DNA of 64,000 nt, taken from NCBI RefSeq assembly GCF_032854445.1, contig NC_088302.1, positions 40,800,191-40,864,190 of the forward strand, given 5' to 3'. The stretch is from Liolophura sinensis (lineage: Eukaryota; Mollusca; Polyplacophora; Chitonida; Chitonidae). The notes beneath the pieces were generated by a model. That model was not told the DNA's origin. It ran no database searches and saw only the letters and a list, made by a program, of their open reading frames with translations. The translations under genes were made by a program, and so were the position numbers. Shown here piece by piece: positions 1 to 64,000 of the stretch; position 1 is the stretch's first letter, and each line of letters begins with the position of its first letter.

Positions 1-411
1 CCATGCATACATGAGGAATATGCATTTCAAAAAGAAACTCTTTATTTGAAGAAATGCATATGTTAAATATTACTTGGTAATCACAGCAATTTACATGAAG
101 ACTTTATCCAAACCATAACATTATAGTGTAGACATTTTGTGTTTTCATTTTTTCTTTTTTTTTTTTTTTACATATTTTTGAAAACAAATAAATTTGATGT
201 ATCATGTTACTGTCTCATACCAGAGTTCCTTCCCCTATTATAAACTAAAATATGTAGGCCTGCACATGGTTCTTGTTGGCCAAAGAAAATCTACAGAACT
301 ATAAAGTGAAAGATCATCCAAAAGGTTATACTGTTCACACAGAGGCTGACAGCCTTCAACCATTTAGATCATCAAAAGCACAACAACAAGTCTGCCAACA
401 TCCTACCAGAC
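1..411. other. Probable DNAAF4 intron, no gene seen
   Basis: This AT-rich stretch lies downstream (minus sense) of the last visible DNAAF4 exon. I see no exon, SINE or repeat in it beyond a short poly-T run near 155-170. Confidence 0.5.
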
Positions 412-2543
412 CTTCATCATTTCCTGGACTGCGTATTTGTCAGCCTCTCTCTTCTTCTCAGCCGCCTCCTTCACTGCCTCAGCTGCTCTCTCCTGAGCCA
501 GCCTGATTGCCTCCTCTCTCTTCTCCCTCATCACCACCTTGTCACCTACAAGTATACATCACCAGTACACATGAGAGTTTAACACTATACTTAGCTTTCA
601 TGTACATATATATTAACCATTGATATCATATACATCTTCAAGTGAGCAAAATGTAGACCTACTACATATGATACATGTACACTTGGCAACAGCTTTTTTC
701 ACCAGATCTATAAGAAGCTACACATATATATTACTTATATGTAAAGTTTACTGATCAGCTCAACATAGTAAATGGAAGCAATTAAATGTAAGGAAGTGAA
801 TTCATTAAGAACTCATCAATAACATTCACGTTAGACACATCTACACATGTACATTTCACATGTACTCTTACACACTCTTTTCATCATGGTCCATGCTAAT
901 TTAAAATGATTAACTGATGTGTGCTTCCTAGGCAAAGGGCTTTTCATATCACTGACTTCAGAATTTTCAGATCATAACGGCATGACTGTGTCTCCCGATA
1001 TAAGGCATGTCACAATTAAAATGACGGAACTAAGCCATTAATAGAACTTAAGTGCGTGTAACTCGGGCATAGTTTCCCTGAAGCATATGACATATTGACA
1101 CATTAACCTACTAGAATCATTGGACTGTAATTGTGTCCAGATAGCAGCCTGTTTTTTAACCAGTTTGAACAGAACCATTCCATTTCCCACGGAGGCTGAA
1201 CTCTTCCTATCATCCACAGGAGCAAAGAGTAAACACTCAAAGATGTAGGGTGGGTAGCTGACCTACAATAACATCAGGGGAGAAGATAGTTATCTCACAT
1301 CCAAAATCTTAAAGTATATGCAAACAACAAATAACTCAGAATTCAGTTCCATCTTGCAAACCTGCAGAAAAAAAATCTCAATGATATCTGTTATAATCCC
1401 TCTCATTACACTGCTGTCAAATGGCTGGTTTTATGGTAACTCCAAACGCAACAAGCCTGCCATGGCAAGTTGCTACTCCCAGTCCCACTGCTTATCGCTG
1501 TTAATTTATCACTTAATAGGTAATCTTGGATGAAGTTCATTACAGATCACTTGCCTTCCATCAATAATGCATATACTACATTGAGATCTAATAGTCTGTG
1601 TACTACAAGTGGGAAAGTGTGCAGATATTTGCCAAAGGTCTGTGGCTTACTCCAGGCATTCCTGCTTTCCCTTTCCACACAGTTGACTCAAGTTGTATAT
1701 AAATTGATTGATTCATTGGAAATGAAAGCTTTTTTTGCATATGCTGCAGCATTCAAAGTTATGGCTGGAGGAAACTGGAGTTCTCTGAGTGGAACACTAG
1801 CCTTTGGTACCCCAGGTACACTGTATATATTACTGACTGAAGCATTCTTAAGTACTGTATTGAGTCAGCCTCTCAAATAAACTAATCACTAAATCTCATA
1901 TAGCAATACTGTACACACTTTGCACTTCACAGATTTCTTAGACGGCTAAAATAACATGGGTATTTCACATAAATCAATTCTCTTCATTTTAAACAGCTTC
2001 TAAACAAATCTGATTTCAACTTTACAAGCTCAAACATCTACAGGTCACATAAAAAAATGACCTCCCTGTTGCTAACCATCGTCAATATTGTATGCTTTAC
2101 ATGCATGCGACTGTCTATGAATAACACTGTATCACCCACCTTCAAACTACATGTAGGTTTTAAGGAAAACTACCAAAGCACAATAAATACCATTTAATTT
2201 ACGATGTATTTTGTTTTTCAGAACTTGTATAGGAAATTTGAAAATTGACAGATTAACAGTCGTCTTTCTCACCCAAGTGCCTAACTTCTTCCTTTCCTCG
2301 TCGATGTGGTTTAGTACAAGAGTACTGAGCTATATAAATATATCTTCATGATAATCAGCTTACACGGTACATATATGCTGCGGTACCGGTACATGCATGC
2401 ATGTTCCAACAACAACAAACCTTCAAATACTCGTCAGATGAAAATATATCCACTTTGTTAGCCTTGACCCCTTTCAAAGGAACGGTGATGAAAACATGAG
2501 ATTCATTTTCTTCCCAGGAAAAGTCTTTAACGACGATCGGCAT
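412..2543 (-). CDS. DNAAF4: DNAAF4 (DYX1C1), dynein axonemal assembly factor 4, 5' part
   Basis: Three coding exons are seen on the minus strand: 2543-2421 (ATG at 2543, 41 codons), 1262-1112 and 545-412. The phases join cleanly as 0, 1, 0. Exon 1 begins MPIVVKDFSWEENESHVFIT and exon 2 reads SYPPYIFECLLFAPVDDRKS. Together they make the N-terminal CS (p23-like) domain, about residues 3-90. Exon 3 gives an Arg/Lys/Glu-rich helix (EKREEAIRLAQERAAEAVKE), matching the coiled segment that follows CS in DNAAF4. The family acts in the cytoplasm with HSP90-type chaperones to preassemble ciliary dynein arms. The exon 2 donor was placed at GTAGGT because the nearby GTTAAT donor would break the frame. 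The TPR domain and C-terminus lie beyond the left edge; nothing coding was recognised in 1-411. The identification is firm; the exon 3 donor (GTCTGG) is less certain. Confidence 0.9.
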
Positions 2544-2800
2544 CTTGAAATGTTTGATGATGGAATAGAAATGTCAGTTTCGTCAGCTGCGAATGTCAAC
2601 AACGCACATGTTGCCACACGATCACTAATGAAATCCTGGACCAATCATACACCGGCTTGTAAAATGATAGACGCGTCAACCTATGAAACTTTAGCTTATG
2701 CACTGAAGGCAAACGGGTAGTTTATCGGAAATCGCCTACAAGTTATCTCCCTGTACAAGAAAGGCACAACGTGACTTTTGTGCAAGAGGCTGGTTCGAAC
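2544..2800. promoter_or_regulatory. Head-to-head DNAAF4/STOML2 intergenic promoter
   Basis: Only 257 bp separate the two start codons (2543 minus, 2801 plus), so both 5'UTRs and both core promoters must fit here or overlap an exon. No TATA box is evident in either direction. A shared, probably TATA-less bidirectional promoter is the inference; the divergent arrangement itself is directly visible. Confidence 0.7.
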
Positions 2801-5800
2801 ATGTTGCGATCAATTTCATCTCGAAATTCGGGAGTCTTCCAGGTAAATTATTCGCCATTATACCAGTGTTACATTTGCGAACTGAGAAATGATTCATTTA
2901 TCACAGAACGAATGTGCAAACCGAGCCAGAAGGGTGACGTATATCAGCTTATGGGATGCTCAGTCTTCGTGCATACTATGAAAGTAACCTGATGCCCCGG
3001 GCTCTGCACAGTTTCTCCCAACATAATGCGGACTGTCGTCATTTAAGTGATATATTCTTGAGTACGGCGTAAAACACCAATCAAATAAAAAAAGTAAATA
3101 AATACATTGTACAGAGAGTCAGTACTCCCCACCCCAGTGACAAATTCTTAAAAGCACAGCATCCACACAGCTGTTGCCTACCATGAAACACACTCTCTCA
3201 ATACTATTGCAGTTAAATTTTTCGCCCCTTTCAACCCCCCGCTTCCCTCTCCAAACTCCAAGTGACCACTTGCTTTCTCAGCAATTCTCTTCCCACCCTT
3301 GCCAATCAGACACTCGCACTTTCAGAAAGAGCTGGAAACACCCATCATGGACTGGTGATTGGCTTTTTTTTTTTCATGCAAATCTACAGGACAGCCCTTT
3401 TCATTAGGGCAATGGTTCAGTTCTGCCAAATTTAAATGACAAGACCCTCCAACCCCATCCCAAACATCCGGTTATTGCTGCCCTTCCTCCCCGCCCCCCC
3501 ATACTTACCACCACCACTACTAATACATAGCACTTACTTCCAAAGGCCCCACAAACGAGCCGTTGCCCACATTAGTCCCCATTTTTAGTACATTACTAAG
3601 AAATACAAGCATGTGCTTCGTACCATTTTCAGAGGCTGATTCAGTCTGCACATCAGCAGACTCGACTACGATCTGGGCTGCCATTCAACACAGTGATTCT
3701 GTTTGTACCACAACAGGAGGCCTGGATAGTCGAAAGATTTGGAAAGTATCACAGAGTGCTCAACCCTGTAAGTGTCAACAGCAAACAGTCTAGGAACAAA
3801 TCTTACAGTGATATTCTAGAAACTTCAAAGAACAGACAGCAAATACGAAAACCTTAGTTTTTTCATTAGAGGAAAGAAACAAACGTAAATGGCAGCATCA
3901 GTTTGTTTATTAATGTGTTTGGTAATTCTGAAAATCAATTTTTTTCCTGGAATTTTACCCTGCCCACAGATTTCACTGTATGAATGTACAACTGAGTTGT
4001 TCATTTTTACTCCTGTAATAATTATATTATGATGAGCAGTTAAATGGCTTCATGTCTTCAAATGGGGCCTCCATAGTTGGTTAGCGCTCTAGCGCAGCGT
4101 GATGACCAAGCAGTCTCTCACCAATGTGGTCGCTGTGAGTTCAAGTCCAGCCCATGCTGGCTTCCTCTCCGGCCGTACGTGGGAAGGCCTTCTAGCAACC
4201 TGCGGATGGTCGTGGATTTCCCCGGGCTCTGTCCGGTTTCCACCCACAATAATGCTGGCCGCTGTCTTATAAGTGAAATATTCTTGAGTTCGGCGTAAAA
4301 CATCAATCAAATAAATAAATGTCTTCAAATGACAAGACTTCAGTTTTAAATGAGGAGACATGGGTTTCAAATGGCAAGACAGGGGTTTGTAATGGCAAGA
4401 CATGGGTTTCAAATGGCAAGACAGGGGTTTCTAATGGCAAGACATGGGTTTCAAGTGAGAAGACATGGATGAATGGTGATAAATTTTGGATAAATTTTCA
4501 TAAGTCATAATAATCTGACTTTTTTTTCTTCACAGGGTTTGAATTTCCTGATTCCTGTAGTAGATTCCATTAAATATGTCCAAAGTTTAAAGGAAATTGC
4601 CATAGATATACCCCATCAGGCTGCTATTACAGTAGGTAAGTTCTTCTCTTCGTTTCATTCTAGACTTGTAACAGGTACATAATATATGTGTTTTTTTTTT
4701 CAATTTTTTTTATCGGAATGTAATATACTGAAACCCACGGTATGTAAGATTTATTGGAATGAATTTCAGACTACACATTTTCCATGGGAAGGCCTGCCAG
4801 TAACCTATGGATAGTTGTAGTTCTCCCCCAGGCTCTGTCCAATTCCCTTCCACATTAATGCTGGACACCATTGTATAAGTGAAACATTGTTGAGCACAGC
4901 ATATAATTCCAGCCAAATATATGAACAATTATTTCCCTGTTTTTATGTCCTTACCAACAGAAATTATTTATTTTTTATTTAACATTACCAACAGAATCAT
5001 TGCATTTCCATATTTTGTTTTCAGATAATGTGACATTACAAATTGATGGTGTTCTGTACTTGAGAGTGATTGACCCTTACAAGGTAAGCTACACACGTAA
5101 ACATCGTAGGCAATGTTTGGTAGTCCTTGAATTTACATATATTCTCAGATCTCTATTATTTTTTTTTATACAACTTTGATGGTTAAAGCACTGACTCTGC
5201 AACTGTGAGTCCCTTAACCATTGAGGGTGCATGTTCAAATGTAGCTCTCACTGTTTCAGCAGTGACTTTAATAAAGAGGTTTATTAGGTACCTGACGAAT
5301 GTAGGTCATGTACTCTGGACTATTGGTTTTCCATTAACCTGTCCGCCATCATAAAAGTGAAAATTTTTCAGTATTACGTGAAACAGAAATGAAATAAATA
5401 TATGTATTTATATCTTAACAACAGTTAGTTACATGTGCAATGGCTGAAGGATTTGCTCTGCGGGTCACACCAGGATTTGAACTCAAATCTCCACAGCTGA
5501 AATGCAGTGTTGCACCAACTGTGCAAAATGGAAATTCCACTAGCTGCTGCTGACATAAGCACCAGAAAGCTGTTCCTGATACACATGTAACCATTGATAT
5601 CAAATCTGCTGAGCAAAATTTGGTGCTAAATAAAGCTCAATGGTGAATATGTATGTATGTTGATGTTACAGGCTAGTTATGGTATAGAAGATGCAGAATA
5701 TGTATGTATGTTGATGTTACAGGCTAGTTATGGTATAGAAGATGCAGAATGTGTATGTTGATGTTACAGGCTAGTTATGGTATAGAAGATGCAGAATATG

Positions 5801-8800
5801 TATGTTGATGTTACAGGCTAGTTATGGTATAGAAGATGCAGAATATGTATGTATGTTGATGTTACAGGCTAGTTATGGTATAGAAGATGAAGAATGTGTA
5901 TGTATGTTGATGTTACAGGCTAGTTATGGTATAGAAGATGCAGAATATGTATGTATGTTGATGTTACAGGCTAGTTATGGTATAGAAGATGCAGAATATG
6001 TATGTTGATGTTACAGGCTAGTTATGGTATAGAAGATGCAGAATATGTATGTATGTTGATGTTACAGGCTAGTTATGGTATAGAAGATGCAGAATATGTA
6101 TGTTGATGTTACAGGCTAGTTATGGTATAGAAGATGCAGAATATGCCATAACCCAGCTGGCTCAGACAACCATGAGGGCAGAGATTGGGAAGATAACCCT
6201 GGATACAGTTTTCAGAGAAAGGGAGCTGCTAAATGTCGCTATTGTAGGTGAGTGTTGGTAGATTGACACACATTGTCATTCTGGATAGTTATTATGTGTA
6301 TCGAGTGGACGGCTGTGGTGACTTGCATGTAACGGGTAGACGATGTTAGGGTGTCCACCTCGAATTTGCAACAGGATCAAAACTCTGTTAGGTCATACCA
6401 AAGAATTTCAAAATGGTACCTGAAGAACAAAACAGGACTGGTTGGCTCGGTGCCAGTACAATATGACTGAGTGGGGTGTCATGCCTGGTGTCTTTGTCAT
6501 GATGCACTGTACTTCAGATAACACACATGATGTCTCCTGGCCAGCATGTGACTGAGTAGAGTGTCATGTCTGGTGTCTTTGTCATGATGTATTGTATTTC
6601 AGATAACACACATGATGTTTCCTGGCCAGCATGTGACTGAGTGGAGTGTCATGTCTGGTGTCTTTGTCATGATACATAGTACTTCATATAACACACATGA
6701 TGTCTCCAGGCCAGCAAGTGACTGAAAAATTGTTAAGTACAACTTTAAAGCTGAAGCACACATTAGAATACATGTGTATGCTTGTATTGAGTTGACAGTT
6801 TGCCGCAGCATGGTATCAGTGTGGCCATTTGTATGACCTTATTAAACGTTAATTGAGGACATTGTGAGCATATCTGTACATCCACACATATGAAAATTTG
6901 TCAGTAACTTGCCAAAGATCAGTGCTCTAAGTTAACCTGGGTACTATGTTTTCCTCAACCCATAACACTGATAGCTTCTGGACTAATGGCTTTCTTTATC
7001 TGATTTCAGATGCAATAAACAAGGCCTCAGAAGCTTGGGGAATAAATTGTATGCGATATGAAATTAGTAAGTCTTGTATTCATGTAGATTTTGTTTCCTG
7101 TAAAGTCATTGGGATGTTGATAACTATGGAACATTGTTGTGTGACCCAAGAGCTCAAAAAAATATTAAAATTGTTAAATGTTCCCTTGAACAATGCATGT
7201 GGAATCACTGTGGTAGTATACTCTAAATAAAGTATTTTCCACATGTGTATTTTATGTATTTAATGTATTTCACTATTTTGATACAAGCAAGTTTCAGCTA
7301 TATGTATTTTCTCTTATTAGATGTTTATATTCTGTAAGATAGCTTTGTATTGTTTTTTTTTTTTCATCCTAAAATATTTGATCAATATTTTTAGGTATAA
7401 ATATTAAAATAGATATTGTTTCAGTTCTTTAGATTCTAAAGAAGAAATGTTATTGTATATCTGCCTCTAAATAATACCATAACTGAACTGTTCAAGTGTG
7501 ACATTCTGTACACCGTAATGATAAAGCTTTGTAAGCTTCTTCATCATTTGACTGGTCAACCCTCCCTTGTCTGGTTCTTCTCTACAGGGGATATAAAACT
7601 GCCTGGCAGAGTTCAGGAAGCCATGCAGATGCAAGTAGAAGCAGAAAGGAGAAAGAGGGCAGCCATATTGGAATCTGAAGGTTTGCCAAAAGTTTAACTT
7701 TATATTCCGAATAAACCAATGCCATACTTACTCTTTAGTTTTTAGTAAAATGGTAACCGTTAACTGTGTTATTTAGCTTTCATATCACATTTTTGTCGCA
7801 CATCTGTGATTTTAACTACATGTATCATATTCTGTTTTGTGTCACTAGAATTCAGTACAGGTATAGACTTTTACCGTTTTGATACACAATGAAGGTGACC
7901 GTTCTGAAAATGCTTTCCTTTTCCTTTCTCTCATTTTTTGTATTTATTTTTGGTCTAAGTTTGTTGTAATATTCTTTCTGCAGGTGTCCGAGAAGCAGAG
8001 ATCAATGTAGCAGAGGGTAAAAAGAGAGCTCGTATTTTACAGTCTGAGGCTTTTAAATCAGAACAAATCAACCAGGCTGCTGGTACGTACATATACATGT
8101 AGTACGACCTGGTAATAGAGGACATTGCGCTCTGAAATGATAACTTTTATCATTTCCACCTTTCATTAGAACAATATTAACATAATGGTATTCATCATTG
8201 AGTGTTCTTTTTATTAGTTGCTTCGGGACCGGTAGATCCATGATCAATCCTTGATCGAGTCACACCTAAGACTTTAAAAGAGGAAGTTGTAAGTTCCTCT
8301 CTTGGCGTTCAGCATGAAGGGGATAATGCAACGATAATGGCTCGGGCGGGGCGGCTTACTTGCCTTCGGTAAGTCGTTTCAGCGAAGCCGCACTAAATAA
8401 AAGAGCGGTGGAAATCCGTCCTGCAATAAGGAGGCACATTACACGTACATGCACCCTAAGGATTCCTTCGTCGTCATATGACTGAAAAATTGTTGAGTAC
8501 GACGTTAAACCCCAAGCACTCACTCACTCACTCACTCACTCTTTTTATTAGTTATATTTCCACAATGTCATGAATTTGTGTATTTGAATGAGTTTATAAG
8601 CGCTGTGTTTAGCTATAGGCCTTCACAGACTTGTACATAGCGTGACGTCATTCATGACATCTTGTAAGTCTTGTTCATTCATCAGTTGATGTACATGTAC
8701 AAAAGTTAACTAAACATGTAGTACAACATCAACCTGTTGTGTTCAGACTGGAACATCATAAGATCAAAATTATCCAAAAATGAACACAGTGAAACAATAT

Positions 8801-11149
8801 TTTTATCAGGTAAAGAAAGCCGGTCAGTTCTAATATCTTGGTAGCAACAGAGTCTATGATCATATTTGTATTTCTCATTACACAGGTGAAGCCCAGGCCT
8901 TAGTGACAAAAGCACGGGCCAAAAAGCAGTCTCTAGAGGTTGTGGCCCAGGCTCTATCTAAACAGGTGAGTTGGGTTTAATCCCCAGTGTGACGAGTTTC
9001 ACAGGTCACTGGGCTCTTATTGAAACACTTCCTTGATCTGTGACATGCTTGTTCATACAATTTCTAATGAAGATGCTTTATAGTTTCCTCCCACCATATT
9101 GATTGCTGTTATCGTATAGGTGAAATATTCTTTGATTACAGCGTAATACACCAATCAAGTAAAAATGATACTTGTTTAAATCCAGCTTCGGACCAGGAGA
9201 TATATAGACATATGTGCTTGTAGCTTAAGGTGATGTCCAGTCAACTTTGGCTGCAATTGAAGCTGAAGCACCTACTGGCGAGCTGCCAGGTTTTTTCCTA
9301 TCCATTTTTACAAACCTTGCCTGTAGAACACAAGATATCAAAATTGGCAGAATATCAGAACATATCCTTAATAAACTTTTCGCGTGTTTGTAAGGTGTTT
9401 ATTAAGGCATATTCTGAAGGCATTATGCTGTGTTGAATGGTAAAATTGTACTTTTTCTGAAGCACTGAAACTTAATATCAATCCAACCAATGTAGTTTTG
9501 TCTCCAAATCAAATTAAAAATGTGCATAAATTGAACTGAAAGTTTCATTGGGGTCGCTGTGAGTTCAAGTCCAGCTCATGCTGGCTTCCTCTCCCGCCGT
9601 AAGTGGGAAGGTCTGCCAGCAACCTGAGGATGGTCATCGGTTTCCCCCATCATAATACCTCATATAAGTGAAATATTCTTGAGTATGGCGTAAAACACTA
9701 ATCAAATAAATAAATAAATAAAGTTTCATATGCAAAAAGGTTGAGAAATTAGTGTGATAGAGTCAATATCACCTTACTCCACCCATAATTTTCTTGGGTA
9801 GGTTTATATATGTAATTTTGTATGAACCTTTGTGTAATTTTGTATGGACCTTTGTGTAATTTTGTATGGACCTTTGTGTATTTTGTTAGGACCTTTGTGT
9901 AATTTTGTATGAATCTGTGGGTAATTTTGTATGAACCTTTGTGTAATTTTGTTTGGACCTTTGTGTAATTTTGTTTGAACCTTTGTGTAATTTTGTATGA
10001 ACCTTTGTGTAATATTGTATGAACAATTATCTTTCAGCACGGACTAAATGCGGTGTCCATGAATGTAGCAGAACAGTATGTGTCAGCATTTGGGAATATA
10101 GCCAAGGAGGGAAATACAATCCTGTTACCTTCCAACACAGGCGATATCTCATCAATGGTCTCACAAGTAAGCACATGTATTATCTTGTGAAGGAATTTTA
10201 ATATAGTATAAAGTATTCAGTTGTATCAAAGGCTGTTAACAATGCAGAAATATACAGTATTTATTTCTTTTTCTGATTAGTAGTTAGTTTCCACCTTTTT
10301 TCTTGATCTACAGAGCTGAAAATAATGCCTACTTTTACAAAGTAGTTTTACATACATATACCTTTAATTAACATTATTATTAGTAAAAGAGGCAAGTGTG
10401 GCAGTGAAACAATGTGCCACATACTTTCTGTAAGAATTTTCACAAAAGTTGGTGGTAACAAAAAGGCTGGTGACCAGTAACACATTTGTACACAGGTATT
10501 ACGATAACTGTAATCCTACGCCTTCACAGAAAGTGAGGTTATTAATTTGTGATTGTTCATCTGCTTGTCCATCTGTCACAATTTTGGTTTCCATGCATTA
10601 ACTCCTCTGAGTATTGTCTGATTTTGATCAAATTTTGTTCTATTTGTGTCACCTCAGATCAAGTTTGAAAAGTAGTCAGACCCGTGCAGAAGTTCTGCAT
10701 ATTTAGTTATTCTCCTGATTTTGATTTGTTGGTGATCATAATGCAATAACTACTTAAAATATTATCTATTATTGCAAAAGTGTGCACAGTGATTTGTGTA
10801 AACCCAGATCAAATTTAAAAGTACATTTTGATGTGTGCGGAAGTTGTGCGTATTTAGGGTGGGATAAAAATTGTTCTTTGTCCGTTTGTGTATATTGTTG
10901 TTAAAGTGATTGTTTTCTTTTTATAATCAATAGGCCTTGGCGATTTATAAAAACATGGTGACTGAAACTGGTGAAGGAGGTGGCATCAGTCAACCAGGGG
11001 CTACAACTCATTTGGAAAACACACAAGATGCAGAAGAAGTGCTAGCAGAGGATGGGTTACCTGCCCCTGATGGTTCAGGCGGTACAGATCGTGTGGACTA
11101 TTATGACGCAAACTATCCGGAAAAACCAGACGGCAAGACGCCATTATGA
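2801..11149 (+). CDS. STOML2: STOML2, stomatin-like protein 2, mitochondrial; complete, 11 coding exons
   Basis: Exons: 2801-2842, 3633-3767, 4536-4635, 5025-5083, 6115-6247, 7010-7066, 7588-7680, 7984-8082, 8886-8965, 10038-10166, 10934-11149. All phases match and the total is 381 codons including the stop (human is about 356 residues). The start MLRSISSRNSGVFQ is a basic, Ser-rich mitochondrial presequence. The Band-7/SPFH domain spans about residues 38-215 (for example FVPQQEAWIVERFGKYHRVL, DNVTLQIDGVLYLRVIDPYK, AITQLAQTTMRAEIGKITLD). A coiled segment with AERRKRAAILESEG and NVAEGKKRARILQSEAF follows, then the family C-terminal block AEQYVSAFGNIAKEGNTILL. The tail is acidic. The family scaffolds cardiolipin-rich inner-membrane domains and binds prohibitins and the protease YME1L. 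The acceptor of coding exon 5 lies in a tenfold tandem repeat, described separately. Confidence is high except for which of the repeated acceptors is used. Confidence 0.95.
2991..3102 (+). mobile_element. SINE-A fragment (3' part)
   Basis: This is the tail half of the commonest SINE of the window, from a CCCCGGGCTCTGC-like block to GTACGGCGTAAAACACCAAT and an A-rich end. It lies in STOML2 intron 1. Confidence 0.75.
4065..4318 (+). mobile_element. Full-length SINE-A with 13-bp target duplication
   Basis: The copy starts with a tRNA-like head (GGGCCTCCATAGTTGGTTAG, B-box-like GTGAGTTCAAGTCC), continues through the central GGCCGTACGTGGGAAGG block and ends in CGGCGTAAAACATCAATCAA plus AAATAAATAA. 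ATGTCTTCAAATG is repeated exactly on both sides (4052-4064 and 4319-4331), showing retrotransposition into STOML2 intron 2. It is a good reference copy for the family. Confidence 0.85.
4325..4478 (+). repeat. 21-bp minisatellite next to a SINE
   Basis: About seven copies of a 21-bp unit like AATGGCAAGACATGGGTTTCA begin within the right target duplication of the preceding SINE. The array lies in STOML2 intron 2, ending about 55 bp before coding exon 3. Confidence 0.8.
4775..4927 (+). mobile_element. Degenerate SINE-A fragment
   Basis: A diverged copy keeps GGGAAGGCCTGCCAGTAACC, CCAGGCTCTGTCC, AATGCTGGACACC and AAGTGAAACATTGTTGAG. It lies in STOML2 intron 3. Confidence 0.65.
5646..6146 (+). 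repeat. Tenfold tandem repeat of a STOML2 splice acceptor plus exon start
   Basis: Units of 47 or 51 bp each contain TTGATGTTACAG followed by GCTAGTTATGGTATAGAAGA, which is the intron 3' end joined to the first codons of STOML2 coding exon 5 (ASYGIEDAEY). Predicted exon starts follow AG at 5672, 5723, 5770, 5817, 5868, 5919, 5970, 6017, 6068 and 6115. Only the copy at 6115 continues into the conserved sequence AITQLAQTTMRAE. The 4-bp length difference is one GTAT. One unit differs with GAAGAATGTG. The array is nearly homogeneous, so it is recent or being homogenised. Confidence 0.95.
6464..6718 (+). repeat. 85-bp tandem repeat, three copies
   Basis: Three 85-bp units begin TGACTGAGTGG and contain TCTTTGTCATGATG and AACACACATGATG. 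They lie in STOML2 intron 5, starting about 215 bp after coding exon 5. Confidence 0.8.
8214..8542 (+). mobile_element. SINE-B (tRNA-derived, CACTCACT tail), 5'-truncated
   Basis: The copy contains CTTCGGGACCGGTAGATCC (tRNA-like B-box area), GAGGAAGTTGTAAGTTCCTC, AAGAGCGGTGGAAATCCG, GACTGAAAAATTGTTGAGTA and a terminal CACTCACTCACT run. It lies in STOML2 intron 8, in the sense of the gene. Confidence 0.8.
9105..9168 (+). mobile_element. SINE-A tail remnant
   Basis: Only GTGAAATATTCTTTGATTAC and AATACACCAATCAAGTAAAA remain of the SINE-A 3' end. It lies in STOML2 intron 9. Confidence 0.5.
9548..9722 (+). mobile_element. SINE-A, 5'-truncated
   Basis: The copy starts in the B-box area (GTCGCTGTGAGTTCAAGTCC) and runs to AAACACTAATCAAATAAATA with an A-rich end. 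It lies in STOML2 intron 9. Confidence 0.75.
9808..10028 (+). repeat. 22-bp minisatellite abutting a STOML2 acceptor
   Basis: About ten units like GTGTAATTTTGTATGAACCT (21-22 bp) end roughly ten bases before the CAG acceptor at 10035-10037. The repeat therefore supplies much of the T-rich tract upstream of coding exon 10. Confidence 0.85.
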
Positions 11150-13292
11150 GACTGTGTTAACAGTAGGAATCCTCCTTTGGTTTTATAATCCTTAGTATAA
11201 ATAAGAAGGGTGAAAGCTGTGGCTCCTAGGAGCAGAGAAAAGCTGAGGTCAGACAATATTCCTCTTCTGTCACCAAACACCTCTACACATTTGAATCCCC
11301 ATTCTGTTTGTGACGAAAGGCACAGACGTTTTGGTTGCTGCGGGGAATCAAAAACAGCAGGAGTATTACTGAACATAAAAGTGGGCTAGTGAGTTAGCCT
11401 AACTGTTATAAGCAGCAGCCATGGATCTTGCTGTCTACACAGCATAAACATGACAACTTTCACCCAAGTATAGAGCTTTTGTTACCGGTTTACAAATATA
11501 TCTTTTGTTGTATAATTCAACAGGTCTCCCAGATCAATAAAGAGTGAGTGATTGGGGTTTAACGTCGTCAGTAAAGAATAAATACATACGTATACATACA
11601 TAGGTCAGAAGCAGCTATTCTCAGACTGGTAAGAGACAATGTCGATTTTCAAACTTTACAAGTGACTGTGGTAGGCCTACATGAACATCAAATTAACTAG
11701 GTTCTACTGGCTTCGGTCGAAAGTCAATGAGCCCTGTGTTCTAGGATCAAATCCAGGTTTGGCTGGTTTGGCAGCAGGTGTGTGTCCGGAGATTTGTCAT
11801 CTACCAAGCAGTTAGCTCGCCTGTAGGAAGTAAAGAGAGGCATTGTGAGAGGGGGATCAGATGCTGTCGCTGAAGGTGATGATGTCGGGGTCCTTTTTGG
11901 TTAAAGACTTTGGCCAATCATAGCGTTGCAGTGGCCACCCATAGTTTACAGGTAACCAATCGCTGGTAGCAGTTTGTATCGCAAGGAAGACTGTATACCT
12001 CATACATGTAGCTCATTATTTCCCCCAGCCGTTCACAGGGTTGTGGTGTTACTTTTTTTTTTTCACTCCACATTCCTCAACCAGTGTCATTTATGTGAAG
12101 CATTCTAGTATTCGTCTTGAAACACCAACCATCCTAAATACATCGCTATTCTGAATTGACTTGTACATCTACATGTAGGTGTCTTAGCACAATGACTGCA
12201 AAGTGAATACTGAACATTTATAGAGTTTTTATTACAGTTTTTATTGTTTTGTGTCTCAGGAGATTGACCTACCAAACCAAACTGGCATGAGTCCACACTT
12301 GTCTGTGTACAGGCACATGTAACAAAAGGTTCTTGAGGTGATTCCATGATAGTGTGGTCAGTGACAAATATGGTCAGTTTTTTCGAATCCAATTCCAGTG
12401 ATTCGACAGCTTCCTTAAGTTAGTATGATTTTCCAACACATGGCATGTGGTGGTGGTTTGAGCCATGTTAAACCAGTCCACGGCCTATAGCGTGAACCAT
12501 AATCTTATATGGCCTTTAATACTGACATACTGGGGTGCCCGCCGTGTTTCGTAGAATGCTATTCCTTCAAGCAAACCCTGGGTGATCGACCTGAATTCAG
12601 CCCATTAAGTTCCACTGACAAATGAGATGGCACGTTTAAAACTGTTAAACTGGTTGCATAAAAACTGGTTGCATAATTAAGATCTGATTTCACATCGTGA
12701 CTCTTCAATGACGTTATAGTGCAGACTTATAACTCTGGCTTATCAGACGCAAATGTTCCAGACTGATGGGCCATCATCAGATGGGTTTTCTCATGATTCA
12801 AATATGTTCCACAAACGAGTGGACGTAAAATATTAAAGAATTTATTTGCAAAACATGAGAAATATAAACAAAATTTACATACACAACTGACCACGCAAAA
12901 CCTTATATAAGTGAAAGGTAGACATTTTGATTGTCAATAAATTGTGAAAAATGTCAGATTTGCTTCAAGTGTTTATTATTGTATTTTTGTACGGGATAGG
13001 TATGATTGACATAGCCTAGCTCGTTTTAAGTAGAAGTTTATACAGTTATGAAAGAGAAAATGTCCCGTGACATACATTTGTATTTTGGTATAGAATATAT
13101 ATGGGAACAAACTTGGTCAAGGCTTTTAAGATGAAACAGCTTTTGTCTGATTCCTGAACGAATGGAGATTCTGATTAAGGTATATGAAACGTCCGTAACA
13201 GCATACATACAATTGAAACTAGGAATGCGGGTGAACTATGGTAAGTTGCAATTCCAGTCTTCTACTGCTTTGTTTAATTCCAACAAAATTAT
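11150..13292. other. STOML2 3'UTR and intergenic stretch
   Basis: Beyond the STOML2 3' end I see a short SINE-B fragment (about 11546-11580) and no exon that I recognise. A 95-codon minus-strand frame at 12105-12392 has no recognisable motif. Confidence 0.5.
11536..11541 (+). terminator. Candidate STOML2 polyadenylation signal
   Basis: AATAAA occurs about 390 bp after the STOML2 stop codon. A short fragment of the CACTCACT-tailed SINE begins just after it. It is the first canonical hexamer I noticed downstream of the stop, but cleavage position is unknown. Confidence 0.4.
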
Positions 13293-13652
13293 TTACCGAC
13301 CCCGATAGCACAGTTGGTTGAGCGTCTGCTTCGGGAGCGGTAGATCCATGGTCAATTCTGGGTCGAGTCACACCTAAGACCTTAAAAGAGGAAGTTATAA
13401 CTTCCTCGCTTGGCGTTCAGCATGAAGGGGATAGTGCAACGACTGGTTGACCCATATCCGTAGTTTGGCTAAGGCTGGGCCGCTTACTTGCCTTCGGTAA
13501 GTCGTCTTAGTGAAGCAGCTCTAAATAAAAAGAGCGGTGGAAATCCGTCCTGCAACCAGGAGGCACATTACCTGCACTCTAAGGATTCCTTTGTCGTCAT
13601 ATGACTGAAAAATTACGACGTTAAAACCTCAAGCCCTCACTCACTCACTCAC
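13293..13652 (+). mobile_element. Full-length SINE-B with target duplication
   Basis: The head is tRNA-like (GATAGCACAGTTGGTTGAGC as A-box region, TGGTCAATTCTGGGTCGAG as B-box region). The body matches the copies at 8214 and 26069, and the end is CACTCACTCACTCA. TCCAACAAA(A/G)TTAT flanks both sides (13279-13292 and 13653-13666, one mismatch). Confidence 0.85.
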
Positions 13653-14307
13653 TCCAACAAAGTTATGGCCGTCATGCCCTATGGGCTCCGTAACGCCTCC
13701 TGATTCAGCAACAGGTCAGTCACATCACCATTGTGTCTTCCGGTGATGATGTCGGCATATAGAGCATGCGCATTCACTGGCTACAATGCAGAAGATAACA
13801 GTTCAGATATGACGCTCCACACGGCATGCAAAAGTCTTCTTTCCCCAAGCACTCTTAAATGTAATAATTTGTATCTTTAGACTAGTCCTAACTAAAGATG
13901 ATATGCTTTCGTTTTCTGATGTAAAATAACTCCTTCCTCAGAGATTTTGTATTTTCAATATTTTAAAGTCCACGATTTGGTCTTCTTTGGAGATATGTAC
14001 TGCATCCATTATTTAGTGTCTGTTTTCTTTTTTAAAGCATGTAGAGGAAATCGTGCCGTAAAACATACCGTAAAAACGTGCCTCAGGATGCATTTAAAAG
14101 AAAAAAAATATTGACTAAAATCTGAACATGTTTACATCCGAACACTAAAATAGGTAAATACGCATTACTCCATTGTGAAACTCCACACGAACTGGTATTT
14201 ACACTGTAAAATCTTTGACTTGCTGTCAGTGTTTTTGTTCAGCTAGCTATCCTGCATTTTCGGCTGCCCAGGCCACGTGTTTTAGCTCCGACAAGTAGCT
14301 GTATACA

Positions 14308-14863
14308 AAGCCCTGTTCCTATCGAGCCGAATGTTGTGCCGAACCGCTAAGCATAAGATTCACATTGCATCGCGTAGCAAGAGGTAAATTGGTGTGAATT
14401 ACACGACAGATTTAAGACATTCACGAACACGTTTCGAAACCGTTACGAGTGATGATGTCATGTTTACGACATTCTTTGAATATTTGAAGAACTGAACAAA
14501 AGAATGATAACGATCTCCACACTCCATTTATGACAGACTTATGAATAATTAAGAGTGCGTCTATGTTAAATTTTAATTCGTTCTCAAGTTTTTCGTATCT
14601 ACTCTGCCTTAATCGGTTAATTTTTGAGATCCGTTACGACATAGCGATGCTTTCGAAATGTTTGTACGTTACCGTTGCAATTGTAACAGACAGCTTCGCG
14701 AAAGTTTGCGAAGCTTTTATGAATACTTACAAATTATTACGAACTTACGTTCACTTGCGAAATTTTTGAAATACGAAAGACCACGAATGCTGACAGGATT
14801 CCATTACGACGTCAATTCGTAACAGTTCGGTAAAAAAAAATCGCCTAAGTGGGAACGGGCCTT
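14308..14863. mobile_element. Putative inverted-repeat element (MITE-like)
   Basis: The left end AAAGCCCTGTTCCTATCGAG and the reverse complement of the right end, AAAGGCCCGTTCCCACTTAG, match at most positions, giving imperfect ~20-bp terminal inverted repeats about 555 bp apart. The interior is AT-rich with TTACGA-like motifs and only a short random frame (14563-14769). No clear target duplication was identified, so the superfamily is unassigned. Confidence 0.5.
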
Positions 14864-15435
14864 TAGTCGATGTTGATCCGATCTCTTTAACATTCCAAGA
14901 CAACACCTGAATTTTTTTCCCGCATGTCGCAAGTATTGCGAGTTCGCGCTTACATTAAACACGGCACAAGAACGAAGTTGACCACGTTTGTTACGTGTAG
15001 GATGACATTGGGTTATGCCAGATTAAGTAAAAGCCCATACATAATGCAGCAGACATTTCAGTTAATAGAGTTTCAACAAAGAGACCGCAAACAAGAAGAA
15101 AGAAATGGTCAACAACTTACGAACCGGCATTTTTACATCATCTGTACAGAATCATGGGATCTACAATTGCCACGACACAAGTCACAGATTGACGTGAAAT
15201 ATATGTTGCGACTCCGGCCATTTCAAACTGGTGAATTCTGTTGTTCAAAATATTGAGAGACGTTTAAATAATCCACCGACGGAAATAAGTTCTGATTAAT
15301 GGCGAGAGAAGATTTCTTCAAGCTTCTGCTCCTGAGCCGGATTTTACTGAGATAAGTAAAACTAAGTGAGACGACATCGACAATACCACAGCAGAGAATC
15401 ACACAAACATGAGCAACCAGTTGTCAACCAACGGG
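14864..15435. other. No recognised gene
   Basis: A 110-codon plus-strand frame at 14924-15256 resembles no family I know and has no splice or signal features that support it. Nothing else was seen here. Confidence 0.4.
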
Positions 15436-15672
15436 GGCCTCCGTGGCCGAGGGCGTTAGCACGCCATCACGGCGCAATGACCCTGGGGCCTCTCCATCAT
15501 TTCGGTTGCTTTGAGTTCAAGTTTAGCTCATGATGGCTTCCTCTCCGACCGTGCTTGGGAAAGTAACCATCAACCCGCGGAGTCTCTTCTCACCACATGT
15601 TGGAGGAACCGTCTTATAAGTGATATATTCTTGAGTTCGGTGTAAAACTCCAATCAAATAAATAAATAAATA
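15436..15672 (+). mobile_element. Full-length SINE-A
   Basis: The tRNA-like head GGGCCTCCGTGGCCGAGGGC is followed by a B-box-like TGAGTTCAAGTTTAGC, the central block and ATTCTTGAGTTCGGTGTAAA with an AAATAAATAAATAA end. This copy best shows the Ser/Leu-type tRNA-like start of the family. Confidence 0.85.
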
Positions 15673-18366
15673 ACTGAAACAACGACCCCAGAGAAATCGA
15701 CGCAGACCATGCTACTTGAGCGGTTACGATGAGTGACTGTGTAAACCAAATTACTATGACTATGAAAATGTTGCGCTCAAACTTTGTGCATGACTAATTC
15801 ACGATGTGCAAACTGTTACTTTAGCAACAGGTTGAACTTAAAACAATCGAGGATTTAAACATAGGAACATTTTATTAAGCCATAGGGGCCTAATCAGAAA
15901 AAGACAATTTGAGACTTTTAAAGGTGATATTATAGTTTATTTCAGTTAAGTTACATTGATAATCATTTGAAAAAACAGTCTGATACTTTTATGGTCTCAG
16001 AAGTACTGGATATAATATATGATTACTACATGTATATCAAGACGATATATGTATGTAGGAGTATTGTATACTGTATGTTACGGCAATGACATCAGAAAAG
16101 CTTTATCTTAGTTTAAGTATACTTTTCAGGGGAACATAAACATAACGGCAAAAGCATTATTAATTACGTTAATTACCAAGTTCCACTTCAACCATGGTTC
16201 ATTTGGTATTCTTTGATTCTAGCATTTTGATGAAGATTTGCATCTCTGAAACAATGGAGATATGTAATATCCAAGCTTACAACGTATCTTCTTAATTGTG
16301 AGCCTATATACATGTGCGTTACTATGCCGAGATAGGATAGCCTACTGTGTGAATAAATAGCCAGTCTTTCACGTACATGTATGTGCGCATCATCGCATGT
16401 CATGTATTATTACGCCATGTATTCTGTCGCTATGAAGTGAACAGAGCTTGCGCGTGGAGTGCGTGGATGGGGTAGATCCAACTTCTACACATGATGCTGA
16501 AGGAAAAGCTTTCATGCTGTTCTAGGTTGTTTTGGAAATACTTGGATCTTGCGATTATCGGCTCGGTTTAGGCACTCCCTTTTTCATACATGTACTAGGA
16601 GTGCTAAACAAATTTTAGACTTGACGCTTAGACTATAAGTGTGCAACAAGTGTGCAACGTTTTTTTTTTTTTACCCTTAATTTACCTTTGGCAGTAAGTT
16701 GACGAAATGGTGGAATTTTGTTCAGTAGTAAATGTATGTGGACAAAATATTTGTTGTAGTTACTTCCCATTAATCTCTGTCAATAAGACATTTTTATATT
16801 AAATTCTTACTCATCTCGCTTTACATTACTGACACTGTTAGACAGCCTTTTGACCTCGTGCGACACTTTAAATCTGCACACTACGTCCCGCTGATCTGTC
16901 CTCAAACTCTATTACTCAATGTGCTCCTGGATCGGTTGTATGGAAGTCGGATAAGGTCATCATTGTATTATAGTTTCATCATAGCCGAGCGATGGACCAT
17001 GGTTGGAATCTATGGGACGATGGCGCGAAGGGATGAGACGAAATAAGATACGAGGCAGTCGCCGCGTGACATGGTAACATCGCTTTGTGGCATCGTACCA
17101 TCGAATCTTATCATTGTCCAATCGTTTCGCCGCTTCGTGCCATTGTGTCTTCACTTCGTACCGTCGTACCGGCGGTCTTTAGACAATCATGGCGATACTA
17201 GAGCAGTATGGTGCTTTATCACTATTTTAGTGCTCCGCTTCTCGCGTATGACTGTTGCCACAAAGCACAAGTACCGGCAAATCACGTGGCAATTTTTCAG
17301 AGGTCGATGACATACGATATCGCTTCATACGATGACGCTACTATGCTACGATAAAGACCTTCACAATTTGATCAAACTTCTAAATCAAGGCTTTACTATC
17401 AATAAACAATGAAACAATTAATAAAACAAATGAATAAATAAAATTGTCTTGTTCAGCTCATTCATTTAGTTATTAGGCTTATTCATTTATTTAAATGCAA
17501 AAATGGCAGTTAAACATTCATAAATACTTGTTTATCGTTGAGACAAACAACTATATTTTTGAGACAAACAACAGCTTCTATCTCATCTGGCGAGTCTAGA
17601 CAATCCAAATAATATGTTTGTAAAGGCCAATATCTTCAGTTGTCTAACACAGGCTCTGAATAAGGTTTTTGTCAGAAGTATACCCAGTACTGGGGAAAAC
17701 AGATTCAAACCTTCAAAACTATCTTCACATTCACTTCTTTAGTTCCAAAATCAGTTTGTTAACGTTGTCAACACCCGCCATTTCCAAAACCACAGAATTT
17801 CACCAAATGTTATGAGGAGAGGAATAACTCTTTGACAGATGCAAACGTTGATTTCATAATCTGGAAAAATCAATCCTCATCGATGTCTGTGTAAACATTT
17901 GTGTGAGGGACACATTCTACTTGAAAGAATCTATTCCCTGATTCCTCGTTGATTTTAATAAAATTGATATGGCGTAGTTATAAATATTATAAACACACAT
18001 TAATTTACATGAACATTTGACTGGTTTTCCCGGTTGGTTGTTTGTAAATCTCAAAATTTACAGCTACGGTGTATATAAATGTCAAGAATTGTACTAATAT
18101 GAATAACGATGCGGTCGCTGAGAGTTCAAGGCCAGTTCATGTTGGTTTCCTTCCCTGTCGTACGTGGTAAGATTTGCCAGCAATCTGCGCACGTGGGTTT
18201 CCTTGAAATATATATGTCGACATGGCCAACTCCAGATATATAAATTACCGAGACGGGCATACCGCATTTATAAACGTGGTTATCTTTGACATTCTGCAGA
18301 TCAATGTAGCTGGTTTTTATTCAATTTAAAATTATGGCAGCTGTTTTGGATGATTTATAAATCCTC
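15673..18366. other. Intergenic stretch without recognised gene
   Basis: I see no host exon. About 16930-17340 is unusually CpG-rich and full of short related words (CATCGTACCATCG, GTACCGTCGTACC, GACGATGGCGCG), like a decayed inverted-repeat transposon, but I could not define ends. A SINE-A fragment lies at about 18111-18215 (GTCGCTGAGAGTTCAAGG). Confidence 0.4.
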
Positions 18367-18590
18367 TTCTTTTCTGGTCGTACCTGGGAAGGTCTGACAA
18401 CAACCTGCGGATGGCCGTGGGATCCTCCGGGCTCTCCAGTCCCACGTGGAAAGGTCTTGCAGCAACCTGCGGATGGTCGTGGATTTCCCCCGGGCTCTGC
18501 CCGGTTTCCTTCCACCATAATACTAGTCCCCGTTGTACATGTGAAATATTCTTGAGTACAGCGTTAAACAATCAAGTTAACAAATAAATG
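18367..18590 (+). mobile_element. SINE-A, rearranged copy
   Basis: The segment carries the TGGGAAGGTCTGACAACAAC block twice (near 18388 and 18450), then CCCCGGGCTCTGCCCGGTTT and ATTCTTGAGTACAGCGTTAA. This indicates an internal duplication or two joined copies. Confidence 0.7.
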
Positions 18591-19279
18591 TTTTCTGTAG
18601 GACATTTATTTCCTGTTGATATTAATATTTAAATATACTGTTAGAAATAAACAAACTTCGCCTGTAAATATACACGATATATATTTATATATAGGAATGA
18701 TGAAGTCATTGTCTTATGATTCACCATTACAGGTAATATAAACAATGTATGGTGCGAAAGTACGTGCACTTCGTGTACGTGAGACTGAGAGTCCTTGTGC
18801 ACGGTTACCTAGATTTGACATGGAAACGCTGTTAGTACTAATTAATTATACTGAAATAATCTGGAGAGTTCCTACGTCCGCTACGCATTGTTTTGTATGT
18901 ACGCATTGATTTCGAGTTGATATTTTTTGTGTATTAAAAACAGCTGTGGCGTGAACAATGACTAACTAAAAGGTGCCTTATTGTATTTAAGCACTGATAA
19001 AATGCACCTTTTTGCTTGTTTAATTAAAGAGAAATAAAATTGTTATTTTTTGTGTGTGTTCTAGTTCATGGCAAGTTTTCCCTCAGACACTTCCATGTGG
19101 TCAACTTTATGTGTCTCCTGTGTGAAAACGGTCGCACTCCTTACTGCCTTTAATAATACATGGCTTTCGACTTATAACTCCATAACATACTGTACTCACA
19201 GGTTATTCTTGATCATCTTCATCTTTGGCTGACAACCGTAATCCATATCAAATTAGCCCAAACTATACTATCACTCCCG
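18591..19279. other. No gene recognised
   Basis: AT-rich DNA with no exon, SINE or tandem repeat that I can identify. Confidence 0.4.
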
Positions 19280-19470
19280 TTCGTTGCCGAACGGAATTCT
19301 TTCGATAAACAGTCTTTCCTGCATTAATAAATGACTGGAATTTACTACCCACTGCAGTTAAAAAGACAGAAGACTTGGACGATTTTAGAATCAATATTTA
19401 TTCAAGAGATCCCCAGTCCATTGTGCCTTGGTACTACATTGGATCTCAATCACGCGGTATTTGAACAACT
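19280..19470 (+). mobile_element. LINE reverse-transcriptase 3' remnant
   Basis: One frame reads VFPALINDWNLLPTAV and then KKTEDLDDFRINIYS before a stop at about 19461. This is the very common C-terminal ending of non-LTR retrotransposon ORF2 (the SFFPRTIxxWNxLP type). The upstream part is out of frame, so this is a dead fragment. The clade cannot be told from so little. Confidence 0.6.
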
Positions 19471-19721
19471 TCCTAACTAATTATCCTATGAGTAGATGTG
19501 CAACTCGAGTTATATATACATATATAATTTTTATTTGCCCTCCTCCGTCTGAATTCATTGTATCTAAATTCCCCATACATAAATCGTTTTTTCGGTATAA
19601 TTTAATAGTATATATACAATCAGACATCTTTAAACATGTTTGTATATATTTGTTTAATATTTTTAAACACACCTGCTAATCTTTACATTTAGATGGTATC
19701 ACAAAAAACTAAGCATGCATG

Positions 19722-20728
19722 TGTTATGTATGACTATTTAACGTCTTCATGTACTGTTAGTCTGCGGACCTTTGTGTTATATGTTATAAGCATAACAGGC
19801 CCTGTTATATATGTACAGTGCGGACCTGGCCGAAAGCACCTTGTTCAATGCTCTGTTTATTTAACTGGATGTACATTGGCTGTTAATTCTGTGTCTAAAA
19901 ATAGTTGAATCCACCTGGAGCGTATATAAGCCGTGTTTTCTGTGCAGAGGGGAGGTATTTTTGCTGCATCCACTGGGAGCCAGGAGAGTGTGAGACGCTC
20001 TCGTATCGAGTCCATTATTTTGATATGAGCTGGTGATGCCAGTTTCATTTGGGAGGACAGTTTTTTTTTATGCCGGCACCGTTTGTGTACCACAGTAGTA
20101 CTGATGTCTGGTTTATGTGAATTTCTGCGGAAGTCACGTTTATTGGTGTTCGGATCTTTATTATGATTATACAGTGTGGACTGTGTAATTTGTTTAACAC
20201 GCTGACCTCACCTGACCGACAAGGTCGTCAAGGACTCTAAACTGAAGTTTTCAGTTTTGCAAAGGACGTTCGTTCTGCCACAAGGTGACATTACTCTACG
20301 TCTCTGAACGGCTCGTTTGTGAGCTTCTGCGGGAGCTGTGACTGATCTGAAGTGGATTATACCTCCATGCCTGTATTTACCCTGTGTTGTGCTCTGCGGG
20401 TGTGACGTCATTCAAAGGCTTGACTGTTCCAGTTCTGTGTACTGTGTTCGTGTTCGCTAATCTGGCGAAGTACCTGTCTAGGACAATTTGTGACTTGTGT
20501 GAATTGTGTGTTTATCCCATGGTCTTTACGTTGGATTTCCTGGAATACATTCCTTGGGATGCAAAGGTGAACTGGAAACTTGTAAAGACCGGTAATACTG
20601 ATGTGTATGTTGTTGTTGTTGTTGAACTGTCTGTAAAACTGTACGTCTCATTTTATATATAAAGCATTGTTTACACTGTAATATTGAGTCACTGAGTGTT
20701 TTCTGTTGCTGTTTTCAATACCGTAACA
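19722..20728 (+). mobile_element. Solo LTR with CATG target duplication
   Basis: The 1007-bp element begins TGTTATG and ends CCGTAACA (TGTTA/TAACA inverted ends) and is flanked on both sides by CATG (19718-19721 and 20729-20732). It contains a TATA-like GTATATAAGCC near 19921 and an ATATAAAG motif about 70 bp before the right end. No gag/pol is present, so it is a recombined solo LTR. A 4-bp duplication fits many Gypsy-type elements, but that assignment is an inference. Confidence 0.65.
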
Positions 20729-20732
20729 CATG

Positions 20733-23193
20733 AGAAACAAAATAAGCTATGCTTAATGTTTCAGCTCCACCAATTTTATAAAAGTTTAAAGACATCATAG
20801 TATGAATGATATGATCATTTATAAACATAACATATGCAGGGAAAAAAGTATTTTCCCCAGTATTACAGTTCAGTAGTCGATTTGCTAACGTTGTTATACA
20901 AGTTTCAATTGTTTGTTTTTATTGTTAAATAAAAATGACTATTTCCCTTATAGTTCTCTGGTCGTGACATTCTGTGCGCGACAAAAGCTAAGGTAAATGT
21001 CGATAAATAAAAATGTTCCGCAATTGTTTAATATCAAGTAAGCGCTTGGAAAATTTCCACTTAGAAACAAAGGATATAGAGTATATCCCGGAAATAGAAC
21101 AAGTGCATAAAAGACCTCATGAGTGAAGAAATGACACCATAACCACTGTCTTCTCAGACGTCGGCCGAGTTCTAGCAGGTCAGAGGTCAAACATGTCCAA
21201 CATGTTAGATGCCAGAGATGTCCAACATGTTAGAGGTAAGAGATGTCCAACATTTTAGAGGTCAGAATTGTCCAGCATGTTTGAGGCAAGAGATGCCCAG
21301 TGTGATACAGGTCAGAAATGTGTAGCATATTAAAGGTCAGATATGTCAAGCAGGTCAGAGGTCAGAGATGTCCAGCATGTTAGAGGTCAGAGATGTCCGG
21401 TATGATATAGGTCAGAGATGTCCAGCATGTTAGAGGTCAGATATGTCAAGCAGGTCAGACGTCAGAAATGTCCAGTAGGTCAAAGGTCAGATGACCAGCA
21501 GGTCAAAGGTCAGATACCAGCAAGTTCAGAGGTCAGAGATGTGTAGTATGTTACATGTCCGAGATGTCACGCGGGTCAGAGGTCAAGGATGTCCGGCAGA
21601 TCAGAACTGTCAGTAGGTCAATTGTCCGACAGGTCATAGATCATAGACGTCCAGCAGATCAAAGGTCAGAGACGATCAGCAGCTCAGAGGTCAGAAATGT
21701 CTAGCATGTTAGAGATCAGAGATGTCAAGCATGTTAAAATTCACAGGGTAAGATTTCAGAGTTGTTAAATTTAATGGACAGTGATTTCCACCAAGTTATG
21801 TGCCCTAGGTTTCACACAAAGATACATAGCCAGCGATAACCACTTTTATTGCCAACGATTTCAAAGGCGTTTATGGAAAGGGATTTTTAGATAGTTTACG
21901 GTCAGGGCTCTATGTCCTGCAGGACAGATGCAGCAAAAGATCGCTCGACAAGATACTGACATGCGAAATCATGTTTCCTCTTACGAATATGTCTATAGTT
22001 TAAACTACTACGAGGCATTTTTGCGTGAGACGGTATCGTCTGATGTGATTTGCGTGAGATGGCATCATCTGATGTGATTTGCGTGAGATGGTATCTTGAC
22101 AGTATACACTTCCTTTTTCCAGCAACAACACACCTATTTCTCTCGATTATATCGTTTGGTTAGATGTTCCCACATCACGAGAGTAGTTGTTAGATGATTG
22201 TTGTCAACAAGTGTTTAAAGTGAACAGTTTTCAAAATGCGAAACTTTTAGGGATGTCGAGCAAACATCTAAGATACCCTTCTATTACTCGGTATATATCT
22301 TTAGGCTCACAACACTTTGTAAGAGAAAAAATTGTAAACCCTAAGGAAACGTCTACATTCACTGTCAAAAATCCTGCAATATCATATAAATGATGTCAGG
22401 GTCATAAATAAAGTATCGTAGCAGAAATAACAACTTCTGCACTTTTAGCTCTTTTTACTCATTAGACGCCATTTAGATCAATAAGAAATCGGTATATGAA
22501 GATGAAATAAATAAATTCTGTTTCTCAAATTACGTCATGCATTTTCTTTTAATGTTTTGGCTTTCTTTCTTTGTTTTTTGGTGTCGCTGGTTTTCAACCC
22601 CTGCAGCATATCCAAGCATTCCCCTTGTCTGCTTGCTCCAAACTGTCACGCATGCTGATCTGTCTGCGCAGTCACCGTCATGCTACGACCTTCCACGTGT
22701 ACGCGTTCGCTGCACGTGTCTCACATACACCAGTTCATCTCACTTTCCTGACATTTCGTACCGACATTTTTCTCTTTAAATATAAGATATCTGTGTTGTA
22801 ATTCCATCTATGGTTGTAACTGACTTAGGGATATCGTGGGGCCCTGGAAACAAAACGTAACATTCACTGATTGACAGTGGACACATCATATAGAGTAAAA
22901 ACTGAATATGAAGGCCTTTAACTGATGCATACTTTGTCTAGGAATTGCTAGGATCGACGGAATGGATGGCTGTATCAGTTTAAGACGATCTCAGATTTTT
23001 ACTTCATGAGAATTAAGCGAGAGTTTAGGATCATGTAATCCTGAAAGAAGAACTAGGTAAGAATTAAGCTCTGAAAATAAAAGCTGAAATATGAAAATAA
23101 ATGAAACCAACTGCCTTGATAACGAAATCATGTCGTATTAACTGGACTTCTTCTGATTATCCAGTAATACCGTCTTTTGTCCACCACTTACAG
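20733..23193. other. Stretch upstream of the EF-hand relic; two minisatellites
   Basis: No cationic-peptide exon, TATA/5'UTR exon or other gene was found here on the plus strand, although this is where the missing 5' half of the EF-hand locus would lie. It holds the GTCAGAGATGTCCAGCATGT repeat (21195-21735) and three copies of a 28-bp unit containing GCGTGAGATGGTATC (22022-22095). Confidence 0.5.
21195..21735 (+). repeat. Degenerate ~25-bp minisatellite
   Basis: About twenty diverged units built on GAGGTCAGAGATGTCCAGCA with TGTTA between them. Unit length varies and the copies are much less uniform than other arrays in the window, so it is older. Confidence 0.75.
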
Positions 23194-24158
23194 GCCCTCG
23201 AGGGATCAGGGCACATAACAGCTTTGCCAACTAACTTTGACTTCTATGACCTGAATGACGACAACTTCATCGAGATAGAGGAGTTCGCTAGCACTCTGGG
23301 CCAAGAAGTAGATGAACCCGACCTGGTCCGTGGGTTTAACGACACCGACATTAACGGTAATTATCGGCTACTCTTCCTAGAGACGACATGTGTTGTCCAT
23401 GTGTTGTCCATCAGTTTAAACATTTATGTATCCTTTACTTGCATGCGGCATAACACAAAGACGTGTTTTACATTGAGTATTACGATAAAATAAACGCCAG
23501 TAATCGGATAAATTAATGACATTAATGACTGTATTAACATACAGGGTTTTTCTCTTCTTTTTTTCACAGATGACGGCAAATTGTCCTATGAAGAGCTCAT
23601 GTGTGAAAGGTCCGGGTCCTTTTCGGTAATTATAGATTTCGTGTTCTGTATGTATGTCCGCTTTTCATATCTTATTGTTTACTTCTTTTGCATGTTTATA
23701 TCACTCATTGTGTGAGGAATATATAAGTCAACCGTAACTTTAGGAGCCTGTGTCTTTTTGCAAAGGTTTATTATTTATTCATTACAAAGGTTAATTATAC
23801 GCAGTTAATTTATTATTACAATTTAAATGCTCTCTTGTGACTAAATTGAAGTCCATATGTATTACTATTATAACTGAAATGAGGAAAGTAATGGTTTCAT
23901 AACCAGCAAATTAGTAAATTATTATTTACTATTTATTGTCATTCTCGTCGCCATCATCGTCATCATTGTCATCACTGTTGTTGTTGAAATTCGTATTATT
24001 ATTATTATCTTTTTCAGCGGTCCAGTTTGCCTGTTCGAAGGAGAGAGCCGGTGGCCCCAGTCTGTAACACTCGTGGTCACCAGATGTATCAGGTGTTCTC
24101 ACACATATCCCAGATGTCTCAATTGTTAAACAAACAAAAATCCTCAGAAAACAAGTAG
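23194..24158 (+). pseudogene. EF-hand tail exons without a cationic-peptide exon; probable relic
   Basis: Exons 23194-23356, 23570-23625 and 24018-24158 match the acidic tail exons of the two genes at 34.85 and 46.66 kb. EF-hand 1 is DLNDDNFIEIEE and EF-hand 2, built across the intron, is DINDDGKLSYEE. The middle exon is 56 nt instead of 57, so the last exon is read in a different frame. It then ends at 24158 rather than at the stop homologous to its paralogues (24064-24066), giving a 46-residue basic tail. No signal-peptide/cationic exon was found within several kilobases upstream. Either this is a decayed copy, or a gene with a new C-terminus and a distant first exon. The exon sequences are clear; the pseudogene status is inferred. 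Confidence 0.65.
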
Positions 24159-24892
24159 ATAAATGTTTATATATGTATTCAGCCAGTTATCAGAATTGTG
24201 ATATATTTACAATATACACAGACGTAAGTAAAATGCAATGTAATTATGTTTTTAATTTGTTAAAATAAAAAAAAATAAAAAAACAGACGAGATGAAATCA
24301 AGGACTAGATAAATGGCTTGATCCGCAAATCGGTAATAGAACTGCTTTGGTAAAGAGCACGGAATTGACTTACCACCTTCAGAACCAGAAATTGTTCTTT
24401 TAAATTAATTGGTCCAAGCAGTAGGTAACTGGTCCATTTTTTGACAGATTGCTTTAATAGGCACCAGCTACCTGGTGACACTCTACATCGATGGCCCTAG
24501 CCGGGAGAACGATATATATTACACCAGATAGACACAAATTTTGCATGAACTGCGCACGTGTAAGCCAGGGATAGCAGCTGCGCACTGGTTGTTGGCGAGA
24601 ATACCCGCCCATATCATAAAGGGAAGTAACTAGAAGTTTTTTCCCTACAGAGTAGTTCATACATATACATGGTTGAACCCTCACATCAGTTATGATGATT
24701 GTACATGTTTTATGTTAATGGGAATCAGATGCAACAAATATATCAGAAAGAGATTCTAAAAGCGCTGTCTGTATATGTAAGTACGGAGGTGTTGGTTCAT
24801 GTAACATGTAACAAGTTTGAAATCGTGGCCTGTAGCCGACAGCGAAAGTTTTGAATCAGTAACTTGTTAGGCCTAAGCAAATTTATTAGATA

Positions 24893-25250
24893 TTTGATTG
24901 GTGATTTACGTCGTATAAAGAATATTTCACTTATGTGATTGCGGTCAAGTTTAAAAGTGGAGGAGTGTAATAACGCAAGAACCGCTCACCAATGCCGTCA
25001 CTAAAAGTTCAAGAACCTCTCACAAATGTCGTCACTAAAAGTTCAAGAACCTCTCACCAATGTCGTCACTAAAAGTTCATGTTGGCTTCCTCAACGACCA
25101 TACGTCGGAAGGTCTGTCATCAACTTGCGGATGGTCGTGAGTTTCCCTTGGTTTTATCCGGTTTCCTCTCACCACATAATCTGATTGCCGTCGTATAAGT
25201 GAAATATTCTTGAGTGCAACATACTGCACCAATCATATAAATAAATAAAA
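24893..25250. mobile_element. SINE-A fragments around a 34-bp tandem repeat
   Basis: A minus-strand SINE-A end (TTTGATTGGTGATTTACG) at 24893-24955 is followed by three 34-bp units containing AAGAACCTCTCACCAATG (24979-25080). A plus-strand SINE-A 3' part (25075-25250, ending TGCACCAATCATATAAATAA) follows. The 34-bp unit resembles the SINE segment just upstream of its B box (CTCACCAATGTGGTCGCTGTG), so the array may have formed from the SINE itself. Confidence 0.65.
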
Positions 25251-25559
25251 GGGGATGAAACTAGACCCAGCCCCAGGAACGATATCCCTTCGGCAGGAAC
25301 CTGGCAAATTCCCTGACTTACAGACCTGACATGGAGATAAAACCGGTGTTTTTGCTCTTTGACTCTGGCGTGAATTTGAAACGTAATGAAATGAATTCAG
25401 CACTCTTTTCGACAGCTTTGTTATTACAAAGAAAACACCGTTCGTACTTTCGTGCCAATCTACTAGCAGACAAGAGACAAAATGTAATATATCAACAGAC
25501 AAATACTGACATAACTCGCATTGATTGTTTTATTCTGATATGATTTATTTCATAATTTA

Positions 25560-25658
25560 TTACGCGTTCACATGGTCAGAAAATTCCAGTGTAGACTTTA
25601 ACGCACGTGCGTAGAGCTGGACATCATCCAGTTCTCCTGCATGGAGATGCGGCGGGCC
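25560..25658 (-). CDS. Orphan C-terminal exon, LamG/concanavalin-like fold
   Basis: After a minus-strand TTGCAG acceptor the frame reads GPPHLHAGELDDVQLYARAL and then KSTLEFSDHVNA and a stop (33 codons if phase 0). The motif GxLDDVQLYxRAL is the final beta-strand signature of LamG/pentraxin-like jelly-roll domains, as in the usual IDDVRIYNRAL. No other exon of such a protein was recognised nearby on this strand. It is therefore the last exon of a gene with long introns, or a stranded relic. Confidence 0.45.
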   Translation of the reverse strand, partial: GPPHLHAGELDDVQLYARALKSTLEFSDHVNA

Positions 25659-26068
25659 CTGCAAGGGATACAACCATTGATCAATAACAAACGTTTTTCT
25701 ATATTATGGACCGTTTTCATAATCTTATGCGTGATATCACTTGTCAGTGTATGCTGGGATTAAGATAGGTATCTACCTTAATCCCAGGTATAATTTAGCA
25801 ATGCTGACTAGCGACCACCAGTATTACCGACTTTCACGTATTTACAGTTACTACCTTTCTGTACAATCCCAGGCATAAAGCATTGGATTGAAAAGAACAA
25901 AATAATTGTATATTCTTTTCATTTTAAGAAATTTCCTGTTATATTTTCAAATTCTTCTTATCTTGTGCTTTTGCCTTAAAACCCAAATGTCAAGATGTCA
26001 ACATATTCCAAGAGTTAATATGATACATGATATTAAATGCTGTAATATATGAATGCCAACATCGTAGT

Positions 26069-26400
26069 GCGTGAGTGAGTGAGGTTTGGGGTTTAACATC
26101 GTACTTAACAATTTTTCAGTCATATGACGACAAAGGAATCCTTAAAATGCATGCAATGTGCCTCCTTGTTGCAGGACGGATTTTCACCGCTCTTTTATCT
26201 AGTGCTGCTTCACCGAGACGACTTACCGAAGGCAAGTAAGCCGCCCCCCGAGCCATTATATACGGGTCAACCAATCATTGCACTATCCCCTTAATGCTGA
26301 AAGCCAAGCGAGGAAGTTACAACTTCCTGTTTAAAGGTCTTGGGTGTGACTCGACCCAGGATTGACCCTGGATCTACCAACTGTGCTATCGAGGTCGGTC
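26069..26400 (-). mobile_element. SINE-B, minus orientation
   Basis: This is the reverse complement of the family at 13293, with GAGTGAGTGAGG at the left end, ACAATTTTTCAGTCATATGA, CGGATTTTCACCGCTCTTTT and the tRNA-like head (TGTGCTATCGAGGTCGG) at the right. A tRNA-like internal segment is partly deleted. Confidence 0.8.
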
Positions 26401-26826
26401 CTGGAAGATTACCGCGCTTATAATGACTGTGTGCAGGATATAACATAATGCCAGGTTTTTAGCATAATAATGAGGAACAGATGCCTCAGTTGACAGATAT
26501 ACGATAGTGCTGAATTTCATCATTTCCTAATCATTTTGTGAAGTGTTGAGTTTGTAGCACTTTACAATTAAGTGTTAACCTATTACATTATGAATGTCTC
26601 CCTCCACCATCGCCATAATGTTGAATGTAACACCATTATAGTTATGCATGTACCTTTGTCAATTTCAAAAAGTGTACAAAGAACACTTTTATAAGTTTAT
26701 TGGTATGAAAGTGTATATATCATATATACCTCTCTATTTATCAATTTGTGTGTGGGTAAACATGCCTCCCGTTTACCGCAGTTATCAAAATCTTCCTCTG
26801 CACAGCAGCCAATGATTCAGTACTCA

Positions 26827-27480
26827 CTATATATCACCAAAGAAGTCAAGAGCCTCAAGCTCGTTCTCATCCTCTTCAGTCAGAGTCTGAAAAGCAAACC
26901 AACAGTGCTATATAATCGGCGCTGCGGACTATTACCATCTCTACTACTATAAACTTATCTTGGACTATGAAAGAGTAAATGGAAAGTCAATCTTATTGTC
27001 CTCAAACCCATAACTCGTTTATTTATTTTATTAACTGTTCTCATTTCAGTTTTCATTTATTTGACGGGTCTTCGCATGGAGGAAACCGGAATACCCTAAG
27101 TAAAGTGCTGCTCTGCAACAGATATACATGACAAACCCCCTAACTTAAAGCCGCAGTCGAACTAGCGAAGGCTGAATTCATGGCAAGCACACATTATTTT
27201 ACCAGTGTAAGCACATGTGATTATTCTTTGGTTTACATGATGAAAACATGGTCGTTTTTACTTAATTCCTACTGTATCGGTAATTGACGTTCGAGACATT
27301 GTCTACCTCTCTTTTGTTTCTGCAACGACAAAGGCTTCTGCACCTCGGGCGACAAACATTGACAGGTCTGGCTTTTCTACAATTCTTCAGGCAAACCCGT
27401 ACACACTCTCCTTGAGCCTCGCTGATTTTAATAAGAAGCACGCTGATCAATAGGACCAAGAAGAAGGCTACAGCTTTCAT
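26827..27480 (-). CDS. Secreted Cys-rich cationic peptide precursor, mytilin-like, short acidic tail
   Basis: Coding exons are 27480-27307 (58 codons) and 26886-26827 (19 codons plus stop), giving 77 residues. Residues 1-22 are a signal peptide (MKAVAFFLVLLISVLL core, ending SEA). The mature part is arginine-rich with cysteines spaced CX3CX3CX8CX3CX3CXC, starting CVRVCLKNC, as in mytilins (CX3CX3C start). It ends NKRE. The next exon is acidic: TLTEEDENELEALDFFGDI. The layout signal, cationic Cys-rich core, basic cleavage site, acidic propeptide is that of many invertebrate antimicrobial peptide precursors. Seven cysteines is odd: one may be unpaired or pair between chains. A 5'UTR intron ends directly before ATG, exactly as in the genes at 40.0 and 49.1 kb. 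The donor GTAGAC is weak and the exon join is my reading. If unspliced, the frame ends 14 codons after NKRE. Confidence 0.75.
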
Positions 27481-28326
27481 CTGAAATTGGACAAGTAAGA
27501 TACGGTTAGATCCACCAGTATATGGAATTGAGAGACGTTTGAATGGCTTGTAGACAGCTGGTAAGCTCCATTGAGATCATTAATTTTCCACTTCAGTATA
27601 CATCAGTCTTGTTCTCCAGTGATATGCAGTTTTACTTCAGTTACTAATTTTCTGCTTCAAATACGGATTTTGTCATTTCCAGTGCCATATACAAAAGAAA
27701 CTCTTCTTTTGGCCTTGAATTTTAATTGTTAAGTTCGAAATACATAAATTGCGCCGTTCTCTAGTGTTATTACAGACTATAGATCGTCACAGGCTACAGT
27801 ATCCTTGTACCTGGTATTGAAAAGTAAGAATGTGATCCCTCTCTGGAAAGCAGATTCAATTCCAAATCAAATCAGCCTTAACATTTTCCAACAGGATAGT
27901 GTCCGAAATCTTTAGTGGCTGAAGTCTTACTTGCACCATATGACCTATTAGAAATTAGAAATGTTTGGCAACCATCTTTGATTACATATACCTTTCCGGA
28001 AGTTCCTGAAGGTGATGGGTAACATTTGTTCCTAAATTAATTCAACAAAAGTTACCTAACATTTTAGACATAGGCGAGTAAATGAAACAGCGGGACTTTT
28101 TTGTCTAAGCAGCAAAAAGTCTCTAAACTCCCCCTATTGGCTATACTGGCGTTCCTCTGGCATAGCCATCAGCATTACAGTAGAATGGTCAATTGCCACG
28201 AAATGGATGAATAATCATTCATTTAAGTTCATTTAAGGCCGAATTGGTGGTAAAACAAGAAGACAAGCAGGTCAAACAGAAGAATTAGTCTGCCTGGTTG
28301 AATTAGTAGATGTCATGTAGAAAGTG

Positions 28327-28400
28327 AAGTTTAAGTAAAGGGGCCTGTTGGTCGAGTGTTCTAGACTCCCAGGTCGTTGGTTCGAAACCTGGAAGGTCTC
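28327..28400 (+). pseudogene. tRNA-like sequence
   Basis: GGGGCCTGTTGGTCGAGTG is followed by a B-box-like GGTTCGAAACC and a segment that could pair with the 5' end. The T-stem does not pair well, so it is more likely a tRNA-derived SINE head or tRNA pseudogene than a working tRNA. Confidence 0.35.
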
Positions 28401-28886
28401 AGCTAATTTTAAGCACAGTAATCCGTGCTATATCAACATTAAGCGTACTCACTCATAACGATGATACTGTTACTAGCCTGCTTTGGTCTAACATGTGCCG
28501 TGAGACATGCATTTATGAGGAGTCATATCCCGTATCTTATAGGCTTCGACGTTGGTATGATAAGTATATCATGCCCATTTTTATATATACACACAGGCCT
28601 AAAACATTGTCCGTCCGTCTGTCCGCCCGTCCGTCCGTCTACATTAACGCATGTATATGCAGTCGGCACCAAATTCAGTGGGACAAACGATGCCGCGTTT
28701 CGTGCAGTGGTCAGCATCTCTATCTTTCACTCGAACAATGTTTATAGCATTCAACTTTTACTGTACAATATCCTTTATATATTTATGTTAATATAACACC
28801 AGTTAGGTGTTCCTAATTTAGACTCCTGCGTGTTTACATCAAATTTTACATTTTGACTAATTCAAAACTGCTTTTGTGAATCTTAC

Positions 28887-29008
28887 CTTGATTGTGTTCT
28901 GTTTTCTGTGAAGGGTGGAACTCGGCTTACGTCTGTGAAAACAGGTGGCGATGGTGCCAAGTCTCCGGTCAGGAGTGCTTTTATACCATTGTTTTTATTT
29001 CCGGGATA
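28887..29008 (-). promoter_or_regulatory. TATA promoter and 5'UTR exon of the 27-kb peptide gene
   Basis: Minus strand: CCCGGAAATAAA, then GGTATAAAAGCAC (TATA at 28985-28982), then a noncoding exon ending at 28887 before the donor GTAAGATTC. Transcription would begin near 28955. The same element order occurs before both EF-hand peptide genes. Confidence 0.65.
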
Positions 29009-30710
29009 GACTGCATCCATTGTTTCTGTAGATTTCCTGTGTATTTCTTTTTGTAATTAAATAAAGTTTAAACAATAGTTGAACACTTAACTTTGTCACG
29101 ACAAGGAAACGACATGTAATAAAGGTGCAAGCGGCAGTTTCCCCTAACAAAGGGAGTTTTTCCCAAGACATAATCGTCATGGTCGAATGAGTAATAAACT
29201 ATGTCATCAAACTTGATGCTATTTCAAATACTCAGGATCGTTCTATTTCAAACTCTTAAAGCAATTCTTCCAATACATAGTGAACATGGAAAACCGATAT
29301 GCCACAAATATAGGAGTATAACCGTAAAAATCAGCATTTCAGAACTATTGCTTACTCCCGTTTGCTTTTCAAACGCCCGTATAATTAGTCGTATTATAAT
29401 CTGGCGTTGTCCGTCTATCCGTCCGTCTGCCTGTTGGTCAGTTAACATTTTGGCATGCCCCACACATTTCCAGACCCGCATTACACCCCTCAACCAGAGC
29501 AGAAGCCTGTTTAATATTGCTAAGTTAAGCGGTTTTGTAGATATAATGGTCAAGACAAAAGTTCTACCGACAGACAAACGAACGCACAAAGCCATAGCAC
29601 AATGTGACCAGTAACACGTGCGTTTTATGAATAAATGCATATTCGCAATAAATGCTACAAAAAGCCCCTGTCATTTTGCCATTTTAGTCCCTTGCTAAGT
29701 GAAAAGCCCACGTTAAAGGATAAGGAGTCAAAAGACTGAACGACCGATTAACTGATCGACCGACCGATAGAAGACAGAGAGATATGTACAGCTGTTTGTC
29801 AAAGTTAAAATAGGAACTTGAAGGTTATGTGAACAGAGAAAAAAATGGACCACTGAAAAGTAACGTTGAGAATAAAAAAAATAAAAAATTCTCAGCATGT
29901 TTCCATATTATTTTGCATAAACTAATTTTTTGTGAACATTAGTCGTATTTTTTATGTATTTTACAAATGTGTATTGATATTTGTAATAAAATTTACTGTG
30001 TACATCAGGTCACCGTAAATTTACTACATGCGATCACATCACTGATCATAAGAGTGCATTATTTCACCACCTTCATCTTTATTCACACCACAAAAAGGTA
30101 AACAAGTTAACATGTTATGTTTTTACAGCATTATAGTCAAATATTCCGGCTTGATATCACCATATAGGAGTGCTTCCATTTTCATACATAAGCATCCATG
30201 ATGGCACTATAAATATGAATCTCATGGTAAAATAACCAAGAAGGCAAACTTTACCGAGATGAATCAGTACAAATATTCTCACATTTTACTATATAGGAGA
30301 CCATCACAAGAACGACGGAAGAGGAAGTCAGCATGAGCTGTACATGAACTCATAGCGATCGCATTGGTGTACTGTGTTGTTTTAGCGCGCCAAACATCCG
30401 GCTCTGCAGGACCCTGTTCCATACAAAGTCTGCTTTTCTGAGAATCCTTCACCTCTATTTCAATCGGTCGAAATTCACCAAAAAACAAAAAAAATACCAG
30501 TCCTATTTCTTAACCCTTTTGCTAAACGTACCCCCAGTTATTGTCGACTTCTTGAAATGTCCATGGAGTAAGGAACAATAGACTCATGTATTTATGTATT
30601 TATTTGCCACATTGCTGCATGGAAAATGGCAAGTGCGTGAACAAAATGTTTACTCTTACAAGACATGTTCATTTTAACAGTAAAAACTTGAATCAGCTTT
30701 ATCAGAAAAT
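29009..30710. other. Intergenic, no recognised gene
   Basis: Contains CCGTCCGTCTG-like short runs (about 29400-29450, also 28607-28640) and the first copy of a ~240-bp direct repeat (29808-30056). No exon was identified. Confidence 0.4.
29808..30056 (+). repeat. Direct repeat, copy 1 of 2
   Basis: The segment from GGAACTTGAAGGTTAT to GCGATCACATCACTGA recurs at 30871-31088 with small indels. The two copies bracket the first part of the 42-bp minisatellite. Confidence 0.8.
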
Positions 30711-30714
30711 TGAC

Positions 30715-31500
30715 TACTGGATTTCCTCATGTATGCATACACACCCCACATCTAATAATCGGACCTCCTCATGAATGCATACACACCCCACATCTAATAA
30801 CGGGACCTTCTCATGTATGCATACATGTCCAACATCTAATAACCGGACCTCCTCACGTATGGAGTGAGGAAAATAGGAACTTGAAGGTTATATGAGTAAA
30901 ATGGACCACTGAAAAATAACGCTGAGAATAAATTCCTCATTTCCATATGATTTTGCATAAACTAATTTTTGTGAACATTAGTCGTGTTTTTTATGTATTT
31001 TACAAATGTGTATTGATATTTGTAATAAGATTTACTGTGTACATCAGGTCACCGTAAATTTACTACATGCGATCACATCACTGACCATACCCCACACCTA
31101 ATAACCGGACCACGCCCCACATCTAATAACCGGACCTCCTCAAGTATGCATACACGCACCACATCTAATAACCGGACCTCCTCAAGTATGCATACACGCA
31201 CCACATCTAATAACCGGACCTCCTCAAGTATGCATACACGCACCACATCTAATAACCGGACCTCCTCAAGTATGCATACACGCACCACATCTAATAACCG
31301 GACCTCCTCAAGTATGCATACACGCACCACATCTAATAACCGGACCTCCTCAAGTATGCATACACGCACCACATCTAATAACCGGACCTCCTCAAGTATG
31401 CATACACACCCCACATCTAATAACCGGATCTCCTCATGTATGCATACACGCCCCACATCTAATAACCGAACCTCCTTATGTTTGCATACACACCCCACAT
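30715..31500 (+). repeat. 42-bp minisatellite split by a direct repeat
   Basis: The unit includes CTCAAGTATGCATACACGCA and CCACATCTAATAACCGGAC. Three diverged copies (30715-30860) are followed by the second direct-repeat copy (30871-31088) and then about nine highly uniform copies (31085-31500). The unit length is a multiple of three and lacks stops in several frames, so it makes long spurious frames on both strands. Confidence 0.9.
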
Positions 31501-32149
31501 CTGGGTTTCTTATATTTATTTACTCGTCAATCACACTGATTTTGTGAATACCTATGTAGGGTGCGGAACACAAACACCACACCACATGCACCTTGCACAT
31601 ATTAGAAGAAAAAAAAAAACAACATGACCAACGTTCTTGGGCTATTGTACATATAAGTGAAGACACAGAAATTCGTTACCTGGGTAACTTTCAAAGGGCG
31701 GGGAGTAACCCTGGTCAAAAAGTTTTCATTTCCTGGAAAAAATAATTTTTATTTTATGACTAGATGCACCAACGTTTAATGTCTGTGTGGCGGCAGGCCT
31801 GTTGCTCAGTCAATGCTCCAAAACTCTTCAGCTGTGAGACAAATCTTCAACCTGAGGGTACAAAATGTCTCAGCTCATCAACAGCGATTAAAGAGAAGTA
31901 ACCGCAGATTCGCAATTACTGCCGTGTAAGATTTCGTGTGGCCGGTGTCTATTTTGCAGATGAGTCAACATCAACATTAAGAAATGCTAGTTCACTAGAA
32001 TCCGCTATAGATTTTTATAAGAGTACTGAAAAATTTTTAAAATTTTAAAATTTACACTCAAAAAACTTACCTTATGAGAGTAATTAATACATCCAAGCTT
32101 TCAAGCCATAAGTATTGCTTATGCATTGTTCAAGAAACTGTTTAACTTG
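31501..32149. other. No gene recognised
   Basis: AT-rich intergenic DNA between the 42-bp minisatellite and the LINE relic. No exon or repeat was identified. Confidence 0.4.
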
Positions 32150-33440
32150 GAAATAAGTTTTCCCTAGATTACAGTCGAATGCAGAAAGAAAATATAGATC
32201 CAAGTATTAAGAAATTAAGGGCACAGCTACAAATATGTTTTGGTCGTGGGTTAATTTTTTTCTGGAAAATCTTTATTTCAAAGACTGAGGGTATATTTAG
32301 TTTACCTGGCTAGCATGATTTGTTTACAAAAGAAGTACTGCAAACTGGTTAACGGTGAACTACATAAATTTATATGGAATATGGGTAGAGATAAGGTTAA
32401 GAGAAGTGTTATGATTAATGACATTTCTTAAGGTTGACAAAATTCACCAGATTTTATTTGAAACTCCTTTGGCACCACATATTTTTTTAAGAGTTTTTGG
32501 AAAATCAATACAACATCATCTTGTTTCAATAAACTTTGGGCATGAAGTTTTATCTTGAAATGTAGCTATAGTGCATAAAAACCAGCTAATAAAATTCCAA
32601 TTTTATTGTAATATTCTTGACTTCTGGTCGGAATTGTGTGGTTAAATATTTAATAGGTGGGAAGTCATTGTACCCTTTTTCTTGGAAAAATGCAGGTATC
32701 CTTTTGTAAGAGATATAATAGATGAAAATGTGAATGTTAAACCGCTAAATGTTTTGGCAAATGATATTCAAATTCCTTTGGACTATGACAATTATAAATT
32801 GTGGAAATCATCAGGAAATACATAGGCCAGATGTGTTGTTTGACATCCCCAAAATAAACGATACCAGCTCAGATAGCTATAGAATAAAAACCAATTTTTT
32901 CTACAAGCTCCTGGTCGAAAAATATTTCACTAAAGTTGATGTTAAGAATATACCGATAATTTTCCTGTTACTGACCATTTGTTGTGGACTCATTTGTTTT
33001 GTTTTTTTTTTTTTGATTGGTGTTTTACGCCGTACTCAAGAATATTTCACTTATACGACGGCGGCCAGCATTATGGTGGGTGGAAACCGGGCACAGCCCG
33101 GGGGAAACCCACGACCATCCGCAGGTTGCTGGCAAACCTTCCCACTTACGGCCGGAGAGTTGTGGACTCTGAACACCAAACTCTTACAAGGTTGGTGTAA
33201 ATAACAAAGTTCAGTCTATGCAGTTTAATCTGCTGCACTCTGTTTATCCGTGTAACAGTTATTTGTTTTCATCAACATTTTTGGAATACCCTACCTGTAT
33301 CGGGTGTGACCTGTTAGATATTATTAATCTGTGACCAGACAATATTGTGAGTTAACAGTTTTGGGATATATTCCTACTGTGGCTGTCTCCATGCCTAGGT
33401 TTTAGTATAATGTTTTCTAAGGAACAGAAGCTCTTTGATT
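32150..33440 (+). mobile_element. L1/Tx1-like LINE ORF2 C-terminal relic
   Basis: Broken frames give ELHKFIWNMGRDKVKRSVMI, FLEKCRYPFVRDIIDENVNV and QSMQFNLLHSVYPCNSYLF, with stops and frame changes between. The FIWNxxxDKVKR and QFxLLHxxxP blocks are typical of the region after the reverse transcriptase in L1-superfamily ORF2. The relic is interrupted by a SINE at 32992-33158. Confidence 0.65.
32992..33158 (-). mobile_element. SINE-A nested in the LINE relic, 11-bp target duplication
   Basis: A minus-oriented SINE-A 3' part (poly-T, then GATTGGTGTTTTACGCCGTA through GGCCGGAGA) is flanked by GTTGTGGACTC at 32981-32991 and 33159-33169. The duplication proves insertion by retrotransposition into the LINE. 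Confidence 0.9.
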
Positions 33441-34279
33441 ATTTCAAAGAGGATTTCTTGAAAGAAATTAACTTCTGCATCTTGTACGCTAAATGCTATA
33501 TATATATATATATACAAACCATACTTCACAGTAGACAGTATACTTCATCTGTTTCCTAGCATTTTTCAAGCAGATGTCACCACTCCTCAAAAAGTAAAGA
33601 AAATGTGATTTTTTGCAAATATCCTGATGATTATTGTTTGTATATGTATGGTTACAGTGGTGATTGAATTGATCTAAATTTTATAATGTGCCAGTAAATA
33701 AAATAAAAGTATTTCGTATGGTCTTGTTCCCAGAAGCCTCTTTTTAAAAGTGAATGTCCTATGTTAAGACAGAGAGTGTTAAATATTTGACCGACCGAGC
33801 GCTAACAGCAGGTTCTCAACTACGTGTAAAATAGCTACAGCTGTTCACTGTATCCACAAACTGCCATAGGAACAGTCCGTGAAATTGGAGGCGTCACTTG
33901 GAAAGAGCATAGATCGCTATGATTTTTGAAATAGACGTGGAGATGGTATATGGGAAGTAACTCTGTATTCACCGTGACAGATAGGTATGTTTGAAGAAGT
34001 CTAATGAGGCATATAGAGTTTGTACCTCAGAGTACATGTTATGTTTTGCTGAAATCCAGAGTCATATTAATAAACACCTCTCAAGGCGAATCAAGACATG
34101 ACAGCCACACATAAATTTGATCACCGGCGTATGTGTGAACAATTCATTTCAGTTTAACACCTGGCTATCAAATATTTTTATTGCGAATATACGCCTAATA
34201 GGTCTACCAGGTTATTTCAGCTATTGTGAATTGGCTATGAAGTTTACAGTCGGAGTACACCGGAAAGAGCCTGGAGAAA

Positions 34280-34490
34280 TCGTACATGTTCTTAAGACTT
34301 TCACATACATGACGGGGGCAAGCATTATTATGAGAGGAAACCGGGCAAAGTCCTTGGGAAACCCACGACCATCAGGAGGTTTATAGTAGACCTTCCCACC
34401 TGTGACTGGAGGGGAAGCTAATGTGAGCTGGACATGAACTCGTATCAACCACATTAGTTAGAGGCTGCTGGGTCATTGAGCTGCGTTATT
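34280..34490 (-). mobile_element. Degenerate SINE-A
   Basis: A diverged minus copy with GAGAGGAAACCGGGCAAAG, GGAAACCCACGACCATC and GAGCTGGACATGAACTC-like blocks, near the left end of duplication unit A. Confidence 0.65.
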
Positions 34491-34850
34491 ACTACTAGGT
34501 CAGAGTACTTATCAAGTGACTTCACAAAGTCTTTGATTTCATTTGTTGTTTTTATTGACAACAGACTGAAAATAAAACTTAAACGTCTGTTACTTAACCC
34601 GACTATTTAAAAGCCGTTTTTATCAGTAGAATAATCCCCTGCGTGAAAAGTGAAGCACACCAAAAACTATTGTAAGATGATATCAGTTTTATTTCCTTTT
34701 TATACATGTCGAATATCTTAAAAATTTATGGGAAACCAATAATGATGGAAGAATAGTACAAATGTTTAACTGTTTGTTTTGGAAGAACTGAATTTAACTG
34801 TTGTGCCTGTGAGTATGTGTGAGGACCGATCCATCTTTTGACCACGAGTG

Positions 34851-35982
34851 TTACTGACTGGGTACTTCGACGTCCTCCTCTATGCGGGCAAACGGATCCG
34901 CTGAAGAAGATAATAATTATGTATAAACATATATCAAACAAAAGACGCTAATTAGGTGGCCAAGCACTATGGGCTGGAGCACGTAATGAAATCGGATATT
35001 TATTATTTTTCTTTCGTTTTCTTGAGAAATTTTTGAAAGCTTTAAGGCCTGTGACAGGAAAAGTTTTCATTGAATGTAGGAACAAGGTTACGAGGCAAAT
35101 TTTGGCTGTTTTTGATTAACTTTGGTCACGTGAAATGGCGGCCATCTTGGATTTTTATCAAAACCTTTAAAAATCTTCTTCTCATGAACCAACGAACGGA
35201 TTCCTGGACGTTCATCGAAAGCTTTGGAAGCTAGCCATTGGTCGAAGTTATGACGTCATATGACGTGTCTAATTTTGATCATGTTTTCATGTATTCTGGT
35301 GTATCTGGCAACGTTGATTCTGATTCTGCTTTAGGATTTTGCCTACCTTTGTAATTTTTGAGACATGGTCAAAAAACTCCTTTCAGTTCAGTAATTTCAA
35401 TGGCCTGTAACGCGAGAACCATGGTAGCTAGAAATGGAAAACTTACACCAAATTGTAGCTCTTTCGCAAATATGCCAAGGGATTTGAACTACGATCAATA
35501 GCTTTCTCGCTAGAAATGTTTAACTGACATCATCCTATTTCAGAAATAGAAATGTGTTAAGCATGTGCATTTAACATAGACTTTGGAGGTAACTGTGTAT
35601 TACTATACATGTGCTGCAAGCTTGCACGTAAGCCAGCCCTGTTCTCAATGAATCATGGGTATTTCTATACAATCCCGACGGCATTCCCCCACACCCCCAT
35701 GCTCTCAGGAATATAAGTCCGAAGCCATGGCCAAATACAGCAACTTCTATTCACTTGAGTTATTACGAGACAAAATATTGCAATTCTTATTACTCCAGAT
35801 TCAACCGAAATACCGTGGTTTCCAGTTTCTTTTCAGGTCTAGACCTTAAATGTCCTTAAGGATAAGACAGGTTTTAGGATGCCGCACAGAAAAGTAACTA
35901 GAAATCTGTAGGCCATGGCTTTGGACTGTTGTAAAGAAAACAACTCACAACACCGCTTATTCCTTGCAACTATTTGGACCAA

Positions 35983-36059
<77 letters not shown>

Positions 36060-37198
36060 TGGGACACTAGAGTGGGATGATTGTACGCCATGCGTCGAGC
36101 AACCTGAAATGTACATACTTATCCAGGTGCGGTGATCGTCAGCACAGGCAAGACGCTGTGGTAGCTTTTAGCACTAGACGCATTGTATATGATATCTGGT
36201 AGTGTGGGTATTCAAACCCAGTTAATTAATTTTCATTGTTGTCATGGTTTTTCTTCATGTTGTCTTTTTTGTAAATACCGTTACAATGGCTCATGCAGGT
36301 TGAATTTGTCGAATTTTCCTTTGTGTTGTATTTGGGCAGTTAAATCCAGCCATTTGTCCTTATATGTGTTGGCATTTGTTCGTAAACTGATGTTTGCCAA
36401 AGCTTAATTTTTCCGATCGTGGCAAATTAGTTTAGGGCATTACTTTAAGAGCGTTTTTTTTATTTCACATTCAATAGGGCCATGATGCTTGGCCACCGCT
36501 ATCGCTGTAAGGAACGTAACAGCTTTAATTGTATATACAATTTTAATAGCTTTAGAATTCACCTGAGCCACAAAGAAGTTTATCAACAGCAATGCTAACT
36601 TAACTGCAAATGGTTAATAAGGGCATTTTCTTTGATACTGTGCTTTAAATTAACAGCATCGTGACTACAAGGTCTTCAGCTAACAGCTGACTCATATTGT
36701 TAACAGTGAAATGTGTCATCATACAAAGCAGGTCAACCATGAAACATGAAAACAAAAACTGTATACAAGAAAAATGAAAAGCAAAACATCTATTTAACTA
36801 TAAAAGTGGGAGACTCGTGTCTGTGTGGGTGCGAGTATGTGTACATATATGTGTGTAATGTATACTTATGCACACTTATGTGTGCGTGAATGTGTGGGTG
36901 CACGGCTTTGGATTTCTTTCGCTGACGTCCATCCGATCTATTTAATACTTCCCGGTGTATTTCCTGAGAGTATGGTAAAATTGCGTATGCAAAGTAGGCA
37001 ATGGTGGCATCACAGATCTTTTCAACTTGTACTTCCCTCGACATGCTGGGTTTGCGCACAAAATCTACATGCCTCATATCACCAAAAGGACTTAATGACT
37101 GCGCCTTAGCTTTGGAGTGAAAACCATACCATGTAACAATATATGCTATGTACATCGTCCGGAAGATGTGAATTACGTCCAAAAGACATTGCACTAGT

Positions 37199-37273
<75 letters not shown>

Positions 37274-40004
37274 GATCCAGACTTACCCACAAAGAACACG
37301 GACGAGTCACCCATGAACTCTTCATATGACAGTTTCCCGTCATCTGTTAAAAAAAGAGTGCCAGTTAATAGTAATCATTACAATGATTCATCCACTGTAT
37401 AAACTTGGGGAAGTTAGTCACTGCAATGAAGTCGTGTTCATCCTCAAAGATGGAGAAAACATAAAAATGACATAAAGTTCAGGTGAAAGAGTTTGAAAAG
37501 TTATCCCTAAACGTGGTCTTCAATATTTTTTCCGATTTTTCCTAAAGGAGAAAAAGACAGTTGAAAATAATTTTTGTATGGTGGGTATTTGGGACCACCT
37601 TTTGGTATTTATAGTTTTTGTTTAATAATGTCATAAATGAGGATGTAACAAAGGTTTAATAAATATTTGTGCACTAGAATTTGTTCTTTTCAGCTAACAA
37701 ATGTATTAAACCTCAATTTGCATCATATTTATATTTTAATAGGTTCATAAATATTATCATAATGTAGGTTAAATGCATATGTTTGGATATAAACAACAAA
37801 TTTACATTCAAATAAATTTATGAGACAAGCATCAAATCCTTATTGAGAACATTATTATGCAACAACGATAAATACCAAAAGTTGGTCCCAAATACCCACC
37901 ATACAAAAATATTTTCAAATATCCTTTCTCTTGAAAAAAAATCAAAAAAAAATATTAAAGATCATATTTACAAATCAGTTTTGATGCTCTGTCATCTGAT
38001 TTTGGCATCATTTTTATGTTTTCTTCTCCTTTAAATGGAGTGAATACAAATTCCTTCCCTTTATTTTATTGGTAATTCACGCCATGCTCAAGAATATTTC
38101 ATTTATAAGTCGGCAGCGTTATCGTCCTTCCTTTCAATGCTTACTTTTAAATTAATGCCTAACACTTCTAATATTTTGTAATACATTCAAAGCAAATGTG
38201 CCACTGGAAACACCACGGGGTCTGATATTAAATGCTGGCACATGGACAAAGCATGTCGATTATATAGGAGTAAAGCAGCTGAAACTTACTGTTAATGTCG
38301 GTGTCGTTAAAGCCATGGACCAGGTCGGGTTCATCTACTTCTTGGCCCAAAGTACTAGCGAACTCTTCTATCTCAATGAAGTTGTCGTCATTCAAGTCAT
38401 AGAAGTCAAAGTTAGCAGGCAAAGCTGTGATGTGCCCTAACTCCTCGAGGGCCTGTAAGTGGTGGATAAAAGACAGTATAGCTTGATTAATCAAAATGTG
38501 CCCTAACTCCTCGAGGGCCTGTAAATGGAGGACAAAAGGCAGTATTGCTTGATTAATCAGAATGGGGCTAACTCCTCGAGGGCCTGTAAGTGGTTGACAA
38601 AAGACGATATTCCTTGATTAATCAGAACAGCCAGTTCATACGACATTATTTTTGTCCTTAAACTATTCTTCAATTCTTCAAAAATATCCCTTCCCTAAAG
38701 GCAAGCTTGTCGTAAAAGGCGACTAACCTAGAGCTCCCCGGTTTTGAACTGAATAGATCCCACACTTTATATTTAAATATAACTGTGTCCTCGATGGCAA
38801 ACAGGACATTTTGTGCGTTCATTAAGTCTTTGGTAAGATAACTTGAGGTATTGTTTTACTGGTTGAGGCATCCCTCGGTATACTGATTTCACAGCGTTGC
38901 TGGGCGATAATGTTTTTAAATATTTACAGACATTTTAAGCATTTATTAAGGATATTCTATAAAATATTGTTTTGGAACCATATTTGCCAAGGTTTTTGAT
39001 TTTTTAGCTCATTTTAAAGTTGTCTTGCTTTTTTTCCACTGATCTGGATGTTTTTATTTTCATGTTGAATGCCATAACTGGTTCTGACAAGATCTCACTA
39101 TGATGTGGCCGAAATTCCTAATGCGTGGATTTAAACCCTAACAATTCCTTCATTCATTGCTGCAATTCGGATGGAGCCATGCATGTTTTGGCTGGTAGTT
39201 TAGGATTGTATCACTTCATCTAATGTGTTATCGTTTTGCTTCTTGTCACGTTACAGTTTTTCATTGTTTTATTTTCGGAAGCTATATAAACATTTTAGGT
39301 TCACGTGACTACTGACTCATATATTTTGTCTTTCTTATTAGATCAAATACATTAAATCAAAGACAGCCATGCACGTGGCACAAGACTTGTGCTTGGAATT
39401 AATGAATAATAATGTACGAAGACCATTGCGGCAGCTTACATGATTGAAAAACGCAGGGATAGTGTGACGACGTCACGTGCCCAGAAACTGCCATACTGAT
39501 AATCATCAAGCTGATAGCTCGATTTCGTCAAAACAATATTCAAATATTCAACAAATTATCGTTTTTCTTAACAAAATTGGAGTGTATTAGAAGAGAAATA
39601 AGGGTTTGATTATCAAAGCAAAATATATTCAGAAAGACTTTTTAGTACCCGGTCGCAAACCTTAATTAATATCTTAATCATTCCATGCCCATACAGCCCG
39701 CAAAATATATATGAGAGTTTACTTTTTGAACAAAGTAGATCTAGCATTTATTGTACAGCAAATGACAATAAACTGGGTGTATGTTGAATCGCATTCTTAC
39801 CTGTCTCTTCTTCTTGCCGCATACTTTCTTACATGCGAATTTGCAGACATATTTTCTCCCGCGTCCCCTGTAAACCCATTTGCACCCTCTCTTGCAAACC
39901 TTTCTGCATATTTTCCTGACTAATCTACGTAGAAACCAGGCATTAGCCTCTTCCATCACCAACATGGTGACGAGAAAGACAACCAGTAGCGTCTTGGTCT
40001 TCAT
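34851..40004 (-). CDS. Secreted cationic CX3CX3C peptide fused to an acidic two-EF-hand tail (copy A)
   Basis: Coding exons are 40004-39801, 38452-38290, 37343-37287 and 34900-34851. The phases are 0, 1, 1 and the total is 157 residues plus stop. Residues 1-22 are a signal peptide (MKTKTLLVVFLVTMLV core, ending EANA). Residues 23-68 hold about 20 Arg/Lys, no acidic residue and six cysteines as CX3CX3C-x12-CX3CX3C (WFLRRLVRKICRKVCKRG start), closing GKKKRQ just before the intron. Residues 69-157 are strongly acidic with two EF-hand loops, DLNDDNFIEIEE (Asn instead of Gly at loop position 6) and DINNDGKLSYEE, and end RIEEDVEVPSQ. The likely product is a secreted defence peptide released by cleavage at KKKR; the EF-hand half would be a calcium-binding propeptide. 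That function is an inference. The doublet of CX3C helices recalls alpha-hairpinin folds. Neighbour copy B is 9 kb away. The exon A acceptor is triplicated. Confidence 0.8.
34956..36503. mobile_element. Non-autonomous DNA transposon present only in duplication unit A
   Basis: Ends read GGTGGCCAAGCACTATGGGC (34955 on) and, reverse-complemented at the right, GGTGGCCAAGCATCATGGCC. These terminal inverted repeats are about 1.55 kb apart. The collinear place in unit B (around 46745-46785) lacks the whole segment. It contains no transposase frame I can recognise and carries a long (TA)n run at 35984-36056. GCTA near both ends may be part of the target duplication. It lies in the last intron of peptide gene copy A. 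Confidence 0.65.
35984..36056. repeat. (TA)n microsatellite
   Basis: Uninterrupted AT/TA dinucleotides of about 73 bp inside the transposon at 34956-36503. Confidence 0.95.
37203..37270. repeat. (TA)n microsatellite beside a peptide-gene exon
   Basis: About 68 bp of TA repeats end 17 bp from the donor end of copy A coding exon 3 (37287). This run and the ~180 bp beside it are absent from the corresponding place in unit B. Confidence 0.95.
38068..38130 (-). mobile_element. SINE-A 3' fragment shared by both duplication units
   Basis: ATTGGTAATTCACGCCATGCTCAAG-type SINE end (minus) also found at 47300-47360, so it predates the segmental duplication. Confidence 0.6.
38437..38633 (-). repeat. 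Triplicated splice acceptor of peptide gene copy A
   Basis: Three 65-66-bp units each contain the intron end (TTTATCCACCACTTACAG-like) plus the first codons of the EF-hand exon (GCCCTCGAGGAGTTAG). Exon starts after AG would be 38452, 38518 and 38583. Copy B has a single acceptor at 47696, so the triplication happened after the gene duplication. Confidence 0.9.
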
Positions 40005-41160
40005 CTGAAACACACCAAATACATCAGGGTGACAAATAGTGACAGGAGCAAGGAGGACAAATCACACCTAATACATCGGAGTGACAAATAGTGACACTAA
40101 CAAGGCTACAAAACACACATCAAATACATCAGGGTGACAAAAACCGACACGAACAAAGCTACAAAACACACACCAAATACATCAGGGTGACAAATAGCGA
40201 CACGATCAAGGCTACAAAACACACACCAAATATATCTGGGTGAGACACAGTGATAGGAGCAAGGCTGCTAACACAATACCAAAATACATGCGAGTGACAA
40301 ATGGTAACAGGGGAAATGCAGACAAAAACACACCAAATACATAAGTAGTGGCAGAGCAAGGCGTGACCAAAACACATTAAATACATCTGTGTGGAAATTG
40401 ATAAATAAAGTAATGCGGGCAATAAATACACCAAGTACATCAGAGACGGAATTCCCAAATGGAGCAAGGTGGGCAATAAATACACCAAACACACCAGAGA
40501 CAGAATTCCTAAAAGGAGCAAGGTGGACAATAAAAACGCTAAACACACCAGAGACGGAATGCCTAAATGGAACAAGGTGGGCAATAAATACACCAACACA
40601 CCAGAGACGGAATGCCTAAATGGAACAAGGTGGGCAATAAAAACACTAAATACACCAGAGACGGAATTATTAAATGGAACAAGGTGGGCAATAAAAACAT
40701 TAAACACACCAGAGACAGAATCCCTAAATGGACCAACGTGGGCAATAAAAACACTAAACACACCAGAGACGGAATTCCTAAATGGAACAAGGTGGGCAAT
40801 AAAAACACTAAATACACCAGAGACGGAATCCCTAAATGGACCAAGGTGGGCAATAAAAACACTAAATACACCAGAGACGGAATCCCTAAATGGACCAAGG
40901 TGGGCAATAAAAACACTAAACACACCAGAGACGGAATCCCTAAATGGAGCAAGGTGGGCAATAAATACACCAAACACACCAGAAACGGAATGCCTAAATG
41001 GACCAAGGTGGGCAGTAAAAACACTAAATACACCAGAGACGGAATCCCTAAATGGAGCAAGGTGGGCAATAAATACACCAAACACACCAGAAACGGAATG
41101 CCTAAATGGAGCAAGGTGGGCAGTAAAAACACTAAATACAACGCTGTAGGAATTGCTAAA
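40005..41160 (-). repeat. Intron 1 minisatellites of copy A (about 50-bp and 54-bp units)
   Basis: From 40005 to about 40385, ~50-bp units carry AATACATCAGGGTGACAAAT and AGGAGGACAAAACACACC. From about 40389 to 41150, 54-bp units carry AAATGGAACAAGGTGGGCAA and CACCAGAGACGGAATCCC, about 13 copies. Both share ACACACCAAATACATC-like words, so the two arrays probably have a common origin. The 54-bp unit creates long frames on both strands that are not genes. Confidence 0.9.
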
Positions 41161-41262
41161 TGGAACAAATCTGAATCTCTATTGACCTCATAGAATATCC
41201 ACATCAGCACAAAATATCTGTACTACTGTAGCAAGGATTTACCCCTAACGCACAAAACTTAC

Positions 41263-41376
41263 CTCTGTGGGTTAGCTGGTCTTCACAACTGTGGAACTTG
41301 AATGATGTCTGCTGGGAGAGTGACGAAAGCCAAGAGCTCAAGCATCTTTTTATACCTTTTTTTATTTCCTGGACAG
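41263..41376 (-). promoter_or_regulatory. TATA promoter and 5'UTR exon, peptide gene copy A
   Basis: Minus strand: TCCAGGAAATAAA, then GGTATAAAAAGATGC (TATA at 41354-41351), then a noncoding exon ending at 41263 with donor GTAAGTTTTG. The next acceptor (GGTGTGTTTCAG) directly precedes the ATG at 40004. Transcription would start near 41325. Confidence 0.75.
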
Positions 41377-41445
41377 ATGTATTTTTACATCCAGGAAACA
41401 TTGAGTCATTTGATCATCTGAATTCTTTGGTGACGGTAACCCAAA

Positions 41446-42560
41446 ATTACCATACTCTTCTATTCATTATGACCTAAAAATGAAAAAAAAAATTAAATGA
41501 CGAATGTTTCCTCGGGGTGTTTACCTGAAATGTATTCGAAAAGTCACGAGGCGATCATCCATGGTTAGGTGAGCCAAGGTTGTGACTCCAACCAAATTTT
41601 CGTTCAGTGTGGAAAGCGTACAAATTCTATACACCTAAACAGTTACAACACTTAAACTGTTTTACTCCATTTTAAAATATTCAGGTTTTACCTTTATATT
41701 TTATTTCACCAAACTTTCATTTTCTGATGTACACACCGACTGAGATGCGCTATAGCATATGACAAACAGTTAGTTACGCCCACTTGTCATCGTTCGGCCA
41801 GATAAACAATGTATGTTGAAATATTCGAAAGATTTAAAAAAACTTTCGAAAAGACAAGAAAAAAAAACAGGAATGAGCGAAATGGTTTATCTTTCATAAT
41901 GTATACAACAAATAAAACAAAATTTCTAAGTCATTTGAATTCTTTGATGAACATAAACCAACAATATCATCGTATTTCATTCGCTATGACCTAAAAATGA
42001 TAAAACCCAAAATTAAATAACAAGTATTTCCTCGAACTGTTTACTTTAGATAATTCTATACGTCACGTGACGGCCAGCCATATCTAAATCTTCATCAATG
42101 TAAAAACGTTTACAAATTGTATATACCTGAAAACTATACTTTTAAACAGTCTCACTCTGTGTTTAAAGATTGAGGTTTTTCCTTAATATTTTATTTCACT
42201 AAACTTTCATTTTGTAAAAACTAGACTATAGCATACCCATGTATGTTGATGTGTATACTAAGTGAGATGAGTTATAGCAAATGACAAGGAGCCAGTTAGG
42301 CCCACGCTTCCTCATTTGTATCATTTCAGATAAATAAAACATTATACGCGGAAATACCCAAAACATTTAAATAACTATAACTTTCAAGAAATCTGGAGCA
42401 AATTAGTGAAGTAATAACTAACTAGTATTTCCTCGTGCTGTTCACCAGAAATGATTTGAGAAGTCAGGTGACTGCCAGCCATGATAAGATCCTCCAGGGC
42501 TCGGACACAAACCATGTACCTTTGTCATTTTATAGAAGTACATATAGGAGTATTTAAAAA
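41446..42560. repeat. Threefold ~500-bp repeat upstream of copy A
   Basis: A module containing ATGACCTAAAAATG, AAATTAAAT, TTTCCTCG-CTGTTTAC, GTCAcGTGAcGgCCAGCCAT and TCATTT-CAGATAAA recurs from about 41446, 41960 and 42390. Diverged copies also follow the promoter of copy B (50395 and 50700). Repeated upstream sequence could carry regulatory sites, but none was identified. Confidence 0.65.
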
Positions 42561-42699
42561 GTTTTACAGAATGCGAGGATATATTGGTTGTTGTTTCCTT
42601 TACATTTGCTTCGTTTTAATGTTATTTCTATAAAGCCGAACTACATGTATTCCATATACGTTCATTTCCATATTAACAAAGTCCATAATTAGAGCGCAT

Positions 42700-43665
42700 G
42701 GAAGGCAGACCACGATCACATGGCAAGTAGACCACGATCACATGGTAAGTAGCCCACGATCACATGGTAAGTAGACCACGATCACATGGTAAGTAGACCA
42801 CGATCACATGGCAAGTAGACCACGATTATATGGTAAGTAGACCACGATCACATGGTAAGTAGACCACGATTATATGGCAAGTAGACCACGATCACATGGT
42901 AAGTAGACCACGATTATATGGCAAGTAGACCACGATCACACGGCAAGTAGACCACGATCACATGGCAAGTAGACCACGATCACATGGTAAGTAGACCACG
43001 ATCACATGGCAAGTAGACCACGATCATATGGCAAGTAGACCACGATCACATGGCAAGAAGACCACGATCACATGGTAAGTAGACCACGATCACATGGTAA
43101 GTAGACCACGATTATATGGCAAGTAGACCACGATCATATGGCAAGTAGACCACGATCACATGGCAAGAAGACCACGATCACATGGTAAGCAGACCACGAT
43201 CACATGGTAAGTAGACCACGATTATATGGCAAGTAGACCACCATCATATGGCAAGTAGACCACGATCACATGGCAAGAAGACCACGATCACATGGTAAGC
43301 AGACCACGATCACATGGCAAGTAGACCACGATTATATGGCAAGTAGACCACGATCACATGGTAAGTAGACCACGATTATATGGCAAGTAGACCACGATCA
43401 CATGGTAAGTAGACCACGATCACATGGTAAGTAGACCACGATCACATGGCAAGTAGACCACGATCACATGGTAAGTAGACCACGATCAGATGGTAAGTAG
43501 ACCACGATCACATGGTAAGTAGACCACGATCACATGGCAAGTAGACCACGATCATATGGCAAGTAGACCACGATCACATGGCAAGAAGACCACGATCACA
43601 TGGCAAGTAGACCACGATCACATGGTAAACAGACCACAATTGCATGGCAAACACACCACGATCAC
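42700..43665 (+). repeat. 22-bp minisatellite with embedded splice-donor words
   Basis: About 43 near-identical units of GGTAAGTAGACCACGATCAC plus AT. Variation is mostly GGTAAG versus GGCAAG, and CACATGG versus TATATGG. Many units contain a perfect 5' splice-donor string GGTAAGTA on the plus strand. Confidence 0.95.
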
Positions 43666-45559
43666 ATAAGTCATCACTCGGATCAATTCAGTTAAATAAA
43701 ACTGTTATACGCGGATATACATGTACGGAAATATAAAAGATACAAATCAGAACCCCTTACAAAAATTATACATTACAATGAAACATTTTACTCGGAAATA
43801 CTCTAAAAATTTTACCCAAAATGATGAAAAACCACAAGAAAGAATGATCATCCCTTGATATGGGGGTTTACGCTCTGCAAACATTATGGTATTTTAATGA
43901 GATCATCAACCGTCGTTTAACTACAGAATTCCTGGGTATGACATTAAACCACAAGTAAATAAATAAATGGTGAGTGTGAAAATAGTTTTTCGGCGCACTG
44001 AGGCTATCGTAAGACTCTGTGCCACGATGAGGTATAGTCCAAAATATAGAAGCTAAAACGATGTTTGAGGTCACAGGGATTAAAAGCCACATACATCCTT
44101 AACTCCAGCTCAACATTTTCGTTATCTGAACAGACGAGTCGTTGGCTCAGAGAGCAAAAGGACAGCATGGAGCACTGCGACCAACAAGCCATAGGCTAAT
44201 GAGGTTGTGTGTTCGAATCCAACGCTAGGTGTTTTGTTGCAGCCGTAAGTCAGGAGGTTTGTCAGGTCGGCGGTTCACCCCGGTCATTCCTGGTTTATCC
44301 ACCCTCATATAGGCTCAAAAGTTCATCTTTTAACAGATATTCTGTAGTCTGAGATGTATTATGTTATTAAAACACGATATTCGGTCATGTTCAACACCAT
44401 ATTGTTAGTCTAATAGCATCTTAATGTTGAACTAATAAAATGCGCATGTAAGATTTAACAGAATAATCTGCTGCATTAACAGAATACATTCTAGCATCAC
44501 TCAGACAACAGGTTTTGTGTTAAATTTAACATATTATTTTTTCAGAGTATCCGGAGGTCTGGTACTAAAGGTTAAGTCTATGTAAAAGAATCTGAACAAA
44601 ATGAGCGAAGTCCACTTCATAGCAAACATATTGCTACTTCTGTCAGTAGTGTGTTAATGCATGCCAGAATTCGATATCACCACATGTTTTTGTCACTGTT
44701 TTCGCTGAAGAGAATGTAATTTTATTCAGCAATGTCGACCACAACAAAAGCTGATTTATCTGTAAACCTCTTAACACAAAACCCCATATAGTATTCGTAG
44801 ATCTAGTCACAGTTAAAGTTAACGTTGAATTTATCGCGATTAGTTCCTGATCGGATATATGTGTACATGCATTATGACAGACCGATGTAGCATCACATTC
44901 TACACTTCATGGCTGCCAATGAGAACAATTTCTTGTCGGCAGTAAGTTCCAACGTGAAGTCATAGCAATCTGCTATAAAGCGACGAAATGTATGTGTTTA
45001 TAGATTCAAACTTGATAACATATAGTCATTGCCTATACTATATTGTGTCAATGCACTGTGTTTATTGCTATTTTCTTTCACCCCATGCTCAACGCTGCCA
45101 GAACGGCTTATCTTTGGCTGGATTCAAATCTATACCCATGCAAAATATCACGTGGCATTCCAACATTACATGTGATAAGATAGCAAATGTCACATTGTCG
45201 TCGCTCCATGAAATTAAATTATTTTGACATATATGTACATTTGTTTTGCTTTTTTTCCCGGACTATAGTTGGTTTTAACATTGAACCCCGTATCCACCAT
45301 TTATGAAGCAGCCGCTCTACCCCCTATGTCACCGCAGATTGGACAAGACCTATGGTGCCCATGATGTCAGATGTACATGTATCGTGTCATACAGGTAAAC
45401 CAGCCACAGTTCTCCACCCTCTCTACAAACGGCGAAATGAACAGTTAGAATGCCATATTTCACCGGTTACGTGTAACCATTTGCTAGATATCACAGTGTC
45501 GTTGCTGCTCTTGTTTACCCTCTATGCTCTATGTCTTTAATAATACAGCTATGATTCCT
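43666..45559. other. Stretch between duplication units
   Basis: No exon was recognised. A tRNA-derived repeat head (GTGTTCGAATCCAACGCTAG) with the tail TCAGGAGGTTTGTCAGGTCG at about 44195-44300 recurs at 52085-52165. The segment 44980-45235 recurs at 53800-53990. Confidence 0.5.
44980..45235 (+). repeat. Dispersed duplicate, copy 1 (matches 53800-53990)
   Basis: CAAAATATCACGTGGCATTC and the flanking ~200 bp, to a TTGACATATAT end, match the segment at 53800-53990 at most positions. Confidence 0.7.
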
Positions 45560-46087
45560 TTAACACATGTAGAGATGTTCTATGGGAATTAACTCTGTAT
45601 TCACATGTATCCCTCAATGTACTAAGAGAGATAAGTGTGTTTGCAAAGAGCTAATAAAGACATCTAGTTTATACATCATGTATTGCTGTGTCATATTAAT
45701 GATCACCTCTACTAGAAGCCAAACCTAAACGTGATCACCATCGTATGTGTGAAAAAGTCATTAGCATGGCGTTTAACACCTGGCTATCAAATAAATGTAT
45801 ATTTTTCGCTGGGAATCTACGCCTAATAGGCCTGCAAGAAGAATTCAGCTGTGGTGAATTGGCAATAACGGTCACAGTCTGAGTACAACGGGCAGAGCCC
45901 GGAGAAATCGTAGGTCACCTGGTCAAATCCCTGTTACTTGTTACTGATCTCAGCGGCGAGGTCTGGATTCGACTTCGAAACCTTATTGGTCAGAGCTGGT
46001 GCCCTGATCAAGGATGGTGTAGATCAGATAAGCTTGGGCCGTCACAGTTGATCATGGGTCAGCTATGCTGAATGAAGCAATTAACTG

Positions 46088-46262
46088 ATTTGCGGAATAT
46101 TTATTTATTTATTTATGTGATTGGAGTTTTACGGCACATGTATAAATATTTTACTCGTAGGCTAGGATGTCAACCAGCAATATGGTTGAAGGAAACCTGG
46201 CAAACACCGGAGGAAACCCACGACCATTCGCAGGTTAATACCAGAACTTCTTCCAACTTAGG
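46088..46262 (-). mobile_element. SINE-A, degenerate
   Basis: Minus copy with TTTATGTGATTGGAGTTTTA, GAAGGAAACCTGGCAAACAC and AAACCCACGACCATTCGCAG. Confidence 0.7.
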
Positions 46263-46267
46263 GGCGA

Positions 46268-46440
46268 AGAGGACCGCTTTGATGGTCTAATGGTTTAAGC
46301 TTCTGCTTCCAAGTCGGGAGACCCGGGATTAAACCCTTGTCGGGTCATAATGAAGAATTTAAGAATGTTACTTGTTGCATGCTGCCTCGCTTGGCGCTCA
46401 ACGCTAAGATTAGATCAAGGAAATAGAACTTAAACTTCTA
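46268..46440 (+). mobile_element. tRNA-Gly-like SINE head
   Basis: GACCGCTTTGATGGTCTAAT (A-box area), CTGCTTCCAAG as a TCC-anticodon-like loop and GACCCGGGATTAAACCC (B box) resemble a tRNA-Gly gene. They are followed by a body with CTCGCTTGGCG-TCA-C as in SINE-B. It is a tRNA-derived SINE rather than a functional tRNA. Confidence 0.6.
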
Positions 46441-46659
46441 TGAGAAAACACAGCAGTTAAAAGCCTTGTTTATCAACAGAATATTACACACAAACAAAAA
46501 CACACACGATAGGTTATTGTAAGATGAAATCAGTTTTATTTCGTTTTCATACATGTTGAATAAATGTTTAAAAAATTATACCTAATACCAAAAACTGGTA
46601 AAATAATAGTGGAAATGATTTTGGGGTATACATGAGGACTGATCCATCCGGTGACTATG

Positions 46660-49065
46660 TTACTGACTTAGGCCACTTGCTTCATACTCTGCGCTGGCAA
46701 ACGGATCGGCTGAAAACAAGAATAATATTAAAACATGTATAAAACAAAATACTATAGCTTGATAAAAAAAAAACTTAAAACCTTAAAATTCGCCTGAGCC
46801 ACACTGGAGTTTGTCAAGAGCAATGCTAAATTAAATGCAAATGGTTAATAATGACATTTTCTTAATAATACATGTAATAACATTGTGCTTTAATTTGCAG
46901 CGTCGTGACTACAAGGTCTTCAGCTAACAGCAGACTTTGTTAACAGTGAAATGTGTTCTCATACAAAGCAGGTGAACCATAAAACATGAAAACCAAAACC
47001 GTATACAAGAAAAATGAAAAGCAAAATAGAATATCGTAAAATTGCGTATACAAATTAGGCAACGATGACGTTGCTTGATCTTTCAACTTGTACATCCCTG
47101 GACATGCTGGGTTTGTACCAGATCCAGACTTACCAATAAAGAACACGGACGTGTCACCCATGAACTCTTCATATGACAATTTCCCATCATCTGTTAAAAA
47201 AGAGACAAGTGCCAGGTAATACTAATCATTACAATTATACATCTACTGTAAAGACGATAAATCCTTAAAATCGAGTGAATACAAATTCCTTCCCTCTATT
47301 TGATTGGTAATTTACGCTGTGCTCAAGAATATCTCATTTATACGTCGGCATCCTGCCGTTCAAAGCTTACTTAGAAATTAATACTTAACACTTCTAATAT
47401 TTTGTGATACATGCACAGCAAATATGCCACTGGAAACACCACGGGGTCTGATATTAAACACTGACACATTCGCACTGTGCTGACTGATGACAACGCATGT
47501 CCACTGATTAGAAGTAAAGCAGCTGAGACTCACTGTTAATGTCGGTGTCGTTAAACCCATGAACTAGGTCGGGTTCATCTACATTTTGGCCCAGAGTGCC
47601 AGCGAACTCTTCTATCTCGATGAAGTTGTCGTCATTCAGGTCATAGAAGTCAAAGTTAGCAGGCAAAGCTGTGATGTGCCCTGATTCCTCAAGGGCCTGT
47701 AAGTGGTGGACAAAAGACGATATTGCTTGATTAGTCAGAACAAGCTCAGTTCATTCTACCTTATTTCTGTTCTCCTATTCTTCAGTTCTTCCAAAATATC
47801 TCTTCTGTAAAGGCATGCTTGCCGTAAAAGGCGACTAACCTAGAGCTCCCCCGTTTTGAACTGAATAGGTGCCTCTCTTTATATTTAAATATAACTGTGT
47901 CCTCGATGGCAAACAGGACATTTTGTGTGTCCATTAAGTTTTTGGCAAGCTGACGTTAGGTATTGTTTTACTGGTTGAGGCATCCCTCGGTACTTTGGTT
48001 CCACAGCGTTGCTGGCGATACTGTAGTTGAATATTTACAGATATTTTAAGCATTTATTTAGGATATTTTATACAATATTGTTTTGAAACCATATTTACCA
48101 ACGCTTTTTATTTTTTAGTTCACCTTAAAGTTGTCTTCCTTTTTTTCCACTGATCTGGATGTTTTTATTTTCATGCTGAATGCCATAACTGGTTCTGACA
48201 AGATCTCACCATGATGTGGTCGAAATTCCTCCTGTGTGGATTTAAACCCTAACAATTCCTTCATTCATTGCTGCAATTCGGATGGAGCCATACATGTTTT
48301 GGCTGGTAGTTTAGGATTGTAACACTTTAGCTGGGGTGTTATCGTTTTGCTTCTTGTCACATTACAGTTTTTCATTGTTTTATTTTCGTAAACAGTATAA
48401 ACATTTTAGGTTTACGTGACCACAGTGTCATGTATTTGTCTATTTTATTAAATCTTCAAATGCAGCCACGCATGGCGTATGAGACTTAAACGTGGAAAAA
48501 ATGCATAATTTTGTCGAACGCCACTTCGGTAGTTTACATGACTGAAAAATGAAGACGATAGTGTGACGAAGTCACGTGCCCAGAAACTGCCACACCATAT
48601 ATTGGCAATCATCAGGGTGATAGCTTGATTTCGTTAATACAATAATTAAATATTCAACAAATTATCATTTTTCTTAACAAACTTGGAGGCTATTAGAAGA
48701 GTAGGAAGGGTTTGATTTTCGAACTAAATAAATATCTTAATTATTCCATGTCACATACAGTCCATAAATAATGGTTTACTTTTTGAACACACAAAGACGA
48801 TCTAGCATTTACTGTACAGCAAACAACAATAAAACGGATATACGTTGAATCGCATTCTTACCTGTCTCTTCTTCTTGCCGCATACTTTCTTACATGCGAA
48901 TTTGCAGACATATTTTCTCCCACGTCCCCTGTAAACCCATTTGCACCCTCTCTGGCAAACCTTTCTGCATATTTTCCTGACTAATCTACGTGCAAACCAG
49001 GCATTAGCCTCTTCCATCACCAACATGGTGACGAGAAAGACAACCAGTAGCGTCTTGGTCTTCAT
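46660..49065 (-). CDS. Secreted cationic CX3CX3C peptide fused to an acidic two-EF-hand tail (copy B)
   Basis: Coding exons are 49065-48862, 47696-47534, 47190-47134 and 46709-46660, with the same sizes (204, 163, 57, 50 nt) and phases as copy A, again 157 residues. The cationic exon differs from copy A at two residues of 68 (Leu25 to Ala, Lys38 to Gln). The EF-hand exon has a few changes (ALEESGH, AGTLGQNVDE). The last exon diverges most, with ASAEYEASGLSQ replacing ARIEEDVEVPSQ. EF loops DLNDDNFIEIEE and DINNDGKLSYEE are intact, as are all six cysteines and the KKKRQ site. Strong conservation of the cationic part beside a faster-changing tail suggests a functional peptide. It has its own TATA promoter. 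As for copy A, a defence role is inferred from the precursor layout. Confidence 0.8.
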
Positions 49066-50160
49066 CTGAAACACACCAAATACATCAGGGTGACAAATAG
49101 CGACAGGAACAAGGAGGACAAAACACACCTAATACATCAGGGTGACAAATAGCAACACGAACAAGACTATCAAACACACATCAAATACATCAGGTTGACG
49201 AATAGCGACACGATCAAGGCTACAAAACACACATTAAATACATAAAGGGTGACAAATAGTGACAGGAGCAAGGAGCTCAAAACACACCTAATGCATCAGG
49301 GTGACAAATAGCGACAGGAACAAGGAGGACAAAACACACCAAATACATCTGGGTGACAAATAGTGACAGGAGCAAGGAGCTCAAAACACACCTAATGCAT
49401 CAGGGTGACAAATAGCGACATGAACAAGGAGGACAAAACACACCAAATACATCTGGGTGACAAATAGCGACACGAACAAGGCTACCAAACACACACCAAA
49501 TACATCAGGGTGACAAAACGCACCTAATACATCATGACTGCAAGGCGTTGCCAAAGCACGCTAAATACATCAGTGTGGAAATTGATAAATTGAGAAATCT
49601 GGGTAATAAATACGCCAATCACCTCAGAATAGGAACGGATAAATACAGCAAGATGGGCAATAAATATATATAATATACACATCATGGCAGAAATTGCTAA
49701 ATGGAGCAAGGTGGGCAATAAAAATATACCAAACACATCATAGCAGAAATTGCTAAATGGAGCAAGGTGGACAATAAATATAACAACCACATCATGGTAG
49801 AAATTGATAAATTGGTCAAGGTGGGCAATGAACACCAAACATATCAGAGTAGGAATTGCTAACTTGAGAAAGATTGGTAATAAATACACCAAACATGTCA
49901 GAGTGGAAATTGCTAAAGGGAGTGAAGTGGGCAATAAATTTCTTTATTTGTTTGATTGGTGTTTTACGCCGTACCCAAGAATATTTCATTTATACGGCGA
50001 CAGCCAGCGTTATAGTGGGAGGAAACCGGGCAGAGCCCGGCAGAAACCCACGACCATCCGCAGGTTGCTGGCAGACCTTCCTACGTACGGCCGGGAAGAG
50101 CAATAAATACACCAAACACAATAGGAATTGCTAAATGGAGCAAGTCTGAATTTCTATAGA
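49066..50160 (-). repeat. Intron 1 minisatellites of copy B
   Basis: About nine ~50-bp units with ATCAGGGTGACAAATAGC and GGAGGACAAAACACACC (49066-49545) are followed by diverged 54-bp-type units (GAAATTGCTAAATGGAGCAA) to about 50160, interrupted by a SINE. The 54-bp array is shorter and less uniform than in copy A. Confidence 0.8.
49940..50099 (-). mobile_element. SINE-A inserted in copy B intron 1, 9-bp target duplication
   Basis: A minus-oriented 3' part of SINE-A (TTTGATTGGTGTTTTACGCC through CGTACGGCCGGGA) flanked by GCAATAAAT at 49931-49939 and 50100-50108. It is absent from unit A, so it inserted after the duplication. Confidence 0.85.
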
Positions 50161-50237
50161 GCTTATAGAATATCCACATCAGCATAAAATATGTGTACTA
50201 CTGTAGCAAGGATTTACCCCTAACACACAAAACTTAC

Positions 50238-50353
50238 CTCTATGGGTTAGCTGGTCTTCACAAAGGCTGGGAACCTGAATGGTGTCTGCTGTGAAAGTGA
50301 CAAAAACTCAAGAGTCCTGGCATCTTTTTATACCCTTTCTTTATTTCCTGGAC
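50238..50353 (-). promoter_or_regulatory. TATA promoter and 5'UTR exon, peptide gene copy B
   Basis: Minus strand: TCCAGGAAATAAA, then GGGTATAAAAAGATGCC (TATA at 50332-50329), then a noncoding exon ending at 50238 with donor GTAAGTTTTG. It closely matches copy A over the whole block. Confidence 0.75.
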
Positions 50354-50860
50354 GGATGTATTTTTGGGGGTAACCCAAAATTACCATTGTGGTCCATTCA
50401 TGCGTTGTGACCTAAAAAAGGTAAAACAAAACCTAATTGTGTAGTATATCTTCTTGCTGTTTACCAGAAATGATTCAACAAATCACATGACGACCATTCA
50501 TAGTTGGGTAAGCCACGGTTATTACTTTAACCAGATCTTCGTCAGCATTTCAAATAAGTAAAGATCATTTCAGAAATAGTGTAAAGATTTAAATAACTAT
50601 CTCTTCCAAAGCTTTCGAACAGATCTGAAATAAAATAAATAGTTTCTATTTCATAATATAAGGAACAAGAAATAAAAACAAATTGCCATTTGAATGTCAT
50701 TTCTGTCATTTGAATTCTTTGATGAAGATAAAACCAACTGTATCATCGTTTTTCATTCGATATGACCCACAAATGGTAAAATAAAAATTAAATTACCAGC
50801 TGATTACTTCAAATGATTCGATAAGTCAGGTGACGGCCAGCCATGTCTTACGGTGGCCTG

Positions 50861-51831
50861 CTAGTGCCATTCGAAACTTTTAACATTTTCTAATGATTTA
50901 CCGTGCTTTAACGTTTAACTAATGAATGTTTATTATTATGAACAATTAAAGAACTTAAGGTATATGGAAAAGGGAATTAACGCAACACCAAACTATTTTA
51001 GACAAAATTGATCAATTTGACTATAAACTTCAGTGAAAAGTGGATAGGTTTTTTTCCGCGGTGGAAACATTTTCTCCGCGGTGAACACTATAGTTGAACA
51101 GTCGTGGGTTTCCCCGGGGTTCTGCCCGGTTTCCTCCCATAATAATGCTGACCACCGTCCCATAAGTGAAATATTCTTGAGTAGGGCGTAAAATACCTAT
51201 CAAACAGAATAAATATAGTTGAACATTTGAATTGTCAGATTAGCGTCCTCGATGTCCCAGATGGCTAAAGGGTGTTGAGTGTCGCTGTTTCCGTACATAG
51301 ACACCAACATTAAGTTTTAGCAATGGTTTACAATCCATGAATAGGAATCCAGATTACATAGATCTGGACTTCAACTTGTTACATAATGTTACATAATGTG
51401 TTCGAAGTATCAATGTTTTGATGTTACGGTGTCTCTAAGGAAAGGCAATTTTGGTGGCGAATATGACTGATTTTACATACAGATGAATACAGGCAACCAG
51501 CTAAAAAAAAATAGTCTAAAATATTCTTTCTCTCTGCAATGCTGTGACAAGGCAAGAACTGAAAATAGCCCATCTATAGGTTACACACAGGTAGGATCTG
51601 TTCTTTGGACGATATATGTCAATTTTAATCTTCTTGTTAACTATGTGACAGCGATTATAATGGAATAGTTTGTTGCTCTGTTTATCTAATGTACTGTTAC
51701 TTTGCAGTTAGTCCTTTCTTCCTTAAACGTGTAAACGATGAAGTAAACACTGAACGGCATGAACTCCGGTGAATCTATATATTTCAAAATCAGGAATGGC
51801 TGACTGGATCGCTGCGACCCTTGACAATGAT
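50861..51831. other. Intergenic; one SINE-A fragment
   Basis: A plus-strand SINE-A 3' part lies at about 51101-51210 (GTCGTGGGTTTCCCCGGGGT to GTAGGGCGTAAAATACCTAT). No gene was recognised. Confidence 0.5.
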
Positions 51832-52076
51832 TTTTTTTTATTTGATTGGCGTTTTACACGGTACTCAAGAATATTTTACTTGTACGACGGCGGCCAGTAT
51901 TATGGTGAGAGAAAACCGGGCAGTGCCCGGTGGTTACTGATAGATATTCCCACGTATGGCCGGAGAGGTAGCCAGCATGAGCCGAACTTTAACTCACAGC
52001 GACCGCAATCGTGAAAGGCTCGTGGGCCATTGCGCCGCGCTGGCACGCTAACTCCCTCGGCCACGGAAGCCCTCCT
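51832..52076 (-). mobile_element. Full-length SINE-A, minus
   Basis: Runs from a poly-T end and TTTGATTGGCGTTTTACACG to the tRNA-like head (CTCCCTCGGCCACGGAAGCC). The central block is shortened. Confidence 0.8.
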
Positions 52077-52255
52077 TGATAAATGAGGTCACGTGTTCAA
52101 GTCCAACGCTCCGTGTTTCTGTTGCAGCTGTAAGTCAGGAGGTTTGTCAGGTCGGCGGTTCACTCTGGTCATTCCTGTTTTTTTTTTCGCCCGTAATCCT
52201 GACCTACTCCATATAAGTGAAAATATTTTAAATTCTCGTATGCCGAGATATACAT

Positions 52256-52878
52256 CAGTGGCGTCGGAACCCGGGGGTGGCGCCCAGGGCACCCTCACTT
52301 TTGAAGTGGTATGGACCCAGATACGTTTCCTTTTACGCTGTGAAAGGCTCTCAGCTAAGGTCCCAGTGTTACATGCTCTTTGAACCACGACTTCTTAACT
52401 CGACGCACTGATCTATTAATTTTTTGTCAGTTTTCGGCGCTTTAGCGCCATGTACTCTTTAAACGCCATGCATGTCTCTGTTCCTCAATTTTTGAATGTC
52501 TTCTCAAGAATGCGTCTGTGGCAATTCGGAGGCGTCACGACCTAAGCGGCTCCAAGACCCTCGCCTAATGTGGCGGGGTAACCTTTTAAAACTTGAATAT
52601 TTTTTGAATATTACTTTTACGGCTGTGTACCCTGCAGATCCCTTCATTCAATGCCCCAAATCGCAGAGATCTCATCTACGGTGGGGTAACCTTTTAAAAC
52701 ATGTATTTTAAGAATGTAACTTTTACGACTAGACACCGTCTTTCGGTTCCCTAAAAGGGCGGAGATGTTATCTACGGCAATCTAGATTCGCGGAGCTTCC
52801 GGAGCCTCCTGGATTCTCGCATAATGTGTTATGATACACTTGGCCCCCTCACTTAATAATTTCCTTCCGACGCCACTG
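52256..52878. mobile_element. hAT-like inverted-repeat element
   Basis: The ends are perfect 14-bp inverted repeats, CAGTGGCGTCGGAA at 52256-52269 and its complement ending at 52878. CAGTGGCG-type termini are typical of hAT transposons. No transposase frame or clear 8-bp target duplication was found, so it is a non-autonomous, aged copy of 623 bp. Confidence 0.65.
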
Positions 52879-53608
52879 TGCACGTAAGGGTGGAGTGGAC
52901 AGTGTGTATTCATTATTTACAGTGTATAACTTATTTACAGTGTATAACTGCAATTCCTTGGAGATTAAAGGTTTGCCATCTTTTACAGTGCTTCATTCTA
53001 ACATCTCATCCAGTCAGGTGAGAAAACTATGTGTAAGATACATATTCTATTTCATTTATGCCTCTACTCGAGTAATTTAGTGGAAGCCTAATCGGGTCGT
53101 ATAAATATAAGATGTATATTATATAATTAAGGGAGGATATAGTTTTGCCACGGTTGAGTGCGCATGGCATTCAAGTCATCGCAGCACAGGTGACAACGTA
53201 CATCATTTCAGGTAAACAGATTTTGCGGAAATACTCAAAAGATAAGTTTCTATCCCCCGCGGAACCTTTGTGACAATACATTCTAAATAGCAAAGTTTAA
53301 CATAATATGCTTTCTTAGTTACGTTGGAATAAATTATGTAAGCATAATTATGTCAGCATAATTTAATGTTAATTACAACACTTCTTCTGGAAAGACAGAA
53401 CGTATAGAATCACCAGAGCGTATCGCAGCACTGAATTAATCACAGACAGTCACTGCCTGAAAGCGTGTACTGCATTATGGTAGACCTAAATTTGATTACA
53501 TAGGAATAAAGACAGAGTAAAACTGGAAATGTCCAAAGAATGAAATGTTATTTACAAAGCTTGTAGCATACTTCCCGTATTGTCGAATGCATGTGTCTTG
53601 CTAGTATA
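52879..53608. other. No gene recognised
   Basis: A short direct repeat (TTTACAGTGTATAAC) lies near 52915. Otherwise unremarkable AT-rich DNA. Confidence 0.4.
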
Positions 53609-53765
53609 TTTATTTTATTTGATTGGTGTTTTATACGCCGTACCCCAGACTATTTCACTTATATGACGGCGACCAGTATTATGGGAGGAAACGGGGCAGT
53701 GCCTTATGGAAACCCACGATCATCTGCAGGTTGCTGCCCGACCTTCCCACGTGCGACAGGAGGTA
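53609..53765 (-). mobile_element. SINE-A, 3' part, minus
   Basis: TTATTTGATTGGTGTTTTAT, then a GACGGCGACCAGTATTATGG block and GGAAACCCACGATCATCTGC, ending at the CCCACGTGCGACAGGAGG region. Confidence 0.8.
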
Positions 53766-53799
53766 CAGTTAGTACATGTGGTAATGGCCTATGCTATCT

Positions 53800-53990
53800 G
53801 CATGAAGGCATTTTGCTTATTGCTCTTTCTCTCACCTCACCCTCGATGCTGGAAGAATGGCTATGCATGGTTAGTTGGAATCAAATTTAAACCGATGCAA
53901 AATATTACGTGGCATTCCAAGACTAAATGTGACCAGTTACCAATTATCACATTGCCGTCGCACTATGATATGAACTTAGCTTGACATATA
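53800..53990 (+). repeat. Dispersed duplicate, copy 2 (matches 44980-45235)
   Basis: Shares GATGCAAAATATTACGTGGC and the flanks with the segment at 44980-45235. Confidence 0.7.
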
Positions 53991-56000
53991 TTTGTTTCTA
54001 TACTACAACTGATGCTATGATGTCTACTCACGGAAGTTTTATTTGCAAGAGCTCCTATCATAGTCCATTACATGACATCACACGGCAACAGACGTCCTCG
54101 ACGGCAATTTGTTCCAAGAATTACCAGATGCAAAATGATTTATTTACATATGAATGTCAAATTGGTAGAATAAAGAATTTGAAATGTTGAAAATGGAGTT
54201 AATGGTGAAATTAAGAGATCTCAAATATATTTGTCCGACTGGTATAAGATACAAGAGTCTTGGTGGTGAAAAGAGAAAAGACAGATCAATATACATTGGT
54301 CGACGTGATTTCTTACAAACTTCCTGTTAGATCTTTTCAGCTTTATGCCTTAATGTCCCGAGAGTACTGGGTGCCAGCCTGGGGGGATTCAGCCTGATTT
54401 GGGGATTAAATTAACGCCTCGTGCGTCGTATTCATGTATATGTAAGTATATGTTATGACCTCCTACATCTGTACAGGTTAAAATCGGAATAATATTGTGC
54501 TCAAAGAAAACAAACATAGGCCTACATTCTTGAAATCTCGTATCTTGTTTAATATACGTGTGGACAAACTTGTATTATTGAGATACTGAACTGAACTGAT
54601 GCCACAGAGAGAAGATGTGCCGTTATACGTTGTTTTCAGTCAATGCCCTTTCAGTTCACAGATAAAGGATGTTTCATATATGTGCTCTATAGTTCGTGGT
54701 TCTGTGTCTCTTTGTAGTGATAAAACATCTTAGAATAATGAGGAAATTCTGATATCCATCAAGTCACCGTAACCAACCTATTTCCTTGTCCATTTGATAT
54801 ACCAGAACTCATCTGTGACATACATTTGTTTACGAGTAGTCCTATAAAAGTTCCCACTTATCAGAAATAAAGCAGTTGTTACAAGATTAACTAGGTGAAG
54901 GCTTCAACGCAGAAGCCTATTACTTGGAAATGTTTGTTGCAAGATATTATCTTTAGCTCAACACTAAGAATCTAATTTTCAATATTCTTGCGGGTTTTGA
55001 TACGATTCCAATATCAAATATACACGTACAGCATAGAGTAAAAGTAGAGCAGAGTAAACCCCGGCGATCATGCACCGGCTCTGAAATTATTTTCCTGTCG
55101 TAGTAAACCCGATTCAGGAGGCTTTTTCACATCCTTGCAATTTTTTGACACGATCTACTACGGCATGAAAATTGTTAGTACTCGATATCCGTAATCATTC
55201 TTGAGTCTTCTTAGTTCAAACTTGTAAGAGTGTTTTAAAGTGTTTTAAATTTTATCACTACATCGCGCGAGTTTTGAAGTCTGCACTGCGTTGTACGGCT
55301 GTCGCACTAATCTTGAGTTTTTATTGGTGATCGTGCGCACTCGGCCGTTCAGTAAGATCTGCTACTGAGTATTGTTGCAGAACATGTACAGATCTCAAGA
55401 CATGAGAGGGGCTTGTAGAGCGGTCTAAAAGTGAGACAGTATGAAGGGCTGGGAAGTCCCCGTCACACCAAGCACGCAGAGAGACGCCACTACCTATATA
55501 CGATCTATTCATCATGATTAATCGCTGCCGATTTAACCTGACTGAAACCCAAAAATTGTTTACACTCTCACTCTTCCAACTCTTACCTAGGTCTCATATT
55601 TATCCGCGGTACGCACGTGATTTCACGCACGAAACCAAAGGCACTCGTGAAGATTGTTTGTTATGTACGGAGCTCGTACATACGACGGCCTGATCTATTA
55701 AGTGTACAGTAGTCATAATTCATGTATACAATAACCACAGCTGACTTTTGATCGCAGCTGGCTTTCGTGCGTGAATGCACACAAACCACGTACCTATACG
55801 ACCTCCTTGAGATCGCTGACGATATCTTCAGATTCATCAACAAAAGCCAAGATCTCCAACAACTTATCGCACGATCAATCCTGGATTTTTGACGATTACA
55901 AGCGACTTTGGGATTGCAATTTGCCTTAATTAGTCTAAAGTGTATATGTCTTACCGGTCTGAAAGCGACTCCAACCTCCCGATATCAACACGCTTTAGGT
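53991..56000. other. Intergenic, no confident gene
   Basis: No exon could be assigned. A minus-strand frame at about 55880-55790 reads LLEILAFVDESEDIVSDLKE, which looks protein-like but has no recognisable family or convincing splice context. Confidence 0.35.
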
Positions 56001-56029
56001 CAACATATATAGTCATTTTAAAAGTTAAT

Positions 56030-56432
56030 ATATTAATATATCTGATTTACGTCAATTTTGTTAATATGTGTAGTTGATTTCAGGTCAATTTTAATAATAT
56101 GAGTAGCCGGCCTTAAGCGAATTTTATTAATATTTGTAGTCGAGTTTTAGGTGAATTTTATTAATGTGAGTAGTCGGCCTAAAACGAAATTTATTAATAT
56201 TTGTAGTCGGTGTTTAGGTGAATTTTATTAATATGAGTAGTCGGCCTTAAGCGAATTTTATTAATATTTGTAGTCGGTGTTTAGGTGAATTTTATTAATA
56301 TGTGTTGTCGGCCTTAAGCGAATTTTATTAATATGTGTAGTCGGCCTTAAGAGAATTTTATTAATATGTGTAGTCGGCCTTAAGAGAATTTTATTAATAT
56401 GTGTAGTCGGTTTAGGTTTAGGAAAATTTTAT
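56030..56432 (+). repeat. 33-bp minisatellite
   Basis: About twelve units of GTCGGCCTTAAGCGAATTTT plus ATTAATATGTGTA. Two alternating variants (CGGCCTTAAGCG and CGGTGTTTAGGTG) suggest a higher-order ~66-bp pattern in the middle of the array. Confidence 0.9.
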
Positions 56433-56809
56433 TATGTCTAACATGGCGTGGCGTTTGTCTGCGTCATATAGGCGACACTGGACAATGCTCACGAATATTT
56501 CATACACTTCATGTAGTGCAAAATTCCCACTGTTAACGAACTGTCTTCAAAATAACAGGACTGACACATGAATACGCATTTATCTGCACAATATCAAGCG
56601 TGAGTTCGCCTTATAATTTCGTGTCATGTTTTTAAGAAGTTTTTCATTCAAATAATTCTTAAGGTACATAAACACTGACAAATATCTAAAAGGCCACGCA
56701 GTTAGGCCTACTTACACATCCATTTAAACGTACACCCTTCGCTTTATTTTGTCCCTGCCGCAGATGATCAGCCCATGATCAATGAGGTCGTAAGTCCCTT
56801 ATTTATTTA

Positions 56810-57058
56810 AAAGTAAGTCATTTATTTATTTGTTTAATTGTTTTGCTCCCTACTCAAGAATATTTCACTTTTAACACCGATGCCAGCATTATGGGTGAAT
56901 TTGGGCCGAGCCTGAAGGAAACCCACGGCAATTCCAGGGCTGCTAGCAGACTTTCCCACGTGTGACCAGAGAGGAAGCCAGCATGAGCTGGATTTAAACT
57001 TACGACCGCATTGGCCAGCAGCTCCTGATTTATTGTGCTGCGCTAACATGTTATACAC
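56810..57058 (-). mobile_element. Full-length SINE-A, degenerate
   Basis: Minus copy from TTTATTTATTTGTTTAATTG and CTCAAGAATATTTCACTTTT to the tRNA-like end near GTGCTGCGCTAACATG. Confidence 0.75.
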
Positions 57059-57337
57059 CCTGCTTCGTTAATTTAACTGTGGCTTTGTCAGGTTTGTCAG
57101 ATAACTGCATGTTGTTTAAAGGGTAATAGATTACTCAACGCACTCTGGCTTTCTCCGCTGATATAAAAGCAGAAAACCCGTGAAAACAATGTTAAACAAG
57201 CTATCAAATAAGCAATTTTAACAGTAGTGAATAAAGTTTATTTCAATTTCTTGAGGGAAATCCAGGATTACGGGCAAAGGAAATAGTATAGTCATGCATT
57301 GCACAGAGAACTCACCACGCAACTAACAGGCCGACCG

Positions 57338-57542
57338 ATTGGTCTTTTACGCCGTACTCAAGAATATCTCACTTATACGACGGTAGCCAGCATTATGGTG
57401 GAGAAAACCCGGCGGAAACCTACGACCATCTCTAGGTTGCTGCCAGAATGAGCTGGACTTGAACTCGCGGCGACTGCTTTGGTGAGAGGCTCCTGGGTCA
57501 TCCTCGGTCGTGCTAACCCCCTCAGTCACGGAGGGCCCTCGA
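57338..57542 (-). mobile_element. SINE-A, internally deleted
   Basis: Minus copy with GGTCTTTTACGCCGTACTCA, GACGGTAGCCAGCATTATGG, a deletion after CATCTCTAGGTTGCTG and the head CCCTCAGTCACGGAGGGCCC. Confidence 0.8.
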
Positions 57543-58620
57543 ATACATGAGGGTAATATAGTCCAAACAATCGTATTCACGATATTAAACATTTAGGAAC
57601 AAAATGATACAAAACGAAATTTATGTGATCCTGTTTTTTTTTTTTTTTTTACATAGTCACAGAATGAAACATATGGGCTCGATAGTACTCTAGTTATCTT
57701 CCAACCATCAACACATGCCGCCTAAAATAAAATACTGTGGACAATCTGCTAATAAATACATACAGTACATACAAATATGTAAGTTAGTTTGGGAAAATAA
57801 ATATAATTTTCTGTTATGTCACATGCGTTGGATGATGTTGTCAACTTTCAAACAAAACGCTCTCAAATTGAAGTTAGACGCCGATCATCAGTTTTTATTT
57901 GCTTCTACGTGAACACTTCACTTATGTTGGCTTTGACAGTTTTATGTTAGAAATCTGAGGTGAAACTTTCAAATTGCTTTCTCCACCAAAGTTCTAGAAA
58001 AGACATCTACGAAAGCAGAACTGATAGCTAAGTAATGCTGGCTTTGAAGTCTTGAACTTTACATACAATTTATAGACCAGCAGAATGTATGGCTGGGTTG
58101 ATTTATGGGTTATGCCAATTGCTACTGTGGCTATCAAACCGGTTTCCCTTATGGGCAGTTGGACTCAACCTCACGGGTCCGTCAAGGGTAAATCGAACGC
58201 CGGAAGAGAGACATTGAGCGATGGACGAGCCTGGTGTAACATTACAACATGTACATGAGTATGAGCTTTCAGAACGGTTCCCCATTTTAAAGATCATGAT
58301 TTTAGTATAATATTTAAAGGTGTAACAAGATGTACTGTATCTGATCCAAAATTTCTCCCGAGTGTAATACTCATTTTGCGATATATTCTGTTCAGAAAAT
58401 TATAACGGCTATTTCCTTTCTTGTGGACATTCATACGTACAGCATCAGTATATTTGCTACTAACAACAGGAAGTTTTCATCCTCAGTGAGATCCAAATGT
58501 ATATAAATACATACATATCAATTTATGTCCAGAAAACTAACTACATACTGTGCAATATTCACATATGGTTTATGTCACTTAAGTACAGCTTTTGACTAGA
58601 AATACTAGGACAAATCCTAG

Positions 58621-58626
<6 letters not shown>
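57543..58626. other. Intergenic, no recognised gene
   Basis: A tRNA-like minus-strand block occurs near 58130-58200. Otherwise nothing was identified before the (TA)n run. Confidence 0.4.

Positions 58627-58681
<55 letters not shown>
58627..58681. repeat. (TA)n microsatellite at a SINE edge
   Basis: About 55 bp of TA repeats directly precede a truncated plus-strand SINE-A. Confidence 0.95.
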
Positions 58682-58684
<3 letters not shown>

Positions 58685-58691
58685 TGTATAT

Positions 58692-58885
58692 ACATAAACC
58701 AGCTCATGCTGGCTTCCTCTCCGGCCGTAAGTGGGAAGGTTTGCCCGCAAGCTGCAGATGGTCGTGGGTTTCCCCCGGCCTCTGCCCGGTTTCCTCCACA
58801 ATAATGCTGGTCGCCGTCGTATAAGTGAAATATTCTTGAGTATGGCGTAAAACACAAATCAAATAAATAAATAAATATATACATA
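58692..58885 (+). mobile_element. SINE-A, 5'-truncated
   Basis: From AACCAGCTCATGCTGGCTTC through CCTCTGCCCGGTTTCCTCC to GTATGGCGTAAAACACAAAT and an AAATAAATAAATAA end. It lies just past the 3' end of PTS, antisense to it. Confidence 0.85.
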
Positions 58886-59003
58886 AAGCTTATACATAAA
58901 GCTATTTTTATTCTCATGGAATGTATAACATATATATTCATATGTCCATACTTTTTTCTATTAACAAATGAGATTTCTATCCTTCATATTCCCAACAAAT
59001 GTT

Positions 59004-62000
59004 TTAATCACTGGTGACATCTCCACGATAAAACACAACATTTTTGTCAGTCTCGTGAATTTTCACCTCGTAAAGTAAACCTGTGGGTAAGAGCATCGTT
59101 AGTTGGTGCCAGATAAACACAGCCAAGTTCTCTGTTGTGCTGCAAGTAGACAAGTAATGCATTTTGAAGTAGTTCTTGTTTCAGTCCATATATTTAATAA
59201 GCCTTAATAACAGGTACATGTGCACACATCAGCAGTATTGCCACAGGTGGGTAACCAGAAGCAAACACACCCAGCTTTGACAGATGAAAAAGTAAATAAG
59301 TTATTAAAGGCATTTAGAAAAAGTGGCAGTAGAAAGAAAGAGAAAGCTAGCAAAAAATCGTGCACAAAAAAATAAATAATGCCTGGCCAAATTGTAAATA
59401 ATTTTGATACATGTAAATTAGTCACCTTTATAGAGACTGATGATTCTTGAATATGGCTTTAAACAACAATCAAATATACTAAGTTTGATGTGGACATTTC
59501 AATACTCTCATAATGCAAAGTCAAAAATAGCAATGAAAATTGATTAAAAAAGAATTGGTAATGTGTGCATATATCTGCAAGATATGTTTTCTGTTTGTTT
59601 CTTGCAAATGGTGAAACAAAAAGAGGTCCAAAACTAGACTAGAGTTTCCAGGGCCTACAAACAGGTGGTCCATTAAGTCATCCTTGTCCACTGGGCTGGG
59701 ATAACAAAAAGTCCTTTTGGTGAATTCCAGCAGTGTGGCACTAGCCTTTTCTTGCTTAAGGTTAAAAAAAAAGTTTTATTGTGTCATGTGACCAGTCAAA
59801 ACTGCTAGGCAACTATTTTGATAACATTTACTACAACATGGGCGTCTGAAAAAGAAAAACACCAATCAAATAAATAAATAAATAAATATGCAAAAGAGTT
59901 CACAAAAAGTAGAGCCGACAACCAGTGGTGAAAATTTAGGAGCTGAACACCTGAACTTTTCAGACTGGTTATCGGTAAATTAATGTCAACAAAGGTTATG
60001 TAACATTTTTCAAAAGTCACATGATATATTAGGACTGTTTTTACCTTAAACAACAGAAGGGCTTGCACTCAAAGCCCTCTAAAATATCTACCTGTGGCTA
60101 CCCTGATATACAGGCAAAGTTCCTTCCTTCTACTACTCATTGCACTCAATATAGCCACGTATCTCGGATCAGTATTAATGCAAATCAAATCAGTCTTTCA
60201 TCCAATCATGGCCCCTTTTAAGAAGAAGTAAGCTACTGGCCAATCAGATGTGTCTGTTCAAAAGGGAGCAGCATCTAACTTCGTCCTCTGGGAACTTGTC
60301 TATGCAGAGCAATAGCTGAGTGGAGCGAGGGAACGTAATGTAGACTACAACCACCCTATGGGGATCACCTCATGATATATTTATTTATCTGAGGGGTGTT
60401 TTACGTTGTACTCAAGAATATTCCACTTATATGATGGCAGGCAGCACTATGGTGGGAGGAAACCACGCAGAGCCCAAGGAAAACCCAACAGCCATCCACA
60501 GGTTGCTGACAGACCTTCACACGTACCTTCACTGCACAGGCTAAGAACCGGTTGGATGGTTCATATCAGGTAACTTGAAGTTGTAGCTACACTTTTCATT
60601 TATACTTCAGTGAAGGATATACCCCTACATACTTGATGATTCTATTTTAAAATGTTTCATGTAAAGCTTTATGGGATCCTCAGGATTTACTCTACATGAC
60701 ATAAAATTTACCCCTCGAGCAAACCTCAAAACACCTTTCTAAAATCAATAGAACACTCAGAATCAGGGAAAATGGGCAATGGGCAAGAAATTTATGGTGA
60801 TTTAGGGTAATAATGTTGCATTTGACATTCACATCAATCACTGTGCAACGGCGTAAAACACTAATCAAATAAATAAATAAATAACTCAAACACTGTCCAT
60901 GCACATTCAGCGTATCCTCTGCATAATGCCAGTGAATGCTGGCCACAGGCTCTGCCAGGTTTCCTCCCAACATAATGCTGGCCACAGGCTCTGCCAAGTT
61001 TCCTCTCACCATAATGCTGGCCTCAGGCTCTGCCAGTTTTCCTCCCACCATAATGCTGGCCACAGGCTCTGCCAGGTTTCCTCCCAACATAATGCTGGCC
61101 ACAGGCTCTGCCAAGTTTCCTCTCACCATAATGCTGGCCTCAGGCTCTGCCAGGTTTCCTCCCACCATAATGCTGGCCATAGTCTCTGTCAGGTTTCCTC
61201 CCACCATAATGCTGGCCACAGCTCTGCCAAGTTCCCTCCCACCATAATGCTGGCCACAGGCTCTGCCAAGTTTCCTCTCACCATAATGCTGGCCACAGGC
61301 TTTGTCAAGTTTCCTCCCACCATGATGCTGGCCACAGGCTCTACCAGGTTTCCTCTCACTATAATGCTGTTGTTTAAGTGAAATATTAAGATACACTCTG
61401 ACACAGGCACTAAGACAATTAGATCATAAGACCAAGTCCTAATCACACTGCTTTAAACTTTACTGGCATTGTATTTATTTATTTATTTGACTGATGTTTT
61501 ACGTCGTACTCAAAAATATTTCACTTATATGACGGCGGCCAGCATTATGGTGGGAGAAAACCGGGCAGGGCCGGGTGGAAACCCACAACCATCTGCAGGT
61601 TGCTGGCAGACATTCCAACAGCCGGAGAGGAGGCCAGCATGAGCTGGACTTGAACTCACAGCGACCGCATTGGTCAGAGGCTCCTGGGTCATTATGCTGC
61701 GCTAGCGCACTAACCAACTGAGCCACGTACTGGCATTGTAAACACATTAGATAGGGATATAACTCACCTGACTACATCCTTAAAGTAAGGTACATCCTTG
61801 TCCAAGTTTTTATGGTCTAATACAGACATTATGGCCTTCTGTCAATTAGAACAGACAAGTATTATATTTACTATTATTTATGTTTTATGTCATACTCAAA
61901 AATGTTTCTCTTATAGGATGGGAGCCAGCATCATGGTGGAATGAAACTGGGGGAACTCCCGACCATCTACAGGTTGCTGATAGACCCTCCCACATACAGC

Positions 62001-63951
62001 AGGAGAGGAAACCACCATGACCTGGACTTGAACTCACCCCAATTGCCTTGATGAGAGGCTCCTAGGTCATTGTGCTGTACTAGCCCACTAACCACTGACA
62101 AGAGCTACACTATTGAGAAGAATTACTACAACTGTATATCTTATCAGCCAAAAACATGTTTGTACAACTAAATTCACATACATGTACACAGGTCATTATG
62201 GGCATAAATGGTTCCATGGCTACACTTAAGTAAATAAGGATACAGTCATGTACATAGAAACATGAACAGTTCATAAATGTATGTGAGAATAGGCTTTCCT
62301 TTTCGATAACGTTTAATAAATAGTGGAAACAGTACAGGTTACCTCAATGTATGCCTTTAAATCCACTAGATTGATAACCATGCCTGTTATTGGGTCAACC
62401 TATAAAAAGAGAACATCAACCACAATAAATGGCAGACATACAGGCATTCCAAATAAGTACAAAAGTGCTCGGGAGCAGGCTACTAGCACATCACTAGCAC
62501 AACTTTAGCACGCTTCTAGTATATAACTACCATTTCATCAGCTACTTGTACACTGAATAACAGATACAGCCCAAAACAGGATGAAGGTGCTCAGGGGCAA
62601 CCTACCAGCACAAGACTAGCTCAACTTAAGCATGCTTCTAATATATAACTACCATTTCATTAGTTACACAGAATAGCAGATGCAGCCCCAATCAGAATGA
62701 AGGTGCTTGGTGGCAGACTTCAGCATAGTCATGTATTCCATTTGGACATTTGTTTTCTCACACTCACTTGTAGAATGATGGACTGTGTTATGGGTGGAAG
62801 ACATCAGAGTGCCCAGAGGGAGCCACCAGAAAGACCAGAGGAACACACCAGAGAGCCCAGAGGGAGCCACCAGACAGCCCAGAGGGAGCCACCAGAGTGC
62901 CCAGAGGGAGCCACCAGTGTCCTGAGGGAGCGACCAGAGTGCCCAGAGGGAGCGACCAGAGTGCCCTGAGGGAGCCACCAGAGTGCCCAGAGGGAGCCAC
63001 CAGAGTGTCCTGAGGAGCCACCAGAGTGCCCAAAGGGAGCCACCAGAGTGTCCTGAGGGATCCACCAGAGTGTCCAGCGGAAAACAACATAGTGCCCAGA
63101 GGAAGACAACAGTGCCCAGATGGAGTCATCAGTGCCCAGAGAAGGCAACAGAGTGCCTAGAGGGAGCCACCAGAGAGCCCAGAGAAGGCAACAGAGTGCC
63201 TAGAGGGAGCCACCAGAGAGCCCAGAGGAAGACACCAGAGTGCCCAGTTGGAACACACCAGAGAGCCCGGAGGAAGACACCAAAGTGCTCAGAGGGAGCC
63301 ACCAGAGACCCCACAGGAAGACACCAGAGTGCCCAGAGGGAACCACCAGTGCCCAGAGGGAGCCACCAGAAAGACCAGCGGAACACACCAGACAGCCCAG
63401 AGGGAGCCACCAGAGTGTCCAGCGGAACACAACATAGTGCCCAGAGGAAGACAACATAGTGCCCAAAGGAAGACAACATAGTGCCCAGAGGAAGACAACA
63501 GTGCCCAGACGGAGTCATCAGTGCCCAGAGAAGGCAACAGAGTGCCTAGAGGGAGCCACCAGAGATCCCAGAGGAACACACCAGTGCCCAAAGGGAGCAA
63601 TCAGAGTACCCAGAGGGAGCCACCTGAGAGCCCAGAGGAACACACCAGAGTGCCCAGAGGAACACACCAGAGTGCCAAGAGGAAGACACCTGATTTTGGT
63701 AAGAAACTAACAACCAGGTGAAGCCAAGACAAATCGCTGTCATTTTCGCCTGAAAGATACAGCTGAAGAAGACAGAGTTGGGTTTGAGTCTGTAAGCACA
63801 TTGGTCAGGGGCCGATTGCCGCTGTAGCCAGAACAAATCTTTTATCTGAGCCAGTGAAACACAATAAATACTTTTGGAAATAGCACTCCATTTGTTTCCC
63901 TGTACACACTTGTTATATACTCACTGGTCCCCTGACAATTACTTCCACTGA
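59004..63951 (-). CDS. PTS: PTS, 6-pyruvoyl-tetrahydropterin synthase, 3' two-thirds
   Basis: Exons seen: 63951-63929 (23 nt, VEVIVRGP), 62399-62343 (VDPITGMVINLVDLKAYIE), 61838-61768 (KAIMSVLDHKNLDKDVPYFK then DVVS) and 59139-59004 (TTENLAVFIWHQLTMLLP, then GLLYEVKIHETDKNVVFYRG, DVTSD and stop). Phases join without gaps. The enzyme converts dihydroneopterin triphosphate to 6-pyruvoyl-tetrahydropterin, the second step of tetrahydrobiopterin synthesis, in the cytosol. The catalytic Asp-His pair is present in LDHKNLD, and the pterin-anchoring Glu in HETDKN. The zinc-binding histidines and catalytic cysteine belong to the first exons, beyond the right edge. The 23-nt exon matches the size of the small exon 3 of vertebrate PTS. 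The C-terminus is about five residues longer than in mammals. Confidence 0.95.
60376..60535 (-). mobile_element. SINE-A, 3' part, in PTS last intron
   Basis: TATTTATCTGAGGGGTGTTT, ACTCAAGAATATTCCACTTA, GGTGGGAGGAAACCACGCAG and CCATCCACAGGTTGCTGACA in minus orientation, the same strand as PTS. Confidence 0.8.
60845..61385 (+). repeat. 39-bp minisatellite built from an internal SINE-A segment
   Basis: About eleven units of AATGCTGGCCACAGGCTCTG plus CCAGGTTTCCTCCCACCAT. The same words in the same order with the same spacing form the centre of SINE-A (GGCTCTGCCCGGTTTCCTCC, ACCATAATGCTGGCC). A SINE-A-type end (GGCGTAAAACACTAATCAAA) lies at 60850-60890 and a GTGAAATATTAAG remnant follows the array. 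The array lies in the last intron of PTS. Confidence 0.9.
61474..61727 (-). mobile_element. Full-length SINE-A with 13-bp target duplication, in PTS intron
   Basis: Complete minus copy from TTTATTTATTTATTTGACTG to the head (CTAACCAACTGAGCCACG), flanked by TACTGGCATTGTA at 61461-61473 and 61728-61740. It ends about 40 bp from a PTS exon (61768). Confidence 0.9.
61866..62105 (-). mobile_element. SINE-A, degenerate, in PTS intron
   Basis: Minus copy with TTTATGTCATACTCAAAAAT, GGGAGCCAGCATCATGGTGG, CTCCCGACCATCTACAGG and a decayed tRNA-like end. Confidence 0.75.
62810..63690 (+). repeat. Large ~22-bp purine-rich minisatellite in PTS intron
   Basis: About forty units of AGAGGGAGCCACCAGAGTGC plus CC, with variants GAACACACCAGA and GAAGACAACA. 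There is also a longer higher-order repeat: the block with AGTCATCAGTGCCCAGAGAA at 63123-63150 recurs at 63512-63540. It has no stop in several frames, which explains the overlapping long frames on both strands. Confidence 0.95.
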
Positions 63952-64000
63952 AATGAAAATAAAAAAAATATATATATAAATAAATCAATAAAAATGATCA

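What the first reader, a model, noticed from the sequence alone, without database searches (positions are those of the whole stretch)
34851..41376. Cationic CX3CX3C-x12-CX3CX3C peptide encoded in one precursor with an acidic two-EF-hand tail
Seen: an exon with signal peptide and a 46-residue core (about 20 Arg/Lys, no Asp/Glu, six cysteines in two CX3CX3C blocks) ends in KKKRQ at a GTAAGA donor. The following minus-strand exons, in matching phases 0/1/1, encode a very acidic segment with two EF-hand loops and a stop. Known: many invertebrate antimicrobial peptides (mytilins, clavanins, styelins) have an acidic C-terminal propeptide. I know of none where that propeptide is a canonical EF-hand pair. 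Inference: the EF-hand half may neutralise the cationic peptide during secretion and release it depending on calcium and KKKR cleavage. Extracellular or granule calcium could thus act as a switch. This would be a new precursor architecture.
Basis: partly seen in the sequence, partly recalled or inferred. Interest (0 to 1): 0.92.

Follow-up and report, generated by a model that had tools for sequence, protein, structure and literature searches.

The report
Chiton defence-peptide precursors with EF-hand tails
A chiton genome holds a whole family of genes, each encoding a secreted, positively charged, cysteine-rich peptide (probably antimicrobial) joined to an acidic calcium-binding tail, a precursor layout already known from one mussel peptide family.

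Summary
An NCBI protein model of the chiton Liolophura sinensis, on a contig of the same length, contains the joined sequence.

It is not a lone gene. The window holds a second complete copy and an EF-only remnant. Genome-wide, 27 of 30 cationic exons have an EF-hand exon 0.4-2.8 kb downstream on the same strand, about 0.003 expected by chance. Fifteen of 15 modelled genes keep the six-Cys pattern, basic site, phase-0 junction and calcium-ligand residues in both loops. The mature part tends to evolve faster than the tail.

The claim that no such architecture is known is wrong: mussel mytimycins have an EF-hand C-terminal extension. The chiton family differs in cysteine scaffold and animal class. 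I read it as an antimicrobial precursor whose EF-hand pair neutralises or chaperones the peptide; a calcium-release switch is unlikely. New variant of a known kind.

The parts
41346..41354 (-). Copy A: TATA box (TATAAAAAG); promoter and exon-1 region 87% identical to copy B
   Evidence: read; conservation
41263..41320 (-). Copy A: inferred non-coding exon 1; end set by GTAAGT donor at 41262, start approximate
   Evidence: blastn match to copy B at 50365-50175; transcription start not tested
39801..40004 (-). Copy A exon 2: signal peptide (22 aa, by eye) + cationic CX3CX3C-x12-CX3CX3C core + GKKKRQ; phase-0 donor GTAAGA
38290..38452 (-). Copy A exon 3: EF-hand 1 (DLNDDNFIEIEE) and start of EF-hand 2; phase 0 in, phase 1 out
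37287..37343 (-). Copy A exon 4: rest of EF-hand 2 (loop DINNDGKLSYEE)
34851..34900 (-). Copy A exon 5: acidic C-terminus ADPFARIEEDVEVPSQ and stop; AATAAA at 34693
50324..50332 (-). Copy B: TATA box; exon-1 donor at 50237
48862..49065 (-). Copy B exon 2: same cationic exon, 2 of 68 residues differ
47534..47696 (-). Copy B exon 3 (EF-hand 1)
47134..47190 (-). Copy B exon 4 (EF-hand 2)
46660..46709 (-). Copy B exon 5 and stop; AATAAA at 46540
23194..23356 (+). Copy C: EF-hand exon 3 homologue, 93% aa identity, no cationic exon found in the window
23570..23625 (+). Copy C: exon 4 homologue, 56 nt against 57 in A and B, so the last exon is out of frame
24018..24067 (+). Copy C: exon 5 homologue

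Best explanation
This is one member of a multigene family (30 cationic-exon places found, 27 with an EF exon) of secreted host-defence peptide precursors in the chiton Liolophura sinensis. Shown by sequence: a signal-peptide-like start; a basic peptide with twin CX3CX3C motifs; a basic (K/R)-rich cleavage site at a phase-0 exon junction; then an acidic EF-hand pair whose ligand positions are kept. Inferred: a furin-like protease cuts after the basic site; where a Gly follows Cys6, trimming plus amidation leaves a Cys-amide end; the core folds as an alpha-helical hairpin cross-linked by three nested disulfides (1-6, 2-5, 3-4); it kills microbes by acting on membranes. The calcium-loaded EF-hand pair acts as an intramolecular chaperone and inhibitor: it offsets the charge and probably clamps the basic segment much as calmodulin lobes clamp melittin-like helices (recalled), until cleavage or acid pH in granules or phagosomes releases the peptide. 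Calcium is then mainly structural, not the trigger.
For: Architecture and charges; EF-hand pair above Pfam cut-off; NCBI protein model spanning the coding exons; 27 of 30 pairings in order and strand against 0.003 expected; a search with the EF tail alone led to a diverged cationic subfamily on contig C1 that the first cationic-exon search had not listed; invariant Cys, basic site and phase in 15 of 15 modelled genes (14 distinct proteins), and D1, D/N/S3, D/N5, E/S/T9, E12 in both loops; tail dN below dS in 11 of 11 close pairs that differ, against mature dN above dS in 5 of 9 pairs and 0.5-0.8 of dS in the other 4 (no significance test); tail identity above non-Cys mature identity in 81 of 91 pairs; core model is a helical hairpin, pLDDT 75.7; the C3-C4 loop varies (5, 7, 12, 13 residues) while the CX3CX3C arms do not, as a nested ladder allows; mature and tail charges anticorrelate, r = -0.59, P = 0.026, n = 14 distinct but related genes; mytimycin gives a mussel precedent of an isolated antifungal peptide with this layout.
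Against: No expression, peptide, disulfide or activity data. The charge correlation is not independent across relatives; over five subgroups P = 0.20. With Cys and cleavage site counted, mature and tail are equally conserved (mean identity 0.52 and 0.53), and the signal peptide is not more conserved (0.48). Helical amphipathicity of the N-terminal basic segment reaches P<0.05 in only 4 of 11 segments tried and two have beta-like periodicity; in copy A helix 1 gives P = 0.03 and helix 2 P = 0.38. Exon 4 of the 13 paralogues was picked by a scan that rewards likeness to copy A's second loop, so loop-2 ligand retention is partly selected for; exon 5 was not found in them. The full-precursor model is unusable (pLDDT 34.6), so no EF-hand/peptide contact is shown. 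Five of the 15 modelled genes (four distinct proteins) carry only +2 to +5 before the linker. The three C1 genes read lack the amidation Gly. L051 has Lys at loop-1 position 9.
Confidence: 0.62

Rival explanations
1. Same precursor, but the EF-hand tail is a sorting or packing module: it aggregates with calcium at trans-Golgi or granule pH and carries the peptide into storage granules, rather than inhibiting it.
For: Ligand positions of both loops are kept in 15 of 15 modelled genes; secreted EF-hand proteins with Ca-driven sorting (Cab45 type) are known (recalled).
Against: Does not by itself explain the matched opposite charges or their weak covariation.
Confidence: 0.2
2. The cleaved tail is a second effector, for example a metal-withholding protein like the S100 calprotectins, so the gene makes two defence products.
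For: The tail is under purifying selection and is kept in 27 of 30 places.
Against: No transition-metal site was looked for; the one invariant His in exon 3 is not enough to suggest one; no data.
Confidence: 0.07
3. Not defence but metal handling or mineralisation (chiton teeth are mineralised with iron): a cationic Cys-rich hairpin with an acidic Ca-binding partner.
Confidence: 0.06
4. The cationic exon and the EF-hand exons are separate genes that lie side by side by chance.
For: No transcript was examined; copy C has EF exons without a cationic exon in the window.
Against: 27 of 30 pairings on three contigs, one strand, one order, compatible phases in 15 of 15 models; NCBI model spans both; copy A's exon 3 has no Met and no signal peptide of its own.
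Confidence: 0.02

Closest known systems
Mytimycin (MytM), antifungal peptide of Mytilida mussels
   Same: Signal peptide, usually cationic Cys-rich mature peptide, dibasic site, anionic C-terminal extension with EF-hand; non-coding exon 1; expanded, variable gene set including pseudogenes (PMC8004829 passages and sections; PMC3210125 passages)
   Different: Mytimycin has 10-14 Cys on a 10-Cys backbone, 3 exons, and is described as restricted to the bivalve order Mytilida. The chiton family has 6 Cys in twin CX3CX3C, 5 exons in copies A and B, and lies in Polyplacophora. The number of EF loops in mytimycin is not clear from the texts seen ('an EF hand-motif'; 'EF hands'). Homology of the two EF tails could not be tested.
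Turgencins, ascidian AMPs
   Same: Six Cys; nested 1-6/2-5/3-4 connectivity shown for turgencin and predicted here; amidated C-terminus shown there, Gly-basic signal here (PMC7024374, passages)
   Different: Different Cys spacing, no sequence relation known, precursor gene unknown in that paper; connectivity here is inferred.
Alpha-hairpinins (Luffin P1, vicilin-buried peptides such as the Jug r 2 fragment)
   Different: Plant proteins; two disulfides (recalled) against three Cys pairs here; no EF-hand tail.
Myticin (mussel AMP)
   Same: The most recurrent Pfam family near the cationic exon: PF10690, 6 of 14 members, best E 0.017; LEAP-2 comes next with 3 of 14, best E 0.034
   Different: Below the curated cut-off (10.8 and 12.6 bits against 28.5 for copies A and B); different Cys scaffold and no EF-hand (recalled).

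Membership tests
Mytimycin | Signal peptide + cationic Cys-rich peptide + basic cleavage site + acidic C-terminal EF-hand extension | tested here: met
   definition
Mytimycin | 10 invariant cysteines in the mature peptide | tested here: not met
   six Cys in 15 of 15 modelled genes; definition
Mytimycin | EF-hand domain of common descent with mytimycin's | not testable with these tools
   no mytimycin precursor sequence obtained
Mytimycin | Antifungal activity | not testable with these tools
   no assay
EF-hand pair domain (PF13499) | Score above curated cut-off and canonical ligand positions in both loops | tested here: met
   35.1 bits against 30 for the copy A precursor; ligands in both loops of 15 of 15 models, loop 2 of the paralogues being picked by an EF-like scan
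Alpha-hairpinin-like helical hairpin | Two antiparallel helices held by CX3C pairs | tested here: inconclusive
Turgencin-type AMP | Cys1-6, 2-5, 3-4 disulfides and C-terminal amide | not testable with these tools
   needs purified peptide; Gly after Cys6 in 14 of 14 distinct aligned sequences, not in the 3 C1 sequences read
Myticin (PF10690) | Pfam curated cut-off | tested here: not met
   10.8 and 12.6 bits against 28.5 for copies A and B; best E 0.017 among 14 members

The most novel reading that the evidence does not exclude
EF-hand pairs were recruited, or kept from an early mollusc ancestor, as dedicated intramolecular clamps for unrelated cationic peptides: a calmodulin-like pro-domain that holds its own antimicrobial peptide inert in the Ca-rich secretory path and lets go on cleavage or acidification. 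The same device would serve mussel mytimycins and a large chiton family with a different cysteine fold, which would explain the unexplained mytimycin EF-hand.
Probability: 0.35. Interest if true: 0.8.

Novelty: new variant of a known kind. Interest (0 to 1): 0.6.

Why it matters
The purpose of the EF-hand in mytimycin precursors is stated to be unknown (PMC8004829), and mytimycins are said to be confined to one bivalve order. A large chiton family with the same layout but another peptide scaffold gives a second case to compare: what is kept across both (acidic EF-hand after a basic site) is likely to be the functional part. With many natural variants, the pro-domain question (neutraliser, chaperone, sorter or second effector) can be tested directly. 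It may also be the first such family described from a chiton: the searches with 'chiton' (5 papers, 0 papers) gave no title or abstract start that reports a chiton antimicrobial peptide, but the five listed papers were not opened and the library lacks most subscription journals.

Tried and rejected
Homology searches in 5.8 billion proteins found only the chiton protein itself, with the full precursor, its EF tail and a mytimycin/chiton chimera. The last also failed to find any mytimycin, so it says nothing about relatedness. The Raphitoma EF-hand protein listed among venom candidates (passages) gave no sign of this layout and was dropped. The full-precursor structure prediction failed. Solved-structure sequence searches of the core gave nothing significant. 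NF-kB sites in 1 kb upstream of the TATA boxes: none for copy A, one loose site for copy B, no conclusion. Opposite-strand 'cationic' hits near 6.1 kb in L011-L013 lie in short frames closed by stops, rejected. Exon 5 and promoter of the 13 paralogues were not found convincingly by a simple scan, so those models stop after exon 4. The NCBIfam XopAW hit (E 0.047, 13.5 bits against a cut-off of 120) is taken as a generic EF-hand match. EF-like places without a cationic exon found: copy C, L042 and L050 (2 kb more upstream DNA read for the latter two) and L047, which reads like an ordinary calmodulin-type protein. Six more weak EF hits were not inspected in sequence. Dropped before the count: two exon-4 rows, one C5 row with an internal stop, and one C1 row merged with its neighbour. 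L013, whose protein is identical to L012's, was left out of alignments A3 and A4. The place lists were copied by hand from the call outputs. L016 exon 3 was started at two different phase-0 acceptors, a difference of four uncharged residues.

Full report
Observation. A first joining was off by one base at exon 4 and was corrected. The core (residues 23-68) carries 20 Lys/Arg and no acid; the tail carries 24 acids and two EF-hand loops, DLNDDNFIEIEE and DINNDGKLSYEE. Pfam scores an EF-hand pair above its cut-off. A TATA box and a probable non-coding first exon lie upstream, and both resemble those of a second copy. The signal peptide was judged by eye; no predictor was run.

Organism. The only relative in a 5.8-billion-protein search is an NCBI protein named 'EF-hand calcium-binding domain-containing protein 1-like [Liolophura sinensis]', which contains the whole precursor plus MYL at its start. 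Its contig length, 58,388,612, equals that of contig C8 of the window's own assembly, so it is most likely a model on the same assembly and not independent data. The published genome of this chiton was first labelled L. japonica and later corrected to L. sinensis (PMC11068029, passages; PMC12441733, whole text). Whether the NCBI model rests on RNA reads is not shown by any search. The MYL start is probably an annotation effect, since the 15 modelled genes all have a Met at the inner position (inference).

Copies in the window. Copy B (50.3-46.7 kb, minus strand) has the same exons, phases and stop. Introns of A and B are 88-90% identical where they align, EF exon 3 has dN 0.032 and dS 0.341, and exon 2 differs at only 4 of 204 bases. 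Copy C (23.2-24.1 kb, plus strand) keeps EF exons only; its exon 4 is one base short, and a scan for signal-peptide-like frames ending at a phase-0 donor found no third cationic exon in the window. It is probably a remnant.

Genome-wide test. With the cationic exon of copy A as query the own genome gave 15 matches at E<=0.001. I fetched 10 kb around each of the 13 outside the window. Thirteen of 13 have an EF-hand exon downstream on the same strand and a donor one codon after the final Arg of the basic site. In 13 of 13 a scan for EF-loop-like exons found a clear best candidate completing the second loop. The converse search with the EF tail alone gave 39 matches at E<=1. Of the 28 exon-3 places with loci, 23 had a cationic exon within about 1.5 kb (L040 with a degenerate end), one more had it at 2.8 kb, and four had none. 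Three of the 23 belonged to a diverged subfamily on contig C1 that the first search had not listed. Three further cationic-exon queries extended the list. In total 30 cationic places and 37 EF exon-3 places were compared: 27 cationic exons have an EF exon downstream within 3.5 kb on the same strand, at 375 to 2798 bases, with 0.003 pairs expected by chance. The three unpaired are partial or stop-bearing copies on C1. Of the 37 EF places, four inspected ones have no cationic exon found (copy C, L042, L047, L050) and six were not inspected in sequence. The tool scores only the best candidates, so its counts are lower bounds.

Family features. In 14 distinct exon-2 sequences the invariant residues are the six Cys in C-X3-C-X3-C ... 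C-X3-C-X3-C, the Gly after Cys6, the Lys-Arg of the cleavage site, three residues of the signal peptide and one Arg. The loop between Cys3 and Cys4 has 5, 7, 12 or 13 residues. Fifteen of 15 modelled genes (14 distinct proteins) keep D1, D/N/S3, D/N5, E/S/T9 and E12 in both EF loops; for loop 2 of the paralogues the exon scan favoured this. Among ten further loop-1 sequences listed, one (L051) has Lys at position 9. The three C1 sequences read have Asn or Ser after Cys6 instead of Gly. Among 91 pairs, tail identity exceeds non-Cys mature identity in 81; with Cys and cleavage site counted the means are equal (0.53 and 0.52), and the signal peptide (0.48) is not more conserved. In close pairs mature dN exceeds dS in 5 of 9 and is 0.5-0.8 of dS in the other 4, while tail dN is below dS in 11 of 11 pairs that differ (no significance test). 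Together these fit a host-defence peptide gene family, although activity is untested.

Known relatives. Mytimycin precursors consist of a 23-aa signal peptide, a 54-aa mature peptide with 12 Cys and a 75-aa C-terminal extension with an EF-hand (PMC8004829); the gene has 3 exons and 2 introns (PMC3210125, passages). The authors state that the role of the EF-hand is unknown, that it lies in an anionic extension after a dibasic site, and that the family seems restricted to Mytilida. I could not obtain a mytimycin precursor sequence, so common origin of the EF tails stays open.

Mechanism. Most likely the precursor is an antimicrobial peptide gene whose EF-hand pair is a pro-domain. Opposite charges of similar size in copy A, a basic cleavage site between the halves, and retention of calcium ligands in the modelled members fit a neutralising clamp. 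The correlation of charges across genes is suggestive only (r = -0.59, P = 0.026, n = 14 related genes; P = 0.20 over five subgroups). Helical amphipathicity of the basic N-terminal segment reaches P<0.05 in 4 of 11 segments. A calcium-drop switch is unlikely because calcium is high along the whole secretory route and in the sea (general knowledge); cleavage or acid pH is more plausible. Sorting into granules is the main rival.

Verdict. The layout is a new variant of the mytimycin type in another mollusc class, with another cysteine scaffold. Interest 0.6.

Noticed in passing
38430-38627 (minus-strand copy A): A 66-bp unit repeated three times carries the exon-3 acceptor each time; use of the middle acceptor (38518) would add 22 residues in frame, use of the outer one meets a stop.
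   Followed up: partly
39801-40004 vs 48862-49065: Exon 2 of copies A and B differs at 4 of 204 bases, one of them silent, while introns differ by 10-12%: a short gene-conversion tract or nucleotide-level constraint.
   Followed up: partly
40010-41140 and 49069-49939: First introns of both copies are largely filled with 52-54-bp tandem repeats.
   Followed up: no
L020 and L021, near 3.5-4.2 kb of the reoriented loci: Several 48-nt candidate mini-exons (NTNSKCIEAFS, then V or L, then TDTN) lie between EF exons 3 and 4, perhaps extra EF-like exons.
   Followed up: no
G000:C1:16137721-16137944, 16099792, 16134783: Cationic exons that match only in part or hold a stop and have no EF exon downstream; probable pseudogenes.
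   Followed up: partly
42707-43667 and 62805-63690: Long 22-bp tandem repeat arrays (43.7 and 41 copies).
   Followed up: no
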